Positions 1 to 40,367 of a DNA stretch of 40,367 nt are shown here, piece after piece. The notes under the pieces were generated by a model. It was given only the letters and a program-made list of their open reading frames with translations. It was not told the DNA's origin and made no database searches. Where the stretch lies: assembly GCA_913045195.1 (NCBI GenBank), contig CAJWQR010000008.1, forward strand, positions 1 to 40,367. Reading direction: 5' to 3'. The translations under genes were made by a program, and so were the position numbers. The stretch is from an uncultured Legionellales bacterium. Its GTDB lineage: Bacteria > Pseudomonadota > Gammaproteobacteria > Eutrophobiales > Eutrophobiaceae. Numbering within the stretch: the stretch's first letter is position 1; each line of letters starts with the position of its first letter.

Positions 1-1
1 G

Positions 2-277
2 CATCTTATCAAATATACCTTTCATGATTTTCGTGTTGATGGTATAAAAAAATCTACAATCAATGAATTCCTAAAAAATATAGATATTAAAATACTCATC
101 AACAAGCGTGGGACAAGTTGGAGAAAATTATCTAATAGAGAAAAGAAAACAAGTACGAAATCAGAAATAATTGATTTATTATTCGAAAACCCAACAATAA
201 TGAAACGACCAATAATTAAAACCAAAAAAAAATATCTTGTTGGTTTTGATAAAGAAAAATTTAAATTACTAAAATAA
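2..277 (+). CDS. yffB: YffB/ArsC-family reductase-like protein, 5' end missing
   Basis: This is the C-terminal 91 residues of a gene that begins before the window. The protein reads HLIKYTFHDFRVDGI at its left edge and contains RGTSWRKL and NPTIMKRPII, followed by LVGF. These match the order of conserved segments in E. coli YffB, a thioredoxin-fold protein of the arsenate reductase (ArsC/Spx) family. About 25 N-terminal residues, including the family's redox-active cysteine, lie outside the window, so redox competence cannot be judged. The conserved Arg in the KRP segment is present. The gene converges on glmM with a 14-base gap and no obvious terminator. The true substrate of YffB proteins is not settled; arsenate reduction should not be assumed. 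Confidence 0.85.
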   Translation, partial: HLIKYTFHDFRVDGIKKSTINEFLKNIDIKILINKRGTSWRKLSNREKKTSTKSEIIDLLFENPTIMKRPIIKTKKKYLVGFDKEKFKLLK

Positions 278-291
278 TAATTATTTTAATC

Positions 292-1641
292 TTAATGTAG
301 TCTTGTTGTGACCTTATTAACTTTGTCTGCTAACTCATCTACAAGAGTTTCTATTTGATTTTCATTTTCACCTTCAACCATAATTCTTATTAAAGATTCA
401 GTCCCGGAAGGTCTTAATACAACACGGCCAGTATTAGCTAGAATATTCTCTGTATCCTTAATAGCGAGATTAATTTCATCATTTCTCGTTATATCAATCT
501 GTGTATCGAATTTAATATTTCGAACTATTTGTGGATATTTACTTATCTCTTTAGTCAATTCTGAAAGATTTTTACCTGTTAATATTATTGACTCTAGTAC
601 TTGTAATGCAGCTATAATTCCATCGCCTGTTGTGGTGAGTTCAAGATTAATAATATGTCCCGAGGTTTCCCCGCCCAATATTAGGTTATTCTTTAACAAT
701 AACTCCATAACATAACGATCGCCAACAGCTGCTCTAAAAAAATCTAATTCTAATTTTTTTATTGCGTGCTCTAAACCAAGATTACTCATTACGGTACCAA
801 CAACAGCGCCATTTAATTTTCTAAGCTGTGACTGTGCAATTATATAAAGAATATCATCCCCGTCTAATACGGCTCCACAATGATCCGCCATAATTAACCT
901 ATCACCATCTCCATCAAACGCAATTCCGACATCAGCTCGTGATGCTTTGACTAGTTCTTGTAAGGCATCAGGAGATGTTGCTCCACATTCATCATTAATA
1001 TTCAGACCATTTGGAGATGCCCCATGTAATATAACCTCTGCGCCTAACTCTTCAAAAACTTTAGGTGCTATGTGATAAGTGGCGCCATTTGCGCAATCAA
1101 TAACTATTCTTAGATCATTAAAATTTATATTATTTTCAATTTTTGATTTACAAAATTCAATATACCTTCTAGGGGCATCGGTAATTCGTCGCGCCTTACC
1201 AAGATTAAGGGACGGGACAGACCTCATTGGGTAATTTAATTCATATTCAATTTCCATCTCAACATCATCAGGTAATTTGGTACCATCGCTCGAAAAGAAT
1301 TTAAGTCCGTTATCATGGAATAAGTTATGAGAGGCACTTATAACGATGCCGGCTTGTGCTCGAGTACTCTTAGTTAGAAAAGCAATGCCTGGGGTAGGCA
1401 TTGGGCCCAATAAGCGAATATCAACTCCAGCTGCAGATAGGCCCGCTTCTAAAGCCGATTCAAACATATAGCCTGATATTCGTGTATCTTTTCCTACTAA
1501 AACAGGACCAGTTCCCTTTTTTGCTAATACACGTCCTGCTGCCCAACCAAGCTTCATAACGAAGTCAGCGCTTATTCCACCATCATCAACGCTACCACGT
1601 ATACCATCAGTCCCGAAATATTTTCTGGTATCTTTTTTAAT
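292..1641 (-). CDS. glmM: Phosphoglucosamine mutase GlmM, probable ATT start
   Basis: GlmM converts glucosamine-6-phosphate to glucosamine-1-phosphate, feeding UDP-GlcNAc for peptidoglycan and LPS. Visible: KYFGTDGIRG at residues 7-16, the phosphoserine loop GIVISASHN (Ser104 in this numbering), the metal loop DGDGDR, the sugar loop GETSGH and the phosphate-binding RPSGTES near the C-terminus. The first ATG (1557) would remove the essential FGTDGIRG segment. The frame stays open upstream to a stop at 1654-1656, but holds no ATG, GTG or TTG. The codons in the right place are ATT (1639-1641) and ACG (1642-1644), eight and five bases after an AAAAGG ribosome site (1650-1655). ATT gives 449 residues, close to the 445 of E. 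coli. It lies downstream of ftsH; folP, usually between them, is absent. Function is certain; the start is inferred. Confidence 0.95.
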   Translation of the reverse strand: MKKDTRKYFGTDGIRGSVDDGGISADFVMKLGWAAGRVLAKKGTGPVLVGKDTRISGYMFESALEAGLSAAGVDIRLLGPMPTPGIAFLTKSTRAQAGIVISASHNLFHDNGLKFFSSDGTKLPDDVEMEIEYELNYPMRSVPSLNLGKARRITDAPRRYIEFCKSKIENNINFNDLRIVIDCANGATYHIAPKVFEELGAEVILHGASPNGLNINDECGATSPDALQELVKASRADVGIAFDGDGDRLIMADHCGAVLDGDDILYIIAQSQLRKLNGAVVGTVMSNLGLEHAIKKLELDFFRAAVGDRYVMELLLKNNLILGGETSGHIINLELTTTGDGIIAALQVLESIILTGKNLSELTKEISKYPQIVRNIKFDTQIDITRNDEINLAIKDTENILANTGRVVLRPSGTESLIRIMVEGENENQIETLVDELADKVNKVTTRLH

Positions 1642-1681
1642 CGTGATTACCTTTTAAATTGAGTTTAGATATTGTTATTTT

Positions 1682-1719
1682 ATTGATATAAATGAAACCT
1701 GTTTAGTTATTATATCAAT
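1682..1719. repeat. AT-rich inverted repeat between ftsH and glmM
   Basis: ATTGATATAA (1682-1691) is perfectly repeated in inverted form at 1710-1719, with an 18-base spacer. It sits between the ftsH stop and the glmM ribosome site. The stem contains only one G-C pair per arm and has no clear U-tract on either strand, so it would be a weak terminator. It could equally be an operator or chance in AT-rich DNA. Confidence 0.35.
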
Positions 1720-1734
1720 CAATTATAAAAATAT

Positions 1735-3657
1735 TTAAGCAGGTTTTATAGATGGTGTAACGCTCTTTTTCGAAGATTTAGTTTTCCTTTTTGTCTTCTT
1801 TTTGGTTGAAGGGCTCTGGTCGTCGCTGTCATTCCAGTCTGAGGGTGGCTGTGGCGTTTTTCCTTTCATAATGTCATCAATTTGATCAGCATCAATCGTC
1901 TCGTACTTAATCAACGCATCCGCCATTAAATGAAGTTTGCCTATATTCTTTTTTAATATCTGCTCAGAACGTTTATAATTTTTATTAATTATATTACGAA
2001 TCTCTTTATCAATGGCATGGGACGTTTCATCGGAAATAGCTTTATGTTGAGTTACCGAACGACCTAAAAAGACCTCTCCATCTTCTTCGCTGTATGTCAA
2101 CGGGCCAAGTTTTTCCGACAAACCCCATTTCGTAACCATATTACGAGCAAGCTGTGTAGCACGTTCAATATCATTGCTTGCGCCAGTTGTAACTTTACTT
2201 GCATCAAAGATAAGTTCTTCTGCAATACGTCCTCCAAATAAACTTGAAATCTGACTATCTAGTAATTCTTTACTATAACTCAAACGATCTTCTTCTGGCA
2301 GAAACATCGTAACTCCTAACGCACGACCACGAGGAATAATTGTAACTTTGTATACGGGATCATGTGATGGTACTAACCGGCCAACAATAGCGTGTCCCGC
2401 CTCGTGATACGCGGTAAGTCTCTTTTCTTCTTCGCTCATAACCAGGGAACGTCGTTCTGCCCCCATCATAATTTTATCTTTAGCTCGCTCAAATTCTTCC
2501 ATATCAACTAATTTTTTATTCGCGCGTGCCGCAAATAATGCTGCCTCATTAACGAGATTAGATAAGTCAGCGCCAGAAAAACCAGGGGTACCACGAGCAA
2601 TTATATTTGCCTTAACATTACCCCCTAATGCAACTTTACGCATATGAACTTTTAAAATTTGTTCGCGACCTCGAATATCTGGTAATGGCACTACAACTTG
2701 GCGATCAAAACGACCTGGTCTCAGTAGCGCGGGGTCAAGAACATCAGGGCGGTTTGTAGCGGCAATCACAATCACTCCTTCATTACCTTCAAATCCATCC
2801 ATTTCTACCAATAACTGATTTAATGTTTGTTCCCGTTCATCATGACCGCCTCCCAAGCCAGCACCACGATGTCGTCCTACCGCATCAATCTCATCGATAA
2901 AAATAATGCAAGGTGAGTGTTTCTTTGCTTGTTCAAACATGTCTCGAACACGAGACGCACCAACACCCACAAACATTTCAACAAAATCTGAACCTGAGAT
3001 TGTAAAAAAAGGAACCTTAGCTTCGCCAGCAATAGCCTTTGCTAATAAAGTCTTGCCAGTCCCAGGAGAACCAATCATTAAAACCCCAGAAGGAATTTTA
3101 CCGCCTAGTTTTTGAAATTTGCCTGGGTCGCGCAAAAACTCAACTAACTCTGAAACCTCTTGTTTTGCCTCTTCAACACCTGCTACATCACTAAATGTTA
3201 TTTTTACTTGGTCTTCACTTAATAGACGCGCGCGACTCTTCCCAAATGACAACGCTCCTCCTCGTCCGCCGCCACCTTGCATCTGTCGCATAAAGTAAAT
3301 CCAAATACCAAGCAATAATATGATAGGAAACCAAGAGATTAGAGCATGAGCCCAAAATGAATTTTTATTCGGTTCCGTTCCTTTAATTTCTACATTATTT
3401 TCAAGTAGCGTACCAATTAATGCATCGTTATTGGTTTCAGGGCTGTATGTAGTAAATCGATTTCCATCAGTACGATTTCCAGTAATCGAACTGCCTTCAA
3501 TACTGACAGTGCCAATACGACCTGTTTTAACGTCAGAAATAAATTGGGAATAAGTAATTTCTCCTGACATTGACGGATTACTAAAATTTTTAAACACAGT
3601 CATCATAACAAGAGCTATGACCACCCATAATATTAGATTTTTTACCATATCATTCAA
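1735..3657 (-). CDS. ftsH: ATP-dependent zinc metalloprotease FtsH
   Basis: FtsH is the hexameric inner-membrane AAA+ protease that degrades membrane proteins and regulators such as LpxC in relatives. There are two membrane segments (about residues 5-22 and 105-123) with a periplasmic loop between them. The AAA module has Walker A at 196-203, pore motif FVG at 229-231 and Walker B IIFIDE at 251-256, and a second region of homology with RPGRFDR. The zinc site is HEAGH at 418-422. Walker A reads GSPGTGKT instead of the usual GPPGTGKT; the catalytic Lys202 and Thr203 remain. Length 640 is typical. The start is TTG (3655-3657) after a GAGG ribosome site; an in-frame ATG three codons on is an alternative. 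rlmE lies just upstream, as in E. coli and Pseudomonas. Confidence 0.97.
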
Positions 3658-3712
3658 TGCAATAATCCTCTTTAGCTATATATGTGTGTGTACTCTGAAA
3701 ATATAAATATTA

Positions 3713-4333
3713 CTATAATACATAAGAGCGCGCTAAAACATAAAATTCTCTTGATTGGTCACGTGATGCCTTCGGTTTTCTTACTAGTACTTTAGCAAAT
3801 TTTTCTTTCAACAATTGTCTATACTCATATGTTCCATCACCTTCAAAAAGCTTAACCAATAAATCACCGCCAGGTTTTAATATTTGAGTGCTGAAATCAT
3901 ATACAAGTTCAGCAATAGCCATATTTCGTGACTGATCAGTAACCCTTATACCTGTTAAATTGGGGGCCATATCAGAAATTACAAGATCTGCACCATATTC
4001 TCCAACTTCTTTAAGGCACTGTTTTTGAATAATTTCATCTGTAAAATCGCCAGATATAAACAAAACTTGCTCAATCGGATTCATAGGTAATATATCAATA
4101 GCAACAATCCGACCACTAGAATCAATTATACCGCTTAAATATTGAGACCAGCTCCCTGGAGACGATCCAAGATCGACAACACAATAATTTGGTTTTATTA
4201 ATTGATCTTTTTCATCGATTTCTTGAAGTTTATAAATTGCTCGGGAACGAAAATCTAACTTACGAGCTTTTTTTACATATAGATCTTTATTTTGTGTTTG
4301 CAGCCATCTCTTGCTGGATTTATTTTTTGACAT
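3713..4333 (-). CDS. rlmE: 23S rRNA (uridine-2552 2'-O) methyltransferase RlmE
   Basis: RlmE (FtsJ/RrmJ) methylates U2552 in the A-loop of 23S rRNA late in 50S assembly, using S-adenosylmethionine. The SAM-binding segment VDLGSSPGSWSQYL is at residues 53-66. The catalytic tetrad K-D-K-E can be assigned as Lys35, Asp121 (VISDMAPN), Lys161 (LLVKLFEG) and Glu196 (SREFYVL), each three lower than in the 209-residue E. coli protein. At 206 residues it is full length. It starts at ATG only 11 bases after greA ends; in Pseudomonas and E. coli a divergent yhbY gene occupies this space. Confidence 0.96.
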   Translation of the reverse strand: MSKNKSSKRWLQTQNKDLYVKKARKLDFRSRAIYKLQEIDEKDQLIKPNYCVVDLGSSPGSWSQYLSGIIDSSGRIVAIDILPMNPIEQVLFISGDFTDEIIQKQCLKEVGEYGADLVISDMAPNLTGIRVTDQSRNMAIAELVYDFSTQILKPGGDLLVKLFEGDGTYEYRQLLKEKFAKVLVRKPKASRDQSREFYVLARSYVL

Positions 4334-4344
4334 TTAAGATATAA

Positions 4345-4821
4345 TTACATGTAACGAACTTGAACAATCTCATACTCAATAACACCGCTTGGTGCGTTAA
4401 CGTCAACAATGTCGCCTACCTGCTTACTTATAAGTGAACGAGCAATGGGTGATGCTATAGAAATTAATCCTGCATTTATGTCGGCCTCTAATTCTCCTAC
4501 TATTTGGTATGTAACTTCTTCATCTGAGTTAAGGTTTAAAATAGTAACAGTAGCGCCGAAAACAACCTTGTCTGTTTCGTTAATTTCTTTTACATTTATG
4601 ATTTGAACATCAGCAAGTGTCGATTCAATTTTATTTATCCGGCCTTCCATAAAACTTTGCTGTTCACGCGCTGCATGATATTCAGCATTTTCACTTAAAT
4701 CGCCATGCGCCCTTGCCTCAGCAATTGCTGCAGTTATACGAGGTCTATCGACTGTTTTTAATTCGTGTAACTGTTCTCTTAGCTTCTCAGCTCCGACTTT
4801 TGTCATTGGTGATTTGCTCAC
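4345..4821 (-). CDS. greA: Transcription elongation factor GreA
   Basis: GreA enters the secondary channel of RNA polymerase and stimulates cleavage of backtracked RNA. The N-terminal coiled-coil hairpin carries [16 protein letters not shown] at residues 40-55, with the two acidic tip residues Asp41 and Glu44 in the E. coli positions. The C-terminal FKBP-like domain contains [16 protein letters not shown] and SPIARSLI. Length 158 equals E. coli GreA. The GTG start overlaps the carB stop by four bases (GTGA), implying translational coupling; an ATG five codons later is the alternative start, but the GTG version aligns with the E. coli N-terminus. Confidence 0.97.
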
Positions 4822-7800
4822 GAAAAAATTCCTTTATGTAATGTCTGTAAACTATTCACGTTACTATTTTCACCGTATTTTAATGCCTCTACTGTCGCTT
4901 GAGCAGCTGCCATTGTTGTTGTATAAAAAACTTTTTGTTGGAGCGCTGTTCTTCTTATTGAAAAGGAATCGGCTATTGCATTTTTATCTTCTGTTGTATT
5001 TACAATTAAATCAATCTGCTTATTTTCTAACATATTAACAATATGAGGTTCGCCTTCTCTTACTTTATTGACCCTTTTGCATTTTATACCTGCTTCATTC
5101 AGAATATTACTAGTTCCTGATGTTGCATATATTTCAAACCCTAATTTAACTAGTTCACTAGCTACATTTATCGCTAATTCTTTGTCAATATCTTTAACGC
5201 TAATAAATGCGCAGCCCGAAGTGGATAATATCTCACCTGCTGCAGATTGTCCTTTTGCAAAAGCCTCGCCAAAAGTTTCTCCAATGCCCATCACTTCGCC
5301 TGTTGATTTCATTTCTGGCCCCAACAATGGATCAACGCCTGGAAATTTTATAAAAGGAAATACTGATTCTTTAACGCAATAATAATCAGGTCTCGGTGTA
5401 TCAATTATTCCTTGTGACGCTAGACTATTTCCAACCATACAATTCACTGCAATTTTTGCAATCGGAATTCCAGTTGCTTTTGATACAAAAGGAACCGTTC
5501 TTGAGGCTCTTGGGTTCACCTCAAGTACATAAATATCCTCTCCCTGTATAGCAAACTGAGTATTCATCAGACCAATAACATTTAGACCTTTAGCCATTAA
5601 ACTTACTTGGCTTGCTAGCTGATTTTGTATTGATTCACTCAAATTAAAAGGCGGTAATGAACACGCTGAATCACCAGAGTGTACGCCCGCTTGCTCAATA
5701 TGCTCCATGATTCCAGCTATAAAAACATCATTACCATCTGATATGGCATCAACATCGACTTCCGTTGCGTCGTTTAGAAATCTATCTAAAAGTACAGGGG
5801 ATGAGTTTGATGCTTCAACAGCCTTTTCCATATAATCTCTAAGATCATTTTCGTTGTATACAATCTCCATTGCACGACCGCCTAATACATATGAAGGTCT
5901 TACTACTAAAGGAAAGCCAATTTTATTTGCAACTTTTACTGCTTGCTGAATATTTCTGACAGTTCCATTTGGTGGTTGTCTTAAGTTAAGATCATTCAAC
6001 AACTTCTGAAATCTTTCCCTGTCTTCTGCGAGATCAATTGAATCAGGGTTTGTTCCAATGATAGGCACGCCTTCTTTCTCAAGTTCGCGTGCAAGCTTTA
6101 ATGGTGTTTGCCCTCCGTACTGAACAATTACACCAAAAGGATTTTCGATATTAATAATTTCTAATACATTTTCTAAAGTTAATGCTTCGAAATAAAGTCG
6201 GTCAGATGTATCATAGTCAGTGGAAACTGTCTCTGGGTTACAATTAACCATGATCGTTTCATAGCCGGCCTCGCGCATTGCAAAAGCTGCTTGAACACAA
6301 CAATAATCAAACTCAATACCTTGCCCTATTCTATTAGGACCTCCTCCAAGCACCATGATTTTTTTTCTATCGCTAGGAAAAGCTTCGCACTCAGAACCAT
6401 AACATGAATACATATAAGCAGTGGTTGATTCAAATTCTGCTGCACATGAATCAACTCGTTTAAAAACAGGTCTAATATTTTTATTAATTCTCAGCTGACG
6501 TATTTCAGACTCCGATTTATTAGCTAATTCAGCTAATCGTGAATCTGAAAATCCCATACGCTTTAATTTTATTAAACGTTCCTCTATTAAGGCTGCAAAA
6601 CCTTGATCTTTAATTTCGTTTTCTACTTTAATTAAATTATCAATTTGTGCTAGAAACCACGGATCTATATTAGTAATATTAAAAACCTCTTCTATACTCA
6701 TGCCGTGACGAAATGCATCAGCAATATACCAAAGTCTGTGCGCGCCTGGTTCGTATAGTTCTTTTTTAAGTTTTTTCAAAGGATCATTTTCGGTTTCGTC
6801 AAGTATTTCATTAAAACCAGTAACATCAGTTTCTAAACCACAAATAGCTTTTTGTAATGACTCTTGAAATGTTAAACCAATCGCCATGACCTCGCCGACT
6901 GATTTCATTTGTGTTGTTAAACGATCATCTGCTTGTGGGAATTTTTCAAAAGTAAACCGTGGTATTTTTGTAACAATATAATCAATCGTTGGTTCAAATG
7001 ATGCTGGAGTAACCCCTCCTGTAATTTCATTTTTTAATTCATCTAAAGTAAAACCTACGGCAAGTTTAGCGGCCACTTTTGCAATTGGGAATCCTGTTGC
7101 TTTAGATGCTAATGCTGATGAACGTGATACTCTTGGATTCATTTCGATAATTATTAATTCTCCATTCTCGGGATTCACAGCAAACTGAACATTTGAGCCT
7201 CCAGTATCTACGCCAATTTCACGTAAGACTTTTATAGAAGCATCGCGCATAATTTGATACTCCTTGTCTGTAAGAGTTTGTGCTGGGGCCACTGTTATTG
7301 AATCGCCGGTATGAACACCCATCGGATCTAAATTTTCAATAGAGCAGACGATAATACAATTATCATTTTTATCTCGAACAACCTCCATTTCATACTCTTT
7401 CCATCCCAAGGCTGACTGCTCAATTAAAATTTCAGAAACTGGTGATGCATCAAGACCTCTTTCACAAATATCAAAATACTCATCTGTGTTATATGCGATA
7501 CCTCCGCCTGTCCCGCCAAGAGTAAATGAGGGGCGAATTATTGCTGGGAATCCAATAACATCTAGTGCTTGCTTCGCCTGTTCTACATTACGAACCATTT
7601 CTGATTTTGGCATTGCTAACCCAATTTTCATCATAATTTCTCGAAATCGCTCACGATCTTCAGCTTTATCAATTGCATCTTTTGACGCACCAATCATTTC
7701 TACATCAAACTCTTTGAGTACTCCTTGTTTATCCAGATCTAAAGCGCAATTAAGAGCAGTTTGACCGCCCATTGTTGGTAATAATGCATCCGGACGTTCT

Positions 7801-8039
7801 TTCTGAATAATTTTTTTGACAGTCTGCCAATCAACTGGCTCTATGTATGTTGCATCAGCCATATCGGGATCTGTCATTATTGTTGCTGGGTTTGAATTAA
7901 CAAGTATTACTCTATAACCTTCTTCACGAAGAGCTTTACAGGCTTGTGCGCCGGAATAATCAAACTCACATGCCTGTCCAATTACAATGGGACCTGCCCC
8001 AATAATGAGAATGCTATTTATATCTGTTCTTTTTGGCAT
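4818..8039 (-). CDS. carB: Carbamoyl-phosphate synthase large subunit CarB
   Basis: CarB makes carbamoyl phosphate from bicarbonate, ammonia passed from CarA, and two ATP, supplying both pyrimidine and arginine synthesis. The protein has the usual internal duplication: two N-terminal pre-ATP-grasp segments ([10 protein letters not shown] near residue 13 and [15 protein letters not shown] in the second half) and two ATP-grasp domains with metal-site segments [16 protein letters not shown] and [16 protein letters not shown]. The C-terminal MGS-like allosteric domain covers about the last 135 residues. Length 1073 equals the E. coli enzyme. It begins eight bases after carA and is coupled to greA at its end. 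Confidence 0.98.
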
Positions 8040-8047
8040 AAATAAAA

Positions 8048-9184
8048 TTAAAATTTATTTTCTTTCATTAATTCAATGAAATAATTAAAGAGTGGAAGTA
8101 AATCATGCGGGCCTGGGCTTGCCTCGGGATGACCTTGAAAACCAAAAACAGGATATTTTCTGTGATGTACCCCTTGTAACGAACCATCAAATAATGAACG
8201 ATGTGTAGCCATTAAATCATCGGGTAAACTTTCTTCATCAACTGCAAAACCATGATTTTGACTTGTGATTATAACTCTCTCATCTTGAATGGATAAAACT
8301 GGGTGATTAGCTCCGTGATGGCCAAATTTCATTTTAATGGTTTTCGCGCCAAGCGCTAACGATAACAATTGGTGCCCTAAACAAATACCAAAAACTGGTA
8401 TCCTTGATTCAATAATTTTATTTATCGCGGTTATCGCATAATCACACGGACTTGGATCACCTGGGCCATTAGATAAAAAAATGCCATTAGGTTTTTGAGC
8501 AAGTACATCTTCAGCCGAGGATTTTGCTGGCACAACAGTAACGTCACATCCTAAATCGGCAAGTATACGTAGAATATTTCGTTTTATGCCAAAATCATAT
8601 GCGATAACTCGCCATTTAGTTTTGTTAGTCTTTTTAACATCCTTCTTCAAACTCCAAGTCCCATCAGACCAACTATAAATATTTTTTGTTGATACCTCCT
8701 TGGCCAAATCCATCCCCTCTAACCCAGCAAAAGATTTTGCTTTTTTTATTGCGTCTTTAGAATTTATTTTTGAACCGGCAACAATACATCCCCTCATTGC
8801 GCCACACTTACGTATGTGACGCGTTAATTGACGCGTATCGATTCCTGCTATTGCAACAATTTTATGCTTTTTCAAATAATCACTAAGGTTATCGGTAGCT
8901 CGCCAATTACTTATAGCTATAGGTAGGTCTCTTATTACTAAACCACTAACGTATACATGATCTGATTCTTCGTCTTCTGAATTTGTGCCAACGTTTCCTA
9001 TATGAGGATGAGTTAGTGTAACAATTTGTTGGTAATAAGATGGGTCTGTGAGAATTTCTTGATAACCCGTCATTGCGGTATTAAAAACGACTTCCCCTGT
9101 TGCTTCTCTATCAATACCAAAAGAAACACCATAAAATAATGAACCATCTTCAAGAGCTAACAGGGCGTTATCTGTCAAAAACAT
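8048..9184 (-). CDS. carA: Carbamoyl-phosphate synthase small subunit CarA
   Basis: CarA is the class I glutamine amidotransferase subunit; it hydrolyses glutamine and channels ammonia to CarB. The nucleophile is Cys268 in [10 protein letters not shown], and the rest of the triad is His351 and Glu353 in [10 protein letters not shown]. The N-terminal small-subunit domain holds [13 protein letters not shown]. At 378 residues it is a normal length. The ATG at 9184 follows GAGAGG by only two bases; a TTG two codons later would have better spacing. No earlier start is possible because of an in-frame TGA just upstream. A promoter and a terminator-like hairpin lie directly in front and may control the carAB unit. 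Confidence 0.98.
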
Positions 9185-9206
9185 AACCTCTCATTGACAT
9201 AAAAAA

Positions 9207-9231
9207 GGGAGTAACCTTGAAGGTAACTCCC
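9207..9231 (-). terminator. Terminator-like hairpin in the carA leader (candidate attenuator)
   Basis: On the minus strand the stem GGGAGTTACC pairs with GGTTACTCCC around a short loop with a single mismatch, and is followed at once by six T (9201-9206). This is a textbook Rho-independent terminator. It lies 22 bases before the carA ATG and downstream of the promoter at 9250-9279, so it would stop transcription before carA. It could instead be the end of acs, but acs has its own weaker hairpin at its stop codon. Confidence 0.7.
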
Positions 9232-9249
9232 GCTGTTCTACTGCTGTGC

Positions 9250-9279
9250 AGTATAATGTATCAGGACATTGAGTGTCTA
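9250..9279 (-). promoter_or_regulatory. Predicted sigma-70 promoter of carA
   Basis: On the minus strand TAGACA (9279-9274) and TATACT (9255-9250) are separated by 18 bases; each matches the consensus at five of six positions. Transcription would begin near 9242-9243, giving a leader of about 58 bases that holds the hairpin at 9207-9231. No leader peptide with its own start codon was seen in that short leader. Confidence 0.5.
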
Positions 9280-9302
9280 TCCGTAGACTAATGATTATGA
9301 AA

Positions 9303-9334
9303 AGAGAAAAATAAGCATTTGCTATTTATTCTCT
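9303..9334 (-). terminator. Weak hairpin at the end of acs
   Basis: AGAGAAAAATAAGCA (9303-9317) and TGCTATTTATTCTCT (9320-9334) pair at 12 of 15 positions with a two-base loop, overlapping the acs stop codon. On the minus strand it is followed by TTTTC. It is A/T-rich and interrupted, so at best a weak terminator for acs. Confidence 0.35.
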
Positions 9335-11259
9335 CTATTTTCAATAAGACCATTAACTACTTCGGGCTCAGCCAAAGTACTAGTATCGCCAAGGTTATCA
9401 ATTTCATTCGTTGCTATTTTTCTCAATATTCGACGCATAATTTTTCCAGACCGAGTTTTTGGTAATCCTGGGGCCCACTGAATTATATCCGGGCTTGCGA
9501 AAGACCCAATCTCATTACGTACATGCTGAACGAGTTCTTGTTTTAATGCGTTGCTAGATGTAATGCCGTCATTCAAAGTGACGTAAGCGTAGATACCCTG
9601 ACCTTTAATATCATGGGGGTATCCAACAACAGCTGATTCTGCAACATCATTGTGTAATACCAATGCACTTTCAACTTCAGCAGTTCCCATCCGGTGACCA
9701 GAAACATTAATAACATCATCGACTCTACCAGTAATCCAATAATACCCGTCTTTATCTCTACGTGCGCCATCACCACTAAAGTACAGGCTCGGGTATGTCT
9801 GGAAATAAGTATTTTTAAAACGTTCGTGATCGCCAAAAACTGTGCGCATTTGACCTGGCCATGGGCGTTTAAAACATAATGAGCCTTCTCCAGCTCCCTC
9901 AATTTCATTCCCTTTATCATCAATTAAACAAGGTTCTATTCCAAAAAATGGTAATGTCGCAGAACCAGGTTTTAAATCAGTTGCGCCTGGTAAAGGCGTT
10001 ATTAAATGGCCTCCCGTTTCCGTCTGCCACCAAGTATCAATAACAGGGCAATTACCATCCCCCACAATATGGTAGTACCATTCCCATGCCTCTGGATTTA
10101 TTGGCTCGCCCACCGTCCCTAAAATTCGCAAGCTTTTCCTGTTTGTTTTTTTAACAAATTCTTCGCCCTTACACATTAAAGCGCGGATGGCGGTTGGTGC
10201 TGTATAAAAGGTATTTACTTTATGTTTATCAATAACTTGCCAAAAACGACTCGCATCCGGATAAGTGGGTACACCCTCAAACATGACTGTTGTTGCGCCG
10301 TTACAAAGCGGGCCATAGATAATATAGGAATGCCCCGTAACCCATCCGACATCGGCTGTGCACCAAAAAATATCATTCTCATGGTAATCAAATACATATT
10401 TATGTGTCATCGCTGTATATAAGAGATAACCAGCAGTTGTATGCAAAACTCCTTTTGGTTTTCCAGTTGAACCAGATGTATATAGAATAAACAAAGGATC
10501 TTCAGCATCCATTTTAGTTGCTGGACAATCAGTCGATGCATTTTTCATGGCATCTTGATACCAAACGTCGCGATTTTCGTTCCAAGCAACATCTTCACTA
10601 GTGTGTTGAATAACTAGAACAGTATGCACGTTTGGGCATTTACTCAATGCAATATCAACATTTTCTTTTAAAGGAACAGTCCGGCCACCACGAATACCTT
10701 CGTCTGCTGTAATTACAAGTTTACAATCAGAATCTAAGATGCGGTCTTTCAGCGCCTCTGGTGAAAAACCACCAAATACAACCGAGTGTATTGCGCCAAT
10801 ACGAGTACAAGCAAGCATAGCAACTGCTGCCTCAGGAATCATTGGCATATAAATAGAGATACAATCACCTTTCTTGATTCCGCGAGATTTTAGTACGTTA
10901 GCAAGCTTACAAACCTCTGTATGTAATTCTCGATAGGTAATGTGCTTATCAACATTTGGTTCGTCGCCCTCCCAAATAATTGCAACTTGATCGCCTCGTT
11001 TTTCAAGATGTCGATCAAGGCAATTATAGCTGACGTTTAATTTAGCCTTGGTAAACCACTTAATATTGACATCGTTATAATCCCATTGTTGAACCTTATC
11101 CCACTTAGAAAACCAAGTTAGAAACTCTTCTGCCTGTTCTCCCCAAAAAGTATCAGATTCATTAATCGAACGCGCATAAATTTTTTGATATTTTTCAGCA
11201 TCAATAAATGCACGCTTAGCAACGTCGCTCGGCACTTTGTAGACTTTTTCTTCCGGCAT
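9322..11259 (-). CDS. acs: Acetyl-CoA synthetase (AMP-forming)
   Basis: Acs activates acetate to acetyl-AMP and then acetyl-CoA, the high-affinity route for acetate use. This is an ANL-superfamily enzyme with the P-loop [12 protein letters not shown], the hinge region [15 protein letters not shown], and C-terminal TRSGKIMRR, whose Lys606 corresponds to the acetylated catalytic lysine that controls Acs in other bacteria. At 645 residues it is the normal size (E. coli 652). A strong GGAGG ribosome site sits five bases before the ATG. It is a separate unit between ispG and carA; no acetyltransferase or deacetylase gene for Acs control is in the window. Confidence 0.97.
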
Positions 11260-11342
11260 TTTTCCTCCAAAGAAAGAACATTATTTATAATACAAGCTTG
11301 ATTCTTAAATTGTTTTAAAAATTTTTTAATCGGATGGTGTTT

Positions 11343-12560
11343 TTATTTAATCGAATATTTATTTTCTACATAATCATCAACAATCTTTCTAAAATCTTCG
11401 GCAATATTATCACCTCGTAATGTTATTGTTTTTTTGCCATCAATAAAAACAGGTGCCGATGGGTTCTCCCCGGCCCCAGGTAAACTAATACCAATATCGG
11501 CATGCTTACTCTCACCAGGACCATTAACTATGCACCCCATAACAGCAAGATTCATTTCTTCTACGCCATTATATTTCTCTCGCCATATTGGCATCTGACT
11601 ACGTACATAAGCTTGAATATTATCCGCTAATTCCTGAAACACTGTGCTCGTTGTCCTTCCACATCCAGGGCATGCTGTAACAAGCGGTGTAAATGAACGA
11701 AGACCCATCGTTTGCAATATTTCCTGAGCCACAATAACTTCATTACATCTATCTCCGCCAGGTTCAGGTGTAAGTGAAATCCGAATCGTGTCACCAATAC
11801 CTTCTTGTAATAACACCCCAATCGATGCAGTAGAAGCAACAATTCCTTTAGAGCCCATTCCGGCTTCTGTTAAACCTAAGTGTAATGCATAATCACATCT
11901 TTGTGCTATATCTCTATACACCGAGATTAATTTCTGAACTCCGCTTACCTTGCATGACAAAATAATATTATCTCTAGACAATCCTATATCTTCAGCTTGC
12001 TCAGCACTTTGTAGTGCTGAAATAATTAGTGCTTCTTGCATTACTTCATCTGCGCTTGAAGAAGTCGATTGCTTAGCATTCTCGTCCATCATTTTTGTCA
12101 ATAATTGCTGATCTAGGCTGCCCCAATTCACTCCTATTCGAACGGGTTTGTTATGTAAAATTGCTTGCTCAATCATAATGGCAAATTGATTATCCTTTTT
12201 TTTACCAAATCCAACATTACCAGGATTGATGCGATATTTAGCGAGTGCTTGGGCGCACTCAGGATAATCTATTAACAACTTATGCCCGTTATAATGAAAA
12301 TCTCCAACTAATGGGACATAACAGCCAGCGGAATCGAGTTTTTCACGAATTGTTGCAACCATTGCGGCGGCTTCATCAGTATTAACTGTAATCCTGACTA
12401 ATTCTGAGCCAGCGGTAGCTAACTGCTGCACCTGTTTTGCTGTAGCATTCGCATCAGCGGTATCGGTATTGGTCATTGATTGGACTACGACTGGATTGCA
12501 ACCGCCAATAATAACTGAGCCTACTTTTACAGCAATACTATGTCGTCTATCTTGAGTCAT
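11343..12560 (-). CDS. ispG: 4-hydroxy-3-methylbut-2-en-1-yl diphosphate synthase IspG, long type
   Basis: IspG carries out the penultimate step of the MEP isoprenoid pathway, reducing MEcPP to HMBPP with a [4Fe-4S] cluster. An N-terminal TIM-barrel (about residues 10-270) includes [12 protein letters not shown] and RINPGNVG; cluster ligands are Cys297 and Cys300 (ACPGCGRT), Cys343 and Glu350 (GCIVNGPGE). The protein is 405 residues, longer than the 372 of E. coli. The extra length includes a Ser/Gln-rich segment near 158-175, and the C-terminal domain reads like the longer alpha/betaproteobacterial form. The ATG faces fabA across a 127-base divergent gap. Confidence 0.95.
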
Positions 12561-12590
12561 AAAACATTCTTAAATAAAACATATATCTAA

Positions 12591-12618
12591 AGTCTAAAGC
12601 TCAGAAAGTCACTGTCAA
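12591..12618 (-). promoter_or_regulatory. Possible ispG promoter
   Basis: On the minus strand a perfect TTGACA (12618-12613) is followed after 16 bases by TAGACT (12596-12591), which matches the -10 consensus at four of six positions. It lies 31 bases or more upstream of the ispG ATG. The same gap holds a TATAAT (12626-12631) on the plus strand, suitably placed for fabA but without a good -35. Confidence 0.4.
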
Positions 12619-12687
12619 GAACAGTTATAATTCATACTTACCGTTTTTTTTAGAAAAATAACTACTGTCATGAGATACTAATCAATA

Positions 12688-13203
12688 ATGGACAAGAAAA
12701 ATAGCTACACTCAAGAAGACTTAACCATTTGCGGGTATGGGAAAATGTTTGGTGCTAATAACGCTCAACTTCCACTAAAACCAATGTTAATGTTTGATCG
12801 TATCATCAGTATTGCTGAAGATGGTGGTAAAGCTAACAAAGGTGTAATTATTGCTGAACTAGATATAGTTCCTGGCCTTTGGTTTTTTGATTGCCACTTC
12901 GACGGAGATCCTGTTATGCCTGGCTGCCTTGGATTAGATGCAATGTGGCAATTAGTTGGATTCTTTTTAGGTTGGTCCGGAGCTGAAGGGCGAGGGCGCG
13001 CACTTGGATCTGGTATTGTTAAATTTTCTGGACAAGTAACTCCAAAAAATAAACTAGTTACCTACCGTATTGATATGAGACGTGTCATGTTAAGAAAATT
13101 AGTCATGGGTGTGGCAGATGGATGTATGTTAGTGGATGGAAAGGAGATCTACTCAGCAGAAGACTTACGTGTAGGTTTATTCAAATCAACCGAAAATTTC
13201 TAG
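12688..13203 (+). CDS. fabA: 3-hydroxydecanoyl-ACP dehydratase/isomerase FabA
   Basis: FabA dehydrates 3-hydroxydecanoyl-ACP and isomerises the product to cis-3-decenoyl-ACP, the branch point of anaerobic unsaturated fatty acid synthesis. The hot-dog active site is clear: His70 in [16 protein letters not shown] and Asp84 in [10 protein letters not shown], the same numbers as in E. coli. Length 171 is one less than E. coli. Its stop codon TAG is part of the ribosome site of fabB, so the two genes are translated together. The pair is a marker of gammaproteobacteria and some alphaproteobacteria. Confidence 0.98.
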
Positions 13204-13214
13204 GAATAATTAAA

Positions 13215-14429
13215 TTGAAAAGAGTTGTTGTTACGGGTATGGGGATTGTGTCCAGTATTGGAAATAATAAAACAGAAGTATTGGACGCTCTAAAAAACGG
13301 GAAATCAGGTATTGAGTATTGTCCTGAATATGCGGATTTTAAATTTCGTTCACATGTTCATGGCTCTATAAATATTGCTTTAGATGTATTAATAGATCGA
13401 AAACTAAAAAGATTTATGGGGGATAGTGCTGCCTATTGTTATGTTGCTATGCAAGAAGCGATTGAAGATGCTCTGCTTGATGAAAACAATATCTCTAATA
13501 ATCGCACTGGATTAATCGTTGGTCAGGGAGGTAGTTCTAATGAAAATATGTTGGATGTAATTGACACACTTCGTTCGCGCGGTGCACGTAAAGTTGGTCC
13601 AACCATGGTGCCTCGAATCATGACAAGTTCAAATAGTGCCTGTCTATCCGTTGCTTACAAAATAAAGGGCGTTAATTATTCAATTAGTTCTGCTTGCGCA
13701 ACTAGCGCACACTGCATTGGCAATGCTTACGAACTAATTCAAACTGGGAAGCAAGATATAATTTTCGCCGGAGGTGGAGAAGAAATTCATTGGACATCCA
13801 CATTGTTATTCGACAGCATGGGGGCGCTCTCGTCGAAATACAATAACAAACCAGAACAAGCTTCAAGACCTTATGACTCAAATCGTGATGGTTTTGTTAT
13901 ATCTGGTGGAGGTAGTGTTCTTGTGCTTGAAGAAATGGAGCATGCAGTCGCTCGGGATGCAAAAATTTATGCAGAAGTTATTGGTTATGGGGCAACCTCA
14001 GATGGTTTTGATATGGTGAAACCATCTGGAGAAGGCGCAGTAAGATGTATGCAACAAGCACTGGAATTTGTTGATACTCCAATTGATTATATTAACGCAC
14101 ATGCCACTAGCACCCCTGCTGGAGACATTACTGAATTAATTGCAATCAAAGAAGTTTTTAAAGATAAAATTCCAATAATTAGTGCCACAAAATCACAAAC
14201 GGGCCATGGTCTAGGCGCTGCTGGTTCGAATGAATCAATCTACAGTTTATTGATGTTAGAAAATGATTTTGTCGCTGAATCACTAAATATTACAGAAATT
14301 GATGGTGAGGCGGTAGGAATGCCAGTTGCCCAAAATAGAATTGATAATCCTAAATTAAAAACCATACTATCTAACAGCTTTGGATTTGGTGGAACAAATG
14401 CGTCTATAATATTTAGAAAATATAACTAA
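13215..14429 (+). CDS. fabB: 3-oxoacyl-ACP synthase I FabB
   Basis: FabB elongates the cis-3-decenoyl-ACP made by FabA, committing it to unsaturated fatty acids. The ketosynthase triad is Cys161 (SISSACATSAHC), His296 (NAHATSTPAGD) and His331 (KSQTGHGLGAAG). The start is taken as TTG at 13215 (KRVVVTGMG follows), nine bases after TAGGA, which gives 404 residues against 406 in E. coli. An upstream in-frame ATG at 13122 lies inside fabA and would add residues without homology. Confidence 0.97.
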   Translation: MKRVVVTGMGIVSSIGNNKTEVLDALKNGKSGIEYCPEYADFKFRSHVHGSINIALDVLIDRKLKRFMGDSAAYCYVAMQEAIEDALLDENNISNNRTGLIVGQGGSSNENMLDVIDTLRSRGARKVGPTMVPRIMTSSNSACLSVAYKIKGVNYSISSACATSAHCIGNAYELIQTGKQDIIFAGGGEEIHWTSTLLFDSMGALSSKYNNKPEQASRPYDSNRDGFVISGGGSVLVLEEMEHAVARDAKIYAEVIGYGATSDGFDMVKPSGEGAVRCMQQALEFVDTPIDYINAHATSTPAGDITELIAIKEVFKDKIPIISATKSQTGHGLGAAGSNESIYSLLMLENDFVAESLNITEIDGEAVGMPVAQNRIDNPKLKTILSNSFGFGGTNASIIFRKYN

Positions 14430-14457
14430 AAAATTAAACTGTAACGAGAGATGTTTA

Positions 14458-15084
14458 TTGGAATCATCTCAAATTTTAACTATGCCTAACTTAATTAATA
14501 TTTTTTTAAAACTAAATATAATACTGTTTTCTTTATATGTAATTAATGCCCCAGCAACAAAAGAAAATGATATAGATTACCAAATTGAATCTGAATCATT
14601 CACGATACCGGGTCATGGTGTACTCACATTAGATGTGCCTCGCGTCTGGAATTACAATTTTACAATCAAGGGTAATAATAACCCCCCGATAATAACATTT
14701 TATAATCTTGATAAAGATAAAGAAGAAATATACCAATTAAATTTATCGGTACTTTGGGAAGATGGATTCAAACGAAATATATCATCACCGGAATACATAC
14801 AATCTTTAGTAGAGGAAACAGGTGAGCAAGCGCTGATTAATTCTGATCAAACTGAATTAAGTTTAAAAAAAATTACTGGGCAAGATGGTGTTGGTTATTT
14901 ATTTAATCTATCAGACAGTGGCGCAAACACTGATGAATATCAATTTCTAACTCAAGGTGCATTAGCCGTTGGAAAACTATTATTAATATTTTCTTTATTC
15001 AGTAATGAAGACGAATCAATATTACAACAAGCATTACTAAAGATAATAATGAGCGCCCAACATCATGATAGAAAAGATGTGTAA
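14458..15084 (+). CDS. Secreted or membrane-anchored protein of unknown function
   Basis: I do not recognise this 208-residue protein with confidence. After a short polar start there is a hydrophobic stretch (about residues 10-31) that could be a signal peptide or anchor, then a polar domain with TIPGHGVLTLDVPRVWNY, and a C-terminal part with YLFNLSDSG, YQFLTQGALAVGKL and a final helix. The overall pattern, a small secreted domain ending in a hydrophobic strand then helix, recalls PsbP/DUF1795-like folds; this is only an impression. Start is TTG 14458 after GAGAG; ATG at 14482 is a good alternative. It follows fabB by 28 bases and precedes the antiporter, so it may be cotranscribed with either. 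Confidence 0.75.
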   Translation: MESSQILTMPNLINIFLKLNIILFSLYVINAPATKENDIDYQIESESFTIPGHGVLTLDVPRVWNYNFTIKGNNNPPIITFYNLDKDKEEIYQLNLSVLWEDGFKRNISSPEYIQSLVEETGEQALINSDQTELSLKKITGQDGVGYLFNLSDSGANTDEYQFLTQGALAVGKLLLIFSLFSNEDESILQQALLKIIMSAQHHDRKDV

Positions 15085-15148
15085 AATTTATTACATGACC
15101 GCCAAAAACGCTAATTCGCGTATATCAATAATATAGGGTAAAACAAAA

Positions 15149-16951
15149 TTGGATAATCATATTCTGTTGTCTATTGCTAGTATTGGTGTGCTAGGTATTG
15201 CTTGTCAGTGGTTTGCTTGGTGGGTTCGAATACCATCGATTCTTTTTCTTTTGACTACTGGAATTCTAGCTGGTCCGATATTAGGCTTACTTAATCCTGA
15301 TATATTACTTGGGGATTTATTATTTCCTTTTATCTCCCTATCTGTTGCAGTGATACTTTTTGAAGGTAGTCTCACTCTTAAATTTAGTGAGATACGTGGA
15401 CATGGTAAAATTGTTAGTAATCTAGTTACTATTGGAGCGTTAATAACTTGGGCTATAGTTGGTTATAGTACATATCATTTACTTGACCTCTCAATGGAAC
15501 TTGCTTTTTTATTTGGCGCTATTGTGGTTGTAACAGGTCCAACTGTCATTATTCCCATACTAAGGATAGTAAGACCGAATCCAAAAGTGGCCAATGTGCT
15601 TCGTTGGGAAGGAATTGTAATTGATCCGCTAGGTGCTTTGCTTGCGGTTCTTGTCTTTGATTTTATTATCTCGGGGCAACAACACAATGTATTGAGTACG
15701 ATGTTACTCGCATTTGGAAAAATCATTCTGTCTGGTTTTCTAATTGGTTTTATTTCTGCTTGGTCATTAGGTAGCTTATTACGAAAACAGCTTGTTCCTC
15801 AATATCTTAGAAATATTTTTACATTAATTTCTGTTTTAACAGTATTTGTTTTATCTGAAATGATTCAATCTGAATCAGGATTGCTGGCTGTTACTGTAAT
15901 GGGAATAACAATGGCGAATATGAAAGATATGGACATCGATAATATTCTAGACTTTAAAGAAAGTTTAAGTGTGCTATTAATATCAGTTCTCTTTATTGTG
16001 CTTGCTGCACGAATTGAAATAGATGAATTAATTTTTGTAGGCTGGCCCGCAATAGTCCTGCTTGGTATTATCATTTTAATTGCAAGACCTGTTGCAGTTT
16101 TTGCTTCTTCTATTGGTTCTGATTTATCATTTAATGAGAAATTAGTGATTGCCTGGATTGGTCCGCGCGGTATTGTCGCCGCAGCTATCTCAGCCTTATT
16201 TGCTTTACGGCTTGAAGATGCAGGTTTCTCTGAAGCGGCCTTACTCGTACCACTTACCTTTGTTATAATTATTGGTACCGTTGTTATTCAAAGTACAACC
16301 GCGAAACATATTGCAGAATTTCTAAAAGTTCGTGAACCACCACCAACAGGACTGTTGATTGTCGGAGCAGGTAATGTTGCACGAGCAATTGCAAAAGAAC
16401 TTCAATCTCATGATTTTAAAACGCTACTAACAGATAGCACTTGGGAGAATGTAAGATTAGCAAGGATGGATGGGCTAGAAACCTATTTTGGAAACCCTAT
16501 TTCTGAGCATGCCGATAGGAATCTTAATCTTAGCGGTTTGGGAAAGTTACTCGCTATGTCAGGGCGATTGAATCTTGATACATTAGCATGTCTGCGATTT
16601 AAATCGGAGTTTGGGACAAACAACATATATGAATTGAAAACAACTCGTGAGAAAAATACAGAAGACAAGCATATTGTATCAACTAAACATAGGGGTTATG
16701 AGCTTTTTAGCGAGGATGCTGACTATGGAAACCTTGCGTATCGCTTAAGAAATCAAGCCGAAATAAAAAGCACACAACTAAGTAATGAATTTACGTTTAA
16801 ACAGTATCTGAAAAAATATGATGAGGGTATTATCCCAATGTTCGCTATCGATAATAAACAACGTTTACATGTTTTTGTTGCAAATGGCGAGATGGAACCA
16901 AAACCAGATTGGATAATTATTGCTATGATTGACAAAGAAAACGATAAATAA
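15149..16951 (+). CDS. CPA1-type (NhaP-like) cation/proton antiporter with C-terminal nucleotide-binding domain
   Basis: The N-terminal 395 residues form about 12 hydrophobic segments of a monovalent cation:proton antiporter. It contains GPTVIIPILR, WEGIVIDPLGALL (with the paired acidic residues expected for ion binding) and WIGPRGIVAAAISALFALRL. After residue 400 a soluble tail begins with LLIVGAGNVARAIAKEL, a Rossmann-type dinucleotide site as in TrkA/RCK domains, and ends with a second small domain. Such tails usually tie transport to ligand or NAD(H) state; that is inference here. The ion (Na+ or K+) cannot be told. Start TTG lies nine bases after AGGGTA. It converges on lexA. Confidence 0.85.
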   Translation: MDNHILLSIASIGVLGIACQWFAWWVRIPSILFLLTTGILAGPILGLLNPDILLGDLLFPFISLSVAVILFEGSLTLKFSEIRGHGKIVSNLVTIGALITWAIVGYSTYHLLDLSMELAFLFGAIVVVTGPTVIIPILRIVRPNPKVANVLRWEGIVIDPLGALLAVLVFDFIISGQQHNVLSTMLLAFGKIILSGFLIGFISAWSLGSLLRKQLVPQYLRNIFTLISVLTVFVLSEMIQSESGLLAVTVMGITMANMKDMDIDNILDFKESLSVLLISVLFIVLAARIEIDELIFVGWPAIVLLGIIILIARPVAVFASSIGSDLSFNEKLVIAWIGPRGIVAAAISALFALRLEDAGFSEAALLVPLTFVIIIGTVVIQSTTAKHIAEFLKVREPPPTGLLIVGAGNVARAIAKELQSHDFKTLLTDSTWENVRLARMDGLETYFGNPISEHADRNLNLSGLGKLLAMSGRLNLDTLACLRFKSEFGTNNIYELKTTREKNTEDKHIVSTKHRGYELFSEDADYGNLAYRLRNQAEIKSTQLSNEFTFKQYLKKYDEGIIPMFAIDNKQRLHVFVANGEMEPKPDWIIIAMIDKENDK

Positions 16952-16976
16952 TAATGTAGAAAAGGTTTAAAATTTA

Positions 16977-17570
16977 TTAATACATTCTCGCCTGCCCTAC
17001 TACTACACCTTGTATATTAATGCGATCGGCAGAATATTTCATTGGACTCATTGATTGATTATCAGGAATTAATTCAACTTGCTTTTCATGTTTTCTAAAT
17101 CGCTTTAAAGTCGCTTCACTATTATCAATTAACGCAACAACTATATCGCCGTTATCAGCTGATTGTGTCTCCCTGATAATAACTAAATCGCCGTCTAATA
17201 TACCCGCATCGACCATAGAGTCTCCTTGTACCTCAAGAACATACCGACCCGGTCCTAATAACATTTCAGAAAAATTTATTTCACATTGTTCTGAAATTGC
17301 TTCTATAGGTTTTCCTGCAGCGATACGGCCAGCAAGCGGCAAAATAGTTAATCTTCGATTTTGCTCTCCTGTCAAACGTATACCACGCCAATTTCTACCA
17401 GTACGCTGCAAATGTCCTTTATCAATCAATGATTTAATGTAGCGATGAATCGTCCCTTTAGATTTAATTTCGAGTAATTGCCCTATCTCATCTAATGTCG
17501 GGCTACGCCCATTTTGAGCTATATAGCGTGTAATGCACTGTAGAATCTTTTCTTCAAGACCGGTTAGCAT
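16977..17570 (-). CDS. lexA: LexA SOS repressor with a divergent recognition helix
   Basis: LexA represses DNA-repair genes and cleaves itself when RecA is activated. The N-terminal winged helix spans residues 1-66; the C-terminal S24 peptidase domain has the scissile Ala85-Gly86 in GRIAAGKPI, nucleophile Ser118 (VQGDSMVDAG) and Lys156 (EATLKRF). Length 197 is near the 202 of E. coli. The recognition helix reads IKSKGTIHRYIKSL, unlike the FRSPNAAEEHLKAL of enteric LexA, so a different operator is expected. Its own promoter lacks a CTGT-N8-ACAG box but carries repeated GTTCTCT-like elements. It starts at ATG after AGGGAG. cysG is next upstream on the same strand. Confidence 0.93.
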   Translation of the reverse strand: MLTGLEEKILQCITRYIAQNGRSPTLDEIGQLLEIKSKGTIHRYIKSLIDKGHLQRTGRNWRGIRLTGEQNRRLTILPLAGRIAAGKPIEAISEQCEINFSEMLLGPGRYVLEVQGDSMVDAGILDGDLVIIRETQSADNGDIVVALIDNSEATLKRFRKHEKQVELIPDNQSMSPMKYSADRINIQGVVVGQARMY

Positions 17571-17587
17571 TAAAAAATTCTCCCTAT

Positions 17588-17628
17588 GTTCTCTTTTATA
17601 TAATAGAGTACTTTTAGAGAACTTTCAA
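17588..17628 (-). promoter_or_regulatory. lexA promoter with candidate self-operator repeats
   Basis: On the minus strand TTGAAA (17628-17623), 17 bases, then TATTAT (17605-17600) form a good sigma-70 promoter. Within and after it lie GTTCTCT (17622-17616), GTACTCT (17611-17605), and the inverted AGAGAAC (17594-17588). The first two are direct repeats 11 bases apart; the second and third form an imperfect 24-base palindrome. GTTC-N7-GTAC has one mismatch from the GTTC-N7-GTTC box of alphaproteobacterial LexA. Repression of lexA by its own product is the inferred use. Confidence 0.55.
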
Positions 17629-17642
17629 TGAATTATTTAAAG

Positions 17643-19043
17643 CTAAATTGATTTGCTATTAGGTTGATACCAAGCCAGTTTCTCATGAAGAGATACAACT
17701 TCACCAATAATAATCATACTGGGTGGTTTTACATTATTTTCTTTTGGTACTTCAGGTAAGCGTTCAATTGTTGATAAATATACATTTTGATCGCCCGTTG
17801 TGCCTTGTTGAATTATTGCAGCTGGCATTGATTTTTTCATACCATGTTTTATTAATTGTCGACTTAAAATATCTAGACTATGCGTTCCCATGTAAACGGC
17901 TAATGTCTGCTGAGGTTGCACTAATGTCTGCCAATTAAGATTCATACTTCCGTCTTTTAGATGTCCTGTTACAAATAAACAGGATTGCGCATAATTTCGG
18001 TGAGTTAATGGAATACCGGCGTATGAGGCACAGCCACTCGCAGCAGTAATTCCTGGAACAATTTGAAAGGGAATATTGTTTTCATAAAGTAAATCAATTT
18101 CTTCGCCCCCGCGTCCAAACATGAAAGGATCTCCACCTTTTAGTCGTAACACACGTCTACCTTGTTTAGCAAGATCTACTAACATTTGATTAATCTCTGC
18201 TTGAGGTAAGGCGTGTCTATCCCTTTCTTTACCAACATAAATTCTTTTAGCGTCTTTACGAACAAATTCAAGAATTTTTGGTGCCACTAACCTGTCATAT
18301 AAAACAACATCGGCTTGCTGCATTAAACGTAAAGCGCGAAAAGTAAGCAGTTCTGGATCGCCAGGGCCACCACCTACCAGATAAACCTCGCCCTTACTAT
18401 CTAGGTGAGATGACTCATTTCCTAATTGTGCCTCGAGCAACTTTAATGTTTTTTCTTCCTGCCCTGCATAGAACATCTCAGCAATCGGTCCATCCAATAT
18501 ACTTTCCCAGAATCGACGTCGATCTTTTGTGCTCGGATATTTTTCTTTGGCGCTGTCACGAAAACGACTAATAAGACTTGCCAATTTACCATAATTGGAT
18601 GGAATTAAAGTTTCTATTCTAATACTCAACAGCTTTGTTAAAACTGGTGCAATCCCACTAGTTGAAATAGCGATAACAACAGGATTCCTGTTAATAATAG
18701 ATGGCATAATAAAGGTTCCCGCATCATAGTCATCAACAACATTGACTAATATATTTTGAGATTTCGCCCGTTTTGCAATTTGATTATTCAGTTGTTTGTC
18801 ATTAGTGGCGGCAATCACCAATTGTTTTCCCTCTAAACACTTCTCCGTATAGGCTTGCTGAAAATAACGAATATCACCAGACTCCTTAAGTTTCTCTAAT
18901 GCAGGCTCTATGTTAGGAGCCACAACAAATACCTTTGCGCCAGCGATTAATAATTGTTTTATTTTTCTTGTTGCCACAACGCCGCCGCCCACAACAAGAC
19001 AGTGCTGATCCTGAAGTTTTATAAAAATCGGGAAATTAATCAT
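17643..19043 (-). CDS. cysG: Siroheme synthase CysG (trifunctional)
   Basis: CysG makes siroheme from uroporphyrinogen III for sulfite and nitrite reductases. The N-terminal module (about 1-150) is the precorrin-2 dehydrogenase/ferrochelatase with NAD site VVGGGVVATRK, VDDYDAGTFIMPS and ISTSGIAPVLTK. A dimerisation helix region follows. From about residue 219 the SAM-dependent uroporphyrinogen methyltransferase reads VYLVGGGPGDPELLT, VLRLKGGDPFMFGRGGEE and PGITAASGCASYAGIPLTHR. At 466 residues it is a full fusion (E. coli 457). It lies 72 bases upstream of lexA and starts just downstream of dcd. No sulfite or nitrite reductase gene is in the window. Confidence 0.97.
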   Translation of the reverse strand: MINFPIFIKLQDQHCLVVGGGVVATRKIKQLLIAGAKVFVVAPNIEPALEKLKESGDIRYFQQAYTEKCLEGKQLVIAATNDKQLNNQIAKRAKSQNILVNVVDDYDAGTFIMPSIINRNPVVIAISTSGIAPVLTKLLSIRIETLIPSNYGKLASLISRFRDSAKEKYPSTKDRRRFWESILDGPIAEMFYAGQEEKTLKLLEAQLGNESSHLDSKGEVYLVGGGPGDPELLTFRALRLMQQADVVLYDRLVAPKILEFVRKDAKRIYVGKERDRHALPQAEINQMLVDLAKQGRRVLRLKGGDPFMFGRGGEEIDLLYENNIPFQIVPGITAASGCASYAGIPLTHRNYAQSCLFVTGHLKDGSMNLNWQTLVQPQQTLAVYMGTHSLDILSRQLIKHGMKKSMPAAIIQQGTTGDQNVYLSTIERLPEVPKENNVKPPSMIIIGEVVSLHEKLAWYQPNSKSI

Positions 19044-19076
19044 GTTTATTTTAACAATAAGGAATAAATTCTATAA

Positions 19077-19643
19077 TTATGCTTTCGGCAGAGTAACACC
19101 TCTCTGCCCTTGATATTTCCCCGATCGATCTTTATATGACGTTTCGCATTCTTCATCTGATTCAAGAAAAATAACTTGTGCCACGCCTTCATTTGCATAA
19201 ATTTTTGCTGGCAAATTTGTTGTATTTGAAAATTCCAAAGTAACATGCCCCTCCCATTCTGGTTCCAAGGGGGTTACGTTGACGATAATGCCACAACGTG
19301 CGTAAGTTGATTTTCCAAGACAAATGGTAAGCACGTTTCTTGGAATCCGAAAATATTCAACTGTCCTTGCCAAAGCAAAAGCATTAGGCGGGATTACGCA
19401 ATGGTCGCTTTTAATGTCGACAAAACTATTAGGATCGAAGTTTTTTGGATCAACGGTTGCCGAATGCACATTGGTAAAAATTTTAAACTCGTCTGAACAA
19501 CGAACATCATAACCATAACTTGAAGTACCATATGATATTAGTTGTTCTTTGCCATTTTTTTTCACTTGTACCGGCTCAAATGGCTCAATCATTCTATGAT
19601 CTTTTGCCATTTGCCTTATCCATGAATCGCTCTTTACACTCAT
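19077..19643 (-). CDS. dcd: dCTP deaminase
   Basis: Dcd deaminates dCTP to dUTP, feeding dTMP synthesis by way of dUTPase and the ThyA encoded at the other end of the window. It is the 188-residue Pseudomonas-type enzyme: [35 protein letters not shown] and the C-terminal lid [12 protein letters not shown] are present, including the Ser-Arg/Glu features of the active site. The start is the ATG at 19643 ([12 protein letters not shown]), which matches family N-termini and has AGAG upstream; a start 20 codons earlier (19703) would add unrelated residues and overlap apbC. apbC is directly upstream. Confidence 0.96.
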
Positions 19644-19689
19644 AAAAACTATCTCTTTAGTCAGACTGTTTGTGAGATTACGCAGACAT

Positions 19690-20769
19690 TCAATTATTCT
19701 CAATAACTATCTTTGGAAATTTATTTGTATAATCTTTCGCTTGTAATGAAATCTTAGCAGCGACATTTCTTGCAATATCGCGATAGTTCTCTGAAATAAC
19801 AGACTCAGGATCTAATGCTACTGTTGGTTTTCCGTTATCAACACCCTCTCGAATCTGTATATCTAATGGTAACGAACCCAATAATTCAATACCGTATTGC
19901 TCTGCCATACTTTCTCCACCGCCTCTACCAAAAATATGCTCCTCATTTCCGCATTGACTACAAATATGAGTACTCATATTTTCTACAACCCCTAAAACGG
20001 GTACTTGGACTTTTTCAAACATTTTTAATGCCTTTTTAGCGTCCAACAGAGCTATATCCTGAGGGGTTGTCACAATAAGAGCACCGCTGACTGGGATTTT
20101 CTGGCATAAAGTTAATTGGATATCCCCAGTTCCCGGCGGAAGATCAATCACTAGATAATCAAGATCCCTCCAATTTGTGTCATTTAATAATTGTTCCAAT
20201 GCGCCAGTAACCATTGGGCCACGCCATATCATAGGTGTTTCTTCATCAATTAAATAACCAATCGACATCGATTGCACTTGATAATTTTCTTTTGGTTCTA
20301 CTGTTTTTCCATCTAGTGAATCGGGTTTTCCTTTTAGACCTAACATGCGAGGTTGGCTTGGGCCATAGATATCGGCATCCAGAATACCTACATTTGCACC
20401 TTCCGCTTGCAATGCAAGTGCTAGATTAACCGAAGTCGTTGACTTTCCAACACCGCCTTTGCCCGACGCAACAGCGATGGTATTTTTAACGTTAGGTAAA
20501 AGCTGAGTGCCTTTCTGGGCTGTATGAGAAACAATCTTACTGGAAATCTCAACAATACATTCAGAGGTGTCTTGCTCTGATAGAGCTGCTTTAATTTTTC
20601 TAGATAATTCTTCTTTTATACCTGCAACCGGATAACCAAACTGAATAAATATGGAAACCTGATTATCAATAATAATGATATCCTTAACTGTCTTTGCGCT
20701 AATTAAGTCCTGTTTAATATAGGGAGCCTCAATTTCGGAGAGTATTTTTTCTATTTTTTCACGATTCAT
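19690..20769 (-). CDS. apbC: Fe-S cluster carrier ATPase ApbC/Mrp
   Basis: ApbC (Mrp) is a P-loop NTPase of the MinD/NBP35 group that binds and transfers [4Fe-4S] clusters. An N-terminal MIP18/DUF59 domain occupies about residues 1-85. The deviant Walker [11 protein letters not shown] is at 101-110, with the two lysines Lys104 and Lys109, and switch segments [13 protein letters not shown] and DLPPGTGD follow. The cluster-binding CxxC is Cys270-Cys273 ([10 protein letters not shown]). Length 359 is typical. It is divergent from metG, an order also seen in Pseudomonas, and probably cotranscribed with dcd 46 bases downstream. Confidence 0.95.
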
Positions 20770-20888
20770 TATGATATCCCATATATATCTAACTAAAAGA
20801 AACTATTCTACAAATTTATTGCTATCTCTTCACGTTACCATTGAATAATGCTACTTTAGCGCTCCAAAATTCTGTAGCCTTAATAGTA

Positions 20889-22550
20889 ATGCAACATAAA
20901 CAACGCGAGATCTTAGTTACCAGCGCCCTACCTTACGCTAATGGACCAATACATATTGGGCACATGGTGGAGTATATCCAAACTGATATTTGGGTTCGCT
21001 TCCAGAAAATGAGAGGACATCTCTGTTTCTATGTTTGTGCAGATGATGCGCATGGGACTCCAATTATGTTGCGAGCACAGGAAGAAAATATAACGCCAGA
21101 AACTTTAATAAAAAAAATGAAAGAAGAGCATCAAATTGATTTTGATGACTTTGCTATAAATTTCGATAACTATCATAGTACACATTCACCGGAAAATCAG
21201 TCATTAGCAAATATTATTTTTGAAAAATTAGATAATGGCGGACATATTACAAAAAGAACAATTAAACAATTATATGATTCTGAAAAAAAAATGTTTCTCC
21301 CGGACCGTTTTATTCGCGGTGAATGCCCGAAATGTCTTGCAACTGATCAGTATGGAGATAACTGTGAAATCTGTGGCGCTACATATTCGCCAACTGATTT
21401 AAAAAATCCAATCTCTGCCATTTCTGGTGAAAAACCAATAGAAAAAGAATCTGAACACTATTTTTTCAAACTTGGTGACTTTGAAGAAATTTTGCATGAA
21501 TGGACACGTGCAGGTCATTTACAAACAGCAGTTACAAATAAGCTTGATGAATGGTTTAAAGCCGGATTGCAAGAATGGGATATATCTCGTGATGCGCCTT
21601 ACTTTGGTTTTGAAATTCCTGATGCGCCAAATAAATACTTTTACGTATGGCTAGATGCTCCTATTGGTTATTTAGCTAGTTTCCAAAACTTCTGTGAACA
21701 AGAAAGCCTTGATTTTGACTATTGGTGCAAACCTAATAGCTCAACTGAAATGTACCATTTTATTGGTAAGGACATAATTTATTTCCATGCATTGTTTTGG
21801 CCAGCAATGCTAGATGGAAGTGAGTTCAGGACCCCTTCCGCTATTTTTGCTCATGGTTTTCTAACGGTAGATGGACAAAAAATGTCGAAATCACGCGGAA
21901 CATTCATAACTGCGCGTACCTATCTTGACCACCTTAACCCAGAATATTTACGTTATTACTTTGCCGCTAAACTAGGAGCAGGAATAGATGATATCGATCT
22001 AAATCTAGACGATTTTTTAGTGAGAGTTAACTCTGATCTGATCGGTAAAGTAATAAATATTGCAAGTAGATGCGCGGGATTTATTAATAAAAATTTTGAT
22101 GGAAAATTAGCCGATGCAATCCATGGCCCTGCTATTCAAGAAGAAATTAAAAATGCTAACCAAAAAATTGCTGAGGCTTATGAAGCTCGGGAATATTCAA
22201 AAGCGATGCGCGAGATTATGATATTGGCAGATAAAGCAAATCAATACATTGATCACCATAAACCCTGGGTAGTTGCTAAACAAAAAAATAATAGTAATGA
22301 ATTGCAAGGTATCTGCACTACTGGTATTAATTTATTTCGCCTACTAATGCTATACTTAAAGCCAGTACTGCCAATAGTAGCGGAAAAGACAGAAAGGTTT
22401 CTTAATATTAAACCTCTACAATGGCAAGACGCCCAAACTACATTGTTAAATCATAAAATAAATAAATTTGAAACTTTGATGACACGCGTCGAAAAAGAAA
22501 AAATAGATGCTATGGTTGAAAATAGTAAAGGTAATTTCATCAAAACATAG
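20889..22550 (+). CDS. metG: Methionyl-tRNA synthetase, short form
   Basis: MetG charges initiator and elongator tRNA with methionine. Visible are the HIGH-type sequence PIHIGH (residues 20-25), the zinc-knuckle cysteines in [18 protein letters not shown], and KMSKS at 331-335. The anticodon-binding domain follows with [17 protein letters not shown]. The protein ends at about residue 553, right after the segment that precedes the C-terminal EMAP/Trbp111-like tRNA-binding domain; that domain of about 110-120 residues, present in E. coli MetG, is missing, and the stop is followed at once by yhbY. The ATG at 20889 gives the family N-terminus; a TTG at 20841 would add 16 residues. Confidence 0.96.
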
Positions 22551-22563
22551 TGAACTGACTAAA

Positions 22564-22857
22564 GTGTCAACAAATAGAATCCAAAAAAAAACTCTACGTC
22601 AAGCTGCGCACCACTTAGACCCCACTGTCTGGATAGGAAAGAATGGAATAACAGAAAATGTAATTAAAGAAATTACACATGCTCTAGATCGCCATGAATT
22701 AATAAAAATAAAAATACTCCAAGTCGAGAAAAAAGAACGTGTGATAAATATCAAAAAAATTTGTATGGATACAAACGCGGAGCTTATCAGTAATATTGGT
22801 AATGTATTAACGCTATACAAAAAAAATATTAAAAATACCAATCAAAAAATTTCTTAA
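22564..22857 (+). CDS. yhbY: Ribosome assembly RNA-binding protein YhbY (CRM domain)
   Basis: This 97-residue protein is a single CRM domain, the small RNA-binding fold found on pre-50S particles. LDPTVWIGKNGIT matches the conserved GxxG-type loop region of E. coli YhbY, followed by HALDRHELIKIKI and a VLTLYK ending. The start is GTG 22564, 14 bases after metG; no good ribosome site is visible, so coupling to metG is likely. In E. coli and Pseudomonas yhbY lies beside greA and rlmE; here it has moved behind metG. Confidence 0.93.
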   Translation: MSTNRIQKKTLRQAAHHLDPTVWIGKNGITENVIKEITHALDRHELIKIKILQVEKKERVINIKKICMDTNAELISNIGNVLTLYKKNIKNTNQKIS

Positions 22858-23227
22858 TTTTACGGATTTAAACCGAATATACGACTTCTTATATCATCGG
22901 CAATAAGATAAAAACAAGGTAATGCAATTAATATAGTTGAATCTCGACCTGCTTAACTATTTCAATCTTAACCGTCGATGGTGACGGGGATCGTAGTTCT
23001 GTATAGGTATCTGGCTTTGTCCACAGCAAAAGAGCTATAACAACAACAGAAATACTGACAATCAGGAATATTTTCATAATGAAAGTACCGGATTTCACTA
23101 AAATTTTGTTTATAAATTGGTATATTGGTGTTCTGGACAATCTATTCTCATAAAAATTTGAACATAAATGCATTCTGTGCGATTTTAGACATAACAAGTC
23201 ACCTAGGTAATTATACAATTAATTATA
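22858..23227. other. 370-bp gap between yhbY and lptD
   Basis: This is the only stretch over 300 bases without a well-supported gene. It contains a possible 49-codon membrane peptide on the minus strand (22928-23077) and must hold the promoter of the lptD unit. No sigma-E type box was convincing, and no tRNA cloverleaf was seen. A TAGACA at 23189-23194 is a possible -35 element, but no well-spaced -10 follows it. Confidence 0.5.
22928..23077 (-). CDS. Possible small single-pass membrane protein
   Basis: A 49-codon frame starts at ATG 23077 with MKIFLIVSISVVVIALLLW, one clear membrane helix, followed by a 29-residue polar tail rich in Ser, Pro and Val. The hydrophobic head plus charged tail is what a real small membrane protein would look like. 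There is no good ribosome site and no recognised family. The frame can be extended upstream to 23218, but that part looks non-coding. Confidence 0.3.
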   Translation of the reverse strand: MKIFLIVSISVVVIALLLWTKPDTYTELRSPSPSTVKIEIVKQVEIQLY

Positions 23228-25471
23228 ATGAAGCTTTTTATAAATAGACTAATCGTATTTCTCAGCGTTCTATTACTGACACTTAATATTTATGCAGCTG
23301 AGCTTGGAGGTGAATATTCCAAATTAATTTGCCCGCTGTCGCTTAATGTGCCGGAAAGGCCCTATGTTGATACTGTTTTAACAGATGACGATACACATAT
23401 CAGCGCCGATGATGCTGATTTAGTTGAAGGTGGTATATCAACGCTCCGTGGTAATGCTGAAATCACAAGAAATTCCCAACAAGTAACAGCCGACATCATA
23501 AAATATGATCAACCAAACGATAGCGCAAAACTCGATGGTAATGTCAATTATTGGGATAAGGGATTATTTCTCAAAAGTAAAAAAGCAAACTTAAAATTAG
23601 AGAACGGAAGCGGGGTATTTGACGATGCAGCTTATATTCTAGCTGATAGTCGTGGCAAAGGAACTGCAGAAAAGCTCTTTATTGATGTTGGAACACTCAC
23701 AGAGATGGAGAAAGTAAGTTACACCACCTGCGATCCTGAAGAAAAGTTTTGGCATCTCACAGCAGATAAAATTTCTCTCGACCATGAAAATAACTGGGGT
23801 AAAGCTCGCAACGTTTTAGTGAAAATTAAAAATATCCCTGTATTTTATTCGCCTTATATGTCTTTTCCATTAAGTAAAGAACGTAAGACGGGCTTTCTCG
23901 CACCAGGTTACGGAGCAACAAATAGAATGGGGGTTGAACTCAGAACACCTTATTACTGGAATATCGGCCCTAACATGGATGCAACAATAACTCCTCGCTT
24001 TTTATCAGACACGGGCGTTATGGCGATGGGTGAATACCGTTATCTATTTCCACGTAGTGCAGGTGAGATTAATTTTGAATATCTACCAAGTGACAGCACT
24101 CGAGAAGATAAACATAGAAATTTATTTCATATCACACATCATCAATCATTTGCCGATAATGGTAATTTATTCTTTACTTACAATAGAGTTTCAGACAAAT
24201 TTTATTTTGAAGATTTTGGTAATCAATTATCTAGGACAAGTACCCGATTTTTAGAACGTCGTATGGATGTTTCATATAATGGAAATAATTGGAATTTAAC
24301 GACGCGCCTTCATGACTATCAAACCGTTGATCGCAGCATTGCGGTTTCTTCTCGCCCTTATAAGCGTTTACCACAAATTTTATTCAATTATGCCTCGCCC
24401 AACAAACACGAGAAATTAAATTATGGCGTTAAAATTGATTCTGTGTATTTCGAACGTGGGGATGATGTAAGCTTCAGCGATAATGTTAATGGAGCCCGTG
24501 TTAGTCTGAGGCCTTATATTAAGTACCCTATACGTACTACTGCAACATATATTGAGCCTAAATTTAGTTTAGATTACACACAATACAATCTTGACAATAC
24601 GACACTTTTTAGCGACACCCCCAACAGAGTCTTACCAATCTTCAGTGTAAATAGCGGAATCTTTTTAGAAAGAGAAACAAAACTTATGAATCGTAGTTTT
24701 ATACAAACGCTCGAACCAAGATTGTTTTATTTGTATATACCAAATGAAGATCAATCAGACCTACCTATATTTGATACAGGCTTATTTGATTTTTCTTTTG
24801 ATTCACTATTTAGAGAAAACCGTTTTACTGGCAACGACAGATTAGGAGATGCAAACCAAGTAACGCTGGCGATTACTTCTCATCTAATTAATCAACAAAG
24901 TGGTAAGAATTTTGGTCATGTTAGTCTAGGGCAGATATTTTATATGCGTGACCGTAAAGTAAATCTGCCTAATAACGGAGTTCGAGATGAAGCTAGCTCG
25001 GCTATTATTGCTGAAATTAGCGGCAGAATTATTAAAAATTGGGTCTTTGGCGGTGATGTCCAATGGGACCCAAATATTGGCAACAGCACAGAAAAAATCA
25101 CGGCATATGCGACCTATAATCCCATGCCGGGTAAAGTATTAAATTTAGCTTATCGTGTTAGACGTGATACGACGGATATAGAACAAAGTGATATCTCGTT
25201 TCGATGGCCAATTGATCGAAAATGGAGTGCTGTTGGTCGTTGGAATTACGCTGTGCCAGAGGGGCGTTCGCTAGAACTTTTTGGCGGAATTGAATATGAA
25301 AGTTGTTGTTGGGCATTACGAGCTGTTGGTAGACGTTTCCTAACAGATATTAACGGTGTATTCGATACCGGAATATTCTTACAATTAGAGTTGAAAGGGC
25401 TCGCAGGGGTAGGCAAAAAAACTGTAAATTTCTTAAAAGAACAAATTCCTGGTTACCAGAGTGAGTTCTAA
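23228..25471 (+). CDS. lptD: LPS-assembly protein LptD
   Basis: LptD is the outer membrane beta-barrel that, with LptE, inserts lipopolysaccharide into the outer leaflet. A signal peptide covers residues 1-23. The periplasmic OstA/LptA-like beta-jellyroll spans about 50-190, and the barrel fills the rest. Four cysteines, Cys35, Cys168, Cys693 and Cys694, match the spacing of the E. coli set (31, 173, 724, 725) that forms the two inter-domain disulfides. Length 747 is slightly below E. coli (784). The ATG lacks a clear ribosome site. The end overlaps surA by 11 bases, the first link of the classic lptD-surA-pdxA-rsmA order. Confidence 0.97.
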   Translation: MKLFINRLIVFLSVLLLTLNIYAAELGGEYSKLICPLSLNVPERPYVDTVLTDDDTHISADDADLVEGGISTLRGNAEITRNSQQVTADIIKYDQPNDSAKLDGNVNYWDKGLFLKSKKANLKLENGSGVFDDAAYILADSRGKGTAEKLFIDVGTLTEMEKVSYTTCDPEEKFWHLTADKISLDHENNWGKARNVLVKIKNIPVFYSPYMSFPLSKERKTGFLAPGYGATNRMGVELRTPYYWNIGPNMDATITPRFLSDTGVMAMGEYRYLFPRSAGEINFEYLPSDSTREDKHRNLFHITHHQSFADNGNLFFTYNRVSDKFYFEDFGNQLSRTSTRFLERRMDVSYNGNNWNLTTRLHDYQTVDRSIAVSSRPYKRLPQILFNYASPNKHEKLNYGVKIDSVYFERGDDVSFSDNVNGARVSLRPYIKYPIRTTATYIEPKFSLDYTQYNLDNTTLFSDTPNRVLPIFSVNSGIFLERETKLMNRSFIQTLEPRLFYLYIPNEDQSDLPIFDTGLFDFSFDSLFRENRFTGNDRLGDANQVTLAITSHLINQQSGKNFGHVSLGQIFYMRDRKVNLPNNGVRDEASSAIIAEISGRIIKNWVFGGDVQWDPNIGNSTEKITAYATYNPMPGKVLNLAYRVRRDTTDIEQSDISFRWPIDRKWSAVGRWNYAVPEGRSLELFGGIEYESCCWALRAVGRRFLTDINGVFDTGIFLQLELKGLAGVGKKTVNFLKEQIPGYQSEF

Positions 25472-26771
25472 TTTCTTGAAAAAACAACCCCAACGTTTGA
25501 TGTTGGGGTTAATAATTCTATTCTTAACACAATCATTTTCGCTAGCCTATTCGCCACTTGATCGCATCGTCGCTGTAGTAAATGAAGATGTTATTATGAA
25601 AAGTGAACTTGAAAATAAAGTCTATACTATAAATGAGAAAATGAAAGAACAAGGAGCAAACACTCCGCCCGAGTCTATTTTAAAACGCCAAGTACTAAAT
25701 AATCTTATACAAAACCGTATTCAACTACAGCTTGCTACTAGGATTGGTATTAAAGTGAACGATGAAAATCTGAATCGAACGATAAGTAATATTGCCGCAG
25801 AAAGTCAGGTTACGTTAGAACAATTTAGAGAAATACTTGAAAAAGATGGCTATAACTATGAACAATTTAGAGAAGATATTCGCAATGAGATTACACTAAC
25901 ACAATTGCGTAAAAGACAAGTTACAAATCGGATTATTGTATCTGAAAAAGAAATTGATAACTTTCTAACTAATAATAATTCCCAAAGCATATTTCAAACA
26001 GAAATGCGTCTTTCACATATATTATTTTCATTATCTGAAACAGCTACCGAAGACCAAATAACGCAAACAGAGCAAATGGCTTCAAAAGTAAGAGATGAAC
26101 TTTTGACGGGAGCTGATTTCGCCAAAATTGCATCAACCGTCTCTGATGGTGGTAACGCCAAAGCAGGAGGTGATTTAGGTTGGCGAAAAATAGACGATAT
26201 ACCAACATTATTTACAGATTATATTCCAGATATGAAAGTTGGTGACATCAGCGAATTAATTCGAAGTCCGAGTGGTTTTCATATTATAAAAATTTCTGAT
26301 ATGAAAGATATGGGAGAAAGCATAGTAGAACAAACTCATGCTAGACATATTCTAGTCAAAGTAAATGAACTCCGAACTGACAAGCAGGCAAATGAAAAAC
26401 TAATTCAATTAAAACTCCGTATCGATAACGGTGATGATTTTGGACTATTGGCAAAAGGTAATTCTGATGACGCAATGAGTGCAATTGATAATGGTGACAT
26501 TGGCTGGTCAATACCGGGAAGACTTGTCCCTGAATTTCAACGTGCACTAGATGGATTAGAAATAAATGAAACTAGCGAACCATTTAAAAGTAGATTTGGA
26601 TGGCATATTGCGCAGGTTCTTGGAAGACGAAATCATGATAATACAGAAAGCATTAAACGTGCCAGAGCAAGAAAAGTAATCGGAGATCGCAAACTAAATG
26701 AAGCTTTACAAAATTGGAAAAGAGAACTTCTTGATGAGGCTTATGTCGAATATCGTTTAGATGATATCTAA
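25461..26771 (+). CDS. surA: Periplasmic chaperone/peptidyl-prolyl isomerase SurA
   Basis: SurA escorts unfolded outer membrane proteins, including LptD, to the BAM machinery. A signal peptide ends near Ala29. The N-terminal chaperone domain begins DRIVAVVNEDVIMKSEL. Two parvulin domains follow: one near 180-275 (HILFSL ... DLGWRKIDDIP ... PSGFHIIKI), the other near 293-385 (ARHILVKVNE ... DIGWSIPGRLVPEFQ ... FGWHIAQVLG). A short C-terminal helix closes the molecule. Length 436 is typical (E. coli 428). It starts at GTG inside the end of lptD and overlaps pdxA by 11 bases, so all three are translationally linked. Confidence 0.97.
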   Translation: MSSNFLKKQPQRLMLGLIILFLTQSFSLAYSPLDRIVAVVNEDVIMKSELENKVYTINEKMKEQGANTPPESILKRQVLNNLIQNRIQLQLATRIGIKVNDENLNRTISNIAAESQVTLEQFREILEKDGYNYEQFREDIRNEITLTQLRKRQVTNRIIVSEKEIDNFLTNNNSQSIFQTEMRLSHILFSLSETATEDQITQTEQMASKVRDELLTGADFAKIASTVSDGGNAKAGGDLGWRKIDDIPTLFTDYIPDMKVGDISELIRSPSGFHIIKISDMKDMGESIVEQTHARHILVKVNELRTDKQANEKLIQLKLRIDNGDDFGLLAKGNSDDAMSAIDNGDIGWSIPGRLVPEFQRALDGLEINETSEPFKSRFGWHIAQVLGRRNHDNTESIKRARARKVIGDRKLNEALQNWKRELLDEAYVEYRLDDI

Positions 26772-27780
26772 AAAAAATAAAGTTCCTCGTATTTTAATAA
26801 CAGCAGGAGAACCTGCGGGTATTGGTCCTGACCTAATAATTAAACTATCACAAATAGAGCATCACTATGACCTAACTATAATTGGTGACCCAGATCTATT
26901 AAATGAACGTGCAAAATTGTTATCAATCCCTTTAAGAATAACAACTATTTCGGATGATAATATTTCTAATGTTATTTCTAATAAAAATTTTTTAAAAGTA
27001 TTGCCCGTTAAATTAAGAACTAAAAGTGCGCCGGGCATATTAGATGTCAAAAATGTAGCCTACATTATTGATATGTTAAATATTGCTTGCAAATATTGTC
27101 TTGAAAATAAATTCGATGCCCTTGTAACAACACCAATACAAAAATCGATAATCAATGATTCTGGAATAATATTTAGCGGTCACACTGAATATCTGGCAAA
27201 GATATGCAATATAAACTTACCTGTCATGTTGTTAGCCTGTAATGAATTTAGAATAGCACTCGTAACAACGCATTTGCCGCTTAGCGATGTCCCTAAAACC
27301 ATATCAAGTGAACGCATTAAAAACATTATTGATATTGTAATTAATGATATGTCGAAACGATTTGGTATCACACACCCAAGAATTACTGTTTGCGGTTTGA
27401 ATCCGCATGCAGGAGAGGATGGGTATCTGGGCACCGAAGAAGAAAAGATAATTGCACCATTGATTAATGCTCTCATTAAAAACGGATATAATGTATCGGG
27501 ACCTGTGCCTGCTGATACTGCATTCCGTGAAGAGGAAAGACAAAAAACGGATGTCTATATTTGCATGTACCATGACCAAGGATTACCAGTGCTTAAAACG
27601 CTTGGTTTTGGGGAAACTGTCAATATCACGCTTGGGTTGCCAATAATAAGAACTTCAGTTGACCATGGAACTGCTCTTCAGCTTGCTGGTACCGGTGATG
27701 CTCAATGCAATAGCCTGCTTGCTGCGATAAAAATGGCTGAGACAATGGCGCTCAATCAATTGCACATCAAAAGTGCGTGA
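26761..27780 (+). CDS. pdxA: 4-hydroxythreonine-4-phosphate dehydrogenase PdxA
   Basis: PdxA oxidises 4-phosphohydroxy-L-threonine with NAD in the DXP-dependent pyridoxal phosphate pathway. The N-terminal segment ITAGEPAGIGPDLI and the metal-binding histidines in SGHTEYLAK, NPHAGEDGYLG and YHDQGLPVLK are all present, as is the closing VDHGTALQLAGTG. Length 339 fits the family (E. coli 329). It overlaps the surA end and is six bases from rsmA. Confidence 0.97.
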   Translation: MISKKNKVPRILITAGEPAGIGPDLIIKLSQIEHHYDLTIIGDPDLLNERAKLLSIPLRITTISDDNISNVISNKNFLKVLPVKLRTKSAPGILDVKNVAYIIDMLNIACKYCLENKFDALVTTPIQKSIINDSGIIFSGHTEYLAKICNINLPVMLLACNEFRIALVTTHLPLSDVPKTISSERIKNIIDIVINDMSKRFGITHPRITVCGLNPHAGEDGYLGTEEEKIIAPLINALIKNGYNVSGPVPADTAFREEERQKTDVYICMYHDQGLPVLKTLGFGETVNITLGLPIIRTSVDHGTALQLAGTGDAQCNSLLAAIKMAETMALNQLHIKSA

Positions 27781-27786
27781 AAGAGC

Positions 27787-28581
27787 GTGCATAAAGCACC
27801 AGCACATAAAGCCAGAAAGAGGTTTGGACAACACTTCTTAAGTGATCAAACTATAATTGAAAAAATTATCAATATTATAAATCCACAAAAACATGATCAT
27901 ATTATTGAAATTGGTCCGGGCAAAGGTGCGCTAACAATACCAATCATCAAATCTGTTAATAAACTAAATGTCATTGAAATTGATAAAGATCTTGTAAATT
28001 TTTTAAAAAAAACTATTGATAGTGAGCTCCTAGTAATCCATGAAAATGATGCGCTAAAATTTAATTATTCAAAATTAAATCATTCAGACCTAAGGATTAT
28101 TGGTAACTTACCATACAACATCAGTACACCACTTTTATTCCATCTCTTATCTTATAAAAACCTTATAAAAGAAATGTTATTCATGCTACAAAAAGAAGTT
28201 GTTGAACGAATTTGTGCGAAATGTGGGACCAAGCAATATGGACGTTTATCAGTTACATTGCAATATTATTGTAATGTTGAATCTCTATTGGTGATAAAGC
28301 CTGATGCTTTTAATCCAAGTCCAAAAATTGATTCCGCTATAATAAAAATAGTACCCCTGGTTCAACCTAGATATAAACTTAACAGTGATGAAAGTTTTAA
28401 AATAATAGTAAGGGAAGCTTTTTCACAGAGACGTAAAACTATTCGTAATGGATTAAAAAATTACCTTAACGAGGATGAAATTGAAAAAATAGGGATCCCT
28501 CTAAATGAACGAGCGGAAAATTTACATATAAAAGATTTCGTCAAGCTATCAAACCTTTATTACCAATTGCAAAATAACTAG
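27787..28581 (+). CDS. rsmA: 16S rRNA dimethyladenosine transferase RsmA (KsgA)
   Basis: RsmA dimethylates A1518 and A1519 near the 3' end of 16S rRNA during 30S maturation. KRFGQHFLSD at the N-terminus, the SAM-binding IEIGPGKGALT and the catalytic GNLPYNIST are clear. PSPKIDSAIIKI and FSQRRKTIRNGLK mark the C-terminal half. Length 264 is normal. The start is GTG 27787, six bases after pdxA. In many gammaproteobacteria apaG and apaH follow directly; here they are 9 kb away. Confidence 0.97.
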   Translation: MHKAPAHKARKRFGQHFLSDQTIIEKIINIINPQKHDHIIEIGPGKGALTIPIIKSVNKLNVIEIDKDLVNFLKKTIDSELLVIHENDALKFNYSKLNHSDLRIIGNLPYNISTPLLFHLLSYKNLIKEMLFMLQKEVVERICAKCGTKQYGRLSVTLQYYCNVESLLVIKPDAFNPSPKIDSAIIKIVPLVQPRYKLNSDESFKIIVREAFSQRRKTIRNGLKNYLNEDEIEKIGIPLNERAENLHIKDFVKLSNLYYQLQNN

Positions 28582-28684
28582 CTCTTAGCTTACAAAGAAT
28601 TCTATATTAAATAATATAATTTCTTATCTTCAATCTATTTGTTTATACTTCTACTCCTAAAATAAAACCGGGAAAATTTTTATC

Positions 28685-29203
28685 TTGAAAACCTTACTAC
28701 TTAATTTCATATCAAAAATTGATGCATTTACTGAATATACTGGTAAATGTATTTCTTCGCTTGTGATAATTCTAGTATTACTTGTTGGATATGATGTATC
28801 TATGCGCTATCTATTTAATAGTGGTTCAATCGCCATTCAAGAGCTTGAATGGCATCTATTCTCGATTATTTTTCTTTTGGGTTCGGCTTATACGCTTAAA
28901 CATAACGAGCATGTAAGGCTTGATATTTTTTATAATAGCAAGTTTATGAATGAAACAACTCGAGCCTGGTTTGATGTATTAGGCACATTATTAATTCTTC
29001 TTCCCTTTTGTCTTCTGATCATTGTTAGTGCGTGGCCATTCGTCACCCAAGCATATATACATAATGAAACTTCGCCTGATCCAGGAGGTCTTTCTGCCCG
29101 TTGGCTTATTAAATCCACAATCCCATTGGGCTTTTTTATGTTACTAATACAAGGGGTTGCTGAGGCATTGAAAAAACTTCTTTCAGCATTGGATAATAAC
29201 TAA
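28685..29203 (+). CDS. TRAP transporter small permease (DctQ)
   Basis: This 172-residue protein has four hydrophobic segments (about 20-42, 58-75, 95-118, 140-160) and the DctQ-family pattern DVSMRYLFN followed by ELEWHLFSIIFLLGSAYTL and HVRLDIFY. DctQ forms the membrane part of a TRAP transporter together with DctM and is driven by an ion gradient. Start TTG lies ten bases after GGGAA. Its TAA stop overlaps the dctM ATG (TAATG). The substrate cannot be deduced. Confidence 0.9.
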   Translation: MKTLLLNFISKIDAFTEYTGKCISSLVIILVLLVGYDVSMRYLFNSGSIAIQELEWHLFSIIFLLGSAYTLKHNEHVRLDIFYNSKFMNETTRAWFDVLGTLLILLPFCLLIIVSAWPFVTQAYIHNETSPDPGGLSARWLIKSTIPLGFFMLLIQGVAEALKKLLSALDNN

Positions 29204-30516
29204 TGACGATTTGGGTAGTTTTAATGTTTCTTTCTCTGATGCTTTTATTATTAATGGGTTATCCCGTCGCATTTACATCGGGTGCTATTGCGTTAGTGTT
29301 TGGCGTCATATTTCTTGGGATTGACTTTTTTACACTATTACCTCTCCGTATTTGGGGAATCCTAACGAATTTTACATTGCTTGCTGTTCCTCTATTCATT
29401 TTTATGGGGGTCATTCTTGACCGCTCAGGAATAGCAGAAGATCTATTAGAAACAATGGGAAAACTATTTGGAAAATTAAATGGAGGATTAGCTCTTTCTG
29501 TTGTTATTGTAGGTGCAATGTTAGCAGCGACAACAGGAGTAGTTGGAGCAACTGTAGTCACAATGGGAATTATCGCTTTGCCAACAATGCTTAAACATAA
29601 TTATTCAGCATCTTTAGCATCGGGCACAATCGCAGCATCTGGGACATTAGGACAAATCATTCCTCCGAGTATTATATTAATACTTTTAGGAGATGTGATG
29701 GGGGTGCCTGTTGGTCGATTATTTGTCGGTTCAATCATTCCCGGATTACTTCTAGTAACGTTTTTTATGTTATACATACTAATTTATGCTTGGCATAAAC
29801 CAAGTGTCGCGCCAGCCTTTAATTTAAAACAAAATAATTTTAATTATATTGGCCTTATCAATACTATTTTACCTCCGCTATTACTTATACTTTCGGTCCT
29901 TGGTTCTATATTTTTAGGCATAGCAACACCTACAGAGTCTGCTGCTGTTGGCGCTATTGGCGCTCTTATACTTGCTGCTTGTCATAAAAAATTAACTTTC
30001 ATAAATCTCCAAGAATCAATGCAACAAACAATGAAGCTTACCAGTATGGTATTTATGATTCTAATTGGTGCTACAGCATTTGGGCTTGTGTTTAGAGGTA
30101 TGGGTGGAGACAAACTAGTGCTTGATGTAATGTCCAGTTTGCCCGCTGGTGTATGGGGATTTTTGTTTGCCAGTATGTTACTTATTTTTATTCTTGGGTT
30201 TTTTCTCGATTTTTTACAAATCTGTTTTATTGTGATACCAATACTTGCCCCGATTGCCGCTGAATTCGGAATTGACTTGCTATGGTTCGCTGTATTAATT
30301 GCAATTAATCTACAAACATCTTTCTTAACCCCTCCATTTGGATTTTCATTATTTTATTTAAAAGCTGTAGCTCCGCCTGAAGTACGGATACAAAATATTT
30401 ATTCTGGGATCATTCCATTTGTGCTACTGCAATTAGTAACAATACTACTACTAATACTTATGCCGAGTTTAATTACATGGCTACCAAACCTCATGGATGA
30501 ACTACACGGGCTTTAG
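29203..30516 (+). CDS. TRAP transporter large permease (DctM)
   Basis: This 437-residue protein is hydrophobic throughout, with about 12 membrane segments, and carries DctM-family features: LLLMGYPVAFTSGAIAL, ASGTLGQIIPPSI, IATPTESAAVGAIGALI and LDFLQICFIVIPI. It forms the transport channel with DctQ. No periplasmic DctP-type binding protein is encoded next to it, on either side, so the solute receptor must be elsewhere or the pair is not a complete set. It converges on aroE. Confidence 0.93.
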   Translation: MTIWVVLMFLSLMLLLLMGYPVAFTSGAIALVFGVIFLGIDFFTLLPLRIWGILTNFTLLAVPLFIFMGVILDRSGIAEDLLETMGKLFGKLNGGLALSVVIVGAMLAATTGVVGATVVTMGIIALPTMLKHNYSASLASGTIAASGTLGQIIPPSIILILLGDVMGVPVGRLFVGSIIPGLLLVTFFMLYILIYAWHKPSVAPAFNLKQNNFNYIGLINTILPPLLLILSVLGSIFLGIATPTESAAVGAIGALILAACHKKLTFINLQESMQQTMKLTSMVFMILIGATAFGLVFRGMGGDKLVLDVMSSLPAGVWGFLFASMLLIFILGFFLDFLQICFIVIPILAPIAAEFGIDLLWFAVLIAINLQTSFLTPPFGFSLFYLKAVAPPEVRIQNIYSGIIPFVLLQLVTILLLILMPSLITWLPNLMDELHGL

Positions 30517-30559
30517 GATAGAATTATTATTTGAGAACAAGTTAAAATGCTATTGAATA

Positions 30560-31405
30560 TTAAAAACCCTTTAAAATCTTTATTACTGACGATGTATCTG
30601 GTTTAATCCCATGCCAAATCATAAATGTTTCTGCAGCCTGTTCAACTAACATACCCAAACCATCTACTGCTCCTGAGGCACCATTTTCAATTGCCCATTT
30701 AATAAATATCGTTTCCTTATTTGAATACATTAAGTCATAGCAAAAAGTATTTTCTTTAATAATATTTTTAGATATTGGGGGAAGTTCTGCTGACAAACTA
30801 AGTGAGGTCCCATTAATAATTATATCGAACGAGTCATTTGGAAGAGCATCATATGAGTATGTTTTAATATTTGCTTGTTTATTGAATCTTTTTTCTAGCT
30901 CTTCTGCACGAGAAATTGTCCGATTTGCTATAACGATTTTCTTTGTTTTTTGTAACATCAATCTTTCAAGGATCGATTTAACAGTACCTCCCGCCCCTAA
31001 TATTAAGATCGATTTATTTTCCAATTTAATATTATGATTAATGATTAAATCATTGAGTAATCCCTGACCATCTGTTGTATCACCATGAATATTCATTTTC
31101 TCATCGAATTGAATTGTGTTAACCGAGCCCGCTATTTCAGCTCGATGAGTTAATTTTGTGCACAATGAATAAGCGTCTTCCTTAAAAGGAACTGTGATAT
31201 TTAAACCTTTACCGCCTTGTGATGAAAATAATCCTACATATGAAGAGAGTTTGCCAAGAGGAACCTCGATAGCCTGATAATGCAATTCTACCCCTGTTTG
31301 TTCGGCGAATAATGTGTGTATTTGCGGGGATTTGCTATGTGTTATAGGATTACCAAATACTGCATAATTTGCTAATAAATGGTTATGTATGAGTTCGCTG
31401 ACCAC
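30560..31405 (-). CDS. aroE: Shikimate 5-dehydrogenase AroE
   Basis: AroE reduces 3-dehydroshikimate to shikimate with NADPH in aromatic amino acid synthesis. The substrate site shows Ser24 and Ser26 in HSKSPQIH, Lys75 in NITVPFKEDAY, Asn96 and Asp112. The NADP loop is ILGAGGTVKS (136-144) and the phosphate-recognising ANRTISRAEEL follows. Length 281 is typical. The start is GTG 31405; no ATG lies close, and the ribosome site is weak. It is last in the minus-strand run that begins at the nitrogen genes. Confidence 0.96.
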   Translation of the reverse strand: MVSELIHNHLLANYAVFGNPITHSKSPQIHTLFAEQTGVELHYQAIEVPLGKLSSYVGLFSSQGGKGLNITVPFKEDAYSLCTKLTHRAEIAGSVNTIQFDEKMNIHGDTTDGQGLLNDLIINHNIKLENKSILILGAGGTVKSILERLMLQKTKKIVIANRTISRAEELEKRFNKQANIKTYSYDALPNDSFDIIINGTSLSLSAELPPISKNIIKENTFCYDLMYSNKETIFIKWAIENGASGAVDGLGMLVEQAAETFMIWHGIKPDTSSVIKILKGF

Positions 31406-31442
31406 AAAGTATTAATTATAGTTCTTGGTTGAAAGAAAAATT

Positions 31443-32543
31443 CTAATCGCCTGTGCGTTCGACTAAGCCGCCTTTAAGACAATATACTTGCATACCTCGT
31501 TCACTCAACAAAAAAGCAGCCGCTGAACTGCGGCGTCCACTATCACAATAGACAATATATTTCTGCTTCGAATCCAGTGTTCCTGCTTTTATACGTAAAG
31601 TATTTAGTGGGATATTAATACTCCCTGCTATTCCTGATTCTTTGTGTTCTGACTCCATTCTAACATCAATCCAAGTTGCTGATTTACTTTCCGCCATTGC
31701 GTCAGCTTCTTCTTCAGTTAACCAACTTAGCATTGGCTCTTTTAGTAATTCATTAAAATCTTCTTTTGATAATCGCATTAGTGAACCATCTGTCTCCATA
31801 ACGACATTAGCATTTCGTTTTGTGTCGGAGAGAAGAGCTTCTTCTCCAAACGCATCTCCCACTCCTATAGTAGCTAAAGTTAAAGGCGTTCCTGCTTTTG
31901 AATTTCGCGTAACCTTACATTTACCTTGCTTAATAATATAATAATAATCGCCATCATCGCCTTGTTTAATAATCTCTACACCTGCTTTAGCCGGAAACTC
32001 TTGCATTCGCATAAACATCGCTTGAATGTTTGCTGGGGGTATTTGTAAAAAAGCTTTTGACTGAAGTATACTCGTCATCCAGTCATCTTCTTTACCATCG
32101 CTAGTTTTAATATCAACATCATCTGCATGAATATCAGCTACTTCGATACCAGATAATTGATCCCATGTAAGTAAAATATCAAGCAAGTCACTATCTATTC
32201 TAATAATTGTGCACTCTGTTTTAGCTACTGCCGATTGTTTTCTTGGTTGGCGATTTGCGATAGCATGTTTTGCTTTTTCGGTGCCAGCCTCTACAACGTA
32301 GCCTGCTGGTGTTGTGACATCGCTATCTTTAGGAGAACCCACTGCGAAAGTCGCTGATATTTCAACCTGCCCCTCCACAACATAAACCACTTTTTTGTCA
32401 TGCTCTCCTTCTTTGAAAATTGTTTTTCCTGCGGCAACAGACTCCAAAAAAGTTTTACTGGCTAATTCTTGAAAATTTTCTGCTTTAAGTGCGTCAGCGG
32501 GCACAAATTTTTTTAATATTTTTTTGTCAATTGGCTCAGCCAT
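31443..32543 (-). CDS. Two cyclic-nucleotide-binding domains fused to a rhodanese domain
   Basis: This 366-residue cytoplasmic protein has no signal peptide or DNA-binding domain. The first CNB domain (about 25-135) is degenerate: it keeps GKTIFKEGEHDKK and YVVEGQVEI but lacks the phosphate-binding cassette. The second (about 160-270) has IIKQGDDGDYYYIIKQGKC and a full cassette FGEEALLSDTKRNANV with Arg243, so it could bind cAMP or cGMP. Residues 285-366 are a rhodanese domain with active Cys333 in VYCDSGRRS. The fusion suggests nucleotide-controlled sulfur transfer or a phosphatase-like/rhodanese sensor; function is unknown. It lies between amtB and aroE, behind a hairpin. Confidence 0.88.
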   Translation of the reverse strand: MAEPIDKKILKKFVPADALKAENFQELASKTFLESVAAGKTIFKEGEHDKKVVYVVEGQVEISATFAVGSPKDSDVTTPAGYVVEAGTEKAKHAIANRQPRKQSAVAKTECTIIRIDSDLLDILLTWDQLSGIEVADIHADDVDIKTSDGKEDDWMTSILQSKAFLQIPPANIQAMFMRMQEFPAKAGVEIIKQGDDGDYYYIIKQGKCKVTRNSKAGTPLTLATIGVGDAFGEEALLSDTKRNANVVMETDGSLMRLSKEDFNELLKEPMLSWLTEEEADAMAESKSATWIDVRMESEHKESGIAGSINIPLNTLRIKAGTLDSKQKYIVYCDSGRRSSAAAFLLSERGMQVYCLKGGLVERTGD

Positions 32544-32610
32544 TTAATGCTTTTCCTTCGCTTCGATAGTAAAAGATGTTGTGTATCTCTAATTTGGATT
32601 AAAACTACTA

Positions 32611-32645
32611 CAACCCTACAGCATAAAAATAATGCAGTAGGGTTG
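32611..32645 (-). terminator. Strong hairpin after the first amtB
   Basis: CAACCCTACAGCAT (32611-32624) pairs with ATGCAGTAGGGTTG (32632-32645) at 13 of 14 positions across a seven-base AT loop. It lies 21 bases after the amtB stop on the minus strand, and is followed there by TAGTAGTTTT, a poor U-tract. Likely a terminator or mRNA-stabilising structure between amtB and the CNB-rhodanese gene. Confidence 0.6.
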
Positions 32646-32665
32646 CATATTAAGTCTGAGAAATA

Positions 32666-33943
32666 CTAAATATTGTAACCGCGCTCATTATGCAAAACGA
32701 TATCAAGACCTTCAATTTCTTCGTCCTCTTCAACTCTCAAACCAACCATCATATCTACCAATTTTAAAATAACAAAGGTAATTACAGCACACCATACTAT
32801 GGTTGCAACGACACCAATTGCTTGAACCCCAAATTGAGAAGAAATTGAATAAGCTTCATCAGCAGACTGTAAACCACCATAAGAATTCGAATAAAATACA
32901 GCTGTTAATAAGCAGCCTAGAGCACCGCCAACACCATGCACTGGAAAAACATCAAGTGAATCATCAATTTTTAATCCGCGTTTAATATATTGTGTCGCAA
33001 AATAACACACAACGCCTGCTGAAATACCAATCAACAATCCACCTAATGGTCCGACATACCCTGAAGCAGGAGTAATAGTGCCTAAACCCGCAACCATGCC
33101 CGTTACAATGCCAAGTACAGTCGGCTTTCCTGATCTAACCCACTCACATGTCATCCATGCTAACGAACCAGCGGCGGCAGAGATATGCGTTACTGCCATC
33201 GCCATTCCGGCGCCACTGCCTGACGCTAATGCGCTACCCGCATTAAAACCAAACCAACCGACCCATAACATTGAGGCGCCGGCAACAGTCAATGCCATAT
33301 TATGAGGAGCCATTGGCTTGTCCGGAAAACCACGACGATTACCAAGTACTAGAGCCGCAACAATCGCGCCAACGCCCGCGTTGATGTGAACAACAGAACC
33401 GCCCGCAAAATCCATAAAACCTTTATCAGCAAGCCAACCACCGCCCCAAACCCAGTGGCAGACAGGCGCATAAACGAGAGTCAACCATAACGCACTAAAC
33501 AAAAGTACAGATGAGAATTTCATTCTTTCTGCAAAACCACCGATGATTAAAGCAGGCGTAATAATGGCGAATGTCATCTGAAACATGAAGAAAACAATCT
33601 CGGGTATAGTGCCGCTCATACTATCCATACCAACATCCGAAATCATAAGATTTCCGAGACCAACAATCTGATTGACTGACCCCCCATCACCAAAGGCCAA
33701 GCCATAGGCGAATACCATCCATAATATAGATACTAGGCAAGCAATGGCAAAACATTGCATCAAAACAGATAACACATTTTTTACACGAACAAGCCCCGAA
33801 TAAAATAATGCAAGTCCAGGTAATGTCATAAATAATACGAGCGCAGTAGAGACTAATATCCAAGCGGTATCGCCCGTATCTAATTCATCTGCAAACACTA
33901 CGCCTGGAAATATTGTGATTAATAATATTAAAATACGGTTCAT
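32666..33943 (-). CDS. amtB: Ammonium transporter AmtB (copy 1)
   Basis: AmtB conducts ammonium across the inner membrane. A cleavable signal peptide (about 1-18, ending VFA) precedes 11 membrane helices. The twin histidines occur in GGSVVHINAG and FPVHGVGGALG, the Phe gate in FFMFQMTFAIITPA and WFGFNAGSALA, and the cytoplasmic tail GLRVEEDEEIEGLD matches the part that contacts PII. Length 425 is typical. It forms a pair with the glnK 92 bases upstream. It differs clearly from the second copy in the loops and tail, so it is an old duplicate rather than a recent one. Confidence 0.96.
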   Translation of the reverse strand: MNRILILLITIFPGVVFADELDTGDTAWILVSTALVLFMTLPGLALFYSGLVRVKNVLSVLMQCFAIACLVSILWMVFAYGLAFGDGGSVNQIVGLGNLMISDVGMDSMSGTIPEIVFFMFQMTFAIITPALIIGGFAERMKFSSVLLFSALWLTLVYAPVCHWVWGGGWLADKGFMDFAGGSVVHINAGVGAIVAALVLGNRRGFPDKPMAPHNMALTVAGASMLWVGWFGFNAGSALASGSGAGMAMAVTHISAAAGSLAWMTCEWVRSGKPTVLGIVTGMVAGLGTITPASGYVGPLGGLLIGISAGVVCYFATQYIKRGLKIDDSLDVFPVHGVGGALGCLLTAVFYSNSYGGLQSADEAYSISSQFGVQAIGVVATIVWCAVITFVILKLVDMMVGLRVEEDEEIEGLDIVLHNERGYNI

Positions 33944-34035
33944 TGAGTTCCCCCTCGTTATCCTCGAATGCTTTCCCAGTTACTAATTAATTTTAGCCTC
34001 ATTATAAAATTTAGTTTCCTATTTCTTTTTTTTAT

Positions 34036-34392
<357 letters not shown>

Positions 34393-34417
34393 TTATTATT
34401 TTGAAATAATATAGTAA

Positions 34418-34434
34418 CGCAGTACTTGAACCAA
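34418..34434 (-). promoter_or_regulatory. Possible sigma-54 promoter of glnK-amtB copy 1
   Basis: On the minus strand TTGGTTCAAGTACTGCG has GG and GC dinucleotides at the fixed sigma-54 spacing, and keeps about nine of the 14 defined consensus positions. It would start transcription near 34406, 32 bases before the glnK ATG. No NtrC palindrome was found upstream, so support is modest. Confidence 0.35.
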
Positions 34435-34530
34435 AAATAGTCAAATTTAACTTATTCCCCATGTTGATTTTTAGATTCATATTTAAGGTAATTTGTCTAA
34501 ATAAGAAGATAACCCTTTTAATTTTAGTTA

Positions 34531-34556
34531 AAAAAAACGGGTCCAAAGACCCGTTT
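34531..34556 (-). terminator. Rho-independent terminator after amtB copy 2
   Basis: On the minus strand AAACGGGTC pairs perfectly with GACCCGTTT around a four-base loop and runs into eight or more T. It stands 35 bases after the amtB copy 2 stop and separates the two glnK-amtB transcription units. Confidence 0.85.
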
Positions 34557-34590
34557 AAATGGTAGAGAAGAAAATGTGTAAAGAAACTAA

Positions 34591-35928
34591 CTAGATAATG
34601 TAACCCCTTTCATTATGAGAGTTAACATCAAGACCGCCAACTTCCTCTTCTTCCGTGACACGAAGACCCATAACCGCGTCTAAGACCATCAAGATAATTG
34701 CAGTTAAAACACCCGTATAGATTATCGTGAATAAGACACTCTTCGTTTGAATCCAGATTTGAGTAGCAGTGCTTCCGTCTAAACCCACACCACCCCATGC
34801 AGATGATGTGCAGAGCCCGGTTAAGATAGCGCCGATAATACCCCCCACGGCATGAACTCCAAAAACATCCAGAGAATCGTCATAGCCCATTGCACGTTTT
34901 AATGTCGTTGAGGCAAAGAAGCAACCAGCGCCTGCCGCAACACCAATTAGTAATGCCCCTTGAGGTCCAACAGTACCTGATGCAGGAGTAATTGCGACTA
35001 AGCCGGCAACAGCGCCCGTTATAATACCTAAAACACTAGGTTTACCATGTGCATTCCACTCAACAATCATCCAAGCCAAAGCGGCAGTGGCGGTTGCAAT
35101 CTGCGTCACTAACATCGCCATTCCTGTGGTTGTGTCTGCAGCTAATTCAGATCCGGCATTAAAACCAAACCAACCGACCCATAACATTGAGGCACCAATG
35201 ACTGATAACGTTAAATTATGTGGTGGCATGGCAACTGAAGGATAGCCTTTGCGTTTACCAAGCATAATCGCTGCAACAAGACCAGCAATACCTGCATTAA
35301 TATGAACAACGGTGCCACCGGCAAAATCAATGACACCCCAGTCCCATAATAAGCCACCATCACCGGCCCAAACCATGTGCACCATTGGGAAGTAACAAAC
35401 GGTGACCCAAATCGCTATAAATACCATCATTGTTGAAAACTTCATTCTTTCTGCAAAAGCACCAACAATAAGAGCTGGTGTTATGATTGCGAAAGTTAGC
35501 TGAAAGCTGGCAAAAACTGATTCGGGTATAGTCCCTGACATTGAATCAACCGAAATTCCTTGTAGGAATGTATTACCAAAACCACCAATAATAGAATTCA
35601 AATTAAACACACCGGCTTCCATTCCTGTAGTGTCAAAAGCCATACTATAACCATACACAACCCAAATCACTGTAACTAAGCAGGTTATCGCAAAACACTG
35701 CATCATAACTGAAAGTACATTTTTGCTTCTCACCATCCCGGCGTAAAATAAACTCAGTCCAGGAATAGTCATCATTAAAACTAGTACCGTTGCAGTAATC
35801 ATCCAGGCGGTATCACCCGAATTTAATTCATCGGCTAATGCAAGCGAGGGTGCTAATGAGGTAATAAAACCGAGCGCGACACCTGCTAAGCCTTTCGTGT
35901 TAAATAAAACACCAAATAAACGTTTCAT
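34591..35928 (-). CDS. amtB: Ammonium transporter AmtB (copy 2)
   Basis: The second ammonium channel has a long signal peptide (about 1-36, ending SLALA) and 11 helices. Diagnostic segments are FASFQLTFAIITPA, GGTVVHINAG, WFGFNAGSELA and FGVHAVGGIIGA, with both pore histidines. The tail GLRVTEEEEVGGLD would bind PII. The start is the ATG at 35928, nine bases after AAGGAG; frames that extend to 36015 would run into the glnK gene. Length 445. It is 28 bases downstream of glnK copy 2 and ends before a strong terminator. Confidence 0.96.
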   Translation of the reverse strand: MKRLFGVLFNTKGLAGVALGFITSLAPSLALADELNSGDTAWMITATVLVLMMTIPGLSLFYAGMVRSKNVLSVMMQCFAITCLVTVIWVVYGYSMAFDTTGMEAGVFNLNSIIGGFGNTFLQGISVDSMSGTIPESVFASFQLTFAIITPALIVGAFAERMKFSTMMVFIAIWVTVCYFPMVHMVWAGDGGLLWDWGVIDFAGGTVVHINAGIAGLVAAIMLGKRKGYPSVAMPPHNLTLSVIGASMLWVGWFGFNAGSELAADTTTGMAMLVTQIATATAALAWMIVEWNAHGKPSVLGIITGAVAGLVAITPASGTVGPQGALLIGVAAGAGCFFASTTLKRAMGYDDSLDVFGVHAVGGIIGAILTGLCTSSAWGGVGLDGSTATQIWIQTKSVLFTIIYTGVLTAIILMVLDAVMGLRVTEEEEVGGLDVNSHNERGYII

Positions 35929-35956
35929 TGTTTTCATCTCCTTAAGGAATTTAGGT

Positions 35957-36343
<387 letters not shown>

Positions 36344-36356
36344 TTAAAAAATCCGA

Positions 36357-37097
36357 TTAGAAACTAGACGATACTGAGAAGACTAAAGCGTCAGGCTCAT
36401 CATTTCCTCGAACCCAGAATTCTTTAGTATCATCAACATCAAAATAGTAACTTAAGTCCAGTGTAAATATGCCAACATCTTTACTTAAACCAACTGACGC
36501 ATGCGAGTAACTCGTGCCAGCACGTGCTTCATCATCGTTATCTTGATAGCCATATTGAAATGCAAGACCGACATCAGCAGGAAGCGATAAACCCAAATCT
36601 ATGGTGAAATAGGTAGCATCACCAACTTCACCAAAATAATCCGGGGTATAGGCAATACCAAAACCAATACTTGGTGCTAAGTCCCCGCCAAAGGTATAAC
36701 CAACCCCTGCGTAAATATCATAAAAATCAAAATCACCACCTGCATCATCGGCTGCTTTTACTCCTGGATACCAGTAATAAAGTGCGCCAATATCCCAGCT
36801 AATCCCATTGGGTAACTCCCCGCCAATTCCGCCATAAAAATCGATTTCTATATTCGCAGAGTTACCAAAATCGACATTTGAGGCCCAAGTACCAAGGTAA
36901 AAACCAGATTCGTGCCCCATGTCAAAACCGCCTTGTATAGCAGCGCCATCTGCGGTTTGGCTACCGCCCCTGTAGATGTAATCAGAAAAATAACCGACAT
37001 TCGCGCTAAATTCGACTGGCGAATGTCCATCCGCAAAAACTGACGATGACAGTAAAATACCCGTACATGCCAATATTTTTAAATTTAATTTCTTCAT
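36357..37097 (-). CDS. TorF-type putative outer membrane protein (Gcw_chp family)
   Basis: The start is taken as ATG 37097, seven bases after GAGG; it gives 246 residues with a signal peptide ending VFA near residue 22. The mature protein is beta-strand rich, glycine- and aromatic-rich, with FSANVGYFSDYIYRGGSQT and later VGYTFGGDLAPSIGFGIAY, and ends VFSVSSSF with the terminal Phe of outer membrane barrels. This matches the TIGR02001/PF09694 family, annotated TorF-type porins. Members are often the first gene of NtrC-dependent glnK-amtB operons (for example orf1 in Herbaspirillum), as here. Its substrate is unknown; a role in nitrogen-compound passage is inferred from context. Confidence 0.82.
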   Translation of the reverse strand: MKKLNLKILACTGILLSSSVFADGHSPVEFSANVGYFSDYIYRGGSQTADGAAIQGGFDMGHESGFYLGTWASNVDFGNSANIEIDFYGGIGGELPNGISWDIGALYYWYPGVKAADDAGGDFDFYDIYAGVGYTFGGDLAPSIGFGIAYTPDYFGEVGDATYFTIDLGLSLPADVGLAFQYGYQDNDDEARAGTSYSHASVGLSKDVGIFTLDLSYYFDVDDTKEFWVRGNDEPDALVFSVSSSF

Positions 37098-37197
37098 TTC
37101 TATCCTCTCTATGGTTATCGTATTGCAAGAAAAATTATTCGTTGTGTTATGCTCTTTCACACCAAACATTCACAATCTCAACTACCTTCCCTAACTA

Positions 37198-37214
37198 TGC
37201 ATCTTTCATACCAA
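37198..37214 (-). promoter_or_regulatory. Predicted sigma-54 promoter of the torF-glnK-amtB unit
   Basis: On the minus strand TTGGTATGAAAGATGCA keeps the invariant GG and GC at the sigma-54 spacing and matches most defined positions of YTGGCACGRNNNTTGCW. Transcription would start near 37187, about 90 bases before the torF-type ATG, and an NtrC-like site lies some 130 bases upstream of that point, the usual enhancer distance. Confidence 0.5.
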
Positions 37215-37317
37215 CTTTTTTTATTGGATAAAAATCAAGTAATTAAAAAAAAATTTATCCAAAATAGAAAGATTAGCTTTTTTCTGTACAATTCATTGTA
37301 TTAGTAAAGTACATTTA

Positions 37318-37334
37318 TGCGCAAATTTGGTGCA
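37318..37334. promoter_or_regulatory. Predicted NtrC-binding site
   Basis: TGCGCAAATTTGGTGCA matches the NtrC consensus TGCACCAWWWWGGTGCA at 15 of 17 positions; one half-site (GGTGCA) is perfect. It lies between the divergent torF-type gene and ubiK, 93 bases before ubiK. Alone it also resembles a sigma-54 core promoter on the minus strand (37321-37335), but the -25 G is missing, so the enhancer reading is preferred. Confidence 0.5.
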
Positions 37335-37426
37335 AAAAATTAAAAAACGCCCAGATATGTGCCTTTTAAAATTTACAATGACATATTCAGAACCAAAACA
37401 TAAGATTAGAAAGATGGGTATAGCGC

Positions 37427-37687
37427 ATGTTTAAAGAAAAAATTGAAATGATAATCTCAGACATTACAAAAATCTTGCCAGAAGATTTAAATGTAATGAA
37501 AGATGATATTGAAAAGAATTTACGCGCAACATTAGATGCAGCATTTTCAAAAATGGACCTTGTGACGCGTGAAGAATTTGATATTCAGGCATCATTGCTA
37601 AGTAGAACACGAGAAAAACTTGAGGGATTGCAAGAAAAGTTGTCAGCGCTAGAAGAACAATTAGAAAAAAACAATCCTGATAGTTAA
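37427..37687 (+). CDS. ubiK: Ubiquinone biosynthesis accessory factor UbiK
   Basis: This 86-residue protein belongs to the BMFP/YqiC (DUF526) family. UbiK forms a trimeric coiled coil and helps the soluble Ubi enzymes work with lipid intermediates. The N-terminal amphipathic part (1-40) is followed by VTREEFDIQ and a heptad-rich coil (about 48-80). Length and layout match YqiC. It is divergent from the torF/glnK/amtB unit; the same neighbourhood of ubiK with glnK-amtB occurs in Pseudomonas. Confidence 0.92.
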   Translation: MFKEKIEMIISDITKILPEDLNVMKDDIEKNLRATLDAAFSKMDLVTREEFDIQASLLSRTREKLEGLQEKLSALEEQLEKNNPDS

Positions 37688-37733
37688 ATTATAAACATAG
37701 TCAGTAAAAAATATTTAAATATGGCAAAAATTT

Positions 37734-38114
37734 ATGGCAGATAAACAATACGATATTAGCATCGCAACTCAAATAAACTATATTTCAGAACAATCCATTC
37801 CTGAAGAAAGTCGATATGTTTTTGCATACACAATTAAAGTTACTAATACCGGGCAAACTGCGGCTACATTACTTCGTCGTCATTGGTTAATTACAGATGC
37901 TAATTGCAAGGTACAGGAGGTTAGAGGCGAAGGTGTTGTCGGCATACAACCGCATATCATGCCAGGAGAATCTTACGAATATACAAGTGCGGCAATTTTA
38001 GAAACCCCAGTTGGTTGTATGCAGGGTTCTTATGAAATGATCGCTGATGATGGCATGGAATTTGATGCCCCAATCCCCGTATTTAATCTCGCCGCACCAA
38101 ATACACTTCATTAA
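37734..38114 (+). CDS. apaG: ApaG (Co2+/Mg2+ efflux protein-annotated, DUF525 domain)
   Basis: ApaG is a 126-residue FnIII-like beta-sandwich of the DUF525 family. Diagnostic parts are YTIKVTNTGQ, TLLRRHWLITDANCKVQEV, GEGVVGIQPHIMPGESYEYTS and MQGSYEMIADDG. Its biochemical role is not settled; cobalt resistance has been linked to it in enterics. It starts at ATG 37734 and is two bases from apaH, as in the usual apaG-apaH pair. Confidence 0.96.
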   Translation: MADKQYDISIATQINYISEQSIPEESRYVFAYTIKVTNTGQTAATLLRRHWLITDANCKVQEVRGEGVVGIQPHIMPGESYEYTSAAILETPVGCMQGSYEMIADDGMEFDAPIPVFNLAAPNTLH

Positions 38115-38116
38115 TA

Positions 38117-38950
38117 ATGAGCACCTATGCAATAGGTGATGTCCAAGGCTGTTATTCGGAACTTCAAAACTTACTGAATGAAATTAATTTTGATGAAAGA
38201 AGAGATGAGCTTTGGTTTACAGGAGACCTTGTTAATAAAGGGCCAAAATCACTACAAACGCTACGTTTTATAAAAGCACTTGGAGTTAACGCAAAAAATA
38301 CTCTCGGTAATCATGATTTACATTTACTTGCCGTTGCAAAAAATATTCGGCCATTATCAAAAAAAGATACTATTCAAGAAATTTTAGCTGCTGATGATGT
38401 TAAAGAACTATTCGATTGGCTAAAGTCTCGTCCTTTATTAATAACTGATGACAATTTAAATTTTACCATGGTTCATGCAGGGTTACCTCCGCAATGGTCT
38501 TTAGAAAATGCAAAAGAATTTGCTAAAGAATGTGAATTAATTTTACAAGGTGAAAAAATAAATAAATTGTTACATGAAATGTATGGTGATACGCCAAATA
38601 TTTGGGTAAATTCATTACAAGATTATACTAAACAACGTTTTATTATTAATTGCTTCACACGCATTCGTTTTTGTAATGGCGATGGAATGCTTGATTTTGA
38701 TACAAAGGTTGCACCTGGAAAACAAAACGCCTCATTGATTCCATGGTACTCATTACCAAATCGAAAAACTAAAGATAACAAAATTATTTTTGGGCATTGG
38801 TCGACGATACACACCGGAAACGAAAATAATTTTAAACAATACAATGTATACCCTATAGATACTGGTTGCTTATGGGGCGGTAGTTTGACAGCAATGAGAT
38901 TAGAAGACGAAAAAGTATTTAGCGTCCCATCTGAACAACCAAAATTCTGA
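38117..38950 (+). CDS. apaH: Symmetrical bis(5'-nucleosyl)-tetraphosphatase ApaH
   Basis: ApaH splits Ap4A into two ADP and also removes Np4 caps from RNA in E. coli. It is a calcineurin-like metallophosphatase: YAIGDVQGCYSEL (Asp8), WFTGDLVNKGP and TLGNHDLHLLA give the three metal-binding blocks, and TMVHAGLPP and FGHWST the later histidines. Length 277 is typical (E. coli 280). It follows apaG by two bases and converges on folA with nine bases between. Confidence 0.97.
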   Translation: MSTYAIGDVQGCYSELQNLLNEINFDERRDELWFTGDLVNKGPKSLQTLRFIKALGVNAKNTLGNHDLHLLAVAKNIRPLSKKDTIQEILAADDVKELFDWLKSRPLLITDDNLNFTMVHAGLPPQWSLENAKEFAKECELILQGEKINKLLHEMYGDTPNIWVNSLQDYTKQRFIINCFTRIRFCNGDGMLDFDTKVAPGKQNASLIPWYSLPNRKTKDNKIIFGHWSTIHTGNENNFKQYNVYPIDTGCLWGGSLTAMRLEDEKVFSVPSEQPKF

Positions 38951-38959
38951 TCGTAAAAA

Positions 38960-39445
38960 TTATTTTCTTTCTAATACTGCAAAGCTATAGTCAAACTCAT
39001 TATTTTTGTCTGCATTAAAGCTTTCTCTCGATATCTCTCTCCACTGATTACTTTTATATTCAGGGAAAAATGTATCTCCATTGACGCTAGCATTAATTTC
39101 CGTGATATAGAGTTTGTCTGCTTTATCCAATGTTTGCGAATATAAAATAGCGCCGCCCATTACTACTAATTCCAATTGTTTTTCACAATATGAGTAAACC
39201 TCGTCTAATGTATTTTTTACTGTACAACCTTCAGCTGAATATTTCTTATCGTTTGTAAGGATTATATTTTCTCTGCCTGGCAATGGCTTGCCTATGGAAT
39301 CATGTGTTTTCCTACCCATGAGAATGGGCTTACCCATCGTTATTTTCTTAAAATTTTTTAGATCTGATGAAATATGCCATGGCAGAGCACCGCCTCTACC
39401 GATGACACGATTTCTATCCATAGCAACAATTATTGATAACTGCAT
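38960..39445 (-). CDS. folA: Dihydrofolate reductase FolA
   Basis: FolA regenerates tetrahydrofolate with NADPH after thymidylate synthesis. MDRNRVIGRGGALPWHIS begins the protein, the catalytic Asp28 lies in SSDLKNFKK, and the cofactor segments ILMGRKTHDSIG and VVMGGAILYSQ follow, with YITEINASVNGDTFFPEY near the end. Length 161 matches chromosomal enzymes (E. coli 159). It is 33 bases downstream of thyA on the same strand, a functional pair: ThyA makes dihydrofolate, FolA reduces it. Confidence 0.97.
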   Translation of the reverse strand: MQLSIIVAMDRNRVIGRGGALPWHISSDLKNFKKITMGKPILMGRKTHDSIGKPLPGRENIILTNDKKYSAEGCTVKNTLDEVYSYCEKQLELVVMGGAILYSQTLDKADKLYITEINASVNGDTFFPEYKSNQWREISRESFNADKNNEFDYSFAVLERK

Positions 39446-39478
39446 AGTAAGAAAATTAAAAAATTCATATAAAATTTA

Positions 39479-40270
39479 TTAAATAGCGATTGGTGCAGAA
39501 ATTTTTGAATGTGCCTGATAATTATTTAATTCGAAATGCTCATATCTAAATTTAAATATATCATCGGTATCTGTATTTATTCTCATTTGTGGCAATGCAA
39601 AGGGTTTCCGTTTCAATTGTTCATCAGCCTGATCTAAATGGTTTAGGTAAAGATGTGCATCACCAAAAGTATGAATAAATTCTCCCAAATTTAATTTAGT
39701 CACTTTAGCAATCATCATTAATAATAATGCATAAGAAGCGATATTAAATGGGACACCGAGAAATATATCAGCGCTCCGCTGATAAAGTTGACATGATAGT
39801 TTGCCGTCAGCAACATAAAACTGGAAAAGCGCATGACATGGGGCTAAAGCCATATTACTAATTTCACCAACATTCCATGCACTAACCATTAAGCGTCGAG
39901 ATTTGGGATTACATTTTATTTCTTCAATAACCTCAGAAATTTGATCTACTGTTTTATTTTTTGTTTTCCATGAACGCCATTGCGTCCCATAGACAGGCCC
40001 TAAATCACCGTCTTTATTTGCCCACTCATCCCAAATTGAAACGCCATTGTCATTTAAATATTTAATATTAGTGTCGCCCTGCAGAAACCAAAGTAATTCA
40101 AAAATAACCGACTTTAGGTGTACTTCTTTTGTGGTGACTAACGGGAAACCTTCATTTAAATCAAACCGCATTTGATAACCGAATACACTAAGCGTACCTG
40201 TACCAGTACGGTCTTCTTTTTTGATGCCTTCTGACTTAACATGGCGTAATAGTTCTAAATACTGTTTCAC
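39479..40270 (-). CDS. thyA: Thymidylate synthase ThyA
   Basis: ThyA methylates dUMP to dTMP using methylene-tetrahydrofolate. Catalytic Cys145 is in [30 protein letters not shown] binds phosphate, and [18 protein letters not shown] and [15 protein letters not shown] are family blocks. Length 263 equals the common short form (E. coli 264). It starts at GTG 40270. The gene order lgt-thyA-folA joins two arrangements known separately in enterics and Pseudomonas. Confidence 0.98.
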
Positions 40271-40301
40271 TGTGACTCTTTATTTTTATAACTGCATCTA
40301 A

Positions 40302-40367
40302 TTAATCGTTAATTCGGTACGCCATTATGAAAAATATTGATCCGAATACTACCATGGGTATTGAAAG
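40302..40367 (-). CDS. lgt: Prolipoprotein diacylglyceryl transferase Lgt, 3' end only
   Basis: Only the last 21 codons are in the window. They read LSIPMVVFGSIFFIMAYR plus three residues and a stop; E. coli Lgt ends with LSIPMIVAGVIMMVWAYR plus a short tail, so the match is close. Lgt adds diacylglycerol to lipoprotein cysteines in the inner membrane. The gene lies 31 bases upstream of thyA, as lgt does in E. coli. Confidence 0.75.
   Translation of the reverse strand, partial: LSIPMVVFGSIFFIMAYRIND

Follow-up and report, generated by a model that had tools for sequence, protein, structure and literature searches.

A protein in which two cyclic-nucleotide (CNB) domains precede a rhodanese raises the question of what such a combination does, and of whether its position beside ammonium transport genes bears on its role. 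The protein is encoded on the minus strand of the window, by which we mean the whole stretch of 40,367 nucleotides from an uncultured Legionellales bacterium analyzed here. Its open reading frame (ORF), at positions 31443..32543, has an ATG start and specifies 366 amino acids. On the basis of the ORF and its Pfam matches we refer to it as CNR, for CNB-CNB-rhodanese protein.

CNR belongs to a large family in the Gammaproteobacteria

Pfam analysis of the 366-residue protein returned cNMP_binding (108.3 bits, in two stretches, the best at 186-268) and Rhodanese (55.7 bits at 277-361) and nothing more. No DNA-binding domain was found by Pfam in CNR, a C-terminal HTH domain of the CRP/FNR type being among those absent, in agreement with the initial annotation. 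CNR shares 93% identity with its counterpart in a congener and 62-72% with those in the family's other genera; orthologues were found in 46 of 53 family genomes, and dN/dS against three relatives is 0.07-0.26. The ORF is therefore not a chance one. Judged by these substitution ratios, CNR is under purifying selection. The gene is kept in all six genomes of its own genus, which measure 1.0-1.5 Mb. The genus is without the additional, longer CNR paralogues that are encoded in most of the family's remaining genomes.

At a match threshold of E<=1e-20, CNR was present in 170 of 369 gammaproteobacterial genomes drawn evenly from the class (46%). A phylum-wide sample gave matches in 15 of 249 genomes; five of these lie outside the Gammaproteobacteria and cover only the second CNB domain and the rhodanese. 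A scan of contigs from named organisms yielded seven loci, and a search of plasmid records at E<=1e-15 yielded no CNR homologue. For conservation analysis, homologous domains from 106 loci were aligned in 114 rows. In 27 of these rows a longer protein opens with the CNR module and contains a long run of charged, repetitive sequence that resembles a coiled coil. Three loci (L040 7977-13559, L072 8980-14625, and L075 5923-10329) combine the module with very long charged repeats, a hydrophobic segment, and an FGE-sulfatase-type C terminus, the last confirmed by Pfam in L040 and recognized by eye in L072 and L075. In five genomes (L084, L085, L086, L087, and L088) two differing CNB-CNB-rhodanese/coiled-coil paralogues lie side by side, possibly as a heteromeric pair.

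Kannan et al. noted CNB-rhodanese fusions in 2007, within their "Other_bacterial" group of CNB domains (PMC2246266), so the architecture itself is not new. A literature search for the function of the CNB-rhodanese architecture found no functional study, and the earlier remark that the architecture has no assigned function still stands in the literature searched. As far as we searched, the conservation analysis, the association with cyclases, the neighborhood clades, and the hairpins described below are new.

The rhodanese domain retains a sulfurtransferase-type loop

The rhodanese domain (residues 277-361; 31461..31715, minus strand) scored well above the curated PF00581 cut-off of 22.2 bits and aligned with PspE, the rhodanese domain of a CoA-persulfide reductase, and 3gk5. 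Active rhodanese loops are of the Cx4R/T or Cx5R type, and (H)Cx5R loops are those of CDC25 phosphatases and arsenate reductases (PMC10135228). The catalytic cysteine recognized in the initial annotation, Cys333 (31545..31547, minus strand), was recovered here in 112 of 114 rows and opens the loop C-D-S-G-R-R-S (Cx4R-S). With four residues between Cys333 and Arg338 (C333-x4-R338), this loop is of the Cx4R, sulfurtransferase type by the same rule. Conservation extends to D293 and R295 of the DVR motif (114/114 each), R338 (108/114), and S339 (109/114). These features suggest that CNR probably carries out active sulfur transfer.

The main rival to this reading is that the domain is a sensor or adaptor rather than an enzyme, its cysteine reporting persulfide or redox state or docking partners while cAMP is integrated in signaling complexes. 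Consistent with such a role are the fusion of the module into longer, coiled-coil-like proteins in 27 of the 114 rows, with a C-terminal FGE-sulfatase domain in L040, and the replacement of Cys by Ser in two fused rows (L091 and L098). In addition, solo CNRs of a third clade lie within a signaling cluster (mltD > CNR < GAF-HDGYP, then CHASE2 Ser/Thr kinase, PP2C, FHA, and CHASE2 adenylate cyclase). However, the cysteine is present in all but two rows, Arg338 in 108, and D293 and R295 without exception, which has the look of a retained catalytic loop, and the CNR of the window is a stand-alone protein. We regard the sensor or adaptor role as plausible but unlikely overall; the likelihoods that we attach to this and other readings refer to statements that can overlap.

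The second CNB domain carries an intact nucleotide pocket

The description of one degenerate and one intact CNB domain was confirmed when the two were scored separately in a PF00027 search of the genome, giving 40.5 bits for CNB-A (32178-32444) and 73.3 bits for CNB-B (31737-31988). CNB-A (residues 1-145; 32109..32543, minus strand), delimited by PF00027, the alignment, and modeled beta strands, has a degenerate cyclic-nucleotide fold. Across the 114 rows it is without a canonical phosphate-binding cassette (PBC) and without the PBC Glu and Arg, and it has conserved residues of its own: G58, P100 (113/114), and R101 (104/114). Compared alone with solved structures, CNB-A gave a weak match (E 0.015).

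CNB-B (residues 150-271; 31731..32096, minus strand; FGEEALLSDTKRNANV), defined by PF00027, the alignment, and a fold search, has an intact cyclic-nucleotide pocket. Residues F232, G233, E234, L237, and R243 are invariant in the 114 rows; A236 and A245 are found in 112, N244 in 111, and G198 of the beta2-beta3 loop in 111. The FGE..L motif with its Glu and phosphate-binding Arg is thus present in CNB-B and missing from CNB-A. Glu234 (31842..31844, minus strand) is the predicted ligand of the ribose 2'-OH, a role that we take over from PKA-R by homology. Arg243 (31815..31817, minus strand), the equivalent of PKA Arg209, is the predicted ligand of the cyclic phosphate.

The Arg motif of the cassette is described in PMC2246266, which gives the PBC Arg together with the beta2-beta3 Gly as the signature of cAMP-binding CNB domains. 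Since CNB-B has both, it belongs by these residue criteria to the cAMP-binding class. The residue after the Arg is Asn244, unlike the usual Ala, Thr, or Ser, so that cGMP or another nucleotide may be bound in place of cAMP; the canonical motif list in the same source permits Asn here. Taken with the cyclase association described below, the pocket suggests that the ligand of CNR is probably cAMP.

We also built a structure model from an alignment of eight sequences (the window and related loci). The model (pLDDT 74.7, pTM 0.55) shows two rolls resembling CNB domains along with a rhodanese domain; its confidence is only moderate and its inter-domain geometry unreliable, and the arrangement of the domains is therefore uninformative. 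A full-length fold search of the PDB was led by tandem-CNB entries of PKG and PKA-R, and nucleoside-binding PKA-R proteins of trypanosomatids were among the matches.

CNR co-occurs with adenylate cyclases

A class I or class III adenylate cyclase was detected in 167 of 170 CNR-positive genomes and in 87 of 199 CNR-negative genomes (Fisher odds ratio 72, p 7e-35, a test that ignores phylogeny and genome size). Outside the aroE-linked clade to which the window belongs, a CHASE2 gene resembling class III cyclases is found no more than 9 kb from CNR in 9 of 61 solo rows, where 0.97 would be expected from cyclase density, relatedness reducing the effective number (5 families, 2 clades). Within the window's clade, none of the 26 rows has a class III cyclase-like gene within 9 kb of CNR. 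In a neighboring clade (support 92), CNR is arranged tail-to-tail with a CHASE2 cyclase-like gene at distances of 39 bp (L065), 82 bp (L071), 212 bp (L122), 50 bp (L140), and 3 kb (L145). The K..GD catalytic residues are lost from the neighbors in L071, L122, and L140 (family f2), which by this sign may not synthesize cAMP; these tail-to-tail CHASE2 homologues are candidate pseudo-cyclases. An intact class III neighbor less than 250 bp from CNR occurs in L065 only, and in L070 the tail-to-tail neighbor of CNR, 101 bp away, is an adenylate cyclase of class I. At four loci from three families (L060, L063, L065, and L071) a DsrC-like sulfur-carrier gene is found 0.3-7 kb from CNR; a sulfur-relay link is possible, and the cases are too few to use.

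In the window's own genome (G000) a class I cyclase was not found. One class III cyclase was detected (L161 1468-3150, on contig C16), with the adenylyl-type residues K...GD and D...N...R (KTIGDE...GDAVNVAARM), and the genome also encodes a Crp-like protein. By eye, the L161 cyclase has an FHA-like C-terminal region, and a PP2C-like gene lies alongside, echoing the PP2C-FHA-cyclase cluster around CNR in the third clade. The same genome carries, on contigs C43 and C4, two copies of a module (L162 1-3603 and L164 3372-7797). In it a 4Fe-4S protein of ferredoxin-like type bears one or more fused CNB domains, and after it come a cytochrome b-like membrane protein and a multihaem (CxxCH) cytochrome. 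This module is possibly a nucleotide-linked electron-transfer system in a small genome.

The detection of cyclases bears on whether CNB-B might bind a nucleoside, or a cyclic nucleotide other than cAMP such as cGMP. No class I or class III cyclase was detected in three of the six genomes of the genus, G369 (92% complete), G370 (66%), and G373 (87%), or in G084, G208, and G241. The pocket and Cys loop of CNR are intact in G369, G370, and G373, and G369 and G373 have a Crp-like protein. Either the three congeneric assemblies are incomplete, or they encode another class of cyclase, or the ligand does not come from these enzymes. These genomes, the Asn at position 244 in 111 of 114 rows (where PKA has Ala and PKG has Thr), and the nucleoside-binding trypanosomatid proteins among the fold matches would fit a different ligand. 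Against this, the Glu and Arg are invariant, Asn is admitted after the Arg in the motif list of PMC2246266, and the co-occurrence with adenylate cyclases is strong and includes the cAMP-making class I. A ligand other than cAMP is, on this evidence, improbable.

CNR is probably expressed with aroE and not with amtB

The initial annotation placed CNR behind glnK-amtB and toward aroE; the window indeed reads glnK-amtB-glnK-amtB-CNR-aroE, with every one of these genes on the minus strand. The upstream neighbor is the second copy of amtB (32666..33943, minus strand), preceded by the second glnK (34036..34374, minus strand), and aroE (30560..31405, minus strand) lies 37 bp downstream of CNR. The two glnK-amtB pairs are a tandem duplication (32666-36295) with a terminator-like hairpin between them at 34535-34556. 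Between amtB and CNR lies a strong terminator-like hairpin (32609..32647, minus strand), identified by fold energy; the whole 105-nt segment folds at -26.4 kcal/mol (z -4.2). Neither this hairpin nor the large size of the CNR family was part of the initial annotation.

The window's clade comprises 26 rows from about 12 families, and its placement in the tree is compatible with one origin, the separating branch having low support (33). In it, aroE follows CNR in 24 of 26 rows (gap of -4 to 79 bp where measurable) and glnK-amtB precedes it in 23 of 26. Most of the clade has an amtB-CNR gap of about 100-510 bp with a strong hairpin, the sequence of which varies between species. A clear T-run follows the hairpin in seven loci (L036, L037, L042, L044, L046, L057, and L058), and the tail is weak in the window and in L035. 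The short CNR-aroE gap and the terminator-like hairpin before CNR make CNR-aroE a likely transcription unit. Co-transcription of CNR with aroE is thus probable and with amtB unlikely, the second amtB copy probably being on a separate transcript. The f97 genomes L131 and L133 have an amtB-CNR gap of 37 bp and no strong hairpin, so read-through from amtB into CNR is possible there.

These arrangements also speak to a proposal that CNR regulates nitrogen status together with GlnK/AmtB. The adjacency to glnK-amtB in 23 of the 26 clade rows, the close spacing in L131 and L133, and an amtB directly upstream of CNR in L061, of the neighboring clade, are in its favor. However, the hairpin intervenes in most of the clade, other clades are without amtB, and the whole block (ubiK ... 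ksgA-pdxA-surA-lptD) is conserved, so the adjacency by itself says little about a common function and may reflect inherited synteny. We consider a nitrogen regulator quite improbable. Of the suggested tie to nitrogen flow, the part that holds is that the glnK-amtB adjacency is old and conserved in the clade; the tie itself is weak, since a hairpin mostly intervenes and the tight neighbor is aroE. Free variation of the neighbor genes, named in the initial annotation as telling against its reading, was not seen inside the window's clade, where gene order is conserved, and was partly seen across the whole family, other clades having different neighbors that include adenylate cyclases and the kinase/PP2C/FHA cluster.

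The remaining suggestion, an arsenate- or phosphate-handling enzyme of the Cdc25/Acr2 type, has the rhodanese fold in common with CNR and nothing more, and we reject it as scarcely credible because the loop is Cx4R-S, the Cx5R signature that this activity needs (PMC10135228) is absent from the window's CNR, and the C+6 position holds Ser in 109 of the 114 rows and Ala in the other 5.

A cAMP-responsive sulfurtransferase is the favored reading

The nucleotide-gated sulfurtransferase of the initial annotation emerges as the best-supported reading at the level of sequence, with a conserved pocket and cysteine, a Cx4R loop, and cyclases that co-occur and sometimes adjoin. In the form that we somewhat favor, CNR is a cAMP effector with a persulfide-forming rhodanese output. 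The invariant pocket, C333 in its Cx4R loop, the co-occurrence and adjacency of cyclases, the homology to PspE, the tandem-CNB fold matches, and the retention of the gene in reduced genomes all point this way. As a soluble effector, CNR would bind cAMP in CNB-B, Glu234 contacting the ribose, Arg243 the cyclic phosphate, and Gly198 coupling the beta2-beta3 loop. CNB-A, by analogy with tandem-CNB regulatory subunits, would have lost nucleotide binding and may act as a structural or dimer partner. The end helices of CNB-B (260-271) lead straight into the rhodanese (277-361), and because of this direct junction a ligand-driven movement of the helices could alter access to Cys333 or the docking of a partner there. 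Cys333 would then form a persulfide and hand its sulfane sulfur to an acceptor. Gating of sulfur transfer by cAMP is likely if both premises hold, namely that cAMP is the ligand and that transfer is active. In the window's lineage, CNR and aroE would form their own expression unit outside the glnK-amtB transcript.

To our knowledge, cAMP in these bacteria has been regarded as acting almost solely through Crp. We tentatively raise the broader possibility, as one joint statement, that in about half of the sampled gammaproteobacterial genomes CNR provides a second, Crp-independent cAMP branch that directly controls the transfer of sulfane (persulfide) sulfur, and that its wiring is lineage specific: aroE-linked, placed in a kinase/PP2C/FHA/cyclase cluster, or built into very long coiled-coil/FGE-sulfatase fusions. 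If true, this would be a direct enzymatic branch of cAMP action joining carbon and energy signaling to sulfur trafficking, through a conserved receptor that occurs in 46% of the sampled gammaproteobacterial genomes and survives in a reduced lineage of 1.0-1.5 Mb.

Comparison with known systems

The best sequence and fold matches of CNR are the PKA regulatory subunit and PKG, which like CNR have two consecutive CNB domains, with the PBC motif and the beta2-beta3 Gly in the second. In contrast to these, the first CNB domain of CNR is degenerate and its output is a rhodanese rather than a kinase or the inhibition of a kinase. Mycobacterial Pat, a fusion of a CNB domain to an acetyltransferase, is an enzyme controlled by cAMP without DNA binding, and it shares with our proposal the principle of a bacterial enzyme gated by a CNB domain of its own polypeptide. 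The Pat CNB domain is one of the top partial matches of CNR in NCBIfam (NF058543, 48.5 bits against a family cut-off of 460), although Pat has a different enzyme and a single CNB domain. Single-domain thiosulfate sulfurtransferases of the PspE type have the same fold and a loop of equal length (CNAGRQS in PspE, CDSGRRS in CNR) but are without CNB domains, and CNR scores 40 bits against the PspE cut-off of 102. The fusions of Kannan et al. (2007) have the same domain pair and the canonical PBC consensus; in the available portion of that paper the rhodanese is mentioned as a fused domain only, and neighbors and function are not described (PMC2246266). Finally, Family 2B encapsulins, whose shell proteins carry a CNB domain, provide the best NCBIfam CNB partial match (NF041163), far below cut-off, and differ in the HK97 shell domain that CNR lacks; in the related Family 2A encapsulins, rhodaneses are enriched accessory genes of the cysteine-desulfurase operons (PMC8346489).
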